Assembly (NCBI GenBank): GCA_947479085.1 | Contig: CANJYB010000004.1 | Location: 62,001-126,000 of the forward strand | Reading direction: 5' to 3' | Length of the DNA stretch: 64,000 nucleotides | Origin: Bacteroidota bacterium | GTDB lineage: Bacteria > Bacteroidota > Bacteroidia > 2-12-FULL-35-15 | Shown here: positions 1-64,000 of the stretch, piece by piece | How the letters are laid out: each line of letters opens with the position of its first letter | How positions within the stretch are numbered: the first letter of the stretch is position 1 | Position numbers and translations under genes: made by a program | Notes under the pieces: generated by a model | What the model was told of the DNA's origin: nothing | The model's database searches: none | Seen by the model: the letters and a program-made list of their open reading frames with translations, nothing else

Positions 1-2
1 CA

Positions 3-152
3 AAAGAAGTAGGCAAAAATCTGGCAGATATAATAAGCACAGCTGAGTTTCATGACATAAATAAAGTGGGCGAAAAAGAGGTAATATATGTAGTAAACAA
101 AAAAGGAATTAAACCATATAACGGTTCGCTTCCTCCACAAGTCACCGAATAA
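3..152 (+). CDS. 3' end of an unidentified gene (truncated by window start)
   Basis: The frame beginning at base 3 is open for 49 codons and ends at TAA 150-152; the other two forward frames stop early. The visible C-terminus is hydrophilic and ends GSLPPQVTE. No family is recognisable from this tail. The gene would start to the left of the window. Confidence 0.55.
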   Translation, partial: KEVGKNLADIISTAEFHDINKVGEKEVIYVVNKKGIKPYNGSLPPQVTE

Positions 153-186
153 CCTTTTATCAGTTCTTTGAATTTTAAAGTTTAGT

Positions 187-375
187 GTGGAATTTCTCCG
201 AAAAGATGTGGAAACCTTCTGCAACCTTGAGGAAACTATTCACAGTAATGTGGAACTATTCCACTTTATTGCGGAAACTTTCCGAAAAGATGGGGAACCT
301 TTCCACAAGGCTGAGGAACCTTTTCTTAAGACTGTGGAACTTTTCCACAGTCATGCAGAACACAATAAAATGAAC
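187..375. repeat. Array A: 21-nt degenerate tandem repeat, 8 full units plus a partial one
   Basis: Units start at 187, 208, 229, 250, 271, 292, 313 and 334, all exactly 21 nt, followed by a decaying ninth copy at 355. Each begins G-N-G-G-A-A and most contain a dyad (GTGGAA-CTA-TTCCAC in unit 4, GTGGAA-CTT-TTCCAC in unit 8). Units 1-4 resemble units 5-8 in order (for example CCGAAAAGAT closes units 1 and 5, and GAGG opens units 3 and 7), which implies an 84-nt higher-order duplication. Two forward frames stay open across it because the period is divisible by three; I do not call a gene. It ends 55-65 nt before the gene at 430. Confidence 0.9.
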
Positions 376-429
376 AGTAACAGTACGTAACACAATAAAT
401 ATCAATTAATTAACCTAAAACAAAAAACC

Positions 430-1122
430 ATGACAGAAAAACGAGTAGTACCTCAAGCTATTGATCCGTTCAATAGTTACATTTTGGTTGTATTAAGCTA
501 TTTAACCGCCAATGCATCCCGTTTATTAATTACCACAGGCAATATAACCGCCCTGAACGACCTGGTAACCAATGCCACCACCGGCTGGACGCATTGGTAC
601 ACCTTGCATGCCAACGCAGCCACCCGTACATCGGTTATTAACGCTAACCTTGCCGACAGCGAAACTGCGATTACCCAAAAACTGCAATCTATTTATGGCG
701 ATTTGCCCCGCAGTTTGATGACCAATGAAGATTATCAAACCCTCCACATTTCGCCACCGGTAACCCATCGCGCCAAAAGGGCTAAGATTACAAACATTCC
801 GTTTTCCAAGGTATATTCAGTAGGAGGTGCCATTGTTAAGTTCATTATTCGTACCGATACACATGCTAAACGTGCAGCCATCGACCCATTGGCAGATGCT
901 GTGGAAGTGGTGGCTGTTCTGTTGTCTATCGATAAACCATTGCCCACCGACCCAAGCGAGTGCAATCTTCATTTTATCAGTAAAGAGGCCCTGTTTGGCC
1001 ATGCGTTTACACCTGCCGATGCAGGAATGAGGTTTGCCTGTTTTATCCGTTTTGTAAATTTAACTGACGAAAGCAAGGATGGCGGCTGGAGTGGAGTTAT
1101 TTCCTGCATTGTGGGGATGTAA
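430..1122 (+). CDS. Hypothetical protein, array-linked family member 1 (230 aa)
   Basis: I do not recognise a named family. The protein has no signal peptide or membrane segment, so it is probably cytoplasmic. An N-terminal helical half carries the motif ANASRL at residues 27-32; a C-terminal probably beta-rich half has FTPADAGMRFACFIRF followed by a GGWSGVI stretch. The protein from 41720-42391 has ANASRL at 26-31 and an equivalently placed FTEDQIGKIAYVAVCF with GDGNYSDII, so the two look like divergent paralogues. Both genes directly follow a 21-nt-period repeat array in the same orientation. A terminator follows at 1148. Expression is plausible; function is unknown. Confidence 0.75.
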   Translation: MTEKRVVPQAIDPFNSYILVVLSYLTANASRLLITTGNITALNDLVTNATTGWTHWYTLHANAATRTSVINANLADSETAITQKLQSIYGDLPRSLMTNEDYQTLHISPPVTHRAKRAKITNIPFSKVYSVGGAIVKFIIRTDTHAKRAAIDPLADAVEVVAVLLSIDKPLPTDPSECNLHFISKEALFGHAFTPADAGMRFACFIRFVNLTDESKDGGWSGVISCIVGM

Positions 1123-1147
1123 ATAATAGTTGAGATTTTTATTATTG

Positions 1148-1185
1148 AAGGTACTATCTTTTAAAAAGGTAGTACCTTTCATTTT
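1148..1185 (+). terminator. Rho-independent terminator after the 430-1122 gene
   Basis: AAGGTACTA pairs with TAGTACCTT around a short A/T-rich centre, followed by a T-rich tract. It separates the array-linked gene from the next one. Confidence 0.75.
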
Positions 1186-1208
1186 TATTCCATTCTCAAT
1201 TATTTTTC

Positions 1209-1216
1209 TACATTTG
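1209..1216 (+). promoter_or_regulatory. Bacteroidota -7 box TACATTTG just before the 1222 gene
   Basis: TACATTTG matches TAnnTTTG. It ends 5 nt before the ATG, so a start site at the usual distance would give an almost leaderless message. Confidence 0.6.
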
Positions 1217-1221
1217 CCCCG

Positions 1222-1761
1222 ATGAATTTTACCAAACGGATAACTTCTTTATTTCTGCTCTCCATTTTTTTGTTTAATACAATGGGGTATTTCATTGCAT
1301 TTAAAGTAACTCAGTTTCAAATAAAATCAACCATTGTATCCCAAATAAAGCTGGGAATAAGCAATGATGCCGAAACAATTATCACCATCAATAAAAATGA
1401 ATTATCGAAAATTGACTGGCAGGAAAACGGCAAGGAAATGGTGTATAACAATAAAAGATATGACGTTATAAAAAGCAAGGAAGGTAAAACTACCATCACT
1501 TATTATTGCATAAACGACAAACAGGAAGAAACATTATTTGCTGATTTGAACGACCATATTAATTCGCATGTAATTTCAACCAAACCAATAAAAAATCATT
1601 CTTCCAAAACATTGGAAAATGATGTGGTGAAAATATTTTTCAATCATCAGCAGTCATTTAATCTTATCACCAATGAAAGTGGCATTTCTTTTTTATCAGT
1701 CAAAGAAGATAACGATTCTGAATACATCAAAACAAACTCGCCCCCACCCTGGCTGGTTTAA
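1222..1761 (+). CDS. Hypothetical envelope protein upstream of a TonB receptor (179 aa)
   Basis: The N-terminus (residues about 5-30) is a hydrophobic segment that could be a signal peptide or anchor, so the rest is probably periplasmic. The remainder is polar and ends in PPPWLV. No catalytic motif is visible. It lies 237 bp upstream of the TonB-dependent receptor on the same strand; a functional link in uptake is inference from position only. The start is fixed by the -7 box at 1209, which leaves no room for an upstream start. Confidence 0.7.
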   Translation: MNFTKRITSLFLLSIFLFNTMGYFIAFKVTQFQIKSTIVSQIKLGISNDAETIITINKNELSKIDWQENGKEMVYNNKRYDVIKSKEGKTTITYYCINDKQEETLFADLNDHINSHVISTKPIKNHSSKTLENDVVKIFFNHQQSFNLITNESGISFLSVKEDNDSEYIKTNSPPPWLV

Positions 1762-1963
1762 TATTCTTTGAATCAAATAAATTTCCTGTTTAATTAGCAA
1801 TTTTGATTCATTGCTGTACCCGTGAGATTTTATAGGTTTTTAGTAGCTTAGTCCTGTATTGTCAATCTGGTATTGAGGTACAACTGCGTCAGGCTTTTGA
1901 GAGTGCCGAACGCATGTTGGCCATAATTAGTTCCAAGTTTCAAGTTCAAAAAAATAAACAATC

Positions 1964-1978
1964 AAACCTGTCAGGTTT
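1964..1978. repeat. Palindrome AAACCTG-T-CAGGTTT upstream of the TonB receptor gene
   Basis: A 7-bp perfect dyad 20 nt before the ATG at 1999. The same CCTGTCAGG core recurs in the hairpins at 23590 and 43239, so it may be a dispersed repeat rather than an operator. Confidence 0.55.
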
Positions 1979-1998
1979 AAATCTAAGTAACAAACAAA

Positions 1999-4230
1999 AT
2001 GAAAAAAATCATATTATTAACTCTTGCCTCAGCATTTGCATTTATTAATATAAATGCGCAGGACACGGCAACAGATTCAGTAAAATCGAACATTACACTT
2101 AAAGAAGTGGTGGTTTCGGTAAACAAAGTAAAAGAAACAAAAGACAAAGTAGCCCAACAGGTGCAGGTAATATCTGCCAATGATATTGCCAATATACAAG
2201 GACAAACCACTGCTGATATAATAGCCAACACAGGTAGTGTGAATATTCAGAAAAGTCAACAGGGAGGAGGAAGTCCTGTTATCAGAGGGTTTGAGGCAAA
2301 TAAAATATTGCTTGTGGTGGATGGTGTGCGAATGAATAACCTGATTTATCGTGCAGGACATTTGCAGGACATTATTAAAACTGATAACAACAGCATGGAA
2401 AGTATCGAAATTCTGTTCGGTCCATCATCCACTGTTTATGGAAGTGATGCACTTGGGGGAGTTATCGTTATGAATACCAAAAACGCAGTGTTTTCCAAAG
2501 ATGATAAAATGAAAGTAAAAGCAAATGCAATGTATCGCTTCGGAAGTGTAAACAATGAGTCAACAGCACATGTGGATTTTAATCTGGGCGGTAAAAAATT
2601 AGCATCCAGAACATCTTTTAACTATTCCATGTTTGGCGATTTGAGAGGAGGAAGAAACCAGAATCCGTTTTACAGCAATTCTTATGGCGAGCGTCCGTAC
2701 TATGCAGAGCGTTTTGGAACCAGAGATTCGTTGGTAAAAAATGACGACCGTTATTTGCAAAAACAAACCGCTTACAAACAATATGATATTATGGAAAAAC
2801 TGGCTTTTAAACAAGGAGAGCATATTACACATGGATTGAATTTGCAATATTCTAATTCATCTGATGTTCCTCGTTACGACCGTTTAACTGACCCGGGAGG
2901 GGCTGGATTAAAAAGTGCGGAATGGTATTACGGACCACAAATGCGAATGTTAGCAGCTTATGATTTTAATTTAAAAAATAAAGAAGGGAAATTTCAGTCT
3001 ATACACGCAGGATTGAATTATCAGATTCTGGAAGAAAGCCGTCATAACCGCAACTTTGGTGACAGATGGTTAAAAAACAGAATTGAAAAAGTGGGCGTGA
3101 TAGGAGCAAATCTGGACTTTCAGAAAACAATAAAAAAACACGATATTCGTTTTGGCTTAGATGTTCAGATGAACGACCTTAAATCTACCGCTAATAAAAA
3201 AGACATACTGAAAGATACGATGGGATTGTTTTCAACCCGCTTTCCTGACGGGGTAAACAAAATGAACAATTACGCATTGTATGTTTCGCACACATGGAAC
3301 ATTAATGAACAATTGACATTAACTGACGGAATCCGTTTGGGATATTCTACACTGCATTCAACCCTTGTGGATACGGTAACACCACCGGACCCGCTTCCGG
3401 CCAACCTGCCTTACAAAACCATTGACCAAAATACACCAACCTATTCAGGAAGTATCGGTTTAATCAATTCTCCATCAGAAGATGTAAAACTTTCGTTTCT
3501 TGTTTCAACAGGATTCCGTGTGCCTAATGTGGACGATGTAACCAAAATATTTGACCCGGCACTAGGTACAGTTCGTGTTCCAAATGTAACATTGAAACCT
3601 GAAAGAACAGTGAACTACGAGTTGGGAATTGCCAAAGTATTTAACAACAAAGCACGATGGGAAAATTCGGTTTATTATACTGATTTGTATGATGCCATTG
3701 TGGTGGATGAATTCAAATACGAAGGAAAAGATTCAATAATGTATGATGGAACATTAAGTAAAGTATATGCAAGCCAGAACAAAGGAAGGGCTTATGTATA
3801 TGGTATTTCGTCAAACTTTAAAGCTCAGCTTAGCAACCATGTTATGATGAATGCAATGATAAATTATACTTACGGAAGAATGAAAACCGACAGTATGGAT
3901 ATGCCACTCGACCATATTCCACCCTTCACTGCACGTTTGTTATTTAACTACACCAACAAAAAATTCAGTTCTGAATTCTTTATCAATTATAACGGTTGGA
4001 AATATCTGAAAGATTATAGCCTTGGAGGTGAAGATAACGAACAATATTCGCCAACAGAAGGAATGCCGGCATGGTTTACCGCTAACCTGCATTTGTCATA
4101 TAAAGTGCATAAACTCATAACTGTTCAGGCAGGAATTGACAATGTATTCGATACACAATATCGTACCTTTGCGAGCGGTATTAACGGTGGAGGCAGAAAT
4201 ATTTTTGCTGCACTTCGTTTTCATTATTAA
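1999..4230 (+). CDS. TonB-dependent outer-membrane receptor (743 aa)
   Basis: The product should import a scarce ligand (haem, siderophore or metal complex) across the outer membrane using TonB energy. A signal peptide ends at about residue 20 (INAQ). The TonB-box/plug region follows, with SPVIRGFEANKILLVVDGVR and then SSTVYGSDALGGVIV, typical of the plug of the haemoglobin/colicin-receptor-like branch. The rest shows alternating beta-barrel strands and ends in an aromatic residue (FAALRFHY), as expected for a barrel. There is no N-terminal carboxypeptidase-like domain, unlike the receptor at 23634. The ligand cannot be assigned. Confidence 0.92.
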   Translation: MKKIILLTLASAFAFININAQDTATDSVKSNITLKEVVVSVNKVKETKDKVAQQVQVISANDIANIQGQTTADIIANTGSVNIQKSQQGGGSPVIRGFEANKILLVVDGVRMNNLIYRAGHLQDIIKTDNNSMESIEILFGPSSTVYGSDALGGVIVMNTKNAVFSKDDKMKVKANAMYRFGSVNNESTAHVDFNLGGKKLASRTSFNYSMFGDLRGGRNQNPFYSNSYGERPYYAERFGTRDSLVKNDDRYLQKQTAYKQYDIMEKLAFKQGEHITHGLNLQYSNSSDVPRYDRLTDPGGAGLKSAEWYYGPQMRMLAAYDFNLKNKEGKFQSIHAGLNYQILEESRHNRNFGDRWLKNRIEKVGVIGANLDFQKTIKKHDIRFGLDVQMNDLKSTANKKDILKDTMGLFSTRFPDGVNKMNNYALYVSHTWNINEQLTLTDGIRLGYSTLHSTLVDTVTPPDPLPANLPYKTIDQNTPTYSGSIGLINSPSEDVKLSFLVSTGFRVPNVDDVTKIFDPALGTVRVPNVTLKPERTVNYELGIAKVFNNKARWENSVYYTDLYDAIVVDEFKYEGKDSIMYDGTLSKVYASQNKGRAYVYGISSNFKAQLSNHVMMNAMINYTYGRMKTDSMDMPLDHIPPFTARLLFNYTNKKFSSEFFINYNGWKYLKDYSLGGEDNEQYSPTEGMPAWFTANLHLSYKVHKLITVQAGIDNVFDTQYRTFASGINGGGRNIFAALRFHY

Positions 4231-4275
4231 TAAATCAGCTGGCTTATTTTTATAAGAGTAATTAACCTGTTTGAT

Positions 4276-4314
4276 AAAAAAACGCCTTTTTTTAAGAAAA
4301 AAGGCGTTTTTTTT
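4276..4314 (+). terminator. Strong terminator after the TonB receptor
   Basis: AAAACGCCTTTTT pairs with AAAAAGGCGTTTT and is followed by a run of T. The stem is symmetrical, so it could also act leftward. Confidence 0.9.
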
Positions 4315-4349
4315 GTTGAAAAAGGGAATTTTAAAAAAAATCTCAAACC

Positions 4350-4411
4350 CCAAAACGACCGCTTAAGTCTCCAAAACGTTCATTTAAGTCCCAAAACGAC
4401 CGTTCGCCAAA
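4350..4411. repeat. Array F: short 21/20-nt tandem repeat, about 3 units
   Basis: CCAAAACG starts at 4350, 4371 and 4391, giving one 21-nt and one 20-nt spacing; the third unit is diverged at its end. It lies between the terminator and the metalloprotease gene. The 20-nt unit would break any reading frame. Confidence 0.7.
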
Positions 4412-4476
4412 AAACTTTTGGATAGTGTCGCTTTTATTCCTAATATTGCCACTCGAAACAATTAAAAAAGAAGATT

Positions 4477-7263
4477 ATGAAAAGAACATGTTACAACCTG
4501 ATTTTGATGAGCGCACTGCTATTTGTTGCGAATGCAACAAGAGTAAATGCTCAAAACAGCGCAGCTCCTTGTGGTACTGATGCAAGGATGGAGGAATTGA
4601 TGAAACAGTTTCCCGATTTACGCCAACAGTTTATTGATTATAACAATCAACTGACAACTGATATTAAGAATAATAAAGGAGTAAAATCACAAAACTCCCC
4701 TATTCTTTATATACCAGTCGTGTTTCATATTATTCACACAAATGGTCCGGAAAACATTCCTGATGCGAATATTTATAACGCGATGGACTATATCAACCAC
4801 GATTGGTCTCATCAAAACCCTTTCCAAACCGGTGTTGTAGGTTATGGTACTGCCAATAATCCATTTGATACTGTTCAGGCGGATATGAGAATTCAATTTC
4901 GTTTAGCGAAATTAGACCCTGATGGTAATTGCACTAATGGAATAGATCGAATTTACTCTCACCTAACTAATACTGCGGACGACCAGTCAAAATTAAACCA
5001 ATGGCCAAGAGATAAATATTTGAATATTTGGGTAATACACGATTTCAAAACGGCTACTGCCGGAGTTCAGCCAGCAGCTTATGCTCTTTTTCCTTCCGGT
5101 GCGCAATGGTACCCTCAGGGAGATGGAGTGATTTGTCTTTATACTTATGTAGGTACATTATCACCAAGTGTGGGAGGTGTTAGTGGACATGGCAGCACTT
5201 TAAGTCACGAAATCGGTCATTATTTTAGTTTGGAACACCCTTGGGGAAGTGGAGATATTACTTTGCCAGTCGCTTCCCGCACATGTGGTGATGACGGAGT
5301 GGACGATACCCCTGTTACAAAAGGACATACTTCGAACGGTATAGTTGACAAAATTCCTAACTGCCAAAAGCAGCGTAAAAGTTCATGGCTTTATGACTTT
5401 TCTTCGGTAAATCCTGGTTCAGGTGCTATTGATCCTGCTACCATTCCTGCTGACGATACTTTGTACCGCACCTCTTTTTCAGCGCACAACGTTTCCACCA
5501 ACTCTGTTGACACTTCGCGTTTTGCATTTACAAATTGGGGAACAGGGGCAATTGACGGAGATGACACTATTGCTCATGTTACTGGAACATTAGATACAAC
5601 CAAATATTATGAAGTGAAATTTGCTCCGGGCTTTGGATATTCCACCATTTTCAAAACTATAACTTTTAATGTAAAACGCAATTCTACTGGAGTAAGAACA
5701 TTTGCAGTTCGTTCTTCAGCCAATAACTACCAGTCTAATGTTCCGGTAAGCATTAGTCCTGCAAATGCGCAACTTGGTGCGGGAACGGTGTCTGGAGTTG
5801 CCAATGTATTATACTTTACTAGTGATACAAATACAAATGTTCAATCTGGCTGTAAGGTAACATTTCCTGCCAATACACTTGATTATACCAATGTTCTTGA
5901 TACTACAACTTTCCGTTTTTATGGTTGGAATGCCGAAGATAGCACCGGAACGTTTAGTATCGACAATGTAACTTTTGTAGACACTACAGGATTAATTGAA
6001 AATTATGAAAATATCATGGATTATACTTATTTAGACAGAATGTTTACTAAAGGGCAAGAAGTCAGAGTAAGAACAGCTGCAAATTCAGGTGTTTCTTACA
6101 GAAATAATTTATGGTTAAACTCTAATCTTCAGGCTACAGGAACAGATTTGTCTACTCAAGTGGTTTGTGTTCCTCAACCTGATTTTTATGCCAACAGAGT
6201 AAACATTTGCGCGGGAAGTACTGTTACCTTTACTTCTGTTATTAGTAACATAAGTCAGGGAGGTACCGCAACAAAGTCATGGGATTTTGGACCTAATGCA
6301 AGCCCAACCACTTCAACACAAGTTAGCCCAACTGTTACATATAACACTCCAGGTGATTATACAGTTACTTTGAACGCAACCAGTCCTTCCGGAACTGGAA
6401 CAACTACAAAAACAACATATATTCATGTTTCTCCGGGCTGGCCTCAATATAACGGTAATGCTTCAGAAGGTTTTGAAGGTTCGTCTTATTGGAACTGGCA
6501 ATTTAATAACTATGATAATAATGCTCATACCTGGTCAATTGTAAATTCAGCAGCTTATACGGGTTCTCATAGTGTTGCTATGGGAGGTTATCAAAATTAC
6601 CATGACGATTTGGATGATTTTATTACTCCTGGATTTAATTTATTTGGTCTGTCTGGAGGTACATTTACTTTCAGATGTGCAGCAGCATCCAACACACAAA
6701 GTTCTGCGGACCTGACTGAAAAACTAATTGTGTACTCTTCATCCGATTGCGGAGCAACTTGGATAGCAAGAAAAACAATTGCAGGTGCTACACTTTGTAA
6801 TAATGGATACAAACCAACAGGCTTCTCTCCAAATTCTCAGAGCCAATGGGCATTAATTACTTTTCCAATTCCAAGTAATTTAGCTTTGGGAAATGTTAGG
6901 TTTAAATTTGAATATAAATCAGGTGTACAAGGCAACAATCTCTTTATTGATGACATTAACATTAACGGAACTGTTGGAATAGTTGAAAACTCAATTGAGG
7001 ATGCAAATATTTCTATTTATCCAAATCCAACAAACGAATCATCTACTATTTCTTACCATTTAAATACAAAAGGGAATGTAAAAATAGAATTGTTTGATGT
7101 AGTGGGTAAAAAGGTAACTGAAATAAATAATAGCAATCAGGGAGAAGGAGATTATACTGCAACAATTTCAAAACAGGATAATAATCTTTCCAATGGTGTT
7201 TATTTTATCAAGTTCTCAATAGACGGTAAGATAATAACCAGAAAAGTGGTTTTTACTAATTAA
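4477..7263 (+). CDS. Secreted M43-family zinc metalloprotease with PKD domain and T9SS sorting signal (928 aa)
   Basis: An extracellular protease. The order is signal peptide (1-26), pro-region, and a catalytic domain with HEIGHYFSLEH at 244-254 (HExxHxxxxxH zinc site) and a Met-turn NIMDY at 512-516. The family normally has about 60 residues between these; here there are about 260, including an inserted beta-rich domain (about 320-500) that ends in a WNAED...SIDNVTF pattern. Then come a PKD-like domain (about 565-655, WDFG and GDYTVTL), a jelly-roll-like segment, and a C-terminal sorting domain starting at IYPNPT. Secretion by T9SS is inferred from that domain. Confidence 0.93.
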   Translation: MKRTCYNLILMSALLFVANATRVNAQNSAAPCGTDARMEELMKQFPDLRQQFIDYNNQLTTDIKNNKGVKSQNSPILYIPVVFHIIHTNGPENIPDANIYNAMDYINHDWSHQNPFQTGVVGYGTANNPFDTVQADMRIQFRLAKLDPDGNCTNGIDRIYSHLTNTADDQSKLNQWPRDKYLNIWVIHDFKTATAGVQPAAYALFPSGAQWYPQGDGVICLYTYVGTLSPSVGGVSGHGSTLSHEIGHYFSLEHPWGSGDITLPVASRTCGDDGVDDTPVTKGHTSNGIVDKIPNCQKQRKSSWLYDFSSVNPGSGAIDPATIPADDTLYRTSFSAHNVSTNSVDTSRFAFTNWGTGAIDGDDTIAHVTGTLDTTKYYEVKFAPGFGYSTIFKTITFNVKRNSTGVRTFAVRSSANNYQSNVPVSISPANAQLGAGTVSGVANVLYFTSDTNTNVQSGCKVTFPANTLDYTNVLDTTTFRFYGWNAEDSTGTFSIDNVTFVDTTGLIENYENIMDYTYLDRMFTKGQEVRVRTAANSGVSYRNNLWLNSNLQATGTDLSTQVVCVPQPDFYANRVNICAGSTVTFTSVISNISQGGTATKSWDFGPNASPTTSTQVSPTVTYNTPGDYTVTLNATSPSGTGTTTKTTYIHVSPGWPQYNGNASEGFEGSSYWNWQFNNYDNNAHTWSIVNSAAYTGSHSVAMGGYQNYHDDLDDFITPGFNLFGLSGGTFTFRCAAASNTQSSADLTEKLIVYSSSDCGATWIARKTIAGATLCNNGYKPTGFSPNSQSQWALITFPIPSNLALGNVRFKFEYKSGVQGNNLFIDDININGTVGIVENSIEDANISIYPNPTNESSTISYHLNTKGNVKIELFDVVGKKVTEINNSNQGEGDYTATISKQDNNLSNGVYFIKFSIDGKIITRKVVFTN

Positions 7264-7282
7264 TCGTAATAGTTATATAACC

Positions 7283-7312
7283 AAAAGCCCGGCAATTTTG
7301 CCGGGCTTTTTT
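7283..7312 (+). terminator. Terminator after the metalloprotease
   Basis: AAAAGCCCGGCAA pairs with TTGCCGGGCTTTT around a two-base centre, followed by further T residues. Confidence 0.9.
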
Positions 7313-7366
7313 GTTAATAAACATTAATTATTTTTTACTAAACTTGTTTTTGTGTCAAAATGTTTT

Positions 7367-7374
7367 TACTTTTG
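7367..7374 (+). promoter_or_regulatory. -7 box TACTTTTG for the 7396 gene
   Basis: A match to TAnnTTTG with TTG about 20 nt upstream. It rules out the in-frame ATG at 7360 and supports the start at 7396. Confidence 0.6.
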
Positions 7375-7395
7375 ATGGACTTTAATACAAAACAC

Positions 7396-7677
7396 ATGAA
7401 AAATTTATTAAAGATTTCCCTTTTTGTAATTTGCCTTAACGTTGCTGCAAGGGCAAGCGCAGGTGTAATAAATCCTGCACCGGCAACAGAAAGCAGTAAT
7501 AGTCATGATTCTACTATTGGTATAAAAAGTAATATTGTAATATTTAAGATTGTTTCAACTCCTGTTCCACCAATAAATAACTCAAACGGAAGTTTAAAAA
7601 AGGCTGGGAAAGCAGCCCGTACTTCTTATTCTCATACTTCAATAGATACCATCCTTTATAAAAGAAAAGGAATCTAA
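7396..7677 (+). CDS. Small secreted hypothetical protein (93 aa)
   Basis: The N-terminus MKNLLKISLFVICLNVAA followed by ASAG is a clear signal peptide. The mature part is about 70 residues, polar, with no recognisable motif. An upstream in-frame ATG at 7360 exists but lies before the -7 box, so 7396 is preferred. The stop codon overlaps the stop of the convergent DnaJ gene in a shared CTAA. Confidence 0.6.
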   Translation: MKNLLKISLFVICLNVAARASAGVINPAPATESSNSHDSTIGIKSNIVIFKIVSTPVPPINNSNGSLKKAGKAARTSYSHTSIDTILYKRKGI

Positions 7678-8423
7678 GATATACCTCTTTGTTTTTTAAT
7701 GTTTTCGTAAGCGTTCTGCATATTCTGGAATTTTTCCTTTGCCGCTTTCTGCACTTCTTCTCCTAAATCAATTACTTTATCAGGATGATATTTAACCGCC
7801 ATTCTGCGGTAAGCTTTCTTTACCTCTTCATCAGATACGTTAGGCTCTATTTCCAGAATTCTGTAATCGCTGTTTACATCACGGAAATACATCGCCTTTA
7901 AAGAATTAAAATCAGCCGTATCAATATTCAAATAATTGGAAATGGTCTGAATCGTCTGTAATTCTAGTTCATGCACGTGTCCATCTGCTTTAGAAATACC
8001 AAACAGGTAATGAATAATTTGTAAGCGCTGAGCGACAGGCATATATTGCCTGATCTGAATACAAACCTGTTGCAAAGGAATATCCTGTTTCAGAATTTCT
8101 TTTAACAGAAGCATTTGCTGTTGCGCATGTTCTTCACCAAATTGCTGAACAAGGAATTTTTTTACATAATCCAATTCACTTTTCATCGTTTTTCCATCGC
8201 TCTTCATAACTGCTGCAGAAAGCACAAGCAAACTTGCAGCAAAGTCACCAACATGGGGAGCCCCTCCACCTGAAGAAAAAGTGGTTTGTCCATCCGTTTG
8301 AACTGTTACACTTGCCGCATCAAATGCAGACCCTAAAGCAAAACCAAGCACTCCTCCCAAAGGGCCACCAAGTGCCCAACCTAATCCTCCTCCTAACCAT
8401 TTTCCAAATTTTATTTTTGCCAT
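7674..8423 (-). CDS. TerB/DnaJ-domain co-chaperone, DjlA-like (249 aa)
   Basis: The N-terminal 35 residues are glycine-rich and amphipathic (GGGLGWALGGPLGGVLGFALG), followed by a TerB-like helical domain (about 55-165) and a C-terminal J domain (about 185-245) with YHPDKV, the HPD tripeptide that stimulates DnaK ATPase. This is the DjlA architecture, though the N-terminal segment is not a classical membrane anchor. The start at MAKIKFGK is chosen because a -7 box lies at 8445-8452; an in-frame ATG 54 bp upstream lies beyond it. Confidence 0.88.
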   Translation of the reverse strand: MAKIKFGKWLGGGLGWALGGPLGGVLGFALGSAFDAASVTVQTDGQTTFSSGGGAPHVGDFAASLLVLSAAVMKSDGKTMKSELDYVKKFLVQQFGEEHAQQQMLLLKEILKQDIPLQQVCIQIRQYMPVAQRLQIIHYLFGISKADGHVHELELQTIQTISNYLNIDTADFNSLKAMYFRDVNSDYRILEIEPNVSDEEVKKAYRRMAVKYHPDKVIDLGEEVQKAAKEKFQNMQNAYENIKKQRGIS

Positions 8424-8444
8424 TACCTTTGAATTTATTTTATG

Positions 8445-8452
8445 CGAAATTA
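8445..8452 (-). promoter_or_regulatory. -7-like box TAATTTCG for the DnaJ gene
   Basis: A TAnnTTTG variant on the reverse strand, 21 nt before the ATG at 8423. It fixes the start of the gene. Confidence 0.5.
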
Positions 8453-8534
8453 CATTATTTGATTTATCTAAAAACAAAAGGCATGAAAAATGCTAACTTT
8501 AACCCCGAAATAAAAGATAATATACGGTTTACGC

Positions 8535-8903
8535 ATGAATAACATTCTTTTAGTTTTTTTGGGAGGAGGTTTAGGGAGTGTTACCAGGTATGGAATTTCA
8601 GAGATTGTAAGGAATAATTTCAGATCTTCTTTTCCGGTTGCTACACTTTTTTCAAATATTATTAGCTGTATTATTTTGGCATTGGCTGTTGGTGTCTTTA
8701 GTGAAAAAATCGGCACCACTTCAACATTAAGGATATTTATCGTTGTTGGTTTTTGCGGTGGGTTCAGTACGTTCTCTTCTTTTAGTTATGAAACAGTGGA
8801 GTTGATGCGGAGTGGCAACATAGTTATTGCAATAATCAATATTTTAACAAGTGTTATTGTTTGCATAGGGCTTATTTATTTTTTAACAAAACAATCTATA
8901 TAA
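8535..8903 (+). CDS. crcB: Fluoride ion channel FluC/CrcB (122 aa)
   Basis: An inner-membrane dual-topology dimer that exports fluoride. Four hydrophobic helices fit the 122-residue length. Family marks are GGGLGSVTRY (10-19), Asn41 in the second helix and the pore motif GFCGGFSTFSSFSYE (72-86). It is the first gene of a tight forward cluster; its stop is immediately followed by the ATG of the next gene. I saw no fluoride riboswitch in the 58 nt between the DnaJ ORF and this start. Confidence 0.93.
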   Translation: MNNILLVFLGGGLGSVTRYGISEIVRNNFRSSFPVATLFSNIISCIILALAVGVFSEKIGTTSTLRIFIVVGFCGGFSTFSSFSYETVELMRSGNIVIAIINILTSVIVCIGLIYFLTKQSI

Positions 8904-9890
8904 ATGAAAAAATCTTTTGTTTTTCTCGGCCTTATCGGCTTATCATCGGTATTTATTTCCTGGGGAATTTTCGGGCATGAACATATCAATAAAGCTGCAG
9001 TATTGGCTTTGCCCCAGCCAATTCAGTCATTCTTTTATAATCACATTGACTTTGTAACACAGGAGTCCACAATACCTGATTTAAGGAAATATACATTGGC
9101 AGACAAATCTGAAAACCCGAGACATTTTATTGATCTTGAAAACTTTGGCTCCATCGATAGTTTGCCAAAAAATTTGAGTGACGCAAAAAGTAAATACGAT
9201 GAAAAGTTCTTATCGCAAAACGGAATACTTCCATGGTACATGGAAGAACTAATGGAAAAACTTACAAAATCGTTTAAAGAGAAACGTAAAACAGAAATTC
9301 TTTTTATTGCCGCTGATTTAGGTCATTATATGGGCGATGCACATATGCCGTTGCATACTTCTGCAAACCATGACGGACAGCAAACAGGCCAGAAAGGAAT
9401 TCATGCATTATGGGAGGCTCAATTGCCGGAGATGTTTGGAAACAATTATAATTTTTATACCGGGGAGGCAAAATTTATTCCTGATATCCATAAAGAAATC
9501 TGGAGAATTATTTCTTCTTCTCATAGTTTAGTTGATACACTCCTCGCTGTTGATAAAGAGATAAGAAAAAAAATTCCGGAAGATAAAATGTTTAAAAAAG
9601 ATGCAAACGGAAAAGTAGTAAAAAACAAATTTAATTCGTCTGTTTTTAGTGATGAATATGCAACTGCACTTCACACAGCTTTAAAGGGGATGGTGGAAAA
9701 ACAAATGCGAAATTCTGCTTTAGATGTTGCTAACTTTTGGTTCACGGCTTGGGTTAATGCCGGTAAACCGGATTTGAAGGGTTTAGATGCTCCTGAAATA
9801 ACAAAACGAAACAGTAAATCACTGGAAGAAGACATGAAACTTTGGAAAAAAGGAAACCTTTTTGGAATGGAAGGTGAAAAGGAATTTTAA
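8904..9890 (+). CDS. S1/P1 nuclease- or zinc phospholipase C-fold enzyme (328 aa)
   Basis: A secreted trinuclear-zinc phosphodiesterase by fold. A signal peptide (1-19) would leave Trp20 as mature N-terminus (WGIFGHEHINKAA), as in S1/P1 nucleases and PLC where the first Trp binds zinc. Further ligands are visible in HFIDLE, in DLGHYMGDAHMPLHT (about 139-153) and in the following HALWE. Whether it cuts nucleic acid or phospholipid cannot be decided. It lies next to a phosphatase, suggesting phosphate scavenging. Confidence 0.85.
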   Translation: MKKSFVFLGLIGLSSVFISWGIFGHEHINKAAVLALPQPIQSFFYNHIDFVTQESTIPDLRKYTLADKSENPRHFIDLENFGSIDSLPKNLSDAKSKYDEKFLSQNGILPWYMEELMEKLTKSFKEKRKTEILFIAADLGHYMGDAHMPLHTSANHDGQQTGQKGIHALWEAQLPEMFGNNYNFYTGEAKFIPDIHKEIWRIISSSHSLVDTLLAVDKEIRKKIPEDKMFKKDANGKVVKNKFNSSVFSDEYATALHTALKGMVEKQMRNSALDVANFWFTAWVNAGKPDLKGLDAPEITKRNSKSLEEDMKLWKKGNLFGMEGEKEF

Positions 9891-9911
9891 TTAACCGCAT
9901 AAAAAAACTGT

Positions 9912-11531
9912 ATGAAGAAACTTGCTTTAATAATTATATCAGCCAATATAATTTTTTCAACTCAGGCACAAAATTCAAAACCAAAATTGGTGGTTGGAAT
10001 TGTGGTTGACCAGATGCGATATGATTACATATATCGTTACTGGGATAAGTTTGGAAATGATGGTTTCAAACGTTTGGTAAACCAGGGATTCTTTTGCCGG
10101 AATACCAATTATAATTATGTTCCCACCTATACCGGACCAGGGCATACTTCTATTTATACAGGTACAACACCTGCTGTACATGGCATTATTTCCAATGACT
10201 GGTATGATAAAACAATGGGGAAAAATATGTATTGTGCACAGGATGATAAAGTGAATCCTGTCGGAACTATTGCAATAGAGGGAAAACGTTCTCCGGTAAA
10301 TATGCTTACCACCACCATTACTGATGAACTAAGGATTTCATCTAATATGAAATCAAAAGTTATTGGAATTGCATTAAAGGACAGAAGCGCCATATTACCT
10401 GCAGGTCACACTGCAAATGCTGCTTATTGGTATGATGGAAGTGTTGGCGGATTTATTACAAGTACCTATTATATGAAAGAACTTCCGGTATGGGTGAATG
10501 ATTTTAATAAGAAGGAACTTGCCAAAAAGTATATGAGTCAACCATGGAACACACTATTACCAATTGAGCAGTACACCGAAAGTTTACCCGATGATAACAA
10601 ATATGAATTTATTGCAAAGGGCGAAACAAAACCTGTATTTCCACATAATTTGCCGGAGACTCAAAAGTTGAACGGAGGACTGAATATGATACGTTCAACC
10701 CCATTTGGAAATTCGCTTACTAAGGATTTTGCAATGGAAGTTCTTAAAAATGAAAATATGGGTAAATCATCGTCAACTGATTTTCTTGCTGTCTCTTTTT
10801 CTTCTCCTGATTATATAGGCCACACTTACGGACCAAATTCTGTAGAGCAGGAAGATGATTATCTTCGTTTAGACAAAGATCTGGCTGAACTGTTAAAATT
10901 TATTGATACCCAGGTGGGAGCAAACAATGCCCTTGTTTTTTTAACTGCTGACCATGCTGCTCCGGAAGTGCCTAATTACTTAACTGATTTAAAAATCCCT
11001 TCCGGATATGTAAACGAAAAAAAAATAGCCGATTCGTTAAAGAAATATTTATTTAAAAATTATGGTGATACACTCGTTCTTTCATTCTCTAATCAACAGG
11101 TCTTTTTAAATCACAAGTTTATTGATTCAAAAAAACTAATGCTTTCATTGGTTGAAGAGGATGTAGCAGAATTCTTAAGGCATTTTGCAGAAGTATCAGA
11201 AGTGCTTACAGGGAATGTATTAAACAATTCACAGTTTACCGAGGGCTCCCGTTATCTGATGCAAAAGGGTTATAACGCAAAACGTTCTGGCGATGTATTA
11301 ATAAATTATTTGCCGGCATATATTGATTATGCTCCATACGGAACCACGCATGGTTCCCCATATAGTTATGATACTCACGTTCCATTGATTTTTTATGGCT
11401 GGAACATAAAACAAGGAAGTTCTTCCGAGCAGGTTTATATTACTGATGTTGCAGCGACCCTTGCAATGATGCTTAATATACAGTTTCCAAACGGTTGCAC
11501 CGGGAAGCCCATTTCATTTTTAGTAAAATAA
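9912..11531 (+). CDS. pafA: PafA-type alkaline phosphatase (539 aa)
   Basis: A periplasmic or secreted phosphomonoesterase of the alkaline phosphatase superfamily. A signal peptide ends near TQAQ (residue 19). The metal site begins with VVDQMRYDY; the nucleophile is Thr74 in PTYTGPGH, with Asn95 in HGIISNDW exactly 21 residues later, as in the Elizabethkingia PafA. SFSSPDYIGHTYGP and TADHAA supply further ligands, and THGSPYSYDTHVPL is the final His segment. Length agrees with the family. It lies 21 bp after the S1/P1-like gene. Confidence 0.92.
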   Translation: MKKLALIIISANIIFSTQAQNSKPKLVVGIVVDQMRYDYIYRYWDKFGNDGFKRLVNQGFFCRNTNYNYVPTYTGPGHTSIYTGTTPAVHGIISNDWYDKTMGKNMYCAQDDKVNPVGTIAIEGKRSPVNMLTTTITDELRISSNMKSKVIGIALKDRSAILPAGHTANAAYWYDGSVGGFITSTYYMKELPVWVNDFNKKELAKKYMSQPWNTLLPIEQYTESLPDDNKYEFIAKGETKPVFPHNLPETQKLNGGLNMIRSTPFGNSLTKDFAMEVLKNENMGKSSSTDFLAVSFSSPDYIGHTYGPNSVEQEDDYLRLDKDLAELLKFIDTQVGANNALVFLTADHAAPEVPNYLTDLKIPSGYVNEKKIADSLKKYLFKNYGDTLVLSFSNQQVFLNHKFIDSKKLMLSLVEEDVAEFLRHFAEVSEVLTGNVLNNSQFTEGSRYLMQKGYNAKRSGDVLINYLPAYIDYAPYGTTHGSPYSYDTHVPLIFYGWNIKQGSSSEQVYITDVAATLAMMLNIQFPNGCTGKPISFLVK

Positions 11532-11542
11532 AAAGAAAAGCT

Positions 11543-12670
11543 TTGGAGATTGTTGTAAATACCCGACTTTTATTAAAAGACAGATTAGAAGGCATTGGTT
11601 GGTTTACTTTCGAAACCCTGAAACGTATTACCAATCAACATCCTGATGATCATTTTATTTTTTTATTCGACAGGGATTTTGATGAAGATTTTCTTTTTTC
11701 TGACAACATAACTCCTATTATTCTTTCTCCTCAGGCCAGACATCCGTTTCTGTTTTATTGGTGGTTTGAGTTTTCCGTTGCTAATTTTTTAAATAAATTT
11801 AAACCGGATTTGTTTCTCTCCCCTGATGGGTATATGTCGCTAAAGGCTAACTGCAAACAATTAGCCGTTATTCATGATTTGTGTTTTGAGCATTATCCGA
11901 ATGATGTTTCATTCATTGTTCGGAAATATTACAAGTATTTTTTCCCGAAGTTTGCTCACAAGGCAACGCGTATTGCAACTGTTTCTGAGTTTTCAAAAGC
12001 GGACATAATAAAGCAATATGGAATAAGCCCTTCCTTAATTGATGTGGTATATGATGGATGTAATGAATCTTTTCACCCAATAGAGGAAACGTCACAAACT
12101 CTTATAAAACAAAAATTTTCACAAGGATGTGATTATTTTTTGTTTGTCGGAGCATTACATCCCCGCAAAAATATTTCCCGATTATTTCAGGCATTTGATA
12201 AATTTAAAACATCGCAATCAAGCAATGTTAAATTAGTAATAGTGGGTGAAAAGTATTACTGGACCAGAGAAATAAAGATGACCTACATCAACATGAAATT
12301 TAAAGATGATGTAATTTTTACCGGAAGATTATCTACAGAAGATTTACAAAATGTAATTGCTTCTGCTTTAGCAATGACGTATGTTCCCTATTTCGAAGGG
12401 TTCGGGATTCCTATACTCGAGGCATTTAATTGTGACACTCCTGTAATTACAAGTAACATAACCTCTATGCCTGAAGTGGCAGGTGATGCTGCTTTATTGG
12501 TGGATCCTTTTTCGGTGGACTCAATTTCCAATGCGATGATTTATATTTATAAAGATGAAGACATGCGAAATGCACTGATTGCAAAGGGAAGAAAACGGAG
12601 ACTTGATTTCAGTTGGGATAAAACAGCAACTGCTCTTTGGGAAAGTATTGAACGAACAGTAAATAGTTAG
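11543..12670 (+). CDS. GT4-family glycosyltransferase (375 aa)
   Basis: A GT-B-fold retaining glycosyltransferase of the group 1 type, probably acting on envelope polysaccharide. The C-terminal donor site is clear: FVGALHPRKNISRL, then a PYFEGFGIPILEAFNC motif with the catalytic-site EGFG...E, followed by PEVAGDAALLVDP. The frame is open from 11495, but I choose the TTG at 11543 because it gives the family-like N-terminus MEIVVNTRLLLKDRLEGIG and avoids overlap with pafA. The acceptor is unknown. Confidence 0.85.
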   Translation: MEIVVNTRLLLKDRLEGIGWFTFETLKRITNQHPDDHFIFLFDRDFDEDFLFSDNITPIILSPQARHPFLFYWWFEFSVANFLNKFKPDLFLSPDGYMSLKANCKQLAVIHDLCFEHYPNDVSFIVRKYYKYFFPKFAHKATRIATVSEFSKADIIKQYGISPSLIDVVYDGCNESFHPIEETSQTLIKQKFSQGCDYFLFVGALHPRKNISRLFQAFDKFKTSQSSNVKLVIVGEKYYWTREIKMTYINMKFKDDVIFTGRLSTEDLQNVIASALAMTYVPYFEGFGIPILEAFNCDTPVITSNITSMPEVAGDAALLVDPFSVDSISNAMIYIYKDEDMRNALIAKGRKRRLDFSWDKTATALWESIERTVNS

Positions 12671-12673
12671 TTA

Positions 12674-13273
12674 ATGCTTAAAAAATATTTTGATAAACAA
12701 TTAATAGAAGCCGGATGTGATGAGGCCGGAAGAGGTTGCCTGGCAGGAGATGTTTTTGCTGCTGCTGTTGTTTTACCAAAAAATTTCAAAAACAAAATTC
12801 TGGATGATTCCAAAAAGCTTACTGACAAACAACGGAAGTATCTCCGTCCGCTTATCGAAGAAAAGGCTATAGCATGGAGTGTAGCAAGTGTAAGCGCAAA
12901 GGAGATTGATGAAATAAATATTCTGAACGCTTCATTTCTGGCGATGCACAGAGCCCTTGACAAATTAAATGTTATTCCACAAAGTTTATTAATTGATGGA
13001 AATCGTTTTAAAAAATACAAGGACATTCCTCATCAGTGCATTATTGAAGGCGATGGAAAATACATGAGTATTGCTGCAGCATCTATACTTGCCAAAACGT
13101 ATCGTGATGACTATATGGATAAGTTACACGAAGAATTTCCTCATTATGACTGGCTGCATAATAAAGCCTATGGAACAAAAAAACATCGCGAAGCAATTAC
13201 TCAATATGGGGCAACCGTTCATCACAGAATGAGCTTTCGATTGTTGCCGGAACAATTGACTTTAGAACTCTAA
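12674..13273 (+). CDS. rnhB: Ribonuclease HII (199 aa)
   Basis: Cleaves the RNA strand of RNA-DNA hybrids, including single embedded ribonucleotides. The catalytic motif DEAGRG is at residues 16-21, DDSKKL follows, then LIDGN, and the C-terminal HHRMSF is typical. Length fits the family. It starts 4 bp after the glycosyltransferase stop and ends the forward cluster; ftsX converges on it. Confidence 0.95.
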
Positions 13274-13276
13274 GTC

Positions 13277-14146
13277 CTAATAATACAAATCATCCGATTT
13301 TAACCTGAGGTATTTTCTTACGGCCAGGGAAGTGCTTATCCAGGAAATAATTATTCCGAGAACTATTACAATTCCAAACAGTGAAGCGAGTACTGTGGGG
13401 TCTTCCAGTTCTGCCAGTTCAGGCATTTGCTTTTGAAGGAGGTATAAAAATCCGATGAGCATCCCGATGGCAATAATGGAACCGTAAACACCGTGTTTAA
13501 TTCCTTTCAGAACAAAGGGCCGCCTTATAAAACCTTGAGTGGCGCCAACCAGTTGCATGGTTTTTATTATAAATCGTTTGCTGTAAATGGAAAGCCGGAT
13601 AGTATTATTTATAAGTGCCAGTGCTATAATCATAAGTAAACCACTAAACACAAGGATTACCAGGCCTATTTTTTTTACATTTTCATTAATCATATTCACA
13701 AGTGATTTTTGGTAAACCACTTCTTTTACCAGTTTACTGTCCAACATTCCTTTTTCAATCCAGTTCAAACTATCAAGATTAGCATATTCTGCTTTAAGGT
13801 GAACATTAATAGAGGATAACAAAGGGTTATAGCCAAGAAAATTGATAAAATCTTCTCCAAGATCTTTTTGAAGGCGAGCCGCTGCCTCTTCTTTTGTAAT
13901 AAACTCAGTTGATTTTACAAATTGCGATGCATCAAGCGTTTTGGTGAGATGTTCCACATCCACTTCCTTGGCATTGTCGTTCAGTATTACCTGGAAGCCT
14001 ATATTTTCTTTTACATTATCCGACAGTTTACGGGTATTGAGAATGATAATGCCCAGCAAACCAAGCATAAACAATACCAGCGAAAGACTTACCACTGTGG
14101 TAATAGACGACCCTGCTAATTTGCGTTTTGAGTATTTATCCGACAC
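13277..14146 (-). CDS. ftsX: Cell division ABC permease FtsX (289 aa)
   Basis: The membrane partner of FtsE, which controls septal peptidoglycan hydrolases. One helix lies near the N-terminus (about 16-36), followed by a periplasmic domain (to about 170), then three C-terminal helices with the FtsX-type LVGATQGFIRRPFVLKG loop. The stop is 3 bp from that of rnhB, tail to tail. The ATP-binding partner FtsE is not in this window. Confidence 0.92.
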   Translation of the reverse strand: MSDKYSKRKLAGSSITTVVSLSLVLFMLGLLGIIILNTRKLSDNVKENIGFQVILNDNAKEVDVEHLTKTLDASQFVKSTEFITKEEAAARLQKDLGEDFINFLGYNPLLSSINVHLKAEYANLDSLNWIEKGMLDSKLVKEVVYQKSLVNMINENVKKIGLVILVFSGLLMIIALALINNTIRLSIYSKRFIIKTMQLVGATQGFIRRPFVLKGIKHGVYGSIIAIGMLIGFLYLLQKQMPELAELEDPTVLASLFGIVIVLGIIISWISTSLAVRKYLRLKSDDLYY

Positions 14147-14276
14147 TTTTTAAAATTTGATTGATAATTAAAATTAAAAACTCCGGATAAAAATAAGTAT
14201 TTTAAGTACTCCTCTTTTTTATAAATCAGATTGAAATAAACAATTAAGAGTTAATAACTGACGCCTCTCTTTTTCT

Positions 14277-14284
14277 TATCTTCG
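14277..14284 (+). promoter_or_regulatory. -7-like box TATCTTCG for leuS
   Basis: A TAnnTTTG variant 25 nt before the ATG at 14310. It gives a leader of about 20 nt. Confidence 0.5.
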
Positions 14285-14309
14285 CAACCTTATAAATCAG
14301 AAGCATAAA

Positions 14310-17300
14310 ATGGAATACAATTTCAGAGAAGTAGAGAAAAAATGGCAGGAGTATTGGGCTAAAAATAAAACATTCAGGCCCGAAAATAATTATTCAAAGC
14401 CTAAATATTATGTTTTGGATATGTTTCCTTACCCGTCAGGAGCAGGTTTGCATGTAGGTCATCCGTTAGGATATATTGCTTCTGATATTTTTGCCCGTTA
14501 CAAAAGGCTGAAAGGTTTTAATGTGTTGCACCCTATGGGTTATGATTCTTTTGGTTTGCCTGCTGAACAATATGCCATACAAACAGGACAGCATCCTGAA
14601 ATTACAACAAAAACAAATATTGCGCGCTACCGTGAACAGCTTGATAAAATAGGCTTTTCATTCGATTGGGACAGGGAAGTAAGAACTTCCAATCCGGATT
14701 ATTATAAATGGACGCAATGGATATTTATTCAGCTTTTCAATTCATGGTATAATAAGAAAACGAATAAAGCAGAAAAAGTAGATTCCTTAATAAAGGAATT
14801 TGAAACCAACGGAAATGCCAATATTAATGCTGCCTGTGAAGAGACAAAACTATTTGCAGCCGCAGACTGGAAATCATTTTCTGAAAAAGCACAATCGGAT
14901 ATTTTATTGAATTATCGTTTGGCTTTTTTAAGTGACACAATGGTAAACTGGTGCCCTCAATTGGGAACAGTGCTTGCTAACGAAGAAGTAAAGGATGGAG
15001 TTTCTGAAAGGGGAGGTTATCCGGTAGAAAGGAAATTAATGAAGCAATGGAGCCTTCGAATTACTGCCTATGCGGATAGATTATTAAAAGATTTAGATGG
15101 GATAGATTGGACCGAAAGTATTAAGGAAGCGCAAAGAAATTGGATTGGGAAGAGTGAAGGAACTTCATTGAAGTTTCAAGTTTCATCCGCCCAGGCGGAC
15201 AAGTTTCAAGTTGAAGTGTTTACCACAAGACCCGACACCATCTTCGGAGTTTCCTTTGTTACTCTTGCTCCTGAGCACGAATTGGTAGAAAAGGTTACCA
15301 CTGCTGAGCAGAAAAAATCAGTAGATGAATATGTTACCGCTGCTAAAAACCGAAGTGAGAGAGAAAGACAAGCAGATGTAAAAAAAATTACTGGTGTGTT
15401 TACCGGTTCGTATGTGGAACATCCTTTTACTGGAAAACAAATTCCTATATGGGTGGGAGATTATGTATTAGCAGGTTATGGAACTGGTGCAGTAATGGCC
15501 GTTCCTGCGCATGATACAAGGGATTTTGCTTTTGCAACTCATTTTGGTTTGGAAAAGCCAATAGTTATTTTGCCTCCTGTTGATTGGGATTTTGCTGATG
15601 CTTCTTATGATGAGAAAACGGGAAAACTTGTTAACTCTGATTTCTTAAATGGGTTGGAAGTAAAAGAAGCGATTAAAAAAGCCATTTCGGTTATTGAAGA
15701 AAAAGGATTAGGGAAAGGAAAAACCAATTTCCGTTTGCGTGATGCTATCTTTGGAAGACAGCGATATTGGGGAGAACCTATCCCGGTTTATTATGAAAAT
15801 GGAATTCCAAAAGTATTGAATGAAAATGAACTTCCATTGGTACTTCCGGAGGTAGATAAATATCTTCCAACTGAAACAGGCGAGCCGCCATTGGCAAGGG
15901 CAACGGATTGGAAATACAAAGGGCAATTTGAATATGAATACTCAACCATGCCGGGATGGGCTGGTAGTAGTTGGTATTACCTCCGTTACATGGATGCCCA
16001 TAATGAAAAAGAATTTGCAGGCAAGGAAGCAATTGATTATTGGCAAAACGTGGATTTATACATTGGCGGGGCAGAGCATGCTACCGGACATTTATTATAT
16101 GTTCGTTTCTGGACAAAGTTTTTAAATGATTTGGGATTGATATCTGTTATTGAACCTGCAAAGAAGTTGATTAATCAGGGGATGATACAGGGGGTTTCTC
16201 AATACCATTATGAAATTAGGGTTAGAGCTGACTTAAAACAAAAGTATGATACAATTAACAAAACACTAATAATAAAAAAAGACGGACAAAAGATTTTTAA
16301 AATTGAGATTCCATCTAGAGTTGATTGGAGCGGGTATAATATTTTCTGTAATTATGATTGTAAGTTAGAATTTGTTTTTTTTGAAAAAGAAAGTGGAAAA
16401 GAAATTCCTACTAATGTTACTGATGGGCTATCAACAGCTAACTTCACAAAACAAGTTACAGTTAATAATGAAGTTGTTTCTTATCATACGTTATTGGGAA
16501 AATGGTTGAAGGTAGAACCTCATTACAGACCAATTATTATTACTGATTTCCCGTATAATGCCTTCTGGCACTATGAAAAAAAAGAGTGGTACGATTTCTC
16601 TAATAAAAGAATTGAAAACCAAAATGAACCATTATGGCGTACAAGAACTGAAGTAGAAAAAATGTCTAAATCTAGATTAAATGTAATTACTCCGGATAAT
16701 TATCCCTATGAAATATTAGACAGAGACAAAAATCATTTTGGTTTTTATTTTAAAGAAGAAGAGATTGATAAAATTAAAGAAGAAAGAGTTGAATATGGTA
16801 TTATTGAACAACACGGTGCTGATTGCCTTCGCCTATACGAAATGTTCCTTGGTCCTTTGGAGCTTTCCAAACCATGGAATACTAATGGTATTTCTGGTGT
16901 TAGTAATTTTATCCGTAAGCTTTGGAGATTATATCACCAATCTTCTCAAGACTCAATACGCAATGCACAAGACTCTTTTTTCGTTTCAAACGAACCTGCT
17001 ACAAGGCCCGAATTAAAGGTATTACACAAAACCATTAAAAAGATTATAAGCGATATCGAGGGGTTTTCCTTCAATACTTCGGTAAGTAATTTTATGATTT
17101 GTGTTAACGAATTAACCGAACTGAAATGCAATAAAAGAGAAATTCTGGAGCCTTTGGCAATCATCATTGCTCCTTATGCACCACATTTGGCAGAAGAATT
17201 ATGGAGTAAACTCGGTCATTCTGACACAATTACTTATACCACTTTTCCGGAATGTAAGGAAGAATATCTGATTGAAAGTGCATTTAATTATCCTGTTTCT

Positions 17301-17465
17301 TTTAATGGGAAAACCCGCTTCTTTCATGAGTACGACCTTTCTTTAACCAAAGATGACATTGAAAAAGCAGTAATGACCCTTGAACAAACTCAAAAATACC
17401 TGGAAGGAAAAACGCCTAAAAAGATTATTGTGGTACACAATAAGATAGTTAACATTGTCATTTAG
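14310..17465 (+). CDS. leuS: Leucyl-tRNA synthetase, enlarged (1051 aa)
   Basis: Charges tRNA-Leu. HVGH (48-51) and KMSKS (784-788) are the class I signatures. The CP1 editing domain contains TTRPDTIFGVSFVTLAPEHE, with GTGAVMAVPAHDTRD. Family members are usually about 860-950 residues; the surplus is concentrated around KMSKS. Between MIQGVS and KMSKS there are about 165 residues where I would expect roughly half that, and about 28 extra residues sit between NVITPD and HGADCLRLYEMFLGP. A small palindromic repeat also lies in frame at 15171-15213. The frame is intact throughout, so the enzyme is presumably active. Confidence 0.95.
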   Translation: MEYNFREVEKKWQEYWAKNKTFRPENNYSKPKYYVLDMFPYPSGAGLHVGHPLGYIASDIFARYKRLKGFNVLHPMGYDSFGLPAEQYAIQTGQHPEITTKTNIARYREQLDKIGFSFDWDREVRTSNPDYYKWTQWIFIQLFNSWYNKKTNKAEKVDSLIKEFETNGNANINAACEETKLFAAADWKSFSEKAQSDILLNYRLAFLSDTMVNWCPQLGTVLANEEVKDGVSERGGYPVERKLMKQWSLRITAYADRLLKDLDGIDWTESIKEAQRNWIGKSEGTSLKFQVSSAQADKFQVEVFTTRPDTIFGVSFVTLAPEHELVEKVTTAEQKKSVDEYVTAAKNRSERERQADVKKITGVFTGSYVEHPFTGKQIPIWVGDYVLAGYGTGAVMAVPAHDTRDFAFATHFGLEKPIVILPPVDWDFADASYDEKTGKLVNSDFLNGLEVKEAIKKAISVIEEKGLGKGKTNFRLRDAIFGRQRYWGEPIPVYYENGIPKVLNENELPLVLPEVDKYLPTETGEPPLARATDWKYKGQFEYEYSTMPGWAGSSWYYLRYMDAHNEKEFAGKEAIDYWQNVDLYIGGAEHATGHLLYVRFWTKFLNDLGLISVIEPAKKLINQGMIQGVSQYHYEIRVRADLKQKYDTINKTLIIKKDGQKIFKIEIPSRVDWSGYNIFCNYDCKLEFVFFEKESGKEIPTNVTDGLSTANFTKQVTVNNEVVSYHTLLGKWLKVEPHYRPIIITDFPYNAFWHYEKKEWYDFSNKRIENQNEPLWRTRTEVEKMSKSRLNVITPDNYPYEILDRDKNHFGFYFKEEEIDKIKEERVEYGIIEQHGADCLRLYEMFLGPLELSKPWNTNGISGVSNFIRKLWRLYHQSSQDSIRNAQDSFFVSNEPATRPELKVLHKTIKKIISDIEGFSFNTSVSNFMICVNELTELKCNKREILEPLAIIIAPYAPHLAEELWSKLGHSDTITYTTFPECKEEYLIESAFNYPVSFNGKTRFFHEYDLSLTKDDIEKAVMTLEQTQKYLEGKTPKKIIVVHNKIVNIVI
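15171..15213. repeat. Small palindromic repeat inside leuS
   Basis: AAGTTTCAAGTTT, then TCCGCC-CA-GGCGGA, then AAGTTTCAAGTTG. The direct copies flank a 6-bp GC-rich dyad. It encodes about 14 residues (FQVSSAQADKFQV) inserted in frame just before the editing-domain TTRPD motif. A related TTCCAAGTTTCAAGTTC lies at 1930-1946. Confidence 0.65.
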
Positions 17466-17525
17466 AGCACTCTTTTTATACTGGCACACCGTTTGAATTA
17501 CCCATGGTAATTAATTCAGATAAAG

Positions 17526-18353
17526 ATGAAAAAGTTCATTTTAATTGATTGTGCAGTAGTAAGTATAGTTATCTTCCTTTTTTCATTTACCAGAGAAAAG
17601 GAAATGCCGCAAATTCAAAATGATGGTGATGTAAAACAACTTCCTGTTGTTAAAAATGTTGCATTTAAACGCGGTGAGAAGCTTGTTTTCCGTATGCACT
17701 ATGGTGTAATAGAAGCAGGAGAAGCCACCTTAGGAATAACAGAGGAAACAAAGGAACTTGCCGGAAGAAAAACTTTTCACGTAGTAGGTTTGGGTGTTAC
17801 CAAAGGAATGTTCGAATTTTTTTACAGCGTTCGCGACCGTTACGAAACGTATATTGATGAGCAATCCATCATTCCCTGGATGTTTTTAAGAAGTGTGAAT
17901 GAGGGCGGTTACAAAATAGACCAGGTATATGTTTTTAATCATTACAAACATAAAGTAGATGTGGGTGGCGGAGAGATGTTCCCTATTGAACCAAGTATGC
18001 AGGATATGTTGTCGGCATTTTATTCGGCCCGGACTATGGATTTGTCGGCTGCCAAAGAAGGAGAGCTTTATTCCATCAACTGTTTTATGGATAAAGAAGT
18101 ATGGCCATTAAAGATAAAATTCATTTGCCGCGAAACCGTTACTACCGATTTGGGTACTTTTAAATGCCTTAAGTTTCGCCCTATAGTTCAGAAAGGACGG
18201 GTGTTTAAACATGAAGAGGATTTGAATGTTTGGATTACCGATGATAAAAACCATATTGTTATAAAAGGACAAGCCGATGTATTGATTGGTTCTATTAAAG
18301 CGGAATTAACTTCTTATTCCGGTTTGGCAAACCCGGTTTCAAAGGTGGAATAA
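17526..18353 (+). CDS. DUF3108-domain protein (275 aa)
   Basis: An N-terminal hydrophobic segment (about 4-22) marks an exported or anchored protein. The body matches the DUF3108 pattern in my reading: an early GEKLVFRMHYGVIEAGEATL, then FEFFYSVRDRYETY, and a C-terminal LNVWITDDKNHIVIKGQA. Related proteins are beta-rich and periplasmic with no established reaction. It lies 60 bp after leuS without a terminator between and is followed by a strong terminator. Confidence 0.75.
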   Translation: MKKFILIDCAVVSIVIFLFSFTREKEMPQIQNDGDVKQLPVVKNVAFKRGEKLVFRMHYGVIEAGEATLGITEETKELAGRKTFHVVGLGVTKGMFEFFYSVRDRYETYIDEQSIIPWMFLRSVNEGGYKIDQVYVFNHYKHKVDVGGGEMFPIEPSMQDMLSAFYSARTMDLSAAKEGELYSINCFMDKEVWPLKIKFICRETVTTDLGTFKCLKFRPIVQKGRVFKHEEDLNVWITDDKNHIVIKGQADVLIGSIKAELTSYSGLANPVSKVE

Positions 18354-18366
18354 ATTGAATTGAAAG

Positions 18367-18406
18367 AAAGGGTTTGTAAGTTTAAATCTAAACTTACACC
18401 CTTTTT
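18367..18406 (+). terminator. Terminator after the DUF3108 gene
   Basis: GTAAGTTTA-AATC-TAAACTTAC forms a 9-bp stem extended by AAGGGT/ACCCTT with a small bulge, followed by TTTTTC. Confidence 0.85.
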
Positions 18407-18434
18407 CTTCACTTTCTCCTACTTTCTTTCAATC

Positions 18435-18808
18435 TTCCTATCCTTTCTCTCCATCTTCCCATACTTTATTTCCACTTTCCTATACTTTTTTCAAATTTTC
18501 CTATCCTTTTCGGCAATTCTTCCCTAAGATTTTGATTTTTTCCCAGAAGATTTTGCTTTTTTTCTAGAAGATTTTCATTTTTTCCCAGAAGATTTTGAAA
18601 TTTTCCCAGAAGATTTCCGTTTTTTCCTAGAAGATTTCGATTTTTTCCTAGAAGATTTCGGAAAAAGTATAGGAAGATTTGAAAAAAGTATGGGAAAGTG
18701 AGGAAAAAGGTTAGGGTTTTTGAAAATAAGGTAGGGGTTTTTGAAAAAAAGTATAGGAAGATTATAAAAAAGGTTAGGAAGAAAGGAAAAAAGTATGGGA
18801 ATTTAAAG
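18435..18808. repeat. Array B: 21-nt repeats with an inverted right arm
   Basis: Eleven units start every 21 nt from 18435 to 18645. The first four carry TTCCTATCC or TTCCTATAC cores; the next seven carry TTCCCAGAAGATTTT or TTCCTAGAAGATTT. From about 18660 the motif flips: AAAAAGTATAGGAAG and AAAAAAGTATGGGAA units, spaced 19-23 nt, are the reverse complement of the left-arm units. The locus could fold into a long imperfect hairpin with the AGAAGATTT units in the loop. The irregular spacing on the right breaks reading frames. Confidence 0.85.
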
Positions 18809-19115
18809 AACTACCATAACAAAACTGGTTCTAGCCTGATTTCTTTGGAAAAGAAAAAACAGTACGCTGATTTAACTTATTTGTGATGATAAAACATGAT
18901 TTATGATTCAATGTATGATTAAAGCCTTCGGCAATTATGATATGCGCATTCGAATAACATAGGTTTTTATCATAACTCCAATCGCCTCCCCCAAATCATT
19001 TTTATCATAAATGAAAACATATTTTATCTGCGTACAAAAAAATTTACCTATAAGATTTAGGGCAGAACCTTAAAACTACTGTTAAAAATCATAATTGCCA
19101 TTTATTGTTTTTATC
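18809..19115. other. Intergenic stretch without a recognised gene
   Basis: About 300 bp between array B and the kynA promoter. Frames are broken by stops, and I see no RNA gene or repeat. It is AT-rich and contains several TGATTTATGATT-like words. Confidence 0.5.
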
Positions 19116-19123
19116 TACCTTCG
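19116..19123 (+). promoter_or_regulatory. -7-like box TACCTTCG for kynA
   Basis: A TAnnTTTG variant with TTG at 19095-19097, 18 nt upstream. The leader to the ATG would be about 40 nt and contains an ATTATAATTAATTATT-type dispersed repeat. Confidence 0.5.
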
Positions 19124-19167
19124 CCATCGAATTATAATTAATTATTCATCACTTATAATTTCCAAAA

Positions 19168-20133
19168 ATGGAACTGAAACCTGAAATTATCCACCGCATA
19201 AAACTTCTTGACGCAAAATACCAGGCCATGGGTCAGGATTTATCGTCTTACCTGGATGGTTTGCTTTATGCTGATTACCTTACCTATTGGGATTACATTC
19301 ATCTCGACACCTTGTTGAGTTTGCAAAGTCCAAAGACTAATATACCGGACGAAAAAATATTCATAATGTATCACCAGGTTACGGAATTGTATTTCAAACT
19401 TTGCCTGCACGAATATAATCAGCTGGCGGAAAAGGAAAACCTGGATGTGAAATTCCTTACTGCGCGCATTACCCGCATCAACCGTTATTTTGAAGCCCTC
19501 ATTACTTCCTTCGATATCATGGTGGATGGAATGGACCCTCAGCAGTTTTTAAAATTCCGTATGAGTTTACTGCCCGCAAGTGGTTTTCAGTCGGGACAAT
19601 ACCGGATGATTGAAATTTGTTCTACTACCTTTAAACATCTTGTTGCTAAAGACGTTCGCGAAACATTCAGTGACGATGCCGATGAAAACCAGATAGAAAA
19701 AATGTACGAACACATTTACTGGAAAGCAGGAGCAACGGAACTTTCGAGCGGTAAAAAAACATTAACACTGGTTCAGTTCGAAGAAAAATACCAGGAACAA
19801 TTTATTCAGCTGGCCAAAAAATTCAGAAAAACAAATCTCTTATCACTTTATAAATCATTGCCGGAGGCTGATCAGCAGGATGAAAAACTAAAACTCGCCC
19901 TGCGTCAGATGGATGTGAATGTGAACATTAACTGGCCACTTTCGCATTATAAATCTGCCGTTCGATATTTGCAAAAAGACCCGGAAGACATAGCAGCAAC
20001 AGGCGGAACCAACTGGCAGAAGTACTTGCCTCCCCGTTTTCAGAAAAGAATTTTTTATCCTGAGCTATGGAGTGAAGAAGAAATTGCAGAATGGGGAAAA
20101 GCCTGGGTAAAGACGGTGGTGTTTAATAAATAA
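19168..20133 (+). CDS. kynA: Tryptophan 2,3-dioxygenase (321 aa)
   Basis: A haem enzyme that opens the indole ring of tryptophan to N-formylkynurenine, the first step of the kynurenine pathway. Family marks include LTYWDYIHLDTLLSLQSPK, the haem-proximal-region FIMYHQVTELYFKLCLHE and FQSGQYRMIE. Length is slightly above the usual 280-300. Later enzymes of the pathway lie at 32859 (kynureninase) and 34915 (kynurenine monooxygenase) rather than adjacent. It is convergent with the DAHP synthase gene with a 1-bp gap. Confidence 0.95.
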   Translation: MELKPEIIHRIKLLDAKYQAMGQDLSSYLDGLLYADYLTYWDYIHLDTLLSLQSPKTNIPDEKIFIMYHQVTELYFKLCLHEYNQLAEKENLDVKFLTARITRINRYFEALITSFDIMVDGMDPQQFLKFRMSLLPASGFQSGQYRMIEICSTTFKHLVAKDVRETFSDDADENQIEKMYEHIYWKAGATELSSGKKTLTLVQFEEKYQEQFIQLAKKFRKTNLLSLYKSLPEADQQDEKLKLALRQMDVNVNINWPLSHYKSAVRYLQKDPEDIAATGGTNWQKYLPPRFQKRIFYPELWSEEEIAEWGKAWVKTVVFNK

Positions 20134-20134
20134 A

Positions 20135-21235
20135 CTATTTCTTAGTCGTTTTATTCATCACTTCCGTTTGCCTGCGGATGGATTCATCATTTATCAATTG
20201 ATAAATTCCTTTTACAAATTCTTTAGGAAGTCCTATCTGAGTCCCGCTCTCAATGCCCGACTCAATCAACCTTTTCCAGTGAGATACCTGCAGAATGGTA
20301 ATATTGTTTTCTTTTTTATATTCTCCTATCTGTGCCGAAACCGCCATGCGTTTGGCTAATATTTCCAGCAGTTCATTATCTAATTTTGTAATAATAAGGC
20401 GGAGTTCTTCCAGTTTGGTTTGCAGTTCAATGTTTTCGGTAGAGGAAGAACGAATCTGAAGATCATCTATTATTTGTTTTAACTCCAGGGGAGTTACCTG
20501 CTGTTTTGCATCACTCAATGCTTCGGCCGGTCGGCAATGGGTTTCAATTAATAATCCATCCATATCCATATCCATTGCTTTTTGTGAAATGTAAGGGATA
20601 AGTTCGGGCGTTCCGGCTATGTGCGAAGGGTCGCAAATAACAGGTAAAGCAGGGCATGCGGTTTTTAAATCAATGGCAAGTTCCCATTTGGGAGAATTAC
20701 GGAAAGGGCCATTATCATAAGATTGGAACCCACGGTGAATAGCAACTATTTTAGTGATACCTGCATTATTTACTCTTTCCAATGCTCCTGCCCACAATTG
20801 CAAATCAGGATAAATCGGGTTTTTTACAAATACCGGAATATCCACTCCTTTCAGTGCATCTGCTATTTCCTGAACTGAAAACGGGTTAACAGTAGTTCTG
20901 GCCCCTATCCAAAGTATGTCAATACCATGTTTCAGGCATTCTTCCACATGAGCTGCTGTGGCTACTTCGGTAGAGGTAAGCAATCCGGTTTGTTGTTTTA
21001 CCAACTGCATCCATTTTAAACCGATATTACCAATCCCTTCAAAGGTATTAGGTCGTGTTCTTGGTTTCCAGATGCCTGCACGGAAAATACTATGCGGATA
21101 AAAAGCAGCAATTTGTTTTGCTGTAGTCAGCATTTGTTCTTCGCTTTCGGCACTGCAGGGCCCTGCTATAAGCATTGGCTTTATGAAATGGGGAAACCAT
21201 TCTTTTAACGGGGTTATGTTTAGTTCGAGTTTCAA
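20135..21235 (-). CDS. Bifunctional DAHP synthase - chorismate mutase (366 aa)
   Basis: The N-terminal domain (about 1-265) is a class I, KDO8P/DAHP-type aldolase with MLIAGPCSAES, IWKPRTRPNTFEG and ICDPSHIAG; it joins PEP and erythrose-4-phosphate to start the shikimate pathway. The C-terminal domain (about 280-360) is an AroQ chorismate mutase (LRLIITKLDNELLEILAKRM, with an Arg early in helix 1). This fusion is common in Bacteroidota and lets prephenate feed back on the pathway. It faces tryptophan degradation tail to tail. Confidence 0.93.
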   Translation of the reverse strand: MKLELNITPLKEWFPHFIKPMLIAGPCSAESEEQMLTTAKQIAAFYPHSIFRAGIWKPRTRPNTFEGIGNIGLKWMQLVKQQTGLLTSTEVATAAHVEECLKHGIDILWIGARTTVNPFSVQEIADALKGVDIPVFVKNPIYPDLQLWAGALERVNNAGITKIVAIHRGFQSYDNGPFRNSPKWELAIDLKTACPALPVICDPSHIAGTPELIPYISQKAMDMDMDGLLIETHCRPAEALSDAKQQVTPLELKQIIDDLQIRSSSTENIELQTKLEELRLIITKLDNELLEILAKRMAVSAQIGEYKKENNITILQVSHWKRLIESGIESGTQIGLPKEFVKGIYQLINDESIRRQTEVMNKTTKK

Positions 21236-21237
21236 AT

Positions 21238-21325
21238 TAATTATGAATTATAAATTATGAATGCTAAATGTTTTGAGTAGTAAACATACGGCATTCATAA
21301 TTCATAATTTATCATTTATAATTTC
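21238..21325. repeat. Imperfect inverted repeat built from ATTATGAATTATAAATTATG
   Basis: The left arm ATTATGAATTATAAATTATG runs on into AATGC, and the right arm is GCATTCATAATTCATAATTT. It fills the gap between two same-strand genes. Related words occur at 19131, 43203 and 45166, so this is a dispersed repeat family. Confidence 0.65.
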
Positions 21326-21329
21326 TGAA

Positions 21330-22307
21330 TTACCACCCCAATATCCATGCAAACATTAGCGGTGCTACTATAGTAGCATCGCTTTCTACAATAAATTTAG
21401 GAGTATGAATATCTAATTTTCCCCAGGTAATCTTTTCATTCGGAACAGCTCCTGAATATGAACCATAGCTGGTAGTACTATCAGAAATCTGGCAGAAATA
21501 ACTCCAGAATGGAACATCGTGCATTTCCATATCCTGGTATAACATAGGCACCACGCATATCGGGAAATCTCCGGCAATACCTCCACCAATCTGGAAGAAA
21601 CCGATGCCTTTTCCACCTGAGTTTTTAGGATACCAATCGGCCAGCCAGGCCATGTATTCAATACCCGATTTCATGGTAGAGGCTTTTATTTCTTTTTTAA
21701 TAACGTATGAAGTAAAAATATTTCCCATGGTGCTGTCTTCCCAGCCCGGAACCACCATTGGCAGGTTACGTTCGGCAGCAGCCAGCATCCAGCTGTCTTT
21801 AGGGTCTATTTCGTAATATTGTTCCAGTTCTCCGCTCAATAAAATTTTGAACATGTATTCGTGCGGAAAGTATCTTTCGCCTTTCTCATCAGCGTCTTTC
21901 CATATTTTATGGATGTGTTTCTGTAATCTTCTAAATGCTTCCTCTTCAGGAATGCAGGTATCTGTTACCCGGTTGTAGTGGTTTTCAAGCAAATCCCATT
22001 CTTCCTGCGGAGATAAATCCCTGTAATTAGGCACTCTTTTATAATGCGAATGTGCCACAAGGTTCATAATATCTTCTTCCAGGTTAGCACCTGTGCAGGA
22101 AATAATGTCCACTTTTCCCTGGCGAATCATTTCGGCCAACGACTTACCAAGCTCGGCAGTACTCATAGCTCCGGCAAGCGTTACCATCATTTTCCCTCCT
22201 TCGGTAAGGTGAGTTTCGTATCCTTTGGCAGCATCCACAAGGGCAGCCGAATTAAAATGTTTGTAGTGTTTTTCTATAAACTGGGAAACAGGTCCTTTAG
22301 TATTCAT
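21330..22307 (-). CDS. Deoxyhypusine synthase-family protein (325 aa)
   Basis: An NAD-dependent aminobutyl-transferase fold. Visible marks are DIISCTGANLEEDIMN, HYKRVPNYRDLS, and a C-terminal KFIVESDATIVAPLMFAW preceded by GSYSGAVPNEKITWGKL, near where the catalytic lysine lies in the family. Bacteria lack eIF5A, so hypusine formation is not expected; bacterial members are thought to act on polyamines (homospermidine synthase-like), which is inference here. The start at MNTKGPVSQF is chosen because a TACTTTTG -7 box lies at 22335-22342. Confidence 0.85.
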   Translation of the reverse strand: MNTKGPVSQFIEKHYKHFNSAALVDAAKGYETHLTEGGKMMVTLAGAMSTAELGKSLAEMIRQGKVDIISCTGANLEEDIMNLVAHSHYKRVPNYRDLSPQEEWDLLENHYNRVTDTCIPEEEAFRRLQKHIHKIWKDADEKGERYFPHEYMFKILLSGELEQYYEIDPKDSWMLAAAERNLPMVVPGWEDSTMGNIFTSYVIKKEIKASTMKSGIEYMAWLADWYPKNSGGKGIGFFQIGGGIAGDFPICVVPMLYQDMEMHDVPFWSYFCQISDSTTSYGSYSGAVPNEKITWGKLDIHTPKFIVESDATIVAPLMFAWILGW

Positions 22308-22334
22308 TATATATGTGTTTTTAAAATTGAGGTG

Positions 22335-22342
22335 CAAAAGTA
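22335..22342 (-). promoter_or_regulatory. -7 box TACTTTTG for the deoxyhypusine synthase-like gene
   Basis: An exact TAnnTTTG match on the reverse strand, about 28 nt before the ATG at 22307. Confidence 0.6.
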
Positions 22343-22477
22343 GAAATAATTTGATGAAGTGCTAATCCTAATCTCAGCAATGGGTTAATACCTAATATAT
22401 ACAGCTCTTTTCATTATGCCTTTGTTATCATTTCCTTACCTTATCATTATATGTTGATTAAAATTGAAAACAGGGTA

Positions 22478-22507
22478 TTGCCATGCTGCAAAAAAACAAT
22501 ACATTTG
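22478..22507 (+). promoter_or_regulatory. Near-consensus Bacteroidota promoter: TTG-N19-TACATTTG
   Basis: TTG at 22478-22480 and TACATTTG at 22500-22507 are separated by exactly 19 nt, the canonical spacing. The leader to the ATG at 22611 would be about 97 nt, the longest in this window for a well-supported promoter. Confidence 0.75.
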
Positions 22508-22610
22508 CGTTGAAATTAACAAGGCGAACACCCTACAATCCCAAAATAATACGGGATGAAACCGCCCTCAATCAACAACAAAACAAATTTTTAAAATTAA
22601 ATTAAAGCAA

Positions 22611-23582
22611 ATGAAAAAACTATTACTATCTGTATTTGCGCTTAGCGCATACCTTACTGTTAACGCACAGTGTAGCGACATCTTCATTTCCGAATACGTG
22701 GAAGGAAGCAACAACAATAAGGCAATTGAATTATACAATCCTACTCCCAATGCTATTGCGTTAAACAATAACTACAGGATGATTCGTTACAACAACGGTA
22801 CTACTGCTGCTGCAGGAGAAGCCAATGCTCAGGCACAAATTAATCTTGGAACTCACGTTATGGCTCCTTACAGCACCTGGGTGATAGTTATTGACAGAAG
22901 AGATACTACTCAAACAACAGGAACAGATATTGTAGTTGCTGCAGGACTAAGAGCTATTGCCGACACCTTTTTGTGCAACAATTACAACACCAGCTATACC
23001 ATGAACTTTAATGGTAACGATGCTATCTCTGTTCAAAAAACAGCTGATGGCGGTGCTACCTGGAGTTATGTGGATATTTTTGGCATGATGGGCGACCTTG
23101 CTATGCTCCCTGGCCTGTCTCCATCTTGGAGCGACCAATATCCTTACGATGGAACTGTAGGTGCTTGGTGGACATTAGACCACACATTGATTCGTAAAGC
23201 AAGTGTTACTCACGGGGTAACTTCTAACCCTTCGCCTGAGTTTAATGTTACTACAGAGTACGACTCTTTACCTGAAAACACATGGACCAATTTACATATC
23301 CACAACTGCGTTTGTGCTACAGGAATTGACGAAGTTACTAATTCGGTTAATATGAATGTGTATCCAAACCCGGCTAACAGCAATTACACCATGCTATCCG
23401 CAGGAGAAGCCATAGAAAAAGTAGAAGTTTACAATGTAATTGGCGATAATGTAATGAACAAAGTTGGAAACAAAAACACTAAAATGGTGATTGAAACCTC
23501 TGCCTTAACCAAAGGTATTTATTTTGTAAAAGCATATTTTGCAAATAACAAAGTAACCACGGTAAAACTCTCCGTACAATAA
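22611..23582 (+). CDS. Secreted lamin-tail-domain protein with T9SS sorting signal (323 aa)
   Basis: A signal peptide ends at NAQ (residue 20). The lamin tail domain follows directly (about 21-200), with FISEYVEGSNNNKAIELYNP and NGNDAISVQK, the usual pattern in secreted Bacteroidota nucleases and adhesins. There is no nuclease domain here. The C-terminus (about 240-323) is a T9SS sorting domain starting MNVYPNP and ending KLSVQ. Role unknown; probably cell-surface or extracellular. Confidence 0.87.
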   Translation: MKKLLLSVFALSAYLTVNAQCSDIFISEYVEGSNNNKAIELYNPTPNAIALNNNYRMIRYNNGTTAAAGEANAQAQINLGTHVMAPYSTWVIVIDRRDTTQTTGTDIVVAAGLRAIADTFLCNNYNTSYTMNFNGNDAISVQKTADGGATWSYVDIFGMMGDLAMLPGLSPSWSDQYPYDGTVGAWWTLDHTLIRKASVTHGVTSNPSPEFNVTTEYDSLPENTWTNLHIHNCVCATGIDEVTNSVNMNVYPNPANSNYTMLSAGEAIEKVEVYNVIGDNVMNKVGNKNTKMVIETSALTKGIYFVKAYFANNKVTTVKLSVQ

Positions 23583-23589
23583 TTTACCC

Positions 23590-23622
23590 ACCTGACAGGT
23601 TACAATAACCTGTCAGGTTTTT
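23590..23622 (+). terminator. Terminator with ACCTGACAGGTT stem
   Basis: ACCTGACAGGTT pairs with AACCTGTCAGGT around a 5-nt loop and is followed by T residues. The stem contains the CCTGTCAGG core seen at 1964 and 43239. Confidence 0.85.
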
Positions 23623-23633
23623 ATTTTTCCTAT

Positions 23634-26447
23634 ATGAATCGTATTTTCTCCCTTCTTTTTTTTCTATTCACTACATCTCTTATCGCTCAAAATGGTGAAA
23701 TAAAAGGAACCATTAAAGATGTTACCACTGGCGAAACGGTGGTGGGTGCAACTGTTATGTACGCTCCAGGCAAAGGAACGCTAACCGACATTAATGGTAA
23801 TTTTTCCATCAAGATAGATTCGGCCGGAACCTATAACCTTATCATTTCCTATGTAGGATTTGAGGCACAAAAAATGAACGTTAAGGTGGGGGACAAACCG
23901 GTAGTAGTTAATTTCGACTTAAAGCAAAATGCGCTGGAAGAAGTGGAAGTGGTGGCTGATGTGGCCAAAACCAGAGAAACCCCAATAGCATTTTCCAATG
24001 TATCCACAAAACAAATTCAAGAAGAATTAGGCACTAAAGATTTGCCGATGGTATTGAATACCACTCCTGGAGCCTATGCGACCGAGCAGGGAGGAGGAAG
24101 CGGTGATGCTCGTATCAACATTAGAGGATTTGACCAACGATACGTAGCCGTGATGGTAGACGGAGTGCCTGTGAACGATATGGAAAACGGAGCTGTTTAT
24201 TGGAGTAACTGGGATGGATTGGGTGACATAACCAGAAGTATGCAAGTACAAAGAGGATTGGGAGCTTCCAAACTTGCTATTCCTTCAGTTGGAGGTACCA
24301 TAAATATTATCACCAAAGGTATTGACCAAAAGATGGGAGCCCAAATAAAACAAGAGATAAATGATTTCGGTTTATACAAGACATCTTTTGGTTTCAATTC
24401 GGGGAATTTGAAAGGCGATTGGGGCATTACTATGGGTGGCTCACATAAATGGGGAGACCAATGGGCGGATGGAACTTTTACTGACGCTTATTCTTATTTT
24501 ATCAAAGTTCAAAAACGATTTAAAAAACATTTGTTCAGTATCAGCGCTAATGGAGCGCCTCAAAAGCATGGTCAGCGATTAGACCGATTACCGATAGCTG
24601 TTTATAGTAAATCATTTGCTGAAAAACTAGGAATCAATGCTGATTCTGTTTACTCACATTCTCCGAGCTATAATGTTGCTCATACCGAAAGAGGATTAAC
24701 ATATAACCCAAACTGGGGAATGCTGAATGGAGAAGCTTTTAATGAAAGAGTTAATTACTTTCACAAACCAGCATTCAACTTATCACACTTTTGGTCACCA
24801 AACGAAAAAGTAACTCTTTCTAATGTGGTATATCTCTCAATAGGTAAAGGAGGAGGGACAGGTATGAAGACAACTCTTACCAACCACGATTCTGTGGATG
24901 GCTTATTACCTTTTCAAGGTGTATATCAAATAAATACTACCACACTGCCGAATAGCACTTATAGTAGTACGGAACGCGCTTCTTCCAATTACCTAAGGGC
25001 ATCCATTAACAATCATATATGGTATGGCATCATTTCTACCCTAAATTACAAAGTTAATTCTTCTCTTTCAACATTATTTGGTTTGGATTTACGCTCCTAT
25101 AAAGGAACTCATTACCAAACGCCATATGACTTGATGGGAGGAGATTTTGTAATAGATGTATCGGATAAAAACCAACCCACACCATCTTATGTTGGGGATC
25201 CTAATTGGCAAATCAGGATGAAACGAGTGGGAGATAAAACTAGTTATTACAACGATTCAAAAGTAATGTGGGGAGGCTTTTTTGCCCAAATTGAATACAA
25301 AAAAAATAAATGGAGCATGTTTGGAACTTTTTCTATTTCCGAAACAGGCTATCAACGTATAGATTATTTTAAAAAGAAAGATTTAATATTTGATAACAAT
25401 TCTTACGCCCAAATAGTAGGCTATGGAGATGCTGTTTATTACAATGGTTCAGAATATTTATTTGCTGCAAATGGTTCTGCCGCGAACAGTGTAAGTATTA
25501 ACGGGGATACCACTTTTGTAGGCAACAAGTACATTCTGAATGCCAAAAAATATACAAATGAATCACCAGAGGCTCGATATTCTACCACCGGTAAAAAATG
25601 GTTTTTAGGATATACTGTAAAAGGAGGGGCGAATTACAATATCAACGATCACCATAATGTATTTATAAATTTGGGTTATCTTAATATGGCTCCTCTGATG
25701 AGTACTGTTTTTGATATCAATAATCAAGAATATATTAACATTCAAAACCAAAAAGTATACGCGATAGAAGGGGGATATGGATTTAAGCATCAAAAATTTG
25801 CTGCTAATGTTAACTTATATTATACCATTTGGAAAAATAAACCATCAAGTGGTACAAAGAACATTGGAGGGGACACCTATTATTACAATATACTTGGCTT
25901 AAATGCACTTCATGAAGGAGTTGAAATAGATTTAGTTTATAAATTCAATAAAAAGTTAGAGGTTGAAGGTATTGCTTCTTTGGGTGATTGGAGAAATACT
26001 TCGGGTTCAACAGTTGAAGTAACAGATGAAAATGGGAAACTTGTCGAAAAAGTTGATTTTAGTGCTATTAATGTGCATGTGAGTGATGCAGCACAAACAC
26101 AATTGGGAGGCAGCTTGAGGTATACTGTAATTAAAGGTTTATATATCAAACCTCGCTTTACCTATTTTTCACGCCACTATGCATTTATGAATCCAACCAA
26201 TTTAACAGGACTTGATAAAGACAGAGAATCATGGAAAATTCCGGCTTATAGCGTTCTTGATCTGTTTGCAGGTTATAATTTTGATTATTGGAAAATGAAA
26301 TTCGGAATAACAGCAGGAATGTCAAATGTTCTCAATTCGACCTATATAACCGATGCTCAAAACGGGACTGATTTTAACGCCACATCAGCCCTAGTTTTTA
26401 TGGGTAGTGGAAGAAGAATGATTGTGGGACTTAAAATAGGTTTTTAG
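23634..26447 (+). CDS. SusC-like TonB-dependent receptor with carboxypeptidase-like N-domain (937 aa)
   Basis: An outer-membrane importer. A signal peptide (1-18, LIAQ) is followed by a carboxypeptidase-regulatory-like beta-sandwich (about 20-100: GEIKGTIKDVTTGETVVGATV, ILISYVGFE-like), a plug domain (NIRGFDQRYVAVMVDGVPVND, SVGGTINIITKG) and a long beta barrel. No SusD-like lipoprotein gene follows, so the ligand is not necessarily a glycan. It lies directly after a terminator, with no own consensus promoter visible in the 50-bp gap. Downstream is array C. Confidence 0.92.
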   Translation: MNRIFSLLFFLFTTSLIAQNGEIKGTIKDVTTGETVVGATVMYAPGKGTLTDINGNFSIKIDSAGTYNLIISYVGFEAQKMNVKVGDKPVVVNFDLKQNALEEVEVVADVAKTRETPIAFSNVSTKQIQEELGTKDLPMVLNTTPGAYATEQGGGSGDARINIRGFDQRYVAVMVDGVPVNDMENGAVYWSNWDGLGDITRSMQVQRGLGASKLAIPSVGGTINIITKGIDQKMGAQIKQEINDFGLYKTSFGFNSGNLKGDWGITMGGSHKWGDQWADGTFTDAYSYFIKVQKRFKKHLFSISANGAPQKHGQRLDRLPIAVYSKSFAEKLGINADSVYSHSPSYNVAHTERGLTYNPNWGMLNGEAFNERVNYFHKPAFNLSHFWSPNEKVTLSNVVYLSIGKGGGTGMKTTLTNHDSVDGLLPFQGVYQINTTTLPNSTYSSTERASSNYLRASINNHIWYGIISTLNYKVNSSLSTLFGLDLRSYKGTHYQTPYDLMGGDFVIDVSDKNQPTPSYVGDPNWQIRMKRVGDKTSYYNDSKVMWGGFFAQIEYKKNKWSMFGTFSISETGYQRIDYFKKKDLIFDNNSYAQIVGYGDAVYYNGSEYLFAANGSAANSVSINGDTTFVGNKYILNAKKYTNESPEARYSTTGKKWFLGYTVKGGANYNINDHHNVFINLGYLNMAPLMSTVFDINNQEYINIQNQKVYAIEGGYGFKHQKFAANVNLYYTIWKNKPSSGTKNIGGDTYYYNILGLNALHEGVEIDLVYKFNKKLEVEGIASLGDWRNTSGSTVEVTDENGKLVEKVDFSAINVHVSDAAQTQLGGSLRYTVIKGLYIKPRFTYFSRHYAFMNPTNLTGLDKDRESWKIPAYSVLDLFAGYNFDYWKMKFGITAGMSNVLNSTYITDAQNGTDFNATSALVFMGSGRRMIVGLKIGF

Positions 26448-26617
26448 GATTGCTTTCAATCGTTCAATAAATCGCTAGTCATTTTGTAGGGAGTTTGAAT
26501 TTTACAAAATTAAATAGCATTCGTTCTTTCTTTTCTTTAAACCATTTCGAAAAAAATGGAACTTGAATTTAGTTTCAGGTTAAGTTTCTTTCGGGAAACA
26601 CAATTTGTTCGAAGGAA

Positions 26618-26935
26618 CAAGTGACCTATTTTTTTCCAGACGTAGGTTGACAGGTCTGGCAAGTGAACTATTTTTTTCCAGACATGGGTTGACAGGTCTG
26701 ACAAGTGAACTATTTTTTTCCAGACGTAGGTTGACAGGTCTGACAAGTGACCTATTTTTTTCCAGACGTAGGTTGACAGGTCTGGCAAGTGAACTATTTT
26801 TTTCCAGACATGGGTTGACAGGTCTGACAAGTGAACTATTTTTTTCCAGACGTAGGTTGTCCGTTCTGACAAGTGACCTATTTTTTTCCAGACATAGGTT
26901 GGCAGTTCTCACAAGTGACCTATTTTTTTCCAGTC
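26618..26935. repeat. Array C: 42-nt (2 x 21) tandem repeat, 7.5 units, with 126-nt higher order
   Basis: Units start at 26618, 26660, 26702, 26744, 26786, 26828 and 26870, all exactly 42 nt, with a half unit from 26912. Each contains CAAGTGAMCTATTTTTTT and CCAGAC...GTCTGG, a 6-bp dyad. Units 1-3 differ from each other (GACC/CGTAGG, GAAC/CATGGG, GAAC/CGTAGG) and units 4-6 repeat that order, a 126-nt duplication. The last two units are the most diverged. A 184-codon forward frame crosses it but is not called. Confidence 0.95.
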
Positions 26936-27203
26936 GCCAAATGGCAATGCTAACAACCAGCATTTTATACAAAAAATGGAAAATTTGGCAGAAAACAAAG
27001 AACGGAACACTTGTACTGCAAAAATGTCAGTTTGGAACAAGGCTCAAAGAAGTAAAAAAGGGAAATTCTTCCCTCCTTTTTCCCTTCGGGAGAAAAAAGA
27101 AAAAGAAGGCGATGGACAAAAAAGTGGTACTTTGGTCCGAAATTAAAAAAAGCAAATAACCAATCAGTGAATAAATAATTAACAAAAAACAATTAAACAA
27201 AAA
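26936..27203. other. Intergenic region between array C and the endonuclease gene
   Basis: A purine-rich forward strand (AAAAAGGGAAATTC..., AGAAAAAAGAAAAAGAAGG) with an imperfect TTCCCTCCTTTTTCCCTTCGGGAG-like centre. I see no gene, terminator or clear promoter. Confidence 0.4.
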
Positions 27204-29459
27204 ATGAAAAAAATTACCTTATTAGTATTGTTTGCTTTTATGGCAAACGTAACTATTTTTGCACAGGCCACTTTGCCTGACACATGCAGCTTTGTTGGAA
27301 CCACCGTGCCTACAGGATGGGTGTGGACCTCGAGCAACCCAACACCTTATTATCCGGCATCGGGCAATCCGGCTCCGGCAGCGAAGTTCTCCATTTCGGG
27401 CGACATGCTAACCATCAGTTTTACCACCACTCCCGGTTTATTATCTTACGATATTTCCGGAAACAATGTGGGTAATCCTTGGGCAGGCGATTTTAGAGTA
27501 GAAGAATCGGTAAACGGAACAACTTACACTACTGTAGGTACCGCTTACACTTCCATTACCGCTACCAATGCTTATGTTCACCATACAGCAATGCTTACCG
27601 GAGCAAGTCGTTTTGTGAGATTTCATATGATTACACATACTGCCGGAAACATAGGTTTGGACAATGTGGGTATTAGAGCAGGTGTTTCGACCACACAACA
27701 AATGAATGTAACTCAAAGTGGAAATACCATTCTTAACGGTGGTTCGTTTGTAGCCGGTGTAGCTGTATTAACTCCTTTGCCTATTACATTTACGGTACAA
27801 AACTTAGGAACTGTGGGCACACTAAACGTTACAGGAGCTACCCTTTCGGGTCCTGCAATGGCTGATTATGCAATTACTTCTTCGTTTCCGTTTGCAGTTG
27901 CTCCAGTTGGAAATGCTCCTTTAGCCATAACCTTTACGCCATCGGCAGCGGGTACACGCAGTGCCGTGTTAACTATTGCCAATGACGACCCTACTGCTAA
28001 TCCTTATATTATTAACTTAAACTGTATGGGCGGTACTTCGGCTACCGAACCTACGGCACAACCTACAGCTTTAACTTTTCCAGTTAACAAATCGTATCGT
28101 TTGATTGCTAATTTTACTGCAGCTGCAGGCACTCCTGATGGATATTTAATTTTGAGAAAAACAGGAAGCGCTCCAACCGATTTGCCGGTTGATGGAACCG
28201 TTTACACACGTGGTGATATGATTGGAACTTCTAAAGTGGTTGCTTCTAATGCTGCCACTGGATTTATGCCAAACGATATTAAATCGAACACTCAATATTT
28301 CTTTGCTATTTATGCTTACAATGGTGTAGGAACTTTCCGTAATTACTTACTTACATCTCCATTAACAGGAAGTGTAACCACCTCGGGAACGATGATTACT
28401 GCAGGTTATTACAGTGGAATCAACACTTCTGCTCCTACATTTGTAACCGACCTACATAATTTGGTTAGTCCACATACAGTAGAATTATACAGCAATTACG
28501 GACCGAACATGATGAACTACCTGTATCAGCGCGATACTACCGGAGGTGCTCACGTAGCTACTTGTTCGTACAGCGGTGAAAACATTACCTACATCGGAAC
28601 TTTCGACTGGACAACAAACAACATGAGCCGCGAACACACCTATTGCCAAAGCTGGCAGCCGACTGTTAACGACCCTAACTTTACAAGCCGTGGAGAGTAT
28701 AACGATTACCACATGATTACTCCTGTTGACCAAAACAATGTAAACGCTGTGCGTAGTAATTACCCATTGGGTATTGTAGTGGGTACGCCTACTTATACAT
28801 ACATGGGTTGTAAAAAAGGATTGGATGCAGCAGGACACATGGTGTTCGAACCACGCGATGCGGATAAAGGAGATGCTGCTCGTTGCATGTTATATCAGTG
28901 TATTTGCTACACAGGTACCGGAACCAACGGAAACACCGATGCTACCTATGGCGGAAGCTGGTCGTTGCCAAACCACATCAGCACTGCAATACCTCATGGT
29001 CAAAACCAAAACGTATTGAAAACATGGAACATTCTTGATCCTCCTGATAATTTCGAAATTTCTCGTAACGATTTTGTTGATTCAATGCAGAACAACCGTA
29101 ACCCATTTATCGACCATCCTGAATATGTTTGTCACATCAATTTTGATAGTATGCTGTATGCTGCTAACAATACCTGTCTTGGAATGGGAATTAATGAAAA
29201 CACCAATACTGATTTAATTACCCTTGCTCCAAATCCTAACAATGGTAGCTTTATGATTAACTACTCTTCATTAAAAAATGAAAAGGTAACTATGAAACTG
29301 GTTGATATGCTAGGAAGAACAGTATATAGCAACGAAACAAAAGTAAACACAGGAGGTAACCCGATAGACATGAATATTCAGAATGTAAGCAAAGGAATTT
29401 ATTCTTTTGAATTTACCACTGAAAGTGGGACACAATCTCAGAAGTTGGTGATACAATAA
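27204..29459 (+). CDS. Secreted endonuclease I with T9SS sorting signal (751 aa)
   Basis: An extracellular nuclease. A signal peptide (1-20) is followed by a jelly-roll-like region and a choice-of-anchor-D/Ig-like segment (about 155-275), a linker with FNIII character, and the endonuclease I domain (about 400-665) with SREHTYCQSW (His478 of the ββα-metal motif), NDYHMITPVDQNNVNAVRSN and FEPRDADKGDAARCMLY. The C-terminus is a T9SS sorting domain (APNPNNGS to QKLVIQ). DNA degradation for nutrients or biofilm matrix is the likely role. Confidence 0.93.
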   Translation: MKKITLLVLFAFMANVTIFAQATLPDTCSFVGTTVPTGWVWTSSNPTPYYPASGNPAPAAKFSISGDMLTISFTTTPGLLSYDISGNNVGNPWAGDFRVEESVNGTTYTTVGTAYTSITATNAYVHHTAMLTGASRFVRFHMITHTAGNIGLDNVGIRAGVSTTQQMNVTQSGNTILNGGSFVAGVAVLTPLPITFTVQNLGTVGTLNVTGATLSGPAMADYAITSSFPFAVAPVGNAPLAITFTPSAAGTRSAVLTIANDDPTANPYIINLNCMGGTSATEPTAQPTALTFPVNKSYRLIANFTAAAGTPDGYLILRKTGSAPTDLPVDGTVYTRGDMIGTSKVVASNAATGFMPNDIKSNTQYFFAIYAYNGVGTFRNYLLTSPLTGSVTTSGTMITAGYYSGINTSAPTFVTDLHNLVSPHTVELYSNYGPNMMNYLYQRDTTGGAHVATCSYSGENITYIGTFDWTTNNMSREHTYCQSWQPTVNDPNFTSRGEYNDYHMITPVDQNNVNAVRSNYPLGIVVGTPTYTYMGCKKGLDAAGHMVFEPRDADKGDAARCMLYQCICYTGTGTNGNTDATYGGSWSLPNHISTAIPHGQNQNVLKTWNILDPPDNFEISRNDFVDSMQNNRNPFIDHPEYVCHINFDSMLYAANNTCLGMGINENTNTDLITLAPNPNNGSFMINYSSLKNEKVTMKLVDMLGRTVYSNETKVNTGGNPIDMNIQNVSKGIYSFEFTTESGTQSQKLVIQ

Positions 29460-29510
29460 ACATCCCTCCCTGCCTGACCAAAAGGAAGGAGATATTACGG
29501 CATAAAAAAG

Positions 29511-29551
29511 GAGGAGTAGATTTTGTAAAACAAAATCTACTCCTCTTTTTT
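29511..29551 (+). terminator. Strong terminator after the endonuclease
   Basis: GGAGTAGATTTTGT pairs over 14 bp with ACAAAATCTACTCC around AAA, followed by a T run. It is symmetrical and could also serve the convergent hydrolase gene. Confidence 0.92.
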
Positions 29552-29556
29552 TCGTC

Positions 29557-29602
29557 CTGCCCTCTCTCCTTTGGGGAGAGGATTAAGGAGAGGGGTGTAT
29601 AA
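29557..29602. repeat. CTCTCCTT/AAGGAGAGG dispersed palindromic repeat
   Basis: CCCTCTCTCCTTTGGGG then AGAGGATTAAGGAGAGGGG. Related copies lie at 34182-34222 and 55953-56022. The hydrolase stop codon falls inside it, so the final codons of that gene (HPSP) are repeat-derived. Confidence 0.65.
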
Positions 29603-30356
29603 ACTTCATCACACAATCAAAAAACTCCTTGGGTTTTTCAGCATGTATCCAATGTCCTGCACCGGCAATAGTTTCCAACCGGCTTTGCGGAAAGAGTTCA
29701 TCAATCAGTGTAATGTCATTATCTTTAATGTAGTTGGAATTTTCTCCTCTTATAAAAAGAGTAGGAGTGGTGGTATTGTATCTTGAAACAATTTCTTTTC
29801 CCACATTTTCAATATGGTTGGTGATTGCCTCCCGGTTAAATCTCCAGGCAAGTTCGGTATCTGTTTTCCAGTATAAATTTTTCAAAAGAAATTGGCGCGT
29901 ACCCATATCATCAATCGATTTTAATAAAATGGCTTCTGCTTCCTTCCTTGTTTTTACAATTGAAAAATCCACAGCATTCAATCCTTCCAAAACATGATGA
30001 TGATGTGGAGCATATCCTTTAGGGGCAATATCTACAACAATTAACTTATCAGGAAATTCAGAATGATGCAGAGCAAACTCCATTACCACTTTGCCACCCA
30101 TGGAATGCCCCATCAGTATAACGTTCTGTAGGTTGTTATCTTCTATCAGTTCCAGCAGGTCTTCACTCATGGCTTCATAGGTAAATTCATCACTGTGCGG
30201 AGAAAGGCCATGATTGCGCACATCCACAGCATATACTTCATAGTTTTGCTCGGCAAATAATTTAGCATGAGTGGTCCAATTATCTCCCTGTCCGAACAAA
30301 CCATGTAGAATAATCAAGGGTTGCCCGCTACCATATTTTCTAAAGGCTAATTTCAT
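29583..30356 (-). CDS. Alpha/beta-fold hydrolase (257 aa)
   Basis: Probably a cytoplasmic esterase of the YbfF type. [12 protein letters not shown] forms the oxyanion region, GHSMGG (about 95-100) is the nucleophile elbow, the acid is in the region [12 protein letters not shown], and [12 protein letters not shown] carries the catalytic His. The start overlaps the end of pdxJ by 4 bp, so the two are co-transcribed. The substrate is unknown. Confidence 0.88.
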
Positions 30357-31081
30357 ATAGCAACTTTTAGTTGTCTTAAATAAAGTTGAATGGTATTCTC
30401 TATTCCAAAATAAATAGCATCAGAAATCAATGCATGACCAATGGAAACTTCCAGTAATCCCTTAATATTTTTTGCAAAATAATTCAGGTTCTCCAGACTC
30501 AAATCATGTCCCGCATTAATTCCAAGGTTTAGTTCCATAGCCCAGTTAGCAGCTGCAATAAAAGGTTGTATGGCTCGCTCTTTATTTATAGAATAATCTT
30601 TTGCATACGATTCAGTGTACAACTCTATTCTGTCCGTACCAGTTTCCTTCGCACCTTCTATCATTTTAATATTTGCATCTACAAAAATAGAAGTGCGAAT
30701 TCCTGCAGACTTAAATTCTGCAATTATGCTTTTTAAATAGTCTTTATTCGTCACCGTGTCCCAACCGTGATTGGAAGTAAGTTGTCCTAAAGCATCAGGA
30801 ACAAGTGTAACCTGGGCAGGTTTTGTTTTTAAAACCAAATCAACAAACTTTTTTTCTTTCGGGTTTCCCTCAATATTAAACTCAGTAGTAAGCAGCGGTT
30901 TTAATTTTACCACATCCTGGTAACGAATATGTCGCTCGTCAGGCCTTGGATGCACCGTTATTCCCTCTGCTCCGTATCGTTCGCAATCGGTTGCAAATTT
31001 CAGCAAATCAGGAACATTACCACCCCTTGCATTCCTTAAGGTTGCTATTTTATTAATATTTACACTTAACTTTGTGGCCAT
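30353..31081 (-). CDS. pdxJ: Pyridoxine 5'-phosphate synthase (242 aa)
   Basis: The last step of the DXP-dependent vitamin B6 pathway, making [21 protein letters not shown] at the N-terminus, [20 protein letters not shown] and [11 protein letters not shown] are the family motifs, including the His and Glu residues of the active site. Length is typical. Its product's cofactor form, PLP, is needed by the kynureninase encoded 1.8 kb away. It is divergent from the CBS gene with a 62-bp gap. Confidence 0.95.
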
Positions 31082-31115
31082 TGTTTTAAAATAAAGTGTA
31101 AAGCTAAAAAATTAG

Positions 31116-31123
31116 TAAGTTTG
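31116..31123 (+). promoter_or_regulatory. -7 box TAAGTTTG for the CBS-nadK pair
   Basis: An exact TAnnTTTG match 20 nt before the ATG at 31144. Confidence 0.6.
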
Positions 31124-31143
31124 TCATTCAAATAATAAATTAA

Positions 31144-31806
31144 ATGTTAGCAAAAGATATAGTATCCGATTATATACCACCATTGAAAGTCACTGAGAAT
31201 GGGTTAATAGCACTTAACTGGATGGATGAATTTAAAGTATCGCATTTGCCTATTGTTGATGGAACCGAATACCTTGGATTGGTTTCGGAGACAGAAATAT
31301 ATGATGCCCAGCTGGCAGACGAGCCTTTTACAAAATGCAAGCTTAGCCTCATTCGTCCGTATGTGTTGGAAAATCAGCATGTATACGAGGTCATAAAAAT
31401 GATTTCGAATATTAACCTTACTGTTTTGCCGGTATTGGATGAAGAGTTACAATATGCAGGCCTTATTCCTGCTGCTTCACTCACACATATTTTTGCAACG
31501 CTTGCTGCCACCCGCGAACCGGGCGGTATCCTGGTGTTGGAAATGAATAACCTGGATTATACCTTAGCACAAATTGCCCAGATTGTAGAAAGCAATGATT
31601 GTAAAATATTAAGTTGCTATGTCAATCATATTCCTGATTCCACCCGAATGGAAGTAACCTTAAAGCTCAACAGGCAGGACCTTTCGCCAATCATTCAAAC
31701 CTTTAACCGTTATAATTATAATGTAAAAGCATCTTTTCATCAAAAGGAATTTGGTGATGATATGAAGAACAGATGGGATTCATTCATGAATTACCTGAAC
31801 ATGTAA
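31144..31806 (+). CDS. CBS-domain protein with C-terminal ACT-like segment (220 aa)
   Basis: Two CBS motifs occupy about 1-125 (VSHLPIVDGTEYLGLVSETEIYDA and LTVLPVLDEELQYAGLIPAASL, each shown in part), a usual adenine-nucleotide-sensing pair. The remainder (GGILVLEMNNLDYTLAQIA...) resembles an ACT-like regulatory fold. It lies 38 bp upstream of nadK; regulation of NAD kinase or a related enzyme by nucleotide binding is inference. Confidence 0.8.
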   Translation: MLAKDIVSDYIPPLKVTENGLIALNWMDEFKVSHLPIVDGTEYLGLVSETEIYDAQLADEPFTKCKLSLIRPYVLENQHVYEVIKMISNINLTVLPVLDEELQYAGLIPAASLTHIFATLAATREPGGILVLEMNNLDYTLAQIAQIVESNDCKILSCYVNHIPDSTRMEVTLKLNRQDLSPIIQTFNRYNYNVKASFHQKEFGDDMKNRWDSFMNYLNM

Positions 31807-31844
31807 TTCATCTTTTAAAACTTTATCAATAAGTTTTTATACCA

Positions 31845-32723
31845 ATGAAAATAGCTATTTACGCGCGTAATACCAATGATAATGTTTCCGAACATATTCA
31901 ATTGTTGTTTAATAAACTCAATGAATACAAAGTCGAGATACTTATTTACCAGCCTTTTTACAGTTTCATCAAAACCAAATTAGACATTGTCGGTGATATA
32001 AAAACATTTAGTACTTATAATGACTTGCTGGATAAAGTGGATTTCCTGCTTAGCCTTGGCGGAGATGGAACCATATTGGAGACAGTAACTTTTGTCCGCG
32101 ATTCAGGAATACCTGTATTAGGAATTAACACGGGCCGTTTGGGTTTCCTGGCAAATGTGGCGAAGGAAGAAATTAATGACGCGATTGATTCTTTGCTAAG
32201 TAATAAATTTGTGGTTGAAAAACGTACCTTGCTGGAAGTAGCTAATCCAAAGGATTTGTTTGGTGAAGTAAATTATGGTTTGAATGAATTAACCATCCTC
32301 AAAAAGGATTCTTCTTCCATGATTATCATTCACACGTTTATCAATGGAAACTTTTTAAACTCCTATTTTGCTGATGGATTAATCATTGCCACTCCTACCG
32401 GCTCCACTGCTTATTCGTTGAGTTGTGGCGGACCATTGGTAATGCCCGGTTCGCAGAACTTTGTTATTACCCCCATTGCTCCGCATAATCTGAACGTGCG
32501 CCCGTTGGTTATTTCAGATAATAATATCATTACACTAAAAGTAGAAGGCCGTAGCCCGAATTACCTGTTATCTCTCGATTCGCGCAATGTGGTAATTGAT
32601 TCATCTATTGAACTGACTTTACAAAAGGCCGATTTCAGTATTCATCTCATCCAGCTGGAAAACCAGAATTTTTACACCACCATCAGGAACAAACTCCTTT
32701 GGGGGCTAGATAGGAGAGTATAA
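31845..32723 (+). CDS. nadK: NAD kinase (292 aa)
   Basis: Phosphorylates NAD to NADP. The GGDGTILE motif is at 72-79, followed by LGINTGRLGFLANV, the conserved GLNELTILKKD and TPTGSTAYSLSCGGP. Length is normal. NADPH is the reductant for kynurenine monooxygenase encoded at 34915, and the kynurenine route can feed NAD synthesis, so this placement may be meaningful. Confidence 0.95.
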   Translation: MKIAIYARNTNDNVSEHIQLLFNKLNEYKVEILIYQPFYSFIKTKLDIVGDIKTFSTYNDLLDKVDFLLSLGGDGTILETVTFVRDSGIPVLGINTGRLGFLANVAKEEINDAIDSLLSNKFVVEKRTLLEVANPKDLFGEVNYGLNELTILKKDSSSMIIIHTFINGNFLNSYFADGLIIATPTGSTAYSLSCGGPLVMPGSQNFVITPIAPHNLNVRPLVISDNNIITLKVEGRSPNYLLSLDSRNVVIDSSIELTLQKADFSIHLIQLENQNFYTTIRNKLLWGLDRRV

Positions 32724-32842
32724 TAGTCAAAGGCCTTTTTTAATTTTTCGTGCATAGTACTTATGATTGCCTGCATGATAAAAATCACCTTCTTTTTTCC
32801 ATTATTTATCAGGGATACAAATTAGTAAATCAATAAATAAAC

Positions 32843-32850
32843 TATTTTTG
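32843..32850 (+). promoter_or_regulatory. -7 box TATTTTTG for kynU
   Basis: An exact TAnnTTTG match that ends 8 nt before the ATG, implying a very short or absent leader, or use of the next in-frame ATG at 32874. Confidence 0.55.
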
Positions 32851-32858
32851 TTTCCTAA

Positions 32859-34142
32859 ATGAAATACCCCGATATGATTTATCAAAACACATTAGCGTTT
32901 GCAAAAGAAATGGATGATAAGGATAGTTTAAAAGACTATCGTGAAAAATTTTATTTCCCCATGATGCATGGCAAAAAGACAATATATTTTACTGGAAATT
33001 CTCTTGGCCTTCAACCTAAAACCACCCAGGACTATGTGGTGAACGAGCTGGAAGACTGGGCAACCTTTGGTGTCGAAGGACATTTTCATGCACGTAACAA
33101 ATGGCTAAGTTATCATGAACAATTTGCAGAACCTGTTGCAAAAATTGTCGGGGCTTTGCCAACCGAGGTCGTGGTGATGAATCAACTCACAGTAAATTTA
33201 CATTTATTGATGGTGAGCTTCTATCGCCCTACCGATAAACGATTTAAAATTCTTTGCGAAGCAAAAGCATTTCCTTCCGACCAATATGCCATGCAGTCGC
33301 AGGTAAAGTTTCATGGGTACAAACCCGATGATGCAATTATTGAAGTGGCACCGAGAGACGGAGAAAATTGCATTCGTCACGAAGATATTATTGAAGCAAT
33401 AGAAAAGAACAAAGATTCATTAGCATTGATAATGATTGGAGGAGTAAACTATTTTACCGGACAGGTGTTTAGCATGAAAGCAATTACCGAAGCAGGCCAC
33501 AAAGCAGGTGCAATGGTTGGTTTCGACCTGGCACATGCTGCCGGAAATTTAAAGTTGGAACTTCACAACTGGAATGTGGATTTTGCCTGCTGGTGTTCGT
33601 ATAAATATTTAAACTCCGGACCGGGTGGAGTTTCCGGAGTGTTTATCAATGAACGTCATTTAACAGAAAAAGATATTCCTCGTTTCTCCGGCTGGTGGGG
33701 ACATGATAAAGGCACACGCTTTAAAATGGAAAAAGATTTTGTTCCAATGCCTACAGCAGAAGCCTGGCAAATGAGCAACGCCCCTGTTCTTTCTATGGCG
33801 GCTCACAAAGCAGCAGTTGATATTTTTGATGAAGTGGGAATGGATGCATTGGTTGCAAAAGCAGAAGTCCTTACCGGTTATCTAGAATTCATTATTGATG
33901 AGATTAATAAATCATTGGAACAAAAATTAGAAATTATCACACCGAGAGATAAAACGCAAAGAGGATGTCAGATATCCATTGTAGCGCATGGGCGCGGGAA
34001 AGATTTATTTAACAAACTAACTGAAGCCGGAGTCATTTCCGATTGGCGGGAGCCCAATGTTATTCGCTGTGCACCTGTTCCTTTGTATAATTCATTTGAG
34101 GATGTTTTTACTTTCGGAGAGATATTGAAAAATTCATTATAA
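32859..34142 (+). CDS. kynU: Kynureninase (427 aa)
   Basis: A PLP enzyme that splits kynurenine or 3-hydroxykynurenine into (3-hydroxy)anthranilate and alanine. GNSLGLQPK near the N-terminus, VGFDLAHAAGNL (the Asp that contacts PLP) and CSYKYLNSGPGG (Schiff-base Lys) are diagnostic. RFSGWWGHD follows. Length fits. It precedes a YdeI-like gene and kmo on the same strand. Confidence 0.96.
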   Translation: MKYPDMIYQNTLAFAKEMDDKDSLKDYREKFYFPMMHGKKTIYFTGNSLGLQPKTTQDYVVNELEDWATFGVEGHFHARNKWLSYHEQFAEPVAKIVGALPTEVVVMNQLTVNLHLLMVSFYRPTDKRFKILCEAKAFPSDQYAMQSQVKFHGYKPDDAIIEVAPRDGENCIRHEDIIEAIEKNKDSLALIMIGGVNYFTGQVFSMKAITEAGHKAGAMVGFDLAHAAGNLKLELHNWNVDFACWCSYKYLNSGPGGVSGVFINERHLTEKDIPRFSGWWGHDKGTRFKMEKDFVPMPTAEAWQMSNAPVLSMAAHKAAVDIFDEVGMDALVAKAEVLTGYLEFIIDEINKSLEQKLEIITPRDKTQRGCQISIVAHGRGKDLFNKLTEAGVISDWREPNVIRCAPVPLYNSFEDVFTFGEILKNSL

Positions 34143-34181
34143 ATGTTAAACCAACAATACATAGCACTTCACACAATGGCT

Positions 34182-34285
34182 CCCCTCTCCTTCCTTCAAG
34201 GAGAGGGGCCGGGGGTGAGGTCTTGCCCGAAGCGAACTTTGCATCTTTGCGTGACACAAAAAACTCTTTGCGAGAAACAAATAAA
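34182..34285. repeat. Two dispersed repeats between kynU and the YdeI-like gene
   Basis: A CTCTCCTTCCTTCAAGGAGAGG dyad (written here: CTCTCCTT-CCTTC-AAGGAGAGG) followed by GGCCGGGGGTGAGG, then TTTGCATCTTTGCGTGACA and CTCTTTGCGAGAAAC. The second type also occurs at 43314 and 45507. An upstream in-frame ATG of the next gene lies in this repeat DNA. Confidence 0.65.
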
Positions 34286-34762
34286 ATGAAACCCGTCAAA
34301 TTCAAAGCAGTTCTGGTAAAAATGGGCTCATGGACTGTGGCAATAACAACAGCCGACACAAAGAAATTATTTAATGCAAAAGGATACATAAGAGTAAAAG
34401 GAACTATTGACGGCCATGCTATAAAAGGACATTCATTAATGCCAAGAAAAGAAGGAAACCATTGCATGGCAATAAAAGCAGGCATCAGGAAAGCAATTAA
34501 AAAGGAAGCAGGAGATACGATAGTTTTTATTCTGGAAAAAGATACTGACGAAATGGAAATACCTGTGGAGCTGCAGGACGCATTTGAAGCCAGTCCGGAA
34601 GCGAAACAGTTATTTGATTCTGACAGTTACTCCAATAAAAAATATTTTGTAGAACACATAAATGAAGCAAAAAGCCAGGCAACAAAAGATAGGCGGGCAG
34701 TGGAAAGTATAATGTTATTAGAAAAACGTTACAGGGAAAAACACAATGGTAACAAAAGTTAA
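34286..34762 (+). CDS. DUF1905 / YdeI-like protein (158 aa)
   Basis: An N-terminal DUF1905-like beta barrel (KFKAVLVKMGSWTVAITTA, GHAIKGHSLMPRKEGNHCMAIKAGIRKAI in part) is followed by a YdeI/OmpD-associated-like helical tail (ALEASPEAKQLF-type, written FEASPEAKQLFDS). The start at 34286 is preferred over 34223 because the extra codons lie in dispersed-repeat DNA. It separates kynU from kmo; no role in tryptophan breakdown is known to me. Confidence 0.75.
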   Translation: MKPVKFKAVLVKMGSWTVAITTADTKKLFNAKGYIRVKGTIDGHAIKGHSLMPRKEGNHCMAIKAGIRKAIKKEAGDTIVFILEKDTDEMEIPVELQDAFEASPEAKQLFDSDSYSNKKYFVEHINEAKSQATKDRRAVESIMLLEKRYREKHNGNKS

Positions 34763-34914
34763 ACATAACCCAATGCAAAGTTTTTAACTGATGACGGCTA
34801 CCGCTGCTAATAAACTGGCCGACAAACAGGGAATCCATGATACCTAAAAAAAGAAATGAGCAGAATCAGTTAAAGAAAATTGCAGAAGCATATCCATTAT
34901 TTAAAAAAGAAAAT

Positions 34915-36261
34915 ATGAACAGTAAAAATGTAACATTAGTAGGAGCAGGCCTTGTGGGCTCGTTGTTAAGTATCTACCTGGCAAAGCGCGGGTACAAAAT
35001 AAATATATTCGAACGCAGACCGGATATGCGCAAGGCAACCATCTCTGCTGGTAAGTCAATTAACCTTGCCCTTAGCGACCGCGGTTGGAAAGGCCTTGAA
35101 GGAGTTGGTATTGCAGACGAGATCCGCAAAATTGCCATTCCTATGTACGGACGCTTTATTCATAATAAAAACGGAACCACTGCCTTTCAGCCTTATGGCA
35201 AGGATAACCAGGCCATCTATTCTGTTTCGCGGGCCGACATTAACATGAAACTGATGGACCTTGCAGAGCAGCAACCCAACGTAAAAATTAATTTTGACGA
35301 ACGCTGTGCCAACATCGACAGAGCGAATATGGAAGCTACCTTCGAAAACAATACTACCAAAGCAATAACAAAAACAAAAAGCGATTTGCTGTTTGGTGCC
35401 GATGGGGCATTTGCCGCTTCGCGTTTAAACATGCAGCTTTCCACCGACCGTTTTGAATACAACCAGCATTACATTGAAGCAGGATACAAAGAATTAATTA
35501 TTCCTCCCGGAGCCAACGGAGAATTTCTGATGGAAAAAAATGCATTACACATCTGGCCCCGAGGAAGTTTTATGATGATTGCCCTACCCAATCCTGATGG
35601 CAATTTCACCTGCACCTTGTTCCTTCCTTTCGAAGGCGAAAAATCGTTTGCTAATTTAAAAACAAAGGAACAGGTGAAAGCATTTTTCGAAACTGAGTTT
35701 CCGGATGCTGTTCCGCTGATGCCTACTTTTATTGACGATTTCATGAACAACCCTACCTCCTCATTGGTTACTGTAAAATGTTTTCCATGGACCTTCGATA
35801 ATAAAATAGGATTGATAGGCGATGCAGCACATGCCATTGTTCCTTTTTACGGACAAGGCATGAACTGCGGCTTTGAGGACTGTGTGGTATTAAACGACCT
35901 CATTGAAAAACACAACGAAGACTGGGATAAAATTTTCCCGGAATACCAAAACCTGCGCAAGCCCGATGGCGATGCTATTGCAGACCTTGCCATTGCCAAC
36001 TTTGTGGAAATGCGCGATAAAACAGGAGACCCAATGTTTTTACTCCAAAAGAAAATTGAAGCCAGCTTTAGCAGCAAGCACCCTGATAAATGGATTCCAC
36101 TTTATTCTATGGTTACCTACAGCCCGCACATCCGCTATTCCACTGCCATGCAGACTGGGCAGAAACAGGAAGCCATTATGCAAAAAATAATGCTGATGCC
36201 CGATATTGAAAACAAATGGGAGAGTGAAGAAGTGGAGAAAGCAATGCTGGGGTATTTGTAA
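34915..36261 (+). CDS. kmo: Kynurenine 3-monooxygenase (448 aa)
   Basis: A FAD- and NADPH-dependent hydroxylase making 3-hydroxykynurenine. VGAGLVGS near residue 9-16 is the dinucleotide motif; SAGKSINLALSDRG binds substrate and flavin; GDAAHAIVPFYGQGMN is the second FAD motif. The C-terminus is the usual membrane-associated helical part. The frame opens at 34837, but the ATG at 34915 gives the family N-terminus MNSKNVTLVGAG. Formamidase and 3-hydroxyanthranilate dioxygenase are not in this window. Confidence 0.95.
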   Translation: MNSKNVTLVGAGLVGSLLSIYLAKRGYKINIFERRPDMRKATISAGKSINLALSDRGWKGLEGVGIADEIRKIAIPMYGRFIHNKNGTTAFQPYGKDNQAIYSVSRADINMKLMDLAEQQPNVKINFDERCANIDRANMEATFENNTTKAITKTKSDLLFGADGAFAASRLNMQLSTDRFEYNQHYIEAGYKELIIPPGANGEFLMEKNALHIWPRGSFMMIALPNPDGNFTCTLFLPFEGEKSFANLKTKEQVKAFFETEFPDAVPLMPTFIDDFMNNPTSSLVTVKCFPWTFDNKIGLIGDAAHAIVPFYGQGMNCGFEDCVVLNDLIEKHNEDWDKIFPEYQNLRKPDGDAIADLAIANFVEMRDKTGDPMFLLQKKIEASFSSKHPDKWIPLYSMVTYSPHIRYSTAMQTGQKQEAIMQKIMLMPDIENKWESEEVEKAMLGYL

Positions 36262-36310
36262 ACACTACCCAACTGACTATTTACACCCACATTAAAAGTT
36301 TGAACTCACT

Positions 36311-36410
36311 AAGTTCCGGAAACATGTAAAAAAGTTTTCGGAAATTAGTGGATTAGTATACGAATCCCAAACTTCGCAACAAATCCAACAAACTTCGCAA
36401 ATAAATAGGA
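36311..36410. repeat. Array H: two 2-unit repeats with 21-nt spacing
   Basis: AAGTTCCGGAAA at 36311 and AAGTTTTCGGAAA at 36332 are 21 nt apart; AAACTTCGCAA at 36369 and again at 36390 are exactly 21 nt apart. The first pair carries a TTCCGGAA palindrome. They lie 60-160 bp upstream of the multicopper oxidase gene. With only two copies each, chance is possible, but the spacing matches the larger arrays. Confidence 0.55.
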
Positions 36411-36427
36411 TATACTTAAATATACAA

Positions 36428-36435
36428 TATTTTTG
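36428..36435 (+). promoter_or_regulatory. -7 box TATTTTTG for the multicopper oxidase gene
   Basis: An exact TAnnTTTG match 36 nt before the ATG at 36472, immediately after array H. Confidence 0.55.
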
Positions 36436-36471
36436 CTTCGATTAAAAACTATTAGCTAAACAAATTAAATT

Positions 36472-38190
36472 ATGAAGCATTCATTAAAAACCAATCTTTT
36501 TTATCTGTCAATTATTGTTGTTGCAACGCTTTCAACAAATAAAGCAAGTGCGCAGTACAACACCCTTTGGATACCTGATACACTATCTGGGACACATTTT
36601 AATCTCAACCTTGTAGATACTTTGGATCAGTTGAGACCGGGCAATCAAACCGTAACAGAAGGAGTAAACAACAAGTTTTGGGGTCCTACTTTATTTTTCA
36701 ATCAGGGAGATACCGTTCACATGAATGTGCATAGTTTTTTGAACGATTCAACAACCATTCACTGGCACGGTATGCATTTGCCTGCTGTTATGGATGGTGG
36801 TCCGCATCAGGTTATTCCTCCCGGAACAATATGGCAGCCTTATTGGAAAGTAACTAATAACGCGGCTACCTATTGGTATCACCCGCATTTGCACATGATG
36901 ACGCAAGAGCAGATTACAAAAGGACTTGGAGGTTTTATCATTGTCAGAGATCCTCAGGAAGCTGCTTTGGCACTGCCAAGAACTTATGGTGTTGATGATA
37001 TTCCGTTGGCATTAACCAGCAGAAGATACGATGCTTCCAACGCATTTGTAACCACCAATTGTTCTTATGGTGATTACATGCTTACCAATGGTACACCCAA
37101 TGCTCAGGTAAGTTTGCCAAAACAATTTGTGCGATTACGTATTTTAAATGCTGAAATGGAAAGAGCTTTTAATTTAGGATTCAGTGATAACCGAACTTTC
37201 TATATTATAGCTACTGATGGAGGATTAGTAAATACTCCTGTTCCGGTTACCCGCGCAATCATTGCGGTGGGCGAACGTGTTGAGATTTTGGTTGATTTAA
37301 CAGCAGATGCGATTGGGTCTACTTTGGATTTGAATGCTTATAATTCTGGTTTTAGTTTAGGGTTCCCGGGCGGAGAACCAGGAACCAGTGGGCAATTTGG
37401 AAGCTTGTTGAACAACACTACTTTTGGTCTTTTACATATTAATGTGGTGGCTGCTACCGGAAATGCAATAAATACATTGCCTGCAACGCTTGCCAGCAAT
37501 ACCTATTGGACTGCTGCCGATGCTACTGTAAGCAGAACTGTTACAGTTACTCACGGACAACCCGGAGGTCTTCCTTTTGATTTTGACAATACTTCGTTTA
37601 CAATGACTAACATTAATCATACAGTACCATTAAACAATATTGAAGCATGGACAATAACTAACAATAATGTTTTCGGACATGCTTTTCATATTCACGATGT
37701 TGAATTCAAATTAATTTCCAGAAGTACCGGTTCACTGGCTACTTATGAGCAAGGATGGAAAGATGTACTTTATTTACCTGTAGGGTCATCAGCTACTTTT
37801 GTTGCTAAGTTTGATGACTATTCCGATTCCATACATCCGTTTATGTATCACTGCCATTTTGCTCCGCATGAAGATGGAGGAATGATGGGACAATTTGTGG
37901 TAGTAGGTAATAATGCAAGTGGAGTTAATGATATTGCAAAATCAAATTACGATTATTCTCTTTTTCCAAATCCAGCTACAAACCGTTTGTATGTCAATTT
38001 TTCTTCACCGGATATGCAGGCGTATTATGTAAAAATTAATAATCTGATAGGCCGAACATTATTTATGCTTCCTCGTCCGCAATTGCAAAATGGTATTGAT
38101 ATCAGCAACCTTGCACCGGGAGCTTATGTTATGGAATTGACGGATGAAAAAACAAAAGTGACAACAACAAAGAAGTTTATTAAACAATAA
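36472..38190 (+). CDS. Secreted multicopper oxidase with T9SS sorting signal (572 aa)
   Basis: Oxidises substrates (metal ions or phenolics) with reduction of oxygen to water. A signal peptide (1-27) is followed by three cupredoxin domains. Copper ligands are visible in TIHWHGMHLP, YWYHPHLHM, HAFHIHDVEF and the type 1/3 motif YHCHFAPHEDGGMM (459-472). The C-terminus begins LFPNPATNRLYVNF, a T9SS sorting domain ending KKFIKQ, so it is probably surface-bound or released. Its closest functional relatives are CueO/bilirubin-oxidase-like enzymes. Confidence 0.93.
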   Translation: MKHSLKTNLFYLSIIVVATLSTNKASAQYNTLWIPDTLSGTHFNLNLVDTLDQLRPGNQTVTEGVNNKFWGPTLFFNQGDTVHMNVHSFLNDSTTIHWHGMHLPAVMDGGPHQVIPPGTIWQPYWKVTNNAATYWYHPHLHMMTQEQITKGLGGFIIVRDPQEAALALPRTYGVDDIPLALTSRRYDASNAFVTTNCSYGDYMLTNGTPNAQVSLPKQFVRLRILNAEMERAFNLGFSDNRTFYIIATDGGLVNTPVPVTRAIIAVGERVEILVDLTADAIGSTLDLNAYNSGFSLGFPGGEPGTSGQFGSLLNNTTFGLLHINVVAATGNAINTLPATLASNTYWTAADATVSRTVTVTHGQPGGLPFDFDNTSFTMTNINHTVPLNNIEAWTITNNNVFGHAFHIHDVEFKLISRSTGSLATYEQGWKDVLYLPVGSSATFVAKFDDYSDSIHPFMYHCHFAPHEDGGMMGQFVVVGNNASGVNDIAKSNYDYSLFPNPATNRLYVNFSSPDMQAYYVKINNLIGRTLFMLPRPQLQNGIDISNLAPGAYVMELTDEKTKVTTTKKFIKQ

Positions 38191-38205
38191 ACCACTATAA
38201 AAATA

Positions 38206-38832
38206 ATGATTCATAAATCCTTTGCAGCAGCTGTTATTTTTAGTTCAGTAGTGCTTTGCAGTTTTATTATTTCGGAAACTAAAAAAACGGTGAGTGATTT
38301 CAGTTTACTTAATGTAAACGGAAAAATGGTTTCGCTGAAAGATTATAAGGATGCCAAAGGATTTATCATTGTATTCACTTGTAACCATTGTCCGTTTGCA
38401 AAACTGTATCCCGAAAGGATGAACAAGTTAAATGTAAAATACAAACCGTTGGGTGTTCCTCTTATTGCAATAAGCAGTACCGATACGATGGTTTATGAAG
38501 AAGATACATTTGCCAAAATGGTTAAAAAATCAAAGGCAGAAAAGTTTAATTTCCCTTACTTGTTTGATGCCTTACAAACTGCGGGGCAAAACTTTGGTGC
38601 ATGCAAAACGCCACACGCTTTTGTTATCTGGAAAGAAAACAAAGAGTGGGTAATAAAATATAACGGAGCAATAGATGATAATGCCAAAGAGCCCGAGAAA
38701 GCCGAAAATCACTTTGTGGAAACTGCTGTTGATGCTTTATTAAAAGGAAAAGAAGTAGAGGTAAAAGAAACAAAATCGTTAGGTTGCCAGATACACTACC
38801 GGGCGGTTTTAAAGCCGGTTAGTACTAAATAA
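38206..38832 (+). CDS. Exported thioredoxin-fold redoxin (208 aa)
   Basis: A hydrophobic N-terminus (about 5-22) suggests export. The redoxin fold starts at SDFSLLNVNGKMVSLKDY and has the redox site TCNHCPFA (Cys59 and Cys62). KTPHAFVI carries the cis-Pro. It lies 15 bp after the multicopper oxidase, so the two are probably co-transcribed; copper or disulfide handling for the oxidase is inference. Confidence 0.87.
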   Translation: MIHKSFAAAVIFSSVVLCSFIISETKKTVSDFSLLNVNGKMVSLKDYKDAKGFIIVFTCNHCPFAKLYPERMNKLNVKYKPLGVPLIAISSTDTMVYEEDTFAKMVKKSKAEKFNFPYLFDALQTAGQNFGACKTPHAFVIWKENKEWVIKYNGAIDDNAKEPEKAENHFVETAVDALLKGKEVEVKETKSLGCQIHYRAVLKPVSTK

Positions 38833-38854
38833 AAAAGTGCTACGGCTTTTAGCC

Positions 38855-38937
38855 TTTGTTGGTGTTTTCACCAACAAACCACTTATGTTCGAATTCTTTT
38901 TTTGTTTCACACGTTTGTTGGTGAAAACACCAACAAA
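38855..38937. repeat. Pair of 24-bp hairpins that are reverse complements of each other
   Basis: 38855-38878 is TTTGTTGGTG-TTTT-CACCAACAAA and 38914-38937 is TTTGTTGGTG-AAAA-CACCAACAAA. Each folds alone, and the second is exactly the reverse complement of the first. They lie between the convergent redoxin and nuclease genes. No T run follows, so they need not be terminators. Confidence 0.85.
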
Positions 38938-38983
38938 GGCAGCTAGATAATTTATTTTAAGGTAAATACAAAAACAGTATTAT

Positions 38984-40510
38984 TTAAATACGCAGTGCAA
39001 CTGCGCGCTTACGGGGAGGAAAGCAATTCGGACATTTCTTATTCTTTTTTAATTCATTGTAAGTAATCTCCCAATTATGTCCATTCTGACATTTTAATTT
39101 TAATTCGTATTGATTATTTTTATAATCGTGTGAAAGAATAATTCCTCCTTTTGAAGCAACCAACTTACTAATATCAATTAGAATAGAATTGCTTAAATAA
39201 AAGTCTTTCATTAAATCTACTTCGATATTTTCATAAGCAATATTTCTTTCTTCGAGTTCCTTTTTAATTAATGTGATTAATTGAATATCATCTTCAAATT
39301 CATTATGGGGTATAATAATTAAACTAATGCCCAGTAATTTGCATTCATTAAATTTAGTTTCATCTTTTCTTTTTTGATGTTCAAATTTTTTAACATCATT
39401 ATTGAAATAGTGTCCTACTTGATAATGTTGCTCTCCATTAAATTCGAACGCAAGATTATATTTCTTTGAATATCCGTCAAGTTCTAGTTTGCTTTTTAAA
39501 ATTCTTCTTGTTTTTACAAACTCTGTGTTTAGTACTTTTTCGAGAATATATTTACATTTCCTTTCGCCTATGTACCAAGTACAATATGGGCACCAAGACT
39601 TGCTATGTTTTACATCTCGTGGAATTGCTTCCCAAATATGATTATCTATACATTTCCATTTTAATTTTGTGGCACTATTAATATACTCTTTGGAAAGACA
39701 TTCGCCACCTCGAGATTTTGCAAGAGCAATCATTTCTTCAATAGTACCTAATTCCAGCCCTGCACAATTTTTACACCAAGCACCTCCATTTTTTATCTCT
39801 CCGGGTATCGTTTCAAAAGTATGACCTTCTTTGCATTTGAACTTTAGTTTAATATTTCTTCCTTCATATTTTTCAGACAAACATTTCCCTCCTTTTTCAA
39901 TTGCGATTTTTTGAAAGTCTTCAATAGTCAATAATTGTTTGCCTGCACAAGTTCTGCATCCCACTCCTTTTATTACATTATGTGCAATCATATTAATTAT
40001 ATGCCCCTTATCGCATTGGAATTTATATTTCTTTGCTCCAGTTGAGTAATCATTTGACAAAAATTTCCATCCTCTTTGTTGAGCAATTTCTTGAATTGAC
40101 TTAATCGTGTGAACCCCCATTCTTCCTGTGCATTCAGGACACCAATAATTTCTTGATAATATTTTACTAGGCTCTAAAGTAAATTTGTGTCCTTTATTAC
40201 ACTCCCATTCAAGTTTAGATTTAAGTTTCACAAACTCATTTGATAAACATTTACCCCCTTTTTCTATTCCTAAACTTTTGCAAAAGGCTATATCATATTG
40301 TTTGATATTATTTTGCAAGCCGGCTTTTTCCAAAATAACAAACCAATTTCCAAATCTTCTTCTCAAAGTTGTATTATGAAATTTACCCTTTTCATAATAT
40401 TCTTCTACAGTTACTTTATCCTTCGCGAGTTCTTTTCCTACTCTTTTTAAATCGTCCAAAAGTTCTTGGTCAGTATAACTTCTTTTAAATGTTTCTAAAT
40501 CCTTTCTCAC
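38984..40510 (-). CDS. Zinc-ribbon repeat nuclease, probably mobile (508 aa)
   Basis: An N-terminal HNH-associated-repeat-like helical segment (1-65) is followed by four zinc ribbons about 60 residues apart, each Cx3H...CxxC (C104/H108/C124/C127; C166/H170/C185/C188; C226/H230/C246/C249; C287/H291/C307/C310). Then comes a PD-(D/E)xK-like nuclease with ELDGYSKKYNLAFEFNGEQH (Asp345, Glu356, Gln361), and a fifth ribbon at the C-terminus. The layout resembles phage or homing-type DNA endonucleases. Isoleucine/lysine-rich and AT-rich compared with neighbours, which suggests transfer. No partner methylase is present. Confidence 0.8.
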   Translation of the reverse strand: MRKDLETFKRSYTDQELLDDLKRVGKELAKDKVTVEEYYEKGKFHNTTLRRRFGNWFVILEKAGLQNNIKQYDIAFCKSLGIEKGGKCLSNEFVKLKSKLEWECNKGHKFTLEPSKILSRNYWCPECTGRMGVHTIKSIQEIAQQRGWKFLSNDYSTGAKKYKFQCDKGHIINMIAHNVIKGVGCRTCAGKQLLTIEDFQKIAIEKGGKCLSEKYEGRNIKLKFKCKEGHTFETIPGEIKNGGAWCKNCAGLELGTIEEMIALAKSRGGECLSKEYINSATKLKWKCIDNHIWEAIPRDVKHSKSWCPYCTWYIGERKCKYILEKVLNTEFVKTRRILKSKLELDGYSKKYNLAFEFNGEQHYQVGHYFNNDVKKFEHQKRKDETKFNECKLLGISLIIIPHNEFEDDIQLITLIKKELEERNIAYENIEVDLMKDFYLSNSILIDISKLVASKGGIILSHDYKNNQYELKLKCQNGHNWEITYNELKKNKKCPNCFPPRKRAVALRI

Positions 40511-40656
40511 CTTTTATATTTTTTACTCATTTTCAATTTTTTCTTTCTTCCTTATTAATCCCATAAATCTTTCTCATCACACAAATCTACAATTTATTTC
40601 CCCCTCAATAATTATTTTCATTATTTTTAAACTGCCAAACTCTAAAACCAAACACC

Positions 40657-41073
40657 ATGTTTCCAATCACTTTATTTTTATCAAAAGGAGGTAAGTTTTT
40701 TAAAATGATTTTTATTCCCGGTACTAAATCGCCTAATAAATGGAGGGAACAGATGGTGGGTGCATTGACAGATAAGAACAATATCAAACATTTTATAAAG
40801 GCTGATGAGATGAAAATGGTGATTCATTTCGGGTTTAGTTTGAGCCGTATTGTAAACGAATATTCTATTATGGGCTTTATGGACAGGTTAAGTTCTGTTG
40901 GTTTAAAGCCTTATCTGAATCAGATAATGAAGGCGTATTTTGAATGCGATAGTCGAAAAGCAGTGGCAGTTAAATTGGGTATAACGGAGAGGCAACTAAC
41001 ACCACATATTACTCAAATTTTGGACAAATCGGGTGAAAAAAACATTGATAAATTGGTAATGAACCTGATGTGA
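40657..41073 (+). CDS. Hypothetical protein with LuxR-like C-terminal HTH (138 aa)
   Basis: I recognise no family for the first 95 residues. The C-terminus (about 98-138) reads AVAVKLGITERQLTPHITQIL, followed by a DKSGEKNIDKLV stretch, which resembles a LuxR/FixJ-type helix-turn-helix. No receiver or ligand domain is visible. It is isolated between the mobile nuclease and array D. Confidence 0.6.
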   Translation: MFPITLFLSKGGKFFKMIFIPGTKSPNKWREQMVGALTDKNNIKHFIKADEMKMVIHFGFSLSRIVNEYSIMGFMDRLSSVGLKPYLNQIMKAYFECDSRKAVAVKLGITERQLTPHITQILDKSGEKNIDKLVMNLM

Positions 41074-41312
41074 GGGACAAAAAAACTCCTTTTGTTTTTA
41101 CCTCATAAACTTCTATAACTATTGTATTTACTTATTTACAGAAGTTCAACCTCCCTATTTTAAAAATTCAATTTTCAGACCTCATCGTTAAAAATCGTAT
41201 ATGATTTTAACTGTAAATTTGCGCAAGCAAAAATTGGGAAACCGATTGGATGCCAAAAACAAGTTCTTTAAAATTTCTGAAAATCGCTTAAAAAAAACCG
41301 CAAACCCAATAT

Positions 41313-41583
41313 TTGAACTTTTGGTGTTAAAGTTTGAATGTTTGGTGTTAGAGTTTCAAACTTTGGTGTCAAATTTTACAATTTGAAATGAATGTTTCAA
41401 ACTTTGGTGTTAAAGTATGAATGTTTGGTGTTAAAGTTTGAAACTTTGGTGTGAAAGCACTGAACTTTGATGCGAAAGTTTGAAACTTAAGTGTGGAATA
41501 TTACAGTTTGAAATGAATGTTTGAAACTTTGGTGTTAAAGTTTGAAAGTTTGAAGCGAAAGTTTGAAACTTTAGAACGAAAGA
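41313..41583. repeat. Array D: 13 units of 21 nt (two of 20 nt)
   Basis: Units start at 41313, 41334, 41355, 41376, 41396, 41417, 41438, 41459, 41480, 41501, 41521, 41542 and 41563. The core is TTGAAACTTTGGTGTTAAAG; AAACTTT and AAAGTTT form a 7-bp dyad across unit junctions. The units at 41376 and 41501 are 20 nt and nearly identical, 125 nt apart, implying a six-unit higher-order duplication. The 20-nt units shift frame, arguing against coding. It ends 137 nt before the paralogue at 41720. Confidence 0.93.
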
Positions 41584-41719
41584 ATGAAATATAAGGTTTT
41601 TAGGAATAATTGCTCAAATACAAGTAGTTATCTTTTGAAAAAAGTAAAATTAACTTGGAAAGAAGGGAAACACCAGGAATTGTAAATCAAAAATCGTAAA
41701 CCAATTAAAACTAAATAAT

Positions 41720-42391
41720 ATGATAAACTACAGTAAAACCATCGTTTTTTACAATATTTACTTCGGCATTATGGTGCCTTATGCAATTATTCCGGCAAAC
41801 GCAAGTCGTCTTGGATTGACTGCACAACAAGTTACAGATTTAACTAATTATCTTGCGTTATGGAATCCGGCTTATGCCAATTACATTTCACCATTAACTT
41901 ATGGGAGGCTAACAACTGCCCAGGTGAATGCACTTTGGAAAGCATATAAAAGATATACTGACGGGATTAAACAGCAACTGAAGAATAACCCGGCTCTAAC
42001 TCTTTCGGAATTGGAATATATCATATTTGATATTCATAGAGATGCGCCTGCAAGAGGGCACATTCCTGCTCCGACACAGGAGGCGGGTATTTCGGAAAAA
42101 GCAATCAATCATTTGAATAATGAATATCACGCGTTTGATTTGGCAAATCCGACAAAAGCAGGTAAGCCAAAAGATGTGAAGCGAATAAAAATTAAATATA
42201 TTGTTCTCGATGCGTCAGCCACTCCTCCAGCACTGGAGATGCTTACCGAAGAGCTGGAAAGCGGTGCCATGAATTTTGACATTCCTTTTACAGAAGACCA
42301 GATTGGTAAAATTGCTTATGTGGCTGTATGTTTCAGCAACGATAGCGGTGATGGTAATTATTCAGATATTATTGCCACTCCTATTATATAA
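41720..42391 (+). CDS. Hypothetical protein, array-linked family member 2 (223 aa)
   Basis: A divergent paralogue of the protein at 430-1122: ANASRLGLTAQQVTDL at 26-41 aligns with ANASRLLITTGNITAL at 27-42, and the C-terminal FTEDQIGKIAYVAVCFSN aligns with FTPADAGMRFACFIRFVN. Both have a helical N-half and probable beta-rich C-half, no signal peptide, and lie directly downstream of a 21-nt array on the same strand. MINYSKTIVFYN could be replaced by a later Met, as Met18 is also in frame. Function unknown. Confidence 0.75.
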   Translation: MINYSKTIVFYNIYFGIMVPYAIIPANASRLGLTAQQVTDLTNYLALWNPAYANYISPLTYGRLTTAQVNALWKAYKRYTDGIKQQLKNNPALTLSELEYIIFDIHRDAPARGHIPAPTQEAGISEKAINHLNNEYHAFDLANPTKAGKPKDVKRIKIKYIVLDASATPPALEMLTEELESGAMNFDIPFTEDQIGKIAYVAVCFSNDSGDGNYSDIIATPII

Positions 42392-42423
42392 GTCCAAAGC
42401 TGGTACGTTTGAAATTCTTAATT

Positions 42424-42460
42424 CCAAAAAGCTTCACAGAAATGCGGGGCTTTTTTATTT
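42424..42460 (+). terminator. Weak terminator-like hairpin after the array-linked gene
   Basis: AAAAAGC pairs with GCTTTTT across a long 16-nt loop, followed by TATTTTTTC. The long loop lowers confidence. Confidence 0.4.
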
Positions 42461-42469
42461 TTTCAACAA

Positions 42470-42545
42470 GAGAACACAAAGAAAAAAAGAGTTTCGCAGA
42501 GTGGCATTCTCTGTGAAACTCTCCTTTACCTCTGTTAACTCTGTG
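42470..42545. repeat. Imperfect inverted repeat of AACACAAAGAA/CTCTGTGTT type
   Basis: AGAACACAAAGA...AGAGTTTCGCAGAG faces CTCTGTGAAACTCTCC...AACTCTGTGTTG. It belongs to the same style of dispersed, near-palindromic elements as the TTTGCG repeats. Confidence 0.5.
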
Positions 42546-42699
42546 TTGAAATTTTCTTAATTGCGAAGCAATGATTATATCTCAAATCATAAAGCTATTG
42601 CATGATAAGGAAATCATTTTTATCCATTGAATCTTAATAAATCTGCGTTCCGATCATACTCCAACATTTAAACCCAATTCTCTTACCTTTGCAGAACAA

Positions 42700-42747
42700 A
42701 TGATTTAGCTCAAAAAACACCAGATGGTAAAGTTGCTCATCGAAACT
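42700..42747 (+). pseudogene. Broken 5' fragment of the 42901 gene
   Basis: ATG ATT TAG matches the live gene's ATG ATT TAC, so the third codon is a stop. The next codons still align (LKKHQMVKLLIE against LKKYLRVKLLIE) until the duplication ends. Its own TACCTTTG box is intact, so it may still be transcribed. Confidence 0.75.
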
Positions 42748-42883
42748 TTATTTTCTTAATTGCGAAGCAATAATCATATCTCAAATCATAAAACTATTTC
42801 AGGATAAGGAAATCATTTTTTATCCATTGAATCTTAATAAATCTGCGTTCCAATCATACTCCAACATTTAAACCCAATTCTCT

Positions 42884-42891
42884 TACCTTTG
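42884..42891 (+). promoter_or_regulatory. -7 box TACCTTTG for the 42901 gene
   Basis: An exact TAnnTTTG match ending 9 nt before the ATG. It excludes the in-frame TTG at 42889, which lies inside the box. Confidence 0.65.
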
Positions 42892-42900
42892 CAAAATAAA

Positions 42901-43200
42901 ATGATTTACCTTAAAAAATACCTGCGTGTGAAACTACTCATCGAAAACGTTTGTAAATACGAACTCATGGGCATTTACCGCCCGCAGGCATACATAAAGG
43001 AGTCGAAAAGTTACAATACCGAATGCCAGATAGAATTTTATAAAAAACCACTGGAGCGGGGCGAAAGCAGGGTAATCAATGCAGTACTTTTTGCCCCTCA
43101 CGGATATGGAGAGCATTTAAAACAAGGAAGTTTGTTAACTTTGCGCAATGGTATGGATATTGAGGCAAAAGCGGTGGTGTTGGAAATTGTCGGATACTGA
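42901..43200 (+). CDS. Small protein resembling EF-Tu domain 3 (99 aa)
   Basis: The middle and end recall the C-terminal beta barrel of EF-Tu: YRPQAYI aligns with the conserved YRPQFYI, and the end LKQGSLLTLRNG...AKAVVLEI aligns with GLRFAIREGG...GAGxxTEI. No GTPase domain is present, so it is not an elongation factor. What it binds is unknown. The start is set by the -7 box; the N-terminus is included in the 200-bp duplication. Confidence 0.6.
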   Translation: MIYLKKYLRVKLLIENVCKYELMGIYRPQAYIKESKSYNTECQIEFYKKPLERGESRVINAVLFAPHGYGEHLKQGSLLTLRNGMDIEAKAVVLEIVGY

Positions 43201-43238
43201 TGAAATTATAAATTATTAATGATGAATTATAAATTAAA

Positions 43239-43269
43239 CCCCTGTCAGGGTTTGGAACCCTGACAGGGG
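43239..43269. repeat. Perfect 14-bp hairpin CCCCTGTCAGGGTT-TGG-AACCCTGACAGGGG
   Basis: A perfect stem with a 3-nt loop between the EF-Tu-like and TPR genes. No T run follows. It contains the CCTGTCAGG core also found at 1964 and 23590 and is flanked by AATTATAAATTA repeats. Confidence 0.8.
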
Positions 43270-43287
43270 TAATAGGATTATAAACGA

Positions 43288-45147
43288 ATGAATTATAAAT
43301 TAAAAATTAACCCCTTTGCGATCTCTGCGTCTTTGCGTGCCATAGTATTATTGCTGGTCTTTCTTTCCATTCATACCCACATCATTGCCCAACCCAGCAC
43401 CGATGAACAATTAGCAGAACAATATTATCAGAACAGGGAGTTTGACAAAGCCCTGGATTATTACGAAAAGCTGTATAACAAAAAATCACCTGACCAGTTT
43501 TATTCTCCTTATTTAAACTGTTTGCTGGAAACCAAAGATTTTAAGAAAGCAGAAAAGATTGCAAAAAAACAAATCAAACAATATCCTGATAATCCTTCCT
43601 TTTCTGTCGATTTAGGAACGGTGTACATTCGTTCGGAACAGGTGGACAAAGCAAAAACAACCTGGGAACAGGCCATTAAATCTGTAAAGTCAGACGACCA
43701 GGTGTTTGCACTTGCCACTGCATTTATCAACATCCGCCAATACGATCTTGCGATAGCTACTTATTTAAAAGGAAGAAAAATATCGCAAAACAATTATCCT
43801 TACAACTTTGAGCTGGCCGCTGTGTACCGCGAAAAGGGCGACAAGGCAGCCATGATAAGTGAGTACCTGGATGCATTGGAAATAAATGATTCGTACATAC
43901 AGACAGTTCAAAACTCTTTGCAAACCAGCTTTGCAAGCGATGCCGACCAGAAACAAAACGAATTATTAAAAACAGAATTACTGAAACGCATTCAGCGAAA
44001 CCCTGATAAAACCATACTTTCAGAGTTTTTAATCTGGATACAAATTCAGCAGAGAGATTGGGAAGGAGCATTTGTGCAGGGCAAAGCATTGGATAAACGA
44101 AAAAAGGAAGAAGGCAAACGCATCATGGCATTAGGACAATTGTTTGCACAAAACGAAAGTTACGACATGGCTGCAAAAGCGTATCAATATGTAATAGCAA
44201 AAGGAAGTGGAAACGGATATTACATGCAGGCCCGGATGGAACTGCTCAATGTATCGTATCAAAAGGTGGTGAGCAAAGGAAACTATACACAAGCTGATTT
44301 GAAAGAACTGGAAAATAATTTTAATGTCACGATAAATGAATTAGGTAAATCGGCAGGTACAGCGCCCATTTTGAAAAACCTTGCCCACCTTCAGGCATTT
44401 TATTTAAACAAACCTACCGGGGCCATCGACTTACTGGAAGAAGCAATTGCTTTGCCCCAGTTAACTTTGCAGGCACAGGCAGATTGCAAACTCGAACAGG
44501 CAGATATATTATTGATGACGGGAGATATCTGGGAAGCATCGTTGCGTTATTCGCAGGTAGAAAAATCTTTTAAGCACGATGAAATAGGGCAGGAAGCGAA
44601 GTTCAGAAATGCAAAAATATCGTATTACACCGGAGATTTTAAATGGGCACAGGCACAGCTGGATGTACTGAAAGGAGCAACTGCAAAGTTGATTGCAAAT
44701 GATGCATTGGAATTATCAATGAGGATAAGTGATGCATTGGCCATAGATACTAACGAAGCGCCACTTTTAATATTTGCCCGTGCGGACTTGCTTGCTTTCC
44801 AGAACAAAGACGAACTTGCCATTACCACTTTAGATTCCATCAATTCACTATACCCAGGCCATGCCTTGGCAGATGATATACTTTATAAAAAAGCACAGAT
44901 AGCGCTTAAACATGCCGATTATACAAAAGCGGCAGCTTATTACGATACTATTATAAAAAAATTCGGAGAAGATATTCTTGGCGATGATGCTTTGTTCAAG
45001 CTGGCAGACATTACCGAAAATCAGTTTAAAGAAACAGATAAAGCAAAAGAAATGTATCAACAGTTGCTCGAAAAATATCCGGCCAGTTTATATGTGGTGG
45101 AAGCAAGAAAGCGATTCAGAAAGTTGAGAGGAGACTCTATTAATTGA
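43288..45147 (+). CDS. TPR-repeat protein, exported (619 aa)
   Basis: Multiple tetratricopeptide repeats are visible (for example YYQNREFDKALDYYEKLY, AATAFI-type helices, YTKAAAYYDTIIKKFGEDI in part), giving a scaffold for protein contacts. A signal peptide (VLLLVFLSIHTHIIAQ) precedes them. The first 15 codons after the ATG are made of dispersed-repeat DNA (AATTATAAATTAAA and CTCTGCGTCTTTGCGTG), so a TTG at 43333, giving MRAIVLLLVFLSIHTHIIAQ, is an attractive alternative start. Partner unknown. Confidence 0.85.
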   Translation: MNYKLKINPFAISASLRAIVLLLVFLSIHTHIIAQPSTDEQLAEQYYQNREFDKALDYYEKLYNKKSPDQFYSPYLNCLLETKDFKKAEKIAKKQIKQYPDNPSFSVDLGTVYIRSEQVDKAKTTWEQAIKSVKSDDQVFALATAFINIRQYDLAIATYLKGRKISQNNYPYNFELAAVYREKGDKAAMISEYLDALEINDSYIQTVQNSLQTSFASDADQKQNELLKTELLKRIQRNPDKTILSEFLIWIQIQQRDWEGAFVQGKALDKRKKEEGKRIMALGQLFAQNESYDMAAKAYQYVIAKGSGNGYYMQARMELLNVSYQKVVSKGNYTQADLKELENNFNVTINELGKSAGTAPILKNLAHLQAFYLNKPTGAIDLLEEAIALPQLTLQAQADCKLEQADILLMTGDIWEASLRYSQVEKSFKHDEIGQEAKFRNAKISYYTGDFKWAQAQLDVLKGATAKLIANDALELSMRISDALAIDTNEAPLLIFARADLLAFQNKDELAITTLDSINSLYPGHALADDILYKKAQIALKHADYTKAAAYYDTIIKKFGEDILGDDALFKLADITENQFKETDKAKEMYQQLLEKYPASLYVVEARKRFRKLRGDSIN

Positions 45148-45200
45148 TTTCATAAAGCTGTTGACATTCATAATTCATAACTTATAATTCATAATTTTAA

Positions 45201-45500
45201 ATGATTATATATAACGTAACCATCAATATTGAAAATGACGTTCGGGAAGAATGGCTTCAATGGATGAAAGAAAAACACATTCCTGATGTAATGAAGACAG
45301 GATATTTTATTGAAAATAAAATTTGCAAAGTATTGGTGGAAGAAGAACAGGGCACAACCTATTCTATTCAATACACCTGTGCTAATATGCAGGACCTGGA
45401 AGAATACAGGCGCGACCATGCACCCAGATTGCAAAAGGAAGTGAATGATAAATATGCAAATAAGTTTGTTGCATTCCGAACGGTGTTAGAAATAGTATAA
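45201..45500 (+). CDS. DUF4286 family protein (99 aa)
   Basis: A small ferredoxin-like alpha/beta protein: MIIYNVTINIENDVREEWLQ, shown in part, with WMKEKHIPDVMKTGYF and a C-terminal KYANKFVAFRTVLEIV. No catalytic residues are known. It precedes rsmA, a neighbour order I associate with this phylum. Confidence 0.8.
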   Translation: MIIYNVTINIENDVREEWLQWMKEKHIPDVMKTGYFIENKICKVLVEEEQGTTYSIQYTCANMQDLEEYRRDHAPRLQKEVNDKYANKFVAFRTVLEIV

Positions 45501-45506
45501 GGAAGG

Positions 45507-45644
45507 TGTCACGCAAAGGCGCAAAGAACGCAAAGAAAAAATATACATCATCTAATCTTTTCGTTCTTTGCGTCTTTGCGAGAAACAAATCAAACAAATA
45601 ATAATCTTAATTCCGCTTTGCGCTCTTTGCGTCTTTGCGTGACA
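45507..45644. repeat. 138-bp element with 29-bp imperfect terminal inverted repeats
   Basis: The left end TGTCACGCAAAGGCGCAAAG... (45507-45535) matches the reverse complement of the right end ...TCTTTGCGTCTTTGCGTGACA (45616-45644) at 27 of 29 positions by eye. A further CTTTGCGTCTTTGCGAG lies inside. It has MITE-like form but no target duplication was identified. It occupies almost the whole gap before rsmA. Confidence 0.8.
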
Positions 45645-45657
45645 TAAAATACAAAGC

Positions 45658-46437
45658 ATGACTAATGAAGTAAGAGCAAAAAAGCATTTAGGACAACATT
45701 TTCTTAAAGATGAAACAATAGCTCTGGATATTGTAAAAGCTTTAAAACACACCAACCTTTATAAAAAAGTATTGGAAGTCGGACCGGGAATGGGAGTACT
45801 TACAAAATACTTAATTACCGAAACCGCTTACGAAACACATATTATCGATATCGACTGGGATTCCATTGCATATTTAAAAAAACAATTTCCTTCTCTTGAA
45901 AATAAAATCATTGAAGGAGATTTTCTGCAACTCGATTTCAATGATTTGTTTAACAACGAACCTTTTGCCGTGATAGGAAATTTCCCATACAATATATCTA
46001 CCGAAATTTTATTTAAAGTACTGGATCATAAAAACCAGGTACCCGAGGTAGTTGGTATGTTTCAGAAAGAAGTAGCAGAACGAATAGCATCTAAACCGAG
46101 AAACAAAACGTACGGAATTACCAGTGTTTTGCTACAGGCATTTTATGATATTGATTATTTATTTACTGTGAATGAAACTGTATTTCACCCGCCACCAAGG
46201 GTTAAGTCGGCAGTCATTCGTTTGACAAGGAATAATGTTCAGCAACTCGATTGCAACGAAAAATTATTTAAACAATTGGTAAAGGCCGGTTTCAATCAAA
46301 GGCGGAAAACGTTACGAAATTCCATCAAAGCATTCAAACTAAAACCGGAGTTCCTAGACCATAAATACCTTACTCAACGGGCAGAGGAATTGTCAGTTGC
46401 CGATTTTGTGGCATTGACCAATATGGTGGAAGTTTAA
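45658..46437 (+). CDS. rsmA: 16S rRNA dimethyladenosine transferase (259 aa)
   Basis: Dimethylates two adjacent adenosines in helix 45 of 16S rRNA. KKHLGQHFLKDE at the start, the SAM motif EVGPGMGVLT (about 37-46), and NFPYNIST (the catalytic motif IV) are diagnostic. The C-terminal helical part (FNQRRKTLRNSIK) is complete. Confidence 0.96.
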   Translation: MTNEVRAKKHLGQHFLKDETIALDIVKALKHTNLYKKVLEVGPGMGVLTKYLITETAYETHIIDIDWDSIAYLKKQFPSLENKIIEGDFLQLDFNDLFNNEPFAVIGNFPYNISTEILFKVLDHKNQVPEVVGMFQKEVAERIASKPRNKTYGITSVLLQAFYDIDYLFTVNETVFHPPPRVKSAVIRLTRNNVQQLDCNEKLFKQLVKAGFNQRRKTLRNSIKAFKLKPEFLDHKYLTQRAEELSVADFVALTNMVEV

Positions 46438-46473
46438 ATTCCCTAGAACCATTTCTCCAATAAGTATTAATCT

Positions 46474-46481
46474 TACCTTTG
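46474..46481 (+). promoter_or_regulatory. -7 box TACCTTTG for mgtE, inside an inverted repeat
   Basis: An exact TAnnTTTG match. CTTACCTTT at 46472-46480 pairs with AAAGGTAAG at 46501-46509, just before the GTG start, so the transcript end could fold over the start region. Confidence 0.55.
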
Positions 46482-46512
46482 CCCCCGTTAAAATATTTAA
46501 AAAGGTAAGAGG

Positions 46513-47907
46513 GTGCAATTTGAATTAACAGATGATTTTTTAAATAAGCTGCGTGATGCTATTCATAAGCAAAACGGAGAGTATGTTAGTGCACAACTAG
46601 AAGAGTTGTACCCGCCTGATATTGCTGAAATTTTCAATGAACTGGAAATTGAAGAAGCAAAATTTGTTTACAAACAACTGCACGAACAGATTGCCACGGA
46701 TGTATTGGTTGAACTGGATGATGATGTGCGCGAAGAATTTTTGGCTTCGCTTACCTCCAAAGAAATAGCCGAGCAGTTCATCGATAACATGGATTCGGAT
46801 GATGCGGCCGATGTTATAGCCGAATTACCTGACAATGTTCAAGATGAAGTATTATCCCACATTGAAGACAGCGAGCAGGCCAGCGACATTGTCGACCTTT
46901 TAAATTACGATGAACATACTGCAGGTGGTTTAATGGCTACCGAGTTGGTGCGTGTGCATGTCAACAGTGATACGCTGGAATGTGTTCGTGAAATCCGCAG
47001 ACAGAGCGATGAGGTTGGTCACATCTATACTATATATGTAGTAGATGATGATGAAAAATTGGTTGGTTTGTTATCATTGAAAAAACTGGTCATCTCACCT
47101 ACCCGCTCAAAGGTGGCGGATATATACGATTCAAAAGTAATTTCGGTAAAAACCAATACTCCGGATGAAGAAGTGGCCGACATTATGGATAAATACAATC
47201 TTGTTGTATTACCAGTGGTGGATGGCCTGGGAAGATTGGTGGGGAGAATTACAATAGATGATGTAGTAGATGTAAGAAGGGAAGAAGAAACGGAAGATGT
47301 ACAAAAGATGGGTGCGATGGAGGCTTTGGAAGAACCTTACATGAGTACTCCTTTTTTGCAAATGATAAAAAAGAGAGCGGGTTGGTTAATAATATTATTT
47401 CTAGGAGAAACGTTAACTGCTACTGCAATGGCTTTTTTTGAAGACCAGATAGCAAAGGCAGTAATCCTTGCTTTATTTATCCCGCTTATTATTTCCAGCG
47501 GTGGTAATAGTGGTTCGCAGGCATCCACACTTATTATCCGTGCATTAGCATTAGGTGAAATAACCATTCGGGATTGGTGGAAAATAATTAAGAAAGAAAT
47601 ATCTACAGGATTAGTAATTGGATTAATCCTAGGTTTTATAGGATTTGTAAGAGTTGCAGCGTGGTCTTATTTTATTGCGAGCTATGGTCCGCATTGGATG
47701 TTGATTGCATTTACTGTCAGCTTTTCATTAGTGGGAGTTGTAATGTGGGGAACGCTTATGGGTTCGCTTCTTCCACTTGGACTAAAAAGATTAGGACTTG
47801 ACCCTGCAGTTTCTTCTGCACCCTTCGTTGCCACCTTGGTTGATGTTACGGGTTTAGTCATCTACTTCACTTTCGCAATACTTTTCTTAAAAGGAGTTAT
47901 GTTGTAA
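46513..47907 (+). CDS. mgtE: Magnesium transporter MgtE (464 aa)
   Basis: A Mg2+-gated channel of the inner membrane. The superhelical N domain (about 1-130) has the acidic run MDSDDAADVIAELPD; two CBS domains follow (about 130-255, with GHIYTIYVVDDDEKLVGL and LVVLPVVDGLGRLVGRITIDD); five membrane helices end the protein, including the pore motif SSGGNSGSQAST. The start is GTG. It overlaps the next gene by one base (TAATG). Confidence 0.95.
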   Translation: MQFELTDDFLNKLRDAIHKQNGEYVSAQLEELYPPDIAEIFNELEIEEAKFVYKQLHEQIATDVLVELDDDVREEFLASLTSKEIAEQFIDNMDSDDAADVIAELPDNVQDEVLSHIEDSEQASDIVDLLNYDEHTAGGLMATELVRVHVNSDTLECVREIRRQSDEVGHIYTIYVVDDDEKLVGLLSLKKLVISPTRSKVADIYDSKVISVKTNTPDEEVADIMDKYNLVVLPVVDGLGRLVGRITIDDVVDVRREEETEDVQKMGAMEALEEPYMSTPFLQMIKKRAGWLIILFLGETLTATAMAFFEDQIAKAVILALFIPLIISSGGNSGSQASTLIIRALALGEITIRDWWKIIKKEISTGLVIGLILGFIGFVRVAAWSYFIASYGPHWMLIAFTVSFSLVGVVMWGTLMGSLLPLGLKRLGLDPAVSSAPFVATLVDVTGLVIYFTFAILFLKGVML

Positions 47908-48842
47908 TGAAAATTCTTTTCATCGATTCCAATCATCCATTACTGCATGAGACACTTGAGAAAGCAGGTCACACCTGCGATTTGAATTACCATTGGTCGG
48001 AGGATGAAATAAAAGACAATATTCATTTATACGATGGAATTGTTATTCGAAGTAAAATAAAAATCGCAAAAGAAATTATTGACAAGGCTATCAACCTTAA
48101 ATTCATTGCCCGTGCAGGAGCAGGAATGGAAAACATTGATGTGGCTTATGCTCAAAGTAAAGGGATAGAATGCCTTCATGCCCCTGAAGGAAATAAAGAT
48201 GCAGTGGCAGAGCATGCAATTGCAATGATACTTTCATTGTTTAATAATGTATGCAGGGCAGATAAAGAAGTAAGGGAAGGGAAGTGGATACGCGAAGGCA
48301 ACAGGGGTCTGGAGCTAATGGGCAAAACAGTTGGCTTAATTGGATATGGTAATATGGGTAGTGCTTTTGCAAAACGATTAAAAGGTTTTGGAGTAAAAGT
48401 GTTAGTGTATGATAAATACCGGAAAGGTTTCGGAAATGATTTTGTTATAGAAACAACTCTTGAAGATGTTTTTGAACAGACAGATGTATTGAGTTTACAT
48501 ATTCCTTTAACGGATGAGACAACTTACCTTGTGAATGATTCATTCATAAATAAATTCAAAAAGAACATTTATTTCATAAATACTTCACGAGGAAAATGCC
48601 TGAATACAGCAGATCTGGTAAAGAACATGAAATCCGGAAAAGTATTAGGTGCTTGTTTAGATGTATTGGAATATGAAATGACTTCATTTGAAACCCTTGA
48701 TAAAAATAATTTACCGGAGGCGTTTCAATATTTAATTCAAAGAGATAAGGTAGTTTTGTCTCCTCACATTGCCGGCTGGACAAATGAAAGTAATGAAAAG
48801 ATTGCGAAAGTACTTGCAGAGAAAATAATAAATTTAAAATAA
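47907..48842 (+). CDS. D-2-hydroxyacid dehydrogenase, phosphoglycerate dehydrogenase-like (311 aa)
   Basis: An NAD-dependent oxidoreductase. The Rossmann motif GLIGYGNMGSAFAKRL (about 143-158) and the catalytic set with RGKCLNTADL and SPHIAGWT are present. There is no C-terminal ACT domain, and the length matches the short SerA/HPR form. 3-phosphoglycerate is one possible substrate, not provable here. Translational coupling with mgtE is likely from the overlap. Confidence 0.88.
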   Translation: MKILFIDSNHPLLHETLEKAGHTCDLNYHWSEDEIKDNIHLYDGIVIRSKIKIAKEIIDKAINLKFIARAGAGMENIDVAYAQSKGIECLHAPEGNKDAVAEHAIAMILSLFNNVCRADKEVREGKWIREGNRGLELMGKTVGLIGYGNMGSAFAKRLKGFGVKVLVYDKYRKGFGNDFVIETTLEDVFEQTDVLSLHIPLTDETTYLVNDSFINKFKKNIYFINTSRGKCLNTADLVKNMKSGKVLGACLDVLEYEMTSFETLDKNNLPEAFQYLIQRDKVVLSPHIAGWTNESNEKIAKVLAEKIINLK

Positions 48843-48845
48843 CAG

Positions 48846-50117
48846 TTATTCCTTTTTCACCACTAATTGAACGGTATATCTACTTCTTACTTCCAGTAAA
48901 ATAATTTTACCAATTGTTAATTTATCAATCGTTGCCGGATCATAATAACGAATAGTTATTAGTTCCAGATTATCATTGTACAAAACGCGATAGTCTTTTT
49001 GAAGGGTTTTGATTAGGTCCGGTAGTTTGCGTTCATCATTATCCACGCTTAATGAAAAGCTAATTGCAGAGTTTTGCATCACATTAATTTTTACATGACG
49101 TTCCGCAAATAGATTAAAAATTTCACTGAAGTTTTCTTCCACAATAAAGGAGAAATCTTTGGGGGAAATTGAAATCAACACCTGATTCGTTTTAAATATA
49201 AAACAAGGTACAGGCAATGGGGATTGGTCTTCACTGATTACTGTTCCTTTATCTTCAGGATGAATAAATGATTTCACAAACAGCGGAATCTTCTTGTTTT
49301 GTAATGGTTTTATTGTCTTTGGGTGAATAACAGAAACACCATAATAAGCCAATTCTATTGCATCCTGGTAAGAAATCTGTTCCAGCTTTTGTGTTTCATT
49401 AAAATATTTCGGGTCTGCATTCAATACTCCCGGAACATCTTTCCAGATGGTTACACTTTCCGCATTGGTTGTAAATGCAAGTATTGCCGCAGTATAATCA
49501 CTTCCTTCTCTTCCTAAAGTAGTGGTATAGTTTTCTGAAGTTCCTCCAATGAATCCCTGGGTAATTACAATTGAATTTTTTGAAGTATTAAAGTAAGGGA
49601 CAAGGTTATTATTCACTAAAGTCTGTGTTAATTCCCAATCCACTTTTCCTTCTCTGTAGGTATTATCTGTTTGAATAAAATCGCGGACATCCCACCATTT
49701 GCTATTAATACCTGATTTTATTAAATACGCATTGACAATCTTGGTAGAAATAATCTCACCCATACAAACCATTTTATCATACTCGAAATCGTAATCAGAA
49801 TTGGGTTCTTCTTCAATGGCCCAATCTAATTCTACAAATGTGTTGCTTATTTCATCATATACAGGATGGGTTTTATCAGGGAATAATTGTTCAATAATAT
49901 CGAAATGATATTTTTTTATTTCATTTAAAATGTCAGCCGGATTCTCTTTCTTATAAAATACTGCGTTCACTAATCGCTCAAGAGAATTGGTAACTTTCCC
50001 CATTGCAGAAACAACAACAATTATATTGTCATTGGAGAAATGTTTTAAAATACTTACCACATTCTTTACTGCATCGGCATCTTTAACAGAAGCGCCACCA
50101 AACTTAAAAACTTTCAT
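48846..50117 (-). CDS. Aspartate kinase, monofunctional (423 aa)
   Basis: The first step of lysine, methionine and threonine synthesis. MKVFKFGGASVKDADAV is the kinase start, VVVSAMGKVTN and TTLGREGSDYTAAI are substrate-site motifs, and WKDVPGVLNADPK follows. A C-terminal ACT region is present but short. It lies 9 bp downstream of the acetyltransferase gene on the same strand. Confidence 0.93.
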   Translation of the reverse strand: MKVFKFGGASVKDADAVKNVVSILKHFSNDNIIVVVSAMGKVTNSLERLVNAVFYKKENPADILNEIKKYHFDIIEQLFPDKTHPVYDEISNTFVELDWAIEEEPNSDYDFEYDKMVCMGEIISTKIVNAYLIKSGINSKWWDVRDFIQTDNTYREGKVDWELTQTLVNNNLVPYFNTSKNSIVITQGFIGGTSENYTTTLGREGSDYTAAILAFTTNAESVTIWKDVPGVLNADPKYFNETQKLEQISYQDAIELAYYGVSVIHPKTIKPLQNKKIPLFVKSFIHPEDKGTVISEDQSPLPVPCFIFKTNQVLISISPKDFSFIVEENFSEIFNLFAERHVKINVMQNSAISFSLSVDNDERKLPDLIKTLQKDYRVLYNDNLELITIRYYDPATIDKLTIGKIILLEVRSRYTVQLVVKKE

Positions 50118-50126
50118 AAATAAATT

Positions 50127-50600
50127 TTACAATTTATATTCCTGTATTTGTTCTCCTGATAACTTACAATTAATCCATTCTGAATCAAAATGAGAATTTA
50201 CCTTTTCATAAAATTTAATGGCGGGCTCATTCCACTCCAGCACCTGCCATTCCAATCTTCGAGCGTTTAGTTCTTTTGAAACTTTAACAACTTCATCAAA
50301 TAATTGTTTACCTATTCCATGTTTCCTGAAATCTTCTGTTACAATAATATCTTCGAGAAAAACGCATTTCCCTTTCCACGTAGAATATTTAATATAGTAA
50401 AGAGAGATTCCAACAATTTTGTTTTCAGTTTCCGCAACAAAGAAATTATAAATGGGATTTTCTCCAAAACCATCGCGCTCCATTTCTTCAATGGAAACAG
50501 TTACTTCAAGCGGAGCCTTTTCATAAGCTGCAAGCTCCTTTATTAAATTTAAAACTTGAGGCAGGTCTGATTTAACTCCTTTCCTGATTGTAAAATTCAT
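50127..50600 (-). CDS. GNAT N-acetyltransferase, diamine acetyltransferase-like (157 aa)
   Basis: Acetyl-CoA-dependent. The CoA-binding motif is EDFRKHGIGKQLFDEVV; FLEDIIVTEDFR and ARRLEWQVLEWNEPAIKFYEKV resemble the spermidine/diamine acetyltransferase branch. Substrate assignment to polyamines is inference. It is the promoter-proximal gene of a pair with aspartate kinase and is divergent from fbp. Confidence 0.88.
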   Translation of the reverse strand: MNFTIRKGVKSDLPQVLNLIKELAAYEKAPLEVTVSIEEMERDGFGENPIYNFFVAETENKIVGISLYYIKYSTWKGKCVFLEDIIVTEDFRKHGIGKQLFDEVVKVSKELNARRLEWQVLEWNEPAIKFYEKVNSHFDSEWINCKLSGEQIQEYKL

Positions 50601-50712
50601 AAGTAAATTTATGTAGCAAAGGTATTTATTTCTTTCAAAACCGATGATTCATTTTATCGGGCCAAGAATTAAAGATTATTACGATATTTGCAGCATAATT
50701 AATAATAAAGCA

Positions 50713-51729
50713 ATGAGCAGAGTAAAAACATTAGGACAATTTATTATTGAGAAGCAAGCAGACTTCCCATACTCAAAAGGGGAGTTGTCAAGGCTGTTGA
50801 GGGATATTGGTATTGCTTCAAAAATTGTAAACAGAGAAGTAAACAAAGCCGGGTTAGCAGATATTTTGGGCGATGCCGGAGAAATAAATGTTCAGGGAGA
50901 AAATGTAAAAAAGTTGGATGTTTACGCAAATGAACAGTTTATTGCAGCGCTCAGTGCAGGTGGAGAATGTTGTGCAATTGCTTCCGAAGAAAACGAAGAC
51001 ATTATTATTGTTGAAAATGAGATGTCTAAAAATGCGAAGTATGTAGTCGCTATGGACCCTTTGGATGGGTCATCAAATATAGATGTGAATGTTTCTGTAG
51101 GGACAATTTTTTCTATATATCGCAGAACAACATTAACCGGTCCGGGCACTCCGGAAGATTTTTACCAACGGGGGACGGAACAGGTAGCAGCAGGATATGT
51201 TATTTATGGTTCTTCCTGTATGTTGGTATATACCACCGGAAAAGGAGTCAATGGATTTACTTTAGACCCTTCTATCGGTGAATTTTGTTTGTCTCATCCG
51301 GATATGCAAACTCCTAAAGATGCAAAGACTTATTCTATCAACGAAGGAAACTATGTTCATTTTCCAGATGGAGTAAAAAAATATATTAAGTATTGCCAGG
51401 AAGAAGATAAAGCAACAAACCGACCTTACTCTTCGCGTTACATAGGTTCAGGGGTGGCAGATATACATCGCAATTTAATTACCGGTGGAATTTATATTTA
51501 CCCAACAACTTCCAAATCACCAAATGGTAAATTGAGATTGTTATATGAATGCAATCCTCTTGCATTTATAGTGGAGCAGGCCGGAGGAAAGGCCACAGAT
51601 GGTAGCAGAAGAATTCTTGAATTGGATATTAAGGAGCTTCATCAGCGTACTCCATTGTTTCTTGGCTCAGCTAATATGGTTGATTTAGCTTGTGAGTATA
51701 TGAAAAAATACTCCACCTCGGAAGTATAA
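50713..51729 (+). CDS. fbp: Fructose-1,6-bisphosphatase, class I (338 aa)
   Basis: A gluconeogenic enzyme. [20 protein letters not shown] is the metal site, [12 protein letters not shown] and the C-terminal [20 protein letters not shown] complete the sugar site. The frame opens at 50644, but the ATG at 50713 gives [11 protein letters not shown] and the usual length, and a weak -7-like GATATTTG lies between the two. Unusually long early segments are absent. Confidence 0.95.
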
Positions 51730-51751
51730 TAAGAGCAACGTTATTTTTCTG

Positions 51752-51791
51752 TAACCCCTCATATATTAAGACATATGAGGGGTTATTTTTT
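51752..51791 (+). terminator. Terminator after fbp
   Basis: TAACCCCTCATAT pairs over 13 bp with ATATGAGGGGTTA around an 8-nt loop, followed by TTTTTTG. The -7 box for mfd begins only 8 nt after the stem. Confidence 0.92.
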
Positions 51792-51792
51792 G

Positions 51793-51800
51793 TACTTTTG
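51793..51800 (+). promoter_or_regulatory. -7 box TACTTTTG for mfd
   Basis: An exact TAnnTTTG match. It overlaps the in-frame TTG at 51798, ruling that out as the start. The -33 region would lie inside the preceding terminator stem. Confidence 0.6.
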
Positions 51801-51818
51801 TGTTCCTTTTTGAGATAC

Positions 51819-54800
51819 GTGACGAAAGAAGACATTTTACGTAGAACCGGTGATGCATCTAACAATACTCTGCTGACAGAGGAATTGAAGGGGGATGGTG
51901 CGCGCGTTCAATTAAAAGGAGTAATAGGCTCCGGTTCTTCTTTCATTGCCGCTGCCGCCTGGCAGCACCTTCACAAAACCAGTTTAATCATTCTTGCAGA
52001 TAAAGAAGAAGCGGCTTATTTTCTAAATGACCTGGAAAATATAATAGGGGAAGAAAATGTATTGTTCTTTCCTGCTTCTTATCGCATGCCTTATGAACAT
52101 GAGAACATAGACAATGCAAATATTTTGCTCAGGGCAGAAGTACTGAATAAAATAAATACCGGGAAAAAGCATATATGTATTGTTACTTATCCTGAAGCAT
52201 TAACAGAGAAAGTAGTAACCAAGACCCACCTGACCAGTAATACACTTTCATTGAAACAAGGTGAGAAAATTTCGATTGACTTTATCACTGATGTTTTAAA
52301 TGAATATGAATTTACAAGGGTGGACTATGTGGTGGAGCCAGGGCAATTCTCTGTGCGTGGAGGGATCGTGGATATTTTTTCTTTTGCAAATGATAATCCT
52401 TACCGGCTGGAGTTTTTAGGCAATGATGTGGACTCCATTCGTAGCTTTGATTCGGTTACACAATTGTCGATTCAGAAACTTACTTACTGCACCATTATTC
52501 CGAATGTGCAAACGAAGCTGTTGCAGGAAAGCAGGCAGACTTTTTTTGAATTTATTCCTGAAAATTCTGCCATCTGGTTCCGGCATTTTCAACTGACGGT
52601 GGACAGAATTGAAAAAGCATTTGAACAAGCCGAAACATCTTATGCTGCTTTGGATGCTGTGATTAAACAACTGGAACCAGCAGAACTTTATATTGATAAA
52701 GATACTTTTACCAAACAGGTTTTGGGATTTCCTGTGGTGGAGTTTGGGAATCATTTTTCACTGAGCCCGACTAAAACAATTACTTATAATTATTCTCCTC
52801 AGCCAAGCTTTAATAAAAACTTTACATACCTCAACGATAACTTTAAAAGCAATATCCGCAATGGATTGACCAATGTTATTTTTTCGGATACACCAAAACA
52901 AATAGAACGACTATATAAAATATTTGAAGACATTTCTCCTAAAAAATCGGAAGAGCCGGAATTGTTTACTCCCATACTTCTTTCTATTCATGAGGGTTTT
53001 ATTGATAACGAATTAAAAATAGCCTGTTATACCGACCACCAGATATTTGACCGGTATCATCGATTTAGATTAAAAAACAGTTTTAATAAAACCAACGAAG
53101 CACTTACTTTAAAAGAGCTGAAAGGTCTGAATCCGGGAGATTATATTACACACATTGATTACGGGGTGGGTCGTTACGGAGGATTGGAAACCATTGAAGT
53201 AAACGGTAAAACCCAGGAGACCATCAGGCTGGTATATAAAGATTATGATGTGGTGAATATCAGCATACATTCACTTCATCGCATAGCGAAATACTCCGGA
53301 AAGGAAGGTACAGAGCCAAAGATAAATAAACTGGGCACTGCTACCTGGGCAACGCTGAAACAAAAAACAAAAAAGAAAGTAAAAGAAATTGCGTTCGATT
53401 TAATTCAACTTTATGCCAAACGAAAAGCGTTGAAAGGGTTTAAATTCAGTCCGGATAATTATTTGCAAAATGAACTGGAAGCCTCTTTTATATACGAAGA
53501 TACGCCTGACCAAGTGAAAGCAACTGCTGATGTTAAAAAAGACATGGAAAGCGAATACCCAATGGACAGACTTATTTGTGGAGATGTTGGTTTTGGCAAA
53601 ACAGAAGTGGCTATTCGTGCGGCATTTAAAGGAGTATGCGACAGTAAGCAGGTTGCCATACTTGTACCTACCACTATACTTGCCCTGCAACATTATAAAA
53701 CTTTTAAAGACCGATTAAAAGATTTGCCTTGCACGGTGGATTACATTAACCGGTATAAATCATCGAAACAACAAAAGGAAACGCTGGAGAAAGTGGAGCA
53801 GGGAAAGGTGGATATACTTATAGGAACGCATGGTATAGTGGGGAAGGGTGTAAAGTTTAAAGATCTTGGATTAATTATTATTGATGAAGAACAAAAATTT
53901 GGCGTAGGAGTAAAGGATAAATTGAAAACGATAAAAACAAATGTGGATACATTAACCCTTACTGCTACTCCTATTCCGCGAACGTTACAATTTTCGATGA
54001 TGGGGGCAAGGGATTTATCCGTTATCAGTACTCCACCACCGAACCGCTACCCGGTGCAGACAGAGCTGCATACCTATAATGAAGAAATAATTCGTGATGC
54101 GGTGACATTTGAAGTATCAAGGGGCGGGCAGGTGTTTTTTATTCATAACCGGGTGCAGAATATTATGGAAGTGGCCGGAATGATTTCGCGATTATGCCCA
54201 GATGTGAAAGTAGCAATAGGACATGGACAGCTGGAAGGAGATAAGCTGGAGGAAGTAATGCTTGGGTTTGTGGAAGGGGAATATGATGTGCTGGTGGCAA
54301 CTACAATTATCGAATCGGGATTGGATATTTCGAATGCGAATACTATTATTATTAATAATGCACAGATGTTCGGGTTGAGTGATTTGCACCAAATGAGAGG
54401 GAGAGTGGGCCGTTCGAATAAAAAGGCATTTTGTTATTTGCTTACTACTCCCGTTTCGCTGTTAACTAATGAAGCGCGTAAGAGATTAAAAGCTATTGAA
54501 GAGTTCTCAGACCTTGGAAGTGGTTTTAACATTGCAATGCGCGACCTTGACATTCGCGGAGCAGGAAACTTACTGGGCGGAGAACAGAGCGGATTTATTA
54601 ATGAAATAGGTTTTGAAATGTATCAGAAGATACTGGACGAAGCGATAATGGAATTAAGAAATGAGCATGAGGAACTGGCATTGACAGATGTGGGAGGTAC
54701 TCAACGATTTACCCAAAAGCAGCATAGCAAGTACATTACGGACTGTGTGATAGATACTGACATGGAAATTTTAATTCCGGATGAGTATGTAAATAATATT

Positions 54801-55187
54801 ACGGAACGATTAAATTTATACCGGGAACTGGATGATTCGAAAAGCGAAACCCAACTTGTAAATTTCGAAATGCATCTTACCGACCGATTTGGGCCTGTAC
54901 CTCCTCAGGCCATCGAACTGATTCATACCATCCGCCTGAGGTGGCTGGCAATGGAAATTGGTTTCGAAAAACTTTACCTGAAAAATAACCGCATGACGGG
55001 ATACTTTATTCCTAAGCAAGATTCGCCTTATTATCAAAGCGAAACATTTACCAAAGTATTAAAGTATGTGCAGCAGAATTCCCGCATCTGCAAAATGAAG
55101 GAGAACAATGGAAAACTTACCCTTTCGTTCGAAAACATTAAGTCGGTGGATGACGCGATTAATGTTTTAAAGCCTGTTGCAGCATAA
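51819..55187 (+). CDS. mfd: Transcription-repair coupling factor Mfd (1122 aa)
   Basis: Removes stalled RNA polymerase at DNA lesions and recruits UvrA. A UvrB-like N-part, a CarD-like RNA polymerase interaction domain (GDYITHIDYGVGRYGGLE), a RecG-like motor with GDVGFGKTEVAIRA (Walker A) and IIDEEQKFGVG, TATPIPRTLQFSMMGARDLS, and a TRCF C-terminal domain are all present in order. The GTG at 51819 (MTKEDILRR) is preferred; a TTG at 51810 is possible. Either start implies a leader shorter than about 15 nt. Confidence 0.95.
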   Translation: MTKEDILRRTGDASNNTLLTEELKGDGARVQLKGVIGSGSSFIAAAAWQHLHKTSLIILADKEEAAYFLNDLENIIGEENVLFFPASYRMPYEHENIDNANILLRAEVLNKINTGKKHICIVTYPEALTEKVVTKTHLTSNTLSLKQGEKISIDFITDVLNEYEFTRVDYVVEPGQFSVRGGIVDIFSFANDNPYRLEFLGNDVDSIRSFDSVTQLSIQKLTYCTIIPNVQTKLLQESRQTFFEFIPENSAIWFRHFQLTVDRIEKAFEQAETSYAALDAVIKQLEPAELYIDKDTFTKQVLGFPVVEFGNHFSLSPTKTITYNYSPQPSFNKNFTYLNDNFKSNIRNGLTNVIFSDTPKQIERLYKIFEDISPKKSEEPELFTPILLSIHEGFIDNELKIACYTDHQIFDRYHRFRLKNSFNKTNEALTLKELKGLNPGDYITHIDYGVGRYGGLETIEVNGKTQETIRLVYKDYDVVNISIHSLHRIAKYSGKEGTEPKINKLGTATWATLKQKTKKKVKEIAFDLIQLYAKRKALKGFKFSPDNYLQNELEASFIYEDTPDQVKATADVKKDMESEYPMDRLICGDVGFGKTEVAIRAAFKGVCDSKQVAILVPTTILALQHYKTFKDRLKDLPCTVDYINRYKSSKQQKETLEKVEQGKVDILIGTHGIVGKGVKFKDLGLIIIDEEQKFGVGVKDKLKTIKTNVDTLTLTATPIPRTLQFSMMGARDLSVISTPPPNRYPVQTELHTYNEEIIRDAVTFEVSRGGQVFFIHNRVQNIMEVAGMISRLCPDVKVAIGHGQLEGDKLEEVMLGFVEGEYDVLVATTIIESGLDISNANTIIINNAQMFGLSDLHQMRGRVGRSNKKAFCYLLTTPVSLLTNEARKRLKAIEEFSDLGSGFNIAMRDLDIRGAGNLLGGEQSGFINEIGFEMYQKILDEAIMELRNEHEELALTDVGGTQRFTQKQHSKYITDCVIDTDMEILIPDEYVNNITERLNLYRELDDSKSETQLVNFEMHLTDRFGPVPPQAIELIHTIRLRWLAMEIGFEKLYLKNNRMTGYFIPKQDSPYYQSETFTKVLKYVQQNSRICKMKENNGKLTLSFENIKSVDDAINVLKPVAA

Positions 55188-55497
55188 AAATATATTTACC
55201 AGAAAAGTACTACCCAACAAGTTTTACTTGTTTTTATTGATTATTCCCGCTTTTAATATTATTTGAAGCACAAAATGAAGTAAGGAAGAAAATAATTTTT
55301 CCTGCTATGTACGCGTTCATCCAAAAAGTGTACGCGTTCGTCCACAAACCCATCTGATTTCTTGACAGTGATATTTAACCTAACCCCGAAAATGGTTCCT
55401 GAAACCACCTATTTTATTTTGGTGGGATAGCATTTAATTTTTGTTTAATTTGTTGACCTTGAATACTTAAGTAATTATTTGTGCAAATAATGCATAT
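55188..55497. other. Intergenic region between mfd and array E
   Basis: This holds array G and is otherwise AT-rich, with no gene, tRNA or clear terminator that I can support. Confidence 0.45.
55309..55350. repeat. Array G: two 21-nt units with GTACGCGTTC core
   Basis: GTACGCGTTCATCCA at 55309 and GTACGCGTTCGTCCA at 55330 are exactly 21 nt apart. ACGCGT is itself palindromic. It is only 148 bp from array E but shares no motif with it. Confidence 0.6.
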
Positions 55498-55770
55498 ATT
55501 ACAGTTGAATTAAGAGCTAATACAGTGGAAACCAGAACTAATACAACCGTATGAAGACCTAATACAGTTATATAAAGAGTTAATACAGTTGTATGAAGTG
55601 CTAATACAACTGTATAAAGACTTAATGCTGTTGTATAAGGAGCTAATACAGTTTTATGAAGAGCTAATACAGTTGTATAAACGACAAATATAGTTGGTGG
55701 AAGACCAAATACAATTGAATGAGGAGCAAATACAATTGAATAAATAGCAAAACCAGTTGTATAAAGTGCT
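55498..55770. repeat. Array E: 13 units of exactly 21 nt, AATACAGTTGTAT core
   Basis: Units start every 21 nt from 55498 to 55750. Most read AATACAGTTGTAT followed by AAAGAGCT or GAAGAGCT; ATAC and GTAT form a small dyad. The unit at 55603 has AATACAACTGTAT, the inverted version of its neighbour's core. TATGAAG and TATAAAG endings alternate in places, suggesting an older 42-nt dimer. Edge units are the most diverged. The reverse strand has a 130-codon open frame of hydrophobic heptads, not called as a gene. Confidence 0.95.
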
Positions 55771-56160
55771 GTTTTTAGGGTGTATTTTGAGACTTTTTTG
55801 GGCAAAAACCCCAATAATAGCAATTCGGGAGTAAACTGCACGTCAAGTGAAGGTGGCAAGATTAATTAAATAACTGTGAGGATAAAGAAAGTATAAATTA
55901 AGGGAGGATGGGTGCATAAAGAATAGATTAAATTTGAGCGTTATTTCCTACGAAACCTCTGCCCTGGCCGCTCTCCTTGAATCCCGAATAACCCGGGACT
56001 TAGTTCGGAGAGGGGAGCCAAAGCATAAAATCCAATGTTTCATTAGGTGTTTTGCGTGGTAGTCCCTTTGTTTTATTAAAAAATGAAAAAGATTAAGGTT
56101 GTCGTATTCTAACATCAATTCTAATTCATTTTGGTTATTCAAAATGTTTAATAATTACCT
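55771..56160. other. Intergenic region between array E and the outer-membrane protein gene
   Basis: It holds a GCTCTCCTT...GGAGAGGGGAGCC repeat at about 55953-56022 with an internal CCCG...CGGG dyad, related to those at 29557 and 34182. No gene is supported; a reverse 64-codon frame over the repeat looks accidental. Confidence 0.45.
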
Positions 56161-56168
56161 TAGCTTTG
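56161..56168 (+). promoter_or_regulatory. -7 box TAGCTTTG for the 56232 gene
   Basis: An exact TAnnTTTG match, about 60 nt before the start. Confidence 0.5.
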
Positions 56169-56231
56169 TAAATAAAAAGTAGACAGATAGTTTTTGGACT
56201 CTTTAGTTCTTATTAAAAACAGGTTAAGGTT

Positions 56232-57074
56232 TTGAATAAAAGGAAATTTCTTCAGATTGTTTTTTTGTTAAGCTTTTTTATAAGCTATGGACAAACGGAT
56301 ACTTTGGTTACGAGAAAAAATAACAAAGTGATTATTTCGATTTCAGGGGGAGTAGCAATACCATCTGGTGTATTCAGAGAATATGAAAAGACCACTGCCT
56401 TAACTAATCAAGCTATTAATATAGCCGGAGGCGCAAAAGTAGGGTATTACGGAAAGTTTGAAATTAAGTATTTGTTTTCAAAGCATACCGGAGTTATAGG
56501 GATGCTCTATTCTTCCATAAATAAAGCGAGCTCTCCCAAAGAATTTGAGTTGTTTTACGAACAACCAGAATCAGTGCCAGCTTTAGGAGGAGGTTATTAC
56601 AGACATTTAAACAATTACGATATTACAAACTGGAAAACCTTTGGCTTACTCACAGGAATGTACCGAGCAGAAAGATTTTATTTTCTAAATTTTAATTTCA
56701 AGTTATCAGTAGGAATTCAAGGTGTTAAAAGCCCTGAAACTAAGGTTGATGAAAATGATGCGGTTAGATGGGGAGGTTCAATTTCCTCAACAAACACAAC
56801 ACAAACATTTCAACCAAGCATAACTAGTTACAACTTTATGGCAAATGTCGGAATTGATATTAGTTTAAATATATCGAAACGATTCCGATTTAAAATAGGA
56901 TGGGATGAATTTGTTTCACAAGCATTATTTAAAGGTAATCAAACATCAGTTTCAGATTATATCTATAATTATAATGGTACTTCAGAACATAAAGAAACAG
57001 AACAAAATGTTGCTTTCTCAAAGAATATTTATTTGACCTGCTTTAATGCAGGTTTAAGCTATGTGATTAAATAA
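56232..57074 (+). CDS. Outer-membrane beta-barrel protein (280 aa)
   Basis: A signal peptide (1-20, ISYGQ) is followed by alternating strands rich in Gly and aromatics (GGVAIPSGVF, AGGAKVGYYGKFEIKYLFS, LNISKRFRFKIGWDEFV, all in part) and a final strand CFNAGLSYVIK. It looks like an OmpW/PorT-size small barrel with long loops. No specific role is visible. It converges on the cytochrome-like gene with no gap. Confidence 0.75.
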   Translation: MNKRKFLQIVFLLSFFISYGQTDTLVTRKNNKVIISISGGVAIPSGVFREYEKTTALTNQAINIAGGAKVGYYGKFEIKYLFSKHTGVIGMLYSSINKASSPKEFELFYEQPESVPALGGGYYRHLNNYDITNWKTFGLLTGMYRAERFYFLNFNFKLSVGIQGVKSPETKVDENDAVRWGGSISSTNTTQTFQPSITSYNFMANVGIDISLNISKRFRFKIGWDEFVSQALFKGNQTSVSDYIYNYNGTSEHKETEQNVAFSKNIYLTCFNAGLSYVIK

Positions 57075-57710
57075 CTAATTATCAGGGTATCCTGCACTAA
57101 TCCATTTTCCTATAGCTATGACATCGCAGGGTGCAAGTGCGCTAGTGTTTTTTGGCATTGGTGAATAACCAGCTGCATGTTGGAGGCTTCCAAGTAATTT
57201 ATTTCCAGTAATGGAATTTACAACTCCTGTATAAGTTGATAAATCATATCCTCCGGAACTATTGGTGGCGCTGTGACAACCGATGCACCAGGCATCTATA
57301 ATTACTTTGACCCTGTTATTGAAAGAGAAATTTGTGGTGTCGCAGGATTTGCAATTAGAGGTATTGTTTGCACCCATGTTTATCCATATTTTAATAATGT
57401 TGACCTGTTTGGTAGTAAGTTTAGGGTAAGGACTTCTTGGCATAGAAGGATTGTTGCCATTGATGGTGGTGAATGCTTCACTTTGTAAAGGATGATTTGG
57501 TTTTACCGCTTTTCTTATTCCATCATAGTTGGAAAAATCAAATCCCGCTTCATGTTCCTGTGTACTGTGACATTCGGGCATTGCGCAGTTTGTAATAAAA
57601 ATGGGTAAAACATCTTCCTGAAAACAAACATCAGGATTATAAACTGTTTTGGAGCAAGTTGTGAGCAAAGTAGCAACTCCAGCCAATGTTATTATTAAAT
57701 ATCTTTTCAT
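57075..57710 (-). CDS. Cytochrome c-like lipoprotein with CX4CH and CXXCH motifs (211 aa)
   Basis: A lipoprotein signal (LLTTC, Cys about 19) places it in the periplasmic or outer-membrane leaflet. Two half-repeats follow: the first has CAMPECH (CX4CH) after a QEDVLPIFITNC stretch, the second has CIGCH (CXXCH) after VKVIIDAWC. Each is followed by a GYDLS/GFDFSNY-type segment, as in planctomycete-type cytochrome c domains. Methionines after each (SMPRSPYPK, SPMPKN) could be axial ligands. The CX4CH spacing is unusual for haem c. Confidence 0.75.
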   Translation of the reverse strand: MKRYLIITLAGVATLLTTCSKTVYNPDVCFQEDVLPIFITNCAMPECHSTQEHEAGFDFSNYDGIRKAVKPNHPLQSEAFTTINGNNPSMPRSPYPKLTTKQVNIIKIWINMGANNTSNCKSCDTTNFSFNNRVKVIIDAWCIGCHSATNSSGGYDLSTYTGVVNSITGNKLLGSLQHAAGYSPMPKNTSALAPCDVIAIGKWISAGYPDN

Positions 57711-58015
57711 CCTATTTTATTTGACAATACTTTGTCAATTAGTGTGCCGATAAGGGGAAACCAGATATGACAGGAATCATATAGTACCTAAAAGCATAGT
57801 GCTAAGCGAAAGAGAGGAAAGCAGAAGAAAAATGTAAATTTTAAATGCAGCCAATAAGGCAGAATAGTTAGAAAGGACTAAGAAAAGTGGCATAATTTTG
57901 GAATATGGCAGGAAGAAGGACTGGAATGAATAAGGAATTGTTTTTATTTATGGGAAGAAAGTGGTTCAATAAATAAAGAAACAGTAATAAAATGCATTTA
58001 ATTTTCTTCGAAAAA
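57711..58015. other. Intergenic stretch without a recognised gene
   Basis: About 300 bp, AT-rich with a purine-rich forward strand around 57800-57950. No RNA gene, terminator or phased repeat is clear. Confidence 0.45.
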
Positions 58016-58043
58016 CAAATTTATTTGAAATAAAATAAATTTG
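58016..58043. promoter_or_regulatory. 11-bp perfect inverted repeat containing TAAATTTG on both strands
   Basis: CAAATTTATTT-GAAATA-AAATAAATTTG. Read forward, TAAATTTG at 58036-58043 fits the -7 consensus for the 58167 gene; read in reverse, the left arm gives the same box facing the cytochrome gene. It could be a symmetric divergent promoter or an operator. Confidence 0.5.
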
Positions 58044-58166
58044 TTTAATTTTACGACAATTAAAAAATATCACTTTTTATTTTGAAATGGTGAAATAAGG
58101 TTATAATATTGTATCCCTTAAACAGAGAAAGGGATATTGAGTTTGACTTTTAATATTATTTATAAC

Positions 58167-58970
58167 ATGAAAAAAATCTATTTTGCGCTTATCAGCTTAT
58201 TAATTTCCACGGCAGGTTATTCTGTGAGTGTTATTGTCCTTGAAGGTAATTACCAGGGAAAAAATATTTATGTGCAAAATCCGTTTTCCAGTTCTGGAGT
58301 AGGTTTTTGTGTTCAGGAAGTGAAGGTGAATGGTAAGGTTACTACTGATGAGATAGGTTCTTCGGCTTTTGAAATAGATTTGAAAGCATTGCAATTGCAT
58401 GTGGGAGATAAAGTGGAAGTGAAGATTACGCACAAAGATGGCTGCAAACCAAAAGTATTGAATCCGGAAGTATTGAAACCAAAAAGCACTTTTGAGGTTC
58501 AGACAATAGCAGTGGATAAAGACCTTACTTTAAAATGGTCGGCAAAAAGTGAAATGGGGAAACTTACTTATATTGTAGAACAGTTTCGCTGGAATAAATG
58601 GGTGAAGATTGGTGAAGTGGAGGGAATGGGAACTCCGGAACAAAATAACTATTCATTTAAGATTGTTCCTCACTCCGGTAAAAATACTTTCCGTGTAAAA
58701 CAAATTGATTATTCAGGTCAACCAAGACTTTCCAAATCGTGTGATTATACTGCGAATTTGCCTGAGATTACTTTCAGCCCTGCGAAGGTTACAAAGGATA
58801 TTACTTTCCTTGCAGGAAGCACTCCAACGGAAACTATGTTTGAAGTATATGACCAATATGGTAATATTACTAAAAGAGGATATGCATCGTCAGTAGATGT
58901 TTCGAATTTGCCTAAAGGAGCTTATTATCTTTTATATGATAATAAGATGGGAGATTTTACGAAGAAATAG
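58167..58970 (+). CDS. Secreted hypothetical protein with T9SS-like C-terminus (267 aa)
   Basis: A signal peptide (MKKIYFALISLLISTAGYS) is followed by a first domain with IVLEGNYQGKNIYVQNPF, then an Ig/FNIII-like part (LTLKWSAKSEMGKLTYIVEQ) and a C-terminal sorting-domain-like segment (FEVYDQYGNITKRGYASS, NLPKGAYYLLYDN). An upstream in-frame ATG at 58137 would hide the signal peptide, so 58167 is preferred. I recall similar conserved Bacteroidota proteins but no function. Confidence 0.75.
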   Translation: MKKIYFALISLLISTAGYSVSVIVLEGNYQGKNIYVQNPFSSSGVGFCVQEVKVNGKVTTDEIGSSAFEIDLKALQLHVGDKVEVKITHKDGCKPKVLNPEVLKPKSTFEVQTIAVDKDLTLKWSAKSEMGKLTYIVEQFRWNKWVKIGEVEGMGTPEQNNYSFKIVPHSGKNTFRVKQIDYSGQPRLSKSCDYTANLPEITFSPAKVTKDITFLAGSTPTETMFEVYDQYGNITKRGYASSVDVSNLPKGAYYLLYDNKMGDFTKK

Positions 58971-58994
58971 AACCTAATAAACTTATTATAATTG

Positions 58995-59027
58995 TAATCC
59001 CGATTTAATCATCGGGATTATTTTTTT
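58995..59027 (+). terminator. Terminator after the 58167 gene
   Basis: TAATCCCGAT pairs with ATCGGGATTA around six bases, followed by seven T. Confidence 0.9.
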
Positions 59028-59050
59028 ATATCTAATCTAAAACTATTTAC

Positions 59051-59452
59051 ATGCTAAAGATAGAACATATAGGCATTGCGGTGAAAAATATTGAACAGTC
59101 GAACGAGTTGTTTACAAAGCTATTTGGTAAACTTCCTTATAAGATGGAAAAGGTGGAAAGTGAAAATGTTTCAACTTCTTTTTTTATGATGGGAGAAAAC
59201 AAAATAGAATTGCTGGAGGCAACAAATCCAGACAGTGCTATTTCAAAGTTTATTGAAAAAAAGGGGGAGGGAATACACCATATTGCTTTTGAGGTGGAAG
59301 ATATTTATGCTGAAATGAAAAGACTAAAAGACGAAGGCTTTGTGCTATTGTCGGAAGAACCTAAAAAAGGAGCCGATAATAAACTGATTTGTTTTTTGCA
59401 CCCAAAAGGAACCAACGGGGTGTTAATAGAATTGTGCCAGGAAATCAGATAA
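59051..59452 (+). CDS. mce: Methylmalonyl-CoA epimerase (133 aa)
   Basis: Interconverts the two methylmalonyl-CoA epimers in propionate metabolism. A VOC fold with metal ligands in IEHIGIAVKN, GIHHIAFEVED and the C-terminal GVLIELCQ; EDIYAEMKRLKDEGF is typical. The mutase is not in this window. It is convergent with the HAD gene. Confidence 0.92.
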   Translation: MLKIEHIGIAVKNIEQSNELFTKLFGKLPYKMEKVESENVSTSFFMMGENKIELLEATNPDSAISKFIEKKGEGIHHIAFEVEDIYAEMKRLKDEGFVLLSEEPKKGADNKLICFLHPKGTNGVLIELCQEIR

Positions 59453-59460
59453 AGGAAAGA

Positions 59461-60090
59461 TTAAACAAAAATATCGGTAATGCTTTCCTTTTTTACATCC
59501 AGCCAATAGGTTTCGATTCCTAGTTTTTTTGCCCCTTCGATGTGTTGAATAGAATCGTCAATAAATAGTGTTTCATGAGGTTGAAGGTTATTTTCTTCCA
59601 ACACCAGTTTGAATATTTCAGCATCCGGTTTTCGCATACCCACCTTGTAGGACAAATACACTTTTTCGAAATAGGCTGATAAATCAGGAATTCCAAAATC
59701 ATTTTCCAGATATTGATGAAAGGCATTGATATGAATTTCGTTGGTGTTGCTTAGTAAAAAGAAACGATGGGTGGATTTTAAACGTTTTAATAAATCAAGT
59801 CTCTCCTTGGGCAGGTCGAGTAACATTGCATTCCAGGCTTCGTCAATACGGTAATTTTCGATTGGAGATTTTAAGTGTTTATTGATTTCAGAACGGAAAT
59901 CATCAGAAGAAACTGTTCCCCGGTCCATTAAATCGAAAAAACGATTTTGTTTGGCCTGAGAAAAAAGTTTTTGAAAATCGATAATCCCTAATTCTATAAA
60001 CTCATCAACAGTAAGCGAATAATCAATATTGAGGATAACACCACCAAGGTCGAAAATGATATTTTTATAGTTTTTATAAGGAATAATCAT
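59461..60090 (-). CDS. HAD-superfamily hydrolase (209 aa)
   Basis: A YihX/haloacid-dehalogenase-like phosphatase. Motif I FDLGGVILNID (Asp14), motif II FFLLSNTN, motif III Lys in VGMRKPDAEIF and motif IV LFIDDS are all present. The start is placed at MIIPYKNYK because a TATATTTG box at 60124-60131 covers the earlier in-frame ATG. Substrate unknown. Confidence 0.9.
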   Translation of the reverse strand: MIIPYKNYKNIIFDLGGVILNIDYSLTVDEFIELGIIDFQKLFSQAKQNRFFDLMDRGTVSSDDFRSEINKHLKSPIENYRIDEAWNAMLLDLPKERLDLLKRLKSTHRFFLLSNTNEIHINAFHQYLENDFGIPDLSAYFEKVYLSYKVGMRKPDAEIFKLVLEENNLQPHETLFIDDSIQHIEGAKKLGIETYWLDVKKESITDIFV

Positions 60091-60123
60091 AATATTATTG
60101 AATTTGTGTTTGTTAATTGGCTG

Positions 60124-60131
60124 CAAATATA
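60124..60131 (-). promoter_or_regulatory. -7 box TATATTTG for the HAD gene
   Basis: An exact TAnnTTTG match on the reverse strand, 34 nt before the ATG at 60090. Confidence 0.6.
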
Positions 60132-60179
60132 TAATTTCGCGCTCCTGAAATTGCAGATAATGTAAATTATAAGCAGTTA

Positions 60180-60253
60180 GGGCCTATAGCTCATTCGGTT
60201 AGAGCAACAGACTCATAATCTGTGGGTGCTTGGTTCGATTCCAAGTGGGCCCA
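60180..60253 (+). tRNA. tRNA with CAT anticodon (Met, or Ile if lysidine-modified)
   Basis: 74 nt with a complete cloverleaf. Acceptor GGGCCTA pairs with TGGGCCC (one G-T), the D arm has AGCTC/GAGC, the anticodon stem ACAGA/TCTGT encloses CTCATAA, and the T arm has GGTTCGATTCC. CCA is not fully encoded (ACCC follows). The acceptor stem begins with paired G, so it is not initiator tRNA. Elongator Met and tRNA-Ile2 cannot be separated by eye. Confidence 0.95.
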
Positions 60254-60260
60254 CCCAACA

Positions 60261-60305
60261 GAAAAGCCGCGGATAAACTAAGTTTTTTCGCGGCTTTCTC
60301 TTTTT
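60261..60305 (+). terminator. Terminator after the tRNA
   Basis: GAAAAGCCGCG pairs with CGCGGCTTTCTC, followed by TTTTT, 8 nt after the tRNA end. Confidence 0.85.
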
Positions 60306-60395
60306 ATGATACATATCAGTTTTAACTCCTTTTGACAATTCCATGACAATTAGAAACCAAATAAAAAGGAAGTTTGTACTCGCAAAAAAAGAAAC

Positions 60396-61619
60396 GTGCA
60401 ACGAATAAAAATAATAGCATTTACACATAAAACGACCGACCTCGATAATATCGGCAAACTGCATATCCAGGAAGATGAATTGAAGAGCCGTCTGGAGTAT
60501 CTTAAATCAACTGCTGGTCTTGAAGAATTGTTTTATTTATCTACCTGTAACCGGGTGGAGTTTATGATTGTTACTTCAAACGCGATTGATAAAGAGTTCC
60601 TGATGAACTTTTTTATGACTTTTAATAAAAACTGGAATGCAGAAGAAATAACGTGGGCAATGGAAAATGCACGGGTATCGGAAGATGATGAAGCTTTGCG
60701 TCATTTGTTCAATGTAGCCTCTTCGCTCGATTCGTTGGTGGTGGGTGAGCGCGAAATTATTACACAAGTTAGAAACGCCTACGAAAAATGCAGTGAATTA
60801 GGGCTTACGGGTGATGTGGTTCGTCTTGCAGTTAAGAAAACAATAGAAGTAGCAAAGGATGTGTATACGCATACTAATATTGCTAAGAATCCTGTATCTG
60901 TGGTATCTTTGGCTTATCGTAAATTACGTGCATTAAACGTAAAACAGGATGCAAGATTTATTATTATAGGCTCCGGAGTTACCAATACAACCATGGCAAA
61001 ATACCTGAAAAAGCATCAATTTAGGAGCTTTACGGTATTTAACAGGACACTTGCCAATGCAGAAAAACTGGCAAATGAGTTAAATGGAACGGCATACCTT
61101 CTTTCGGAGTTGAAAGATTTTAAGAAAGGGTTTGACATTATTGTTACTTGCACGGGTGCTTCCGAAAGCATTATCACCCCGGAGATTTATAAAAGCCTGG
61201 TGGGAGATGATAAATCAAAGAAAGTGGTGATAGACCTTGCGATTCCAAATGACCTGGATGCGGAGATATTAAATAATTATGATGTAAATTTAATAGCGAT
61301 AAATAACCTACAGGAAGTTGCAAAGGAAAATTTACAGGCCAGAGAAGAGGAACTGGAAGCATGCAATATAATCATAGAAAAAAACATTGAAGAGTTCAAG
61401 CAACTTTTGAAAACACGTAAAGTGGAACTGGCAATGAAAGAAGTGCCAAAGAAAGTAAAGGAAATAAGAGAGACTGCCAACGAAGTATTTGCCAAAGAAC
61501 TTTCGATGATGAATGAAGAATCGAAAGAAGTGCTGGACAAAATACTTTTATATATGGAAAAAAAATACATCAGCATGCCAATGAAAATGGCGAAAGAGAT
61601 TATCCAGGAGAATATGTAA
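60396..61619 (+). CDS. hemA: Glutamyl-tRNA reductase (407 aa)
   Basis: Reduces glutamyl-tRNA to glutamate-1-semialdehyde, the first committed step of C5 haem synthesis. STCNRVEF holds the catalytic Cys51, GEREIITQVRNAYE is the following signature, and IIGSGVTNTTMAKYL binds NADPH. The start is GTG. Length is normal. It opens the haem gene group. Confidence 0.95.
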   Translation: MQRIKIIAFTHKTTDLDNIGKLHIQEDELKSRLEYLKSTAGLEELFYLSTCNRVEFMIVTSNAIDKEFLMNFFMTFNKNWNAEEITWAMENARVSEDDEALRHLFNVASSLDSLVVGEREIITQVRNAYEKCSELGLTGDVVRLAVKKTIEVAKDVYTHTNIAKNPVSVVSLAYRKLRALNVKQDARFIIIGSGVTNTTMAKYLKKHQFRSFTVFNRTLANAEKLANELNGTAYLLSELKDFKKGFDIIVTCTGASESIITPEIYKSLVGDDKSKKVVIDLAIPNDLDAEILNNYDVNLIAINNLQEVAKENLQAREEELEACNIIIEKNIEEFKQLLKTRKVELAMKEVPKKVKEIRETANEVFAKELSMMNEESKEVLDKILLYMEKKYISMPMKMAKEIIQENM

Positions 61620-61702
61620 CACCTGTCTTGTAAAAGACGCAATGCAAAAACAAATTACTTTCTTAATTAGAAATAATAAACCCCAATTCCTTTCTTTTTA
61701 GA

Positions 61703-61710
61703 TACCTTCG
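61703..61710 (+). promoter_or_regulatory. -7-like box TACCTTCG for hemCD
   Basis: A TAnnTTTG variant 24 nt before the ATG at 61735; the same variant precedes kynA. Confidence 0.5.
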
Positions 61711-61734
61711 TACTCTTTAACAATAAATAATTTC

Positions 61735-63300
61735 ATGGACAGAAAAATAATAATAGGAAGCAGAGGAAGCGATTTAGCTTTGTGGCAGGCGAATTTTGTA
61801 TTAAGAAAAATTCAAAAGCTCGGGCTTACGGCAGAGATAAAAATAATTACGACTCAAGGTGATGCAGTGCAAGATTTGAGTTTTGATAAACTGGAAGGAA
61901 AAGGATTTTTTACAAAAGAAATAGAAGAAGCATTACTGAAAAAGGAAATAGACCTTGCAGTTCACTCACATAAAGATTTACCGACTACATCCCCCGAAGG
62001 ACTGAAGATTGCGGCAGTTTCTGAACGCGAAGATGCGGCAGAGCTGGTGATAGTTCGGAAGGAATGTGTGGATAACGGGCAGAAATTTGCTTTTAAACTT
62101 AATGCCATTGTAGGTACATCATCTGCCAGAAGAAAATCGCAATTGCTTGCTTTCCGAAAAGATATTACTATTGAAGACCTTCGAGGAAATGTTCCTACCA
62201 GAATTCAAAAGTTACGCGATAAAAAATACGATGCAATTATGCTGGCAGCAGCAGGTGTAGAACGTTTGCGAATTGATTTAAGTGAATTTAAAGTAGTTCG
62301 TCTTGACCCGAAAGAGTTTATTCCCGCTCCGGCACAAGGTGTATTGGCTTTGCAAATAAGGGAAGACGACCATGAATTGTTTGAATACATTAATAGGTTA
62401 AATTCAGAAAAGGTTGAAGACATAATAGGAATAGAACGAAAGGTGTTGAATTTGTTTGATGGTGGATGCCATTTGCCTTTGGGTGTTTATTGTATCAAGG
62501 AAGAAAATAAATTTAAAGTATGGACCTCTAAATCAGATGCATGGGATACAATGCCAAAACGATTGTACTTTGAATCGTTTACAGATGAAGGGTTTCCGGA
62601 GAAGATAGTGAATGGATTAAATACTATTAAACCAACTTCTGTTTTAATTACGAGGGATTTAAAAGGAAATTCTTTTTTCAAAAATGTTTTGGAAGGGAAT
62701 GGCTATACTGTTCAGGGGATTTCATTTATAGAAACTAAAACAGTTGCTATTTCTGATTTGCCGCATACGGGTTGGGTGTTTTTTGCAAGCAGTAATGCAG
62801 TGGAACATTTCTTTTCTCAAAATCCTGAACTAAAACCTAAAACGAAATTTGGTGTTATTGGTAAGTCAACGGAACAGGAATTGAAGAAATACGATAGGAA
62901 TGCAGCATTTGTAGGCTCCATTGCAGATACAAAGGTGGTGGGTAAAAAATTCGCAAAGGCAGTGGGAGAAGAAACAGTCTTGTTTCCACAGGCAAAAGGA
63001 GGATTAAGAACCATACAGCAGCAGTTTGCGGATTCGACAAAACTGTTTGATTTAGTTGTTTATGAAACAGTAAAAAAGGAAAACGCCACTATGCCGGAGG
63101 TGGAAATAGTGGTGTTTACAAGTCCGTCCAATGTGGAATCTTATTTTGAAAAGGGAAAAATAACTGCTAATCAAAAAGTGATCGCCATTGGAAAGTCAAC
63201 AGAAAAAAAACTATTAGAAAAAGGAATAGAAAAATGTGTGTTGCCTGTTTCGTTTGATGAGGTGGGATTGGCGGAAGCTGTGTTTAGCTGTTCGAGATAA
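61735..63300 (+). CDS. hemCD: Hydroxymethylbilane synthase - uroporphyrinogen III synthase fusion (521 aa)
   Basis: Residues 1 to about 295 are HemC: GSRGSDLALWQA, VHSHKDLPT, and Cys245 in DGGCHLPLG, which carries the dipyrromethane cofactor. From about 300 (SVLITRD) to the end is HemD (WVFFASSNAVEHFF, VVFTSPSNVESYF). One chain therefore takes porphobilinogen to uroporphyrinogen III, passing the unstable linear intermediate between domains. The fusion is known in Bacteroidota. Confidence 0.95.
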   Translation: MDRKIIIGSRGSDLALWQANFVLRKIQKLGLTAEIKIITTQGDAVQDLSFDKLEGKGFFTKEIEEALLKKEIDLAVHSHKDLPTTSPEGLKIAAVSEREDAAELVIVRKECVDNGQKFAFKLNAIVGTSSARRKSQLLAFRKDITIEDLRGNVPTRIQKLRDKKYDAIMLAAAGVERLRIDLSEFKVVRLDPKEFIPAPAQGVLALQIREDDHELFEYINRLNSEKVEDIIGIERKVLNLFDGGCHLPLGVYCIKEENKFKVWTSKSDAWDTMPKRLYFESFTDEGFPEKIVNGLNTIKPTSVLITRDLKGNSFFKNVLEGNGYTVQGISFIETKTVAISDLPHTGWVFFASSNAVEHFFSQNPELKPKTKFGVIGKSTEQELKKYDRNAAFVGSIADTKVVGKKFAKAVGEETVLFPQAKGGLRTIQQQFADSTKLFDLVVYETVKKENATMPEVEIVVFTSPSNVESYFEKGKITANQKVIAIGKSTEKKLLEKGIEKCVLPVSFDEVGLAEAVFSCSR

Positions 63301-63324
63301 AAGAATAATTAAGTAAATATTAAA

Positions 63325-64000
63325 ATGATACAAAGACCAAGAAGACTCCGTAAAAATGCAATCATCAGGGAAATGGTTGCTGAAACAAGACTTTCAAAGG
63401 ATATGTTTATTTATCCTTATTTTGTGGTGGAAGGGAAAAGTATAATTCACCCAATTGATGCCATGCCCGGAATCAATCATTTTTCAATAGATGAATTATT
63501 AAAAGATGTGGAGAATGGTCTGAAGGTTGGGATAAATAAGATTTTATTGTTTGGAGTCGGAGAACAGAAAACTGAAGATGCGAGTTCTTCGTTCAGTAAT
63601 AATTCAATTATTGTAAAGGCGGTAAAAGCATTAAAAGAAAAATTTGGAGAAAGTCTTTATGTAATAACTGATGTTTGTGTTTGTGCTTATACTACCCATG
63701 GTCATTGCGGCATATTACACGATGATTATGTACATAATGATTCCTCGGTTGCAGTGTTGTCGAAGATGGCATTAGCCCATGCACAGGCAGGTGCTGATAT
63801 GGTTGCCCCGAGTGATATGATGGATGGAAGAATAGAAGCCATGCGACACCTGTTGGATAAAAATGGTTTTGAGAATACAGCTATTATGTCTTATTCAATA
63901 AAGTATGCATCGGCCTATTATGGACCGTTTCGCGAAGCAGCTGATTCCGCTCCTCAAAAAGGAGACAGAAAATCGTACCAGATGGATTACCGGAATGGGA
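63325..64000 (+). CDS. hemB: Porphobilinogen synthase, 5' part (225 codons seen)
   Basis: Condenses two 5-aminolevulinate molecules. The window end cuts the gene. DVCVCAYTTHGHCGIL holds Cys118, Cys120 and Cys128, the triad of zinc-dependent enzymes; SYSIKYASAYYGPFREA contains Lys193, one of the two active-site lysines. It starts 24 bp after hemCD and is probably co-transcribed. Confidence 0.95.
   Translation, partial: MIQRPRRLRKNAIIREMVAETRLSKDMFIYPYFVVEGKSIIHPIDAMPGINHFSIDELLKDVENGLKVGINKILLFGVGEQKTEDASSSFSNNSIIVKAVKALKEKFGESLYVITDVCVCAYTTHGHCGILHDDYVHNDSSVAVLSKMALAHAQAGADMVAPSDMMDGRIEAMRHLLDKNGFENTAIMSYSIKYASAYYGPFREAADSAPQKGDRKSYQMDYRNG

Follow-up and report, generated by a model that had tools for sequence, protein, structure and literature searches.

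We asked why the spacer between a DUF3108 protein gene and a tryptophan 2,3-dioxygenase-like gene in an uncultured Bacteroidota genome carries a tandem array, here called array B, whose 21-nt units stand head to head. An inverted arrangement of this kind could be the substance of a hairpin or cruciform particular to the locus, or array B could be one member of a wider set of sequences. The array lies in a 64,000-nt stretch of contig CANJYB010000004.1 (contig 4), the whole of which we call the window; positions without a locus name are those of the window.

Array B is built of nineteen units in a single 21-nt register

When the sequence is set out in 21-nt columns, 18414-18812 consists of 19 gap-free 21-nt units, all intergenic. 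An earlier reading made from the letters alone (the sequence-only reading) had located the array correctly, but its limits of 18435 and 18808 were too narrow; the ends lie at about 18414 and 18812. The array and its surroundings are laid out as follows.

17526..18353, forward strand: DUF3108 protein gene (PF11306), upstream of array B
18362..18410, forward strand: terminator-like hairpin with a 2-nt bulge, then TTTTTCTT, at the end of the DUF3108 gene (z -5.7)
18379..18819, no strand: segment common to a second genomic copy on contig 16 of the same genome (G000), opposite strand, L011:6145-6564, 86% identical
18414..18518, no strand: left part of array B; its five 21-nt units follow TTCC(T/C)AT(A/C)CTTT (TTCCTATACTTT type), lag-21 identity 0.73
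18519..18665, no strand: middle part of array B, seven 21-nt units TTCC(C/T)AGAAGATTT in direct order, the first degenerate, lag-21 identity 0.79
18666..18812, no strand: right part of array B; its seven 21-nt units follow AAAAAGTATAGGAA, the inverse of the left-hand type, lag-21 identity 0.63
19168..20133, forward strand: tryptophan 2,3-dioxygenase-like gene (PF03301), downstream of array B

On the left, units of the forms TTCCTATCCTTT, TTCCCATACTTT and TTCCTATACTTT start at 18435, 18456, 18477 and 18498. The AGAAGATTT-type middle units, which can also be written as the TTCCCAGAAGATTT type, recur every 21 nt across 18545-18650, in addition to the degenerate first unit. The right part is made of inverted AAAGTATAGGAA units in a 21-nt register common with the left part; right units of the forms AAAAAGTAT and AAAAAGGTT start at 18662, 18683, 18704, 18746, 18767 and 18788, and the unit at 18725 is recognisable only in degenerate form. 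Self-identity of 18414-18812 at lag 21 was 0.68, compared with a maximum of 0.38 at any lag from 8 to 63 in 200 mononucleotide shuffles.

Inverted arms within the array are complementary over 82 nt at 72%, 55 nt at 78% and 50 nt at 84%. Together with the unit positions they bear out the claim of the sequence-only reading that the left and right units are inverted relatives, and both its count of seven units between the two sides and the strict 21-nt phase that it gave the left side proved correct. The drift of 19 to 23 nt that it attributed to the right side was an error: identity there is 0.63 at lag 21, against 0.37, 0.51, 0.52 and 0.37 at lags 19, 20, 22 and 23, and the whole array runs gap-free in 21-nt columns.

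The folding potential of array B is strong but not clearly maintained

RNA folding of 18400-18810 gave -132 kcal/mol (z -6.5), with none of 100 shuffled sequences folding equally well, so the predicted capacity for a long hairpin was confirmed in silico; the contig 16 copy folds similarly. It could accordingly be argued that array B is a source of long hairpin RNA, or a cruciform, and that its head-to-head order exists for that purpose. The two copies of array B speak against this argument, since their 32 substitutions break 10 predicted pairs where 13.5 would be expected at random (P 0.08) and include two compensatory pairs; selection for the hairpin is therefore not significant, and pairing is not clearly kept. 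The genome's other arrays point both ways: about half fold better than shuffled sequence, those at L064 and L194 to an extreme degree (z about -15), but the remaining half show no folding excess, so a hairpin cannot be the common cause.

Transcription offers this explanation little help. The sequence-only reading had placed a terminator before the array, and a hairpin at about 18362-18410 (-22 kcal/mol, T-rich sequence after it) fits that description, but a strict terminator scan found no bulge-free terminator at the end of the DUF3108 gene, probably because of the bulge in the stem. The 3' half of this hairpin falls within the segment duplicated on contig 16. Promoter-like TTTG-N17-22-TANNTTTG sites occurred at chance level in the window, and none lay inside array B. 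An Rfam scan of the window matched tRNA only, so that no curated family of structured RNA was found at array B. A cruciform or double-stranded RNA as the point of the structure is thus unsupported, and we regard this explanation as very unlikely; set against the genome-wide pattern described below, the capacity of array B to fold looks incidental.

Structure may nevertheless matter in one family of 42-nt arrays, TTTRCTCACCTCC..GGAGGTATATAAAA, which is common to G000, G004, G012 and G015 and gives the hairpin explanation some support, because its arms seem to covary from unit to unit and from species to species (ACCTCC..GGAGGT, ACCTTC..GAAGGT, ACATCC..GGATGT). Its members are:

L069:9916-10194
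L197:11201-11441
L252, L253, L254, L256, L258 and L259

In three places this family adjoins the start of a gene of a 316-318 aa family, with an HxlR-like regulator nearby twice. The 316-318 aa proteins matched no Pfam family above the cut-off, and they are a paralogue group beside one 42-nt family, not a general partner of the arrays. Palindromic units are likewise no general rule: against a column-permuted null just about half of the arrays stand out, and consensus palindromy was significant in 4 of 51. At L064:13209-13465 and L194:3803-4014 the 21-nt unit is itself a near-perfect palindrome (for example TTAATGATTCAATCATTAACC), and at L063:7747-7797 a 21-nt array closes with a perfect inverted repeat of 21 bp, a miniature of the fold-back in array B.

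Whole arrays have been copied between unrelated sites

Searched against the own genome, which totals 4.28 Mb on 50 contigs, array B returned one near-full second copy, on contig 16, which is 86-87% identical over 441 nt and exactly one 21-nt unit shorter. Similarity between the two copies stops at 18379 and 18819, and the flanks beyond are unrelated. The contig 16 copy keeps the head-to-head order and sits between convergent genes that we take, from their translations, to encode an HdrB-like cysteine-rich protein and a Maf-like protein; the gene order around it is not conserved in relatives. An array in the related genome G015 is 75% identical, shares the middle units and has flank units that can still be recognised on the left and right; it stands in a third kind of place that differs from both own-genome loci, beside what is presumably a LytTR-like regulator gene. 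Family B comprises these two copies in the own genome and the one in G015.

Because the same order is found in the contig 16 copy and, in part, in G015, the head-to-head arrangement predates the duplication, and its presence on separate contigs and in a separate assembly makes an assembly artefact unlikely. The proposal that part of an array had been inverted is fair as an account of origin, but nothing points to an inversion that is recent or still switching, the order being kept in the copies. Random orientation in relatives, which the sequence-only reading had said would count against its hairpin, was looked for in part, and in the two related copies orientation is not random.

Copying without flank homology, seen for B on contigs 4 and 16 and at the third place in G015, and for another array at L069/L197, raises the possibility that the arrays are selfish non-autonomous mobile elements of the MITE or fold-back kind that contain a minisatellite, with the arms of B having become long inverted repeats and the period of 21 remaining as a relic of the founder. 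A restriction to one clade with an apparently single gain would suit such elements, and the phylum offers a precedent in BrickBuilt of P. gingivalis (PMC4596501). The junctions of the two B copies, however, share no terminal inverted repeat, with weak TTTAAAT similarity only, and no target-site duplication is visible in the flanks of either copy; ends like those of a BrickBuilt-type MITE were thus not recognised in this comparison of the B junctions. One transposase could hardly recognise arrays of differing sequence, and some arrays are inherited at orthologous spacers. Nor do known enzymes follow the arrays: a REP/RAYT system is rejected because there is no common motif and the number of Y1_Tnp matches does not track arrays (the array-bearing G004 has weak matches only), and repeats made by a reverse transcriptase of the DRT or retron type are rejected because the array-bearing G000, G004 and G015 gave no RVT_1 match. 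We consider mobile elements unlikely as the explanation, if worth weighing.

The locus of array B can do without it. The DUF3108-dioxygenase gene pair is syntenic in relatives, and its spacer, 814 nt long with array B in the own genome, contains no array in G005 (about 116 nt) or G004 (121 nt), so array B is dispensable there. Two other relatives hold arrays unlike B in this spacer: a 21-nt array in G015 (about 604 nt of spacer) and a 42-nt array in G014 (about 458 nt).

Array B belongs to a genome-wide class with a common period

The window contains at least four further arrays whose period is 21 or 42 and whose sequences are unlike.

186..361, no strand: array with the 21-nt unit TGTGGAACCTTTCCACAATGA
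26617..26961, no strand: array with a 42-nt unit; a homologous, strongly diverged 42-nt array lies in the orthologous G004 spacer
41308..41609, no strand: array with a 21-nt unit of type AAGTTTGAAACTTTGGTGTTA, partly palindromic
55500..55770, no strand: array with the 21-nt unit TACAGTTGTATAAAGAGCTAA

We surveyed periods in 800 kb of own-genome sequence chosen regardless of repeats; altogether about 27% of the genome was read. At lags 21, 42, 63, 84, 105 and 126 the survey gave 24, 27, 19, 25, 16 and 27 arrays, respectively, against a mean of 0.9 and a maximum of 6 at all remaining lags from 10 to 129. When each intergenic array was assigned its best period, 31 of 39 had a period of 20.5-22 nt or a multiple: 21 in fifteen, 42 in eight, 22 in three, and 41, 44, 63, 66 and 84 in one each. 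The other eight had periods of 10, 12, 12, 14, 14, 19, 19 and 87. Extrapolation gives about 150 arrays per genome. The main deviation from 21 in the own genome is a period of 22 (44), as in the intergenic arrays at L014:8437-8797, L078:4038-4378 and L189:2732-3056. Periods of three turns (31-32 nt) were absent among the arrays, so the rule is not simply a whole number of turns, and the unit itself is 21.

What the arrays have in common is this period, and little else. Units of different arrays are mostly unrelated and yield no shared consensus, most arrays are singletons within the 27% of the genome read, and their G+C content ranges from 24 to 57%. A typical array has 8-15 units, array B being among the longest, although unit numbers are uncertain in that arrays in short-read MAGs may be collapsed or extended. 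The spacers that hold arrays have orientations (++, --, +-, -+) roughly matching the background, and most intergenic spacers hold none. Mean identity between units at distances of 1 to 7 was.63,.72,.61,.70,.58,.66 and.56; this alternation indicates that many arrays are built of 42-nt pairs. An autocorrelation at 10-11 nt was not found in the arrays, so A-tract curvature is not a general theme.

Several familiar identities could be set aside. A coding repeat of seven residues is rejected because variation is flat across codon positions (0.36/0.36/0.37 in 41 arrays); most arrays do have a fully open frame, but so do most column-shuffled arrays (0.94 vs 0.86). The units are contiguous and diverged, without spacers, unlike those of a CRISPR array.

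Other repeats were seen along the way. The paralogous very large ORFs at L020:3300-5021 and L075:11206-13041 (1526+ and 2788 aa) are each followed by a TTCCCGAAGGAATCAGACGCG-type array, and since both paralogues carry one, array and ORF were duplicated together. At 42551-42922 of the window a 200-nt intergenic sequence stands in two direct copies (92% matches). A dispersed repeat of about 300 nt, which is not a 21-nt array, occurs several times in the own genome and also in G015 (L207:8826-9120, with matches in L019, L066, L072 and L188).

In the genomes sampled, the arrays are confined to one clade

G004 and G015 showed the same excess of periods as the own genome, and G005, G014, G012 and G034 each contained at least one clear array. 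Eight other genomes of the genus yielded no array; the samples, of a size that would miss rare arrays, covered 100 kb each of G002, G009, G010, G016 and G033 and 60 kb each of G003, G011 and G024. In a tree of the DUF3108 protein, which leaves aside the array-free G009 and G010, the seven array-bearing genomes form one clade with support of 0.99, and array-free genomes are its sister group. Elsewhere in the class, lag-21 matches in other families were, where inspected, mostly 7-nt simple repeats. The array class thus apparently goes back to a single gain in a small group of Bacteroidota. The clade includes MAGs of uncultured Bacteroidetes such as Kiruna_bin-09093 and RH-15aug16-189, and sample names suggest lakes as its habitat. 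HU and IHF do not track the arrays as a clade-specific factor would; their gene numbers do not differ between genomes with and without arrays.

Array sequence diverges and phase persists

Orthologous spacers record how the arrays change. In the spacer at 26447-27204, the own genome and G004 both hold a 42-nt array; the flank of the 26617 array is 86% identical to that in G004 over 261 nt, gap-free, and the arrays themselves are strongly diverged, with only short pieces (AGGTTGACAG) still aligning, but remain 42-nt phased. Both arrays, 26617-26961 and L199:15264-15655 in G004, lie upstream of a gene for an endonuclease I / Por-secretion-tail protein. L197 and its G015 orthologue likewise have neighbours that are 95-97% identical as proteins and arrays that are about 70% identical, with the 42-nt phase kept. 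As judged from these sequences, arrays turn over fast, units within one array resemble each other, and phase is preserved.

Neutral minisatellites are another explanation to be weighed. Ordinary slippage would produce functionless arrays whose period was frozen by descent from one founder, and the two B copies do differ by one whole unit, the odd/even pattern of identity is what would be expected if unit pairs duplicate, no codon pattern is present, and arrays are dispensable at given loci. Slippage should, on the other hand, give many periods, and non-multiples of about 21 are rare even though the sequences are unrelated. Small gaps are also fewer in arrays than in other intergenic DNA: per substitution we counted 0.034 inside arrays (indels by banded alignment) and 0.111 where other intergenic DNA from these genomes could be aligned, the 0.034 being biased downward because arrays were chosen by phase coherence. 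We hold neutral minisatellites to be rather unlikely.

Discussion

We tentatively favor, at somewhat less than even confidence, the view that array B is a member of a lineage-specific, satellite-like class of intergenic arrays, with a unit of about two helical turns (21 bp, often as a 42-bp dimer), in which units evolve in concert and the spacing of the DNA is selected. The ancestor of the clade would have acquired, in a single gain, either an array of 21-nt units or a factor by which such arrays are made or favored. The arrays would then have spread as units, growing, shrinking and homogenising by duplication and loss of whole units, and whole arrays would occasionally have been copied to new places. 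The head-to-head order of array B may go back to an old inverted (fold-back) duplication inside the array, before the copying to the second locus. The least certain step is selection on spacing, under which each unit might offer the same face of the helix to a putative nucleoid-type or regulatory DNA-binding protein, with no part for an RNA hairpin.

The periods cluster tightly at 21 nt and deviate mainly to 22, 41 and 44, which fits a constraint of two helical turns. Several points weigh against selected spacing: the gap comparison is biased by the choice of arrays by phase, a fixed period could come passively from one ancestral array, with or without mobility, three-turn periods are absent, no candidate for the binding protein emerged, HU/IHF numbers are alike with and without arrays, and most spacers are array-free, with the locus of array B empty in G004 and G005.

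A single odd array has to be read differently, against a genome-wide pattern. A two-turn period shared without shared sequence, and gained once in a clade, suggests that either the geometry of the DNA is under selection or some unknown process measures out 21 nt. With about 150 arrays, one gain and spacing alone conserved, it is possible, though we think it doubtful, that the arrays form a sequence-independent, helix-phased platform, serving for example a clade-specific nucleoid or array-building protein, or that an unknown enzyme copies DNA in 21-nt steps.

Comparison with known systems

Bacterial intergenic minisatellites usually belong to a single sequence family or, where families are many, have many different periods. 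A class of arrays with fixed period and free sequence in Bacteroidota was not found described in the open-licence literature. The nearest described element that we found is BrickBuilt, a species-limited MITE of P. gingivalis, which is intergenic and of variable copy number, with direct 23-nt units that have no spacers between them (PMC4596501). BrickBuilt has one unit sequence, is present in 19 copies, and carries a leader and a tail with IS5-like terminal inverted repeats (PMC4596501). The arrays described here resemble it in their Bacteroidota host, their dispersed sites and their spacer-free intergenic tandem units, and they additionally keep a helical-turn period under divergence. They differ in that no such ends were found, and in that they number about 150 and consist of mostly unrelated units with only the 21-nt period in common.

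The P. gingivalis elements MITEPgRS / MITE464 are also intergenic and have an internal 41-nt tandem repeat and IS5-like terminal inverted repeats (PMC4596501). That repeat is close to the 41-42-nt dimers of the present arrays, but the elements belong to a single sequence family, whereas the class here spans the genome with unlike sequences. TAACTGA heptamer repeats, known from Beggiatoaceae, Cyanobacteria and some Bacteroidetes, use one fixed 7-nt word (PMC4679880). They too are intergenic direct repeats at many sites per genome and in scattered taxa; the present arrays, in contrast, have no common word, and lags 7 and 14 fall below expectation in them.

Two eukaryotic parallels bear on array B. 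Its arms are put together like those of a fold-back element, but array B is about 440 bp long and geneless, and most arrays of the class are not inverted; the fold-back elements of the FB type in Drosophila have long inverted arms made of short tandem units. Satellite DNA of eukaryotes combines a fixed period with fast sequence turnover and homogenisation within arrays, and the present arrays have all three. They differ from satellites in being short (about 8-19 units), scattered between bacterial genes, and set to a length near two helical turns instead of that of a nucleosome.

Follow-up and report, generated by a model that had tools for sequence, protein, structure and literature searches.

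The window analysed here is a 64,000-nucleotide stretch of contig CANJYB010000004.1 from a Bacteroidota bacterium (assembly GCA_947479085.1). It contains a tandem repeat, array E, that starts 310 bp after the stop codon of mfd and is followed by an ORF of 280 aa (Table 1). Every unit of the array matches the consensus AATACAGTTGTATAAAGAGCT at 14–19 of 21 positions, compared with only 4–8 for the flanking 21-mers, and the self-identity of the array at lag 21 is 0.71, against a maximum of 0.39 among 2000 shuffles. A preliminary description had reported thirteen units of exactly 21 nt despite extensive substitution, and this is borne out: read in one register, the array has 51 differences from the consensus, about 50 substitutions, and zero net indel. 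The one unit said to have an inverted core is also present, at 55603 (core AATACAACTGTAT), and is joined by a second AC-centred unit at 55540 (AATACAACCGTAT). One frame is open through the array, within a minus-strand ORF (55467–55859).

Table 1 Features of the window, in order of position. FamB is one of the array-associated gene families described in the text.
Feature	Position	Strand	Remarks
Another array of the class, 21-bp units (L208)	273..349	+	
FamB-like gene	430..1122	+	230 aa; 81 bp after array 273..349
Another array of the class, unit TTTGAAACTTTGGTGTGAAAG (L192)	41312..41589	+	
FamB gene	41720..42391	+	223 aa; 131 bp after array 41312..41589
mfd (transcription-repair coupling factor)	51798..55187	+	Pfam TRCF, UvrB_inter, CarD_TRCF_RID
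Two 21-bp direct repeats (TGTACGCGTTCRTCC.AAAAAG)	55308..55348	+	Immediately before the -33 box, a position they also have in FamB promoters
TTGACAGTG, -33 element of FamB-type promoter	55362..55370	+	
Array E, 13 units x 21 bp	55498..55770	+	Core ATACA-RY-TGTAT plus 9-bp spacer
280-aa ORF downstream of array E	56232..57074	+	Without Pfam match; outside the array-associated families

As a peculiarity of array E, a length kept more strictly than the sequence does not stand. Across 19 other arrays of the genome there are 792 substitutions and 31 non-unit steps, with 13 of the 19 arrays free of any step, and 22 of the 31 steps are the 20/22 alternation of a single 42-bp array (L093:3019–3560). 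At the sister-array rate of 9 per 649, with L093 left out, the probability of no indel in array E is 0.49, and with L093 included in the rate it is 0.14; because the value against sister arrays is about one half, the zero indels of array E alone are unremarkable. The fixed length is striking only across the whole class of arrays, and for the class the claim holds: unrelated 21-bp units recur in the own genome, among its genus relatives and in two further families. Exactly 21 is the value of 270 of 308 spacings (a count that still takes in a few 19-period arrays), and the deviating spacings are mostly 19, 20, 22 or 25 rather than 18 or 24.

The class was surveyed with Tandem Repeats Finder in the window plus 20 stretches of its own genome (464 kb), where 21-based periods (21, 42, 63 and 126) account for 27 of 37 non-coding tandem arrays of at least 60 bp and the unit sequences of these arrays are mostly unrelated to one another. 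This sample has 5.5 arrays per 100 kb and relatives bearing the associated gene families have 3.9, compared with 0.23 and 0.93 per 100 kb in genomes without FamB. The density count leaves out six stretches of a set of 20 (L128, L129, L133, L134, L141 and L142), which had been picked for E-like hits; the five from genomes without FamB were tallied with those genomes. L207, a duplicate of L191, was removed before counting, and L029 and L260 contain one and the same array. Two more 21-bp arrays of the window (18420–18801) lie upstream of an ordinary gene, tryptophan 2,3-dioxygenase-like by Pfam, and a 42/126-bp array with 91–95% identity (26617–26933) lies between two large ORFs. Arrays of the CCCACTGAGTGGG type occur at five places in the genome (L076:13879–14303 and, in G000, C30, C9, C1:118254 and C8) and are followed by a conserved 3' flank of 114–210 bp, as if array and flank were dispersed. 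A different repeat class, with heptamer-based arrays of period 7 and 22, precedes an mreB-like gene in one of the genus relatives that lack FamB (L015:18079–18534). The search for a common flank motif gave only weak k-mers, of which AGCGTAAA occurs in 7 of 92 flanks and 1 of 500 background windows, which is not significant after correction; GGGGTGYTTTT, considered as a general array-flank motif, is not general.

Relatives of array E were searched for in 36 genus genomes as a pair of ATACANNTGTAT cores at a distance of 21 bp, allowing up to one mismatch. The pattern was found in five genomes, as eight arrays (one each in G000, G012 and G021, two in G025 and three in G033), and the reversed pattern gave zero matches in the 36. 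Three of the eight arrays are followed, after 88, 102 and 165 bp, by the start codons of genes for homologues of one protein of approximately 221 aa, here called FamA. FamA has 14 matches in 7 of the 36 genomes, the close ones (57–63%) coming from precisely those four other genomes that carry E-type arrays, and 10 of the 14 loci have an upstream 21-bp array, often of unrelated sequence. No FamA gene was found in the own genome, which gave two weak matches only, the better one coinciding with a gene of a further family, FamC.

The genes beside arrays in the own genome led to FamB (19 matches) and FamC (17 matches). Under a strict criterion, a 21-bp array lies within 700 bp upstream of 26 of 35 FamB and FamC genes compared with 18 of 347 other genes of the genome, and downstream of 2 of 35 and 17 of 347, respectively. 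These families were found through array-adjacent genes, and a second count that removes eight seed or first-noticed genes gives 18 of 27 family genes with an upstream array (p = 1e-14). The FamB profile has matches in 7 of 295 genomes of the class Bacteroidia, and an upstream 21-bp array is present at 19 of 21 FamB loci in other genomes (3/3 in family f71, 1/2 in family f16); of the two misses, one locus lies at the edge of a contig and the second (L231) has a predicted protein that starts with 7-residue repeats, the array apparently being read into it. Arrays are linked to such genes in three families of Bacteroidia. Within the genus, FamB is either absent or present in 5–19 copies, the latter in 8 of the 36 genomes, and FamC has 12–30 copies in the same eight genomes and 1–7 in six others (G001, G002, G006, G027, G030 and G034). 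Across 469 pairs, the similarity of units hardly tracks protein identity (rho 0.08, p 0.09): proteins that are 70–90% identical often have unrelated units, in one pair with 89% identity and a chance-level unit match, and a few pairs, such as L193 and L244, do share units. Strict co-variation of protein and array was not found among these pairs.

The Bacteroidetes promoter motif consists of TTG, 17–23 bp and TAnnTTTG. In 49 array-bearing cassettes the promoter comes first, in many cases followed by a boxA-like motif, then the array, in some a GC hairpin, and last the start codon, and the arrays end 48–603 bp before the start codon. Of the 49 regions, 23 have TAnnTTTG upstream of the array (7.7 expected), 10 have the full promoter motif (0.9 expected) and 12 have GTTCTTTGAA, a boxA-like motif of the kind known from rRNA leaders, with at most one mismatch on the sense strand, against 0 on the antisense strand (0.6 expected). 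Only these minorities of leaders carry an exact TAnnTTTG (23 of 49) or the boxA-like motif (12 of 49), nearly all in FamB, and paralogue leaders are not independent. Within 150 bp there are 17 sense and 2 antisense occurrences of TAnnTTTG, and between array and start codon it is not enriched (6 of 49 regions, 4.0 expected). Eleven of the 49 regions have a GC-rich hairpin between the array and the start codon (0.5 expected; seven are CCCG...CGGG), and a T-run follows the hairpin in only 2 of 49. Given this order of parts, the array probably lies within a transcribed leader. The L193 leader, which belongs to FamB gene G000:C2:132391, repeats its promoter-leader block in tandem with a 158-bp period, which places several promoters in a row.

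Array E has such upstream DNA: 55308–55400 aligns with the FamB promoters in the leaders of L200 and L193. The promoter repeats at 55308–55348, as those of L193 and L200, contain GCGTTCGTCC, which resembles the AlgR/LytTR site. The array E leader lacks both the -7 TACTTTTG present in L193 and L200 and the boxA-like motif present in L193, and there is no sense TAnnTTTG in 55188–55800. Neither a family gene nor a remnant of one was found in 55181–57100, and the genus loci read within 1.5 kb downstream of mfd have no 21-bp array, save a two-copy repeat in L101. FamB-type upstream DNA without the -7 box, combined with the lack of a family gene, makes array E best read as a stranded leader, probably the decayed, gene-less remnant of a leader cassette. 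However, its arms match ATACA..TGTAT at 86%, compared with 78–92% in arrays beside FamA genes, and are hence no more decayed than theirs, which does not fit simple decay. The presence of a FamA-type array behind a FamB-type promoter suggests that arrays move between cassettes.

The preliminary description had further proposed that the inverted core preserves a dyad and that symmetric recognition matters more than sequence direction. In the 89 units of the eight E-family arrays from five species, the arms carry 1.0–1.8 bits per column and the spacer 0.02–0.65. The centres are AC in 39 units, GT in 24, AT in 22, GC in 0 and others in 4, giving a Fisher value of 1e-8 for the A/G by T/C table if the units, which are kin, are treated as unrelated. 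AC and GT centres are one DNA site seen from opposite strands, which supports the proposal. The arms pair no more often than expected from column frequencies, and compensatory change was not found in the family, so recognition of DNA half-sites fits better than an RNA stem. Symmetric recognition is thus supported by the unit sequences of the E family, and in array E itself conservation of the arms exceeds that of the spacer only moderately (pairwise identity 0.75 compared with 0.63, with two other rotations of the mask scoring about equally). Across the array class it is supported only weakly and does not hold as a rule: dyad symmetry reaches p < 0.05 in 9 of 48 other arrays and is significant in aggregate only (combined p 1.5e-6), and the dyad was dropped as a defining feature of the class. 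The fold energy of the 48 arrays has no strand bias.

For FamA and FamB, Pfam, NCBIfam and PADLOC gave nothing beyond chance-like matches. The C-terminus of the FamC profile matches FN3 domains of known structure (best E 1.5e-12, titin), and 4 of 17 FamC members match Pfam fn3 weakly. Compared as profiles, FamA and FamC can be aligned along 183 columns (probability 84), whereas FamB shares at most the C-terminus with either, at low probability. The AlphaFold model of the FamB protein in the window is poor (mean pLDDT 48). Phage, plasmid, PADLOC and Rfam searches gave nothing useful, and one FamA protein matches two tail-protein PHROGs at 6e-4 and 1e-3. Among the array-adjacent proteins scanned there is no replication-initiator or partition domain and no cas gene.

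We propose, and would give an even chance to, a reading in which array E is an orphaned, promoter-dead leader array of a common cassette type whose units, bound in phase, tune transcription of the leader. It starts from the observed association of arrays and genes, the order of parts, the recurrence in other families and the fixed length. A working cassette would comprise a promoter, often a boxA-like antitermination motif, the 21-bp array, sometimes a GC-rich hairpin, and a gene of approximately 200–300 codons for an uncharacterised protein that ends in FN3 in FamC and probably in similar sequence in FamA and FamB. Each unit would span two turns of the DNA helix, placing all units on one side, where a dimeric protein may bind them in a row, through the dyad where present. 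Such row-wise binding would tune transcription across the long leader, and boxA would assist polymerase in getting through it. Gain and loss of whole 21-bp units would keep the sites in phase, and other lengths would be selected against. The encoded protein is unlikely to be a strict sequence-specific binder of the units, a role for which it is a poor candidate because unit sequence changes faster than the protein. More tentatively, and just short of even, we suggest an undescribed system of Bacteroidia: multigene families of small helical FN3-tailed proteins in which every working copy has a leader array of two-helical-turn units, whose register and position are selected while the sequence is free, is swapped or rewritten and may act as a private address per paralogue, with array E as a stranded copy. 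No description of such cassettes was found in the open-access literature, subscription papers and preprints being outside the search.

The main rival, which we regard as unlikely, is a type III toxin–antitoxin-like RNA module in which repeated RNA units are bound or processed by the downstream protein. Units of type III systems measure approximately 34–48 nt and form an RNA pseudoknot. The units studied here are approximately 21 bp rather than 34–48 nt, there are up to approximately 25 of them instead of 3–5.6, and the proteins are FN3-tailed or unrelated, with the unit not tied to protein sequence. BoxA-like motifs would suit a long untranslated RNA, and tandem repeats do lie between promoter and ORF, statistically over the 49 cassettes, but searches of Pfam, NCBIfam and PADLOC returned no match like the endoribonuclease ToxN. 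An RNA module is also hard to reconcile with near-identical proteins that have unrelated units (the pair at 89% identity), with fold energies free of sense-strand bias and E arms without covariation, and with the scarcity of T-runs after the hairpin. According to PMC8860590, the order of parts in ToxIN (promoter, tandem repeats after the -10, hairpin, ORF) is the one seen in the cassettes, and type III loci (ToxIN, AbiQ, CptIN and TenpIN) likewise combine a promoter, a private array that differs between loci, a hairpin and a protein gene.

Quite unlikely, too, is that the arrays are neutral minisatellites, with slippage biased to two helical turns and the gene link marking where slippage-prone DNA is tolerated. 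Mostly unrelated unit sequences, an array turnover faster than gene turnover and higher-order periods (42, 63 and 126) that show ongoing duplication all agree with neutrality. It would leave open why arrays are enriched upstream and not downstream, at particular gene families and again in other families of the class, why they are nearly absent in genus mates without FamB, and why the E-family arms are conserved over five species relative to a free spacer.

We consider it very unlikely that the arrays are operators for LytTR-type regulators, which bind short direct repeats approximately 12 bp apart with a period near 21 bp. A gene for a LytTR protein (L128:16851–17708, Pfam E 1.4e-8) does adjoin a G033 array of the E family. 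Scored with the 9-bp LytTR consensus, the units of family arrays have exact matches in 6 of 48 (1.0 expected), but matches at 8 of 9 positions or better are near chance (25 of 48, 19 expected), exact matches occur in 2 of 42 other arrays (1.1 expected) and in 0 of 7 in FamA plus E, and the motif is not enriched in array units as a whole. Known LytTR sites are, moreover, pairs upstream of the promoter and not long arrays downstream of it. PMC6193735 describes repeats separated by 12 bp, with low conservation of sequence and high conservation of spacing, and the operators resemble the present arrays in a spacing near 21 bp with variable sequence. Finally, a coding role, in which each unit would specify seven residues of a protein repeat (21 being 7 codons), as the one open frame of array E and the L231 protein might suggest, is disfavoured as highly improbable, given that L129 and L141 of the E family and 7 of 35 family arrays of at least 120 bp have no open frame. 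The deviating spacings, mostly 19, 20, 22 or 25 rather than 18 or 24, likewise show that the constant length is not accounted for by a reading frame.

Other known systems share single features with the cassettes. In boxA-led CRISPR arrays a boxA-like antitermination motif precedes a transcribed repeat array; here the units are head-to-tail, without the unique spacers of CRISPR. Plasmid iteron and centromere arrays are helically phased direct repeats of approximately 20 bp beside one gene, whereas no replication or partition protein was found beside the arrays studied here and the families have no plasmid matches. REP and GTAG- and CGTC-tagged palindromes are short dispersed extragenic palindromes; in contrast, the present arrays are tandem, have a fixed 21-bp period and are tied to particular genes, and no common GTAG or CGTC tag was seen in them by eye. 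The TAACTGA heptamer repeats of Beggiatoaceae, Cyanobacteria and some Bacteroidetes are, according to PMC4679880, also intergenic, upstream of genes and patchy, but they have one shared 7-bp sequence, often beside the start codon, compared with differing sequences of 21 bp here.

If the proposed reading is right, unit length and not sequence would be the inherited feature of a regulatory DNA element, one tied to large orphan protein families that are all-or-none among close relatives (8 of 36 genomes). The arrays would then provide a concrete setting in which to study why a repeat period settles at two helical turns, by what route arrays appear and replace one another upstream of genes, and which functions the untouched families serve. 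A possible fourth array-linked family is represented by L074:335–1246 and L080:13540–14442, with proteins of approximately 300 aa and 25% identity over 116 aa.
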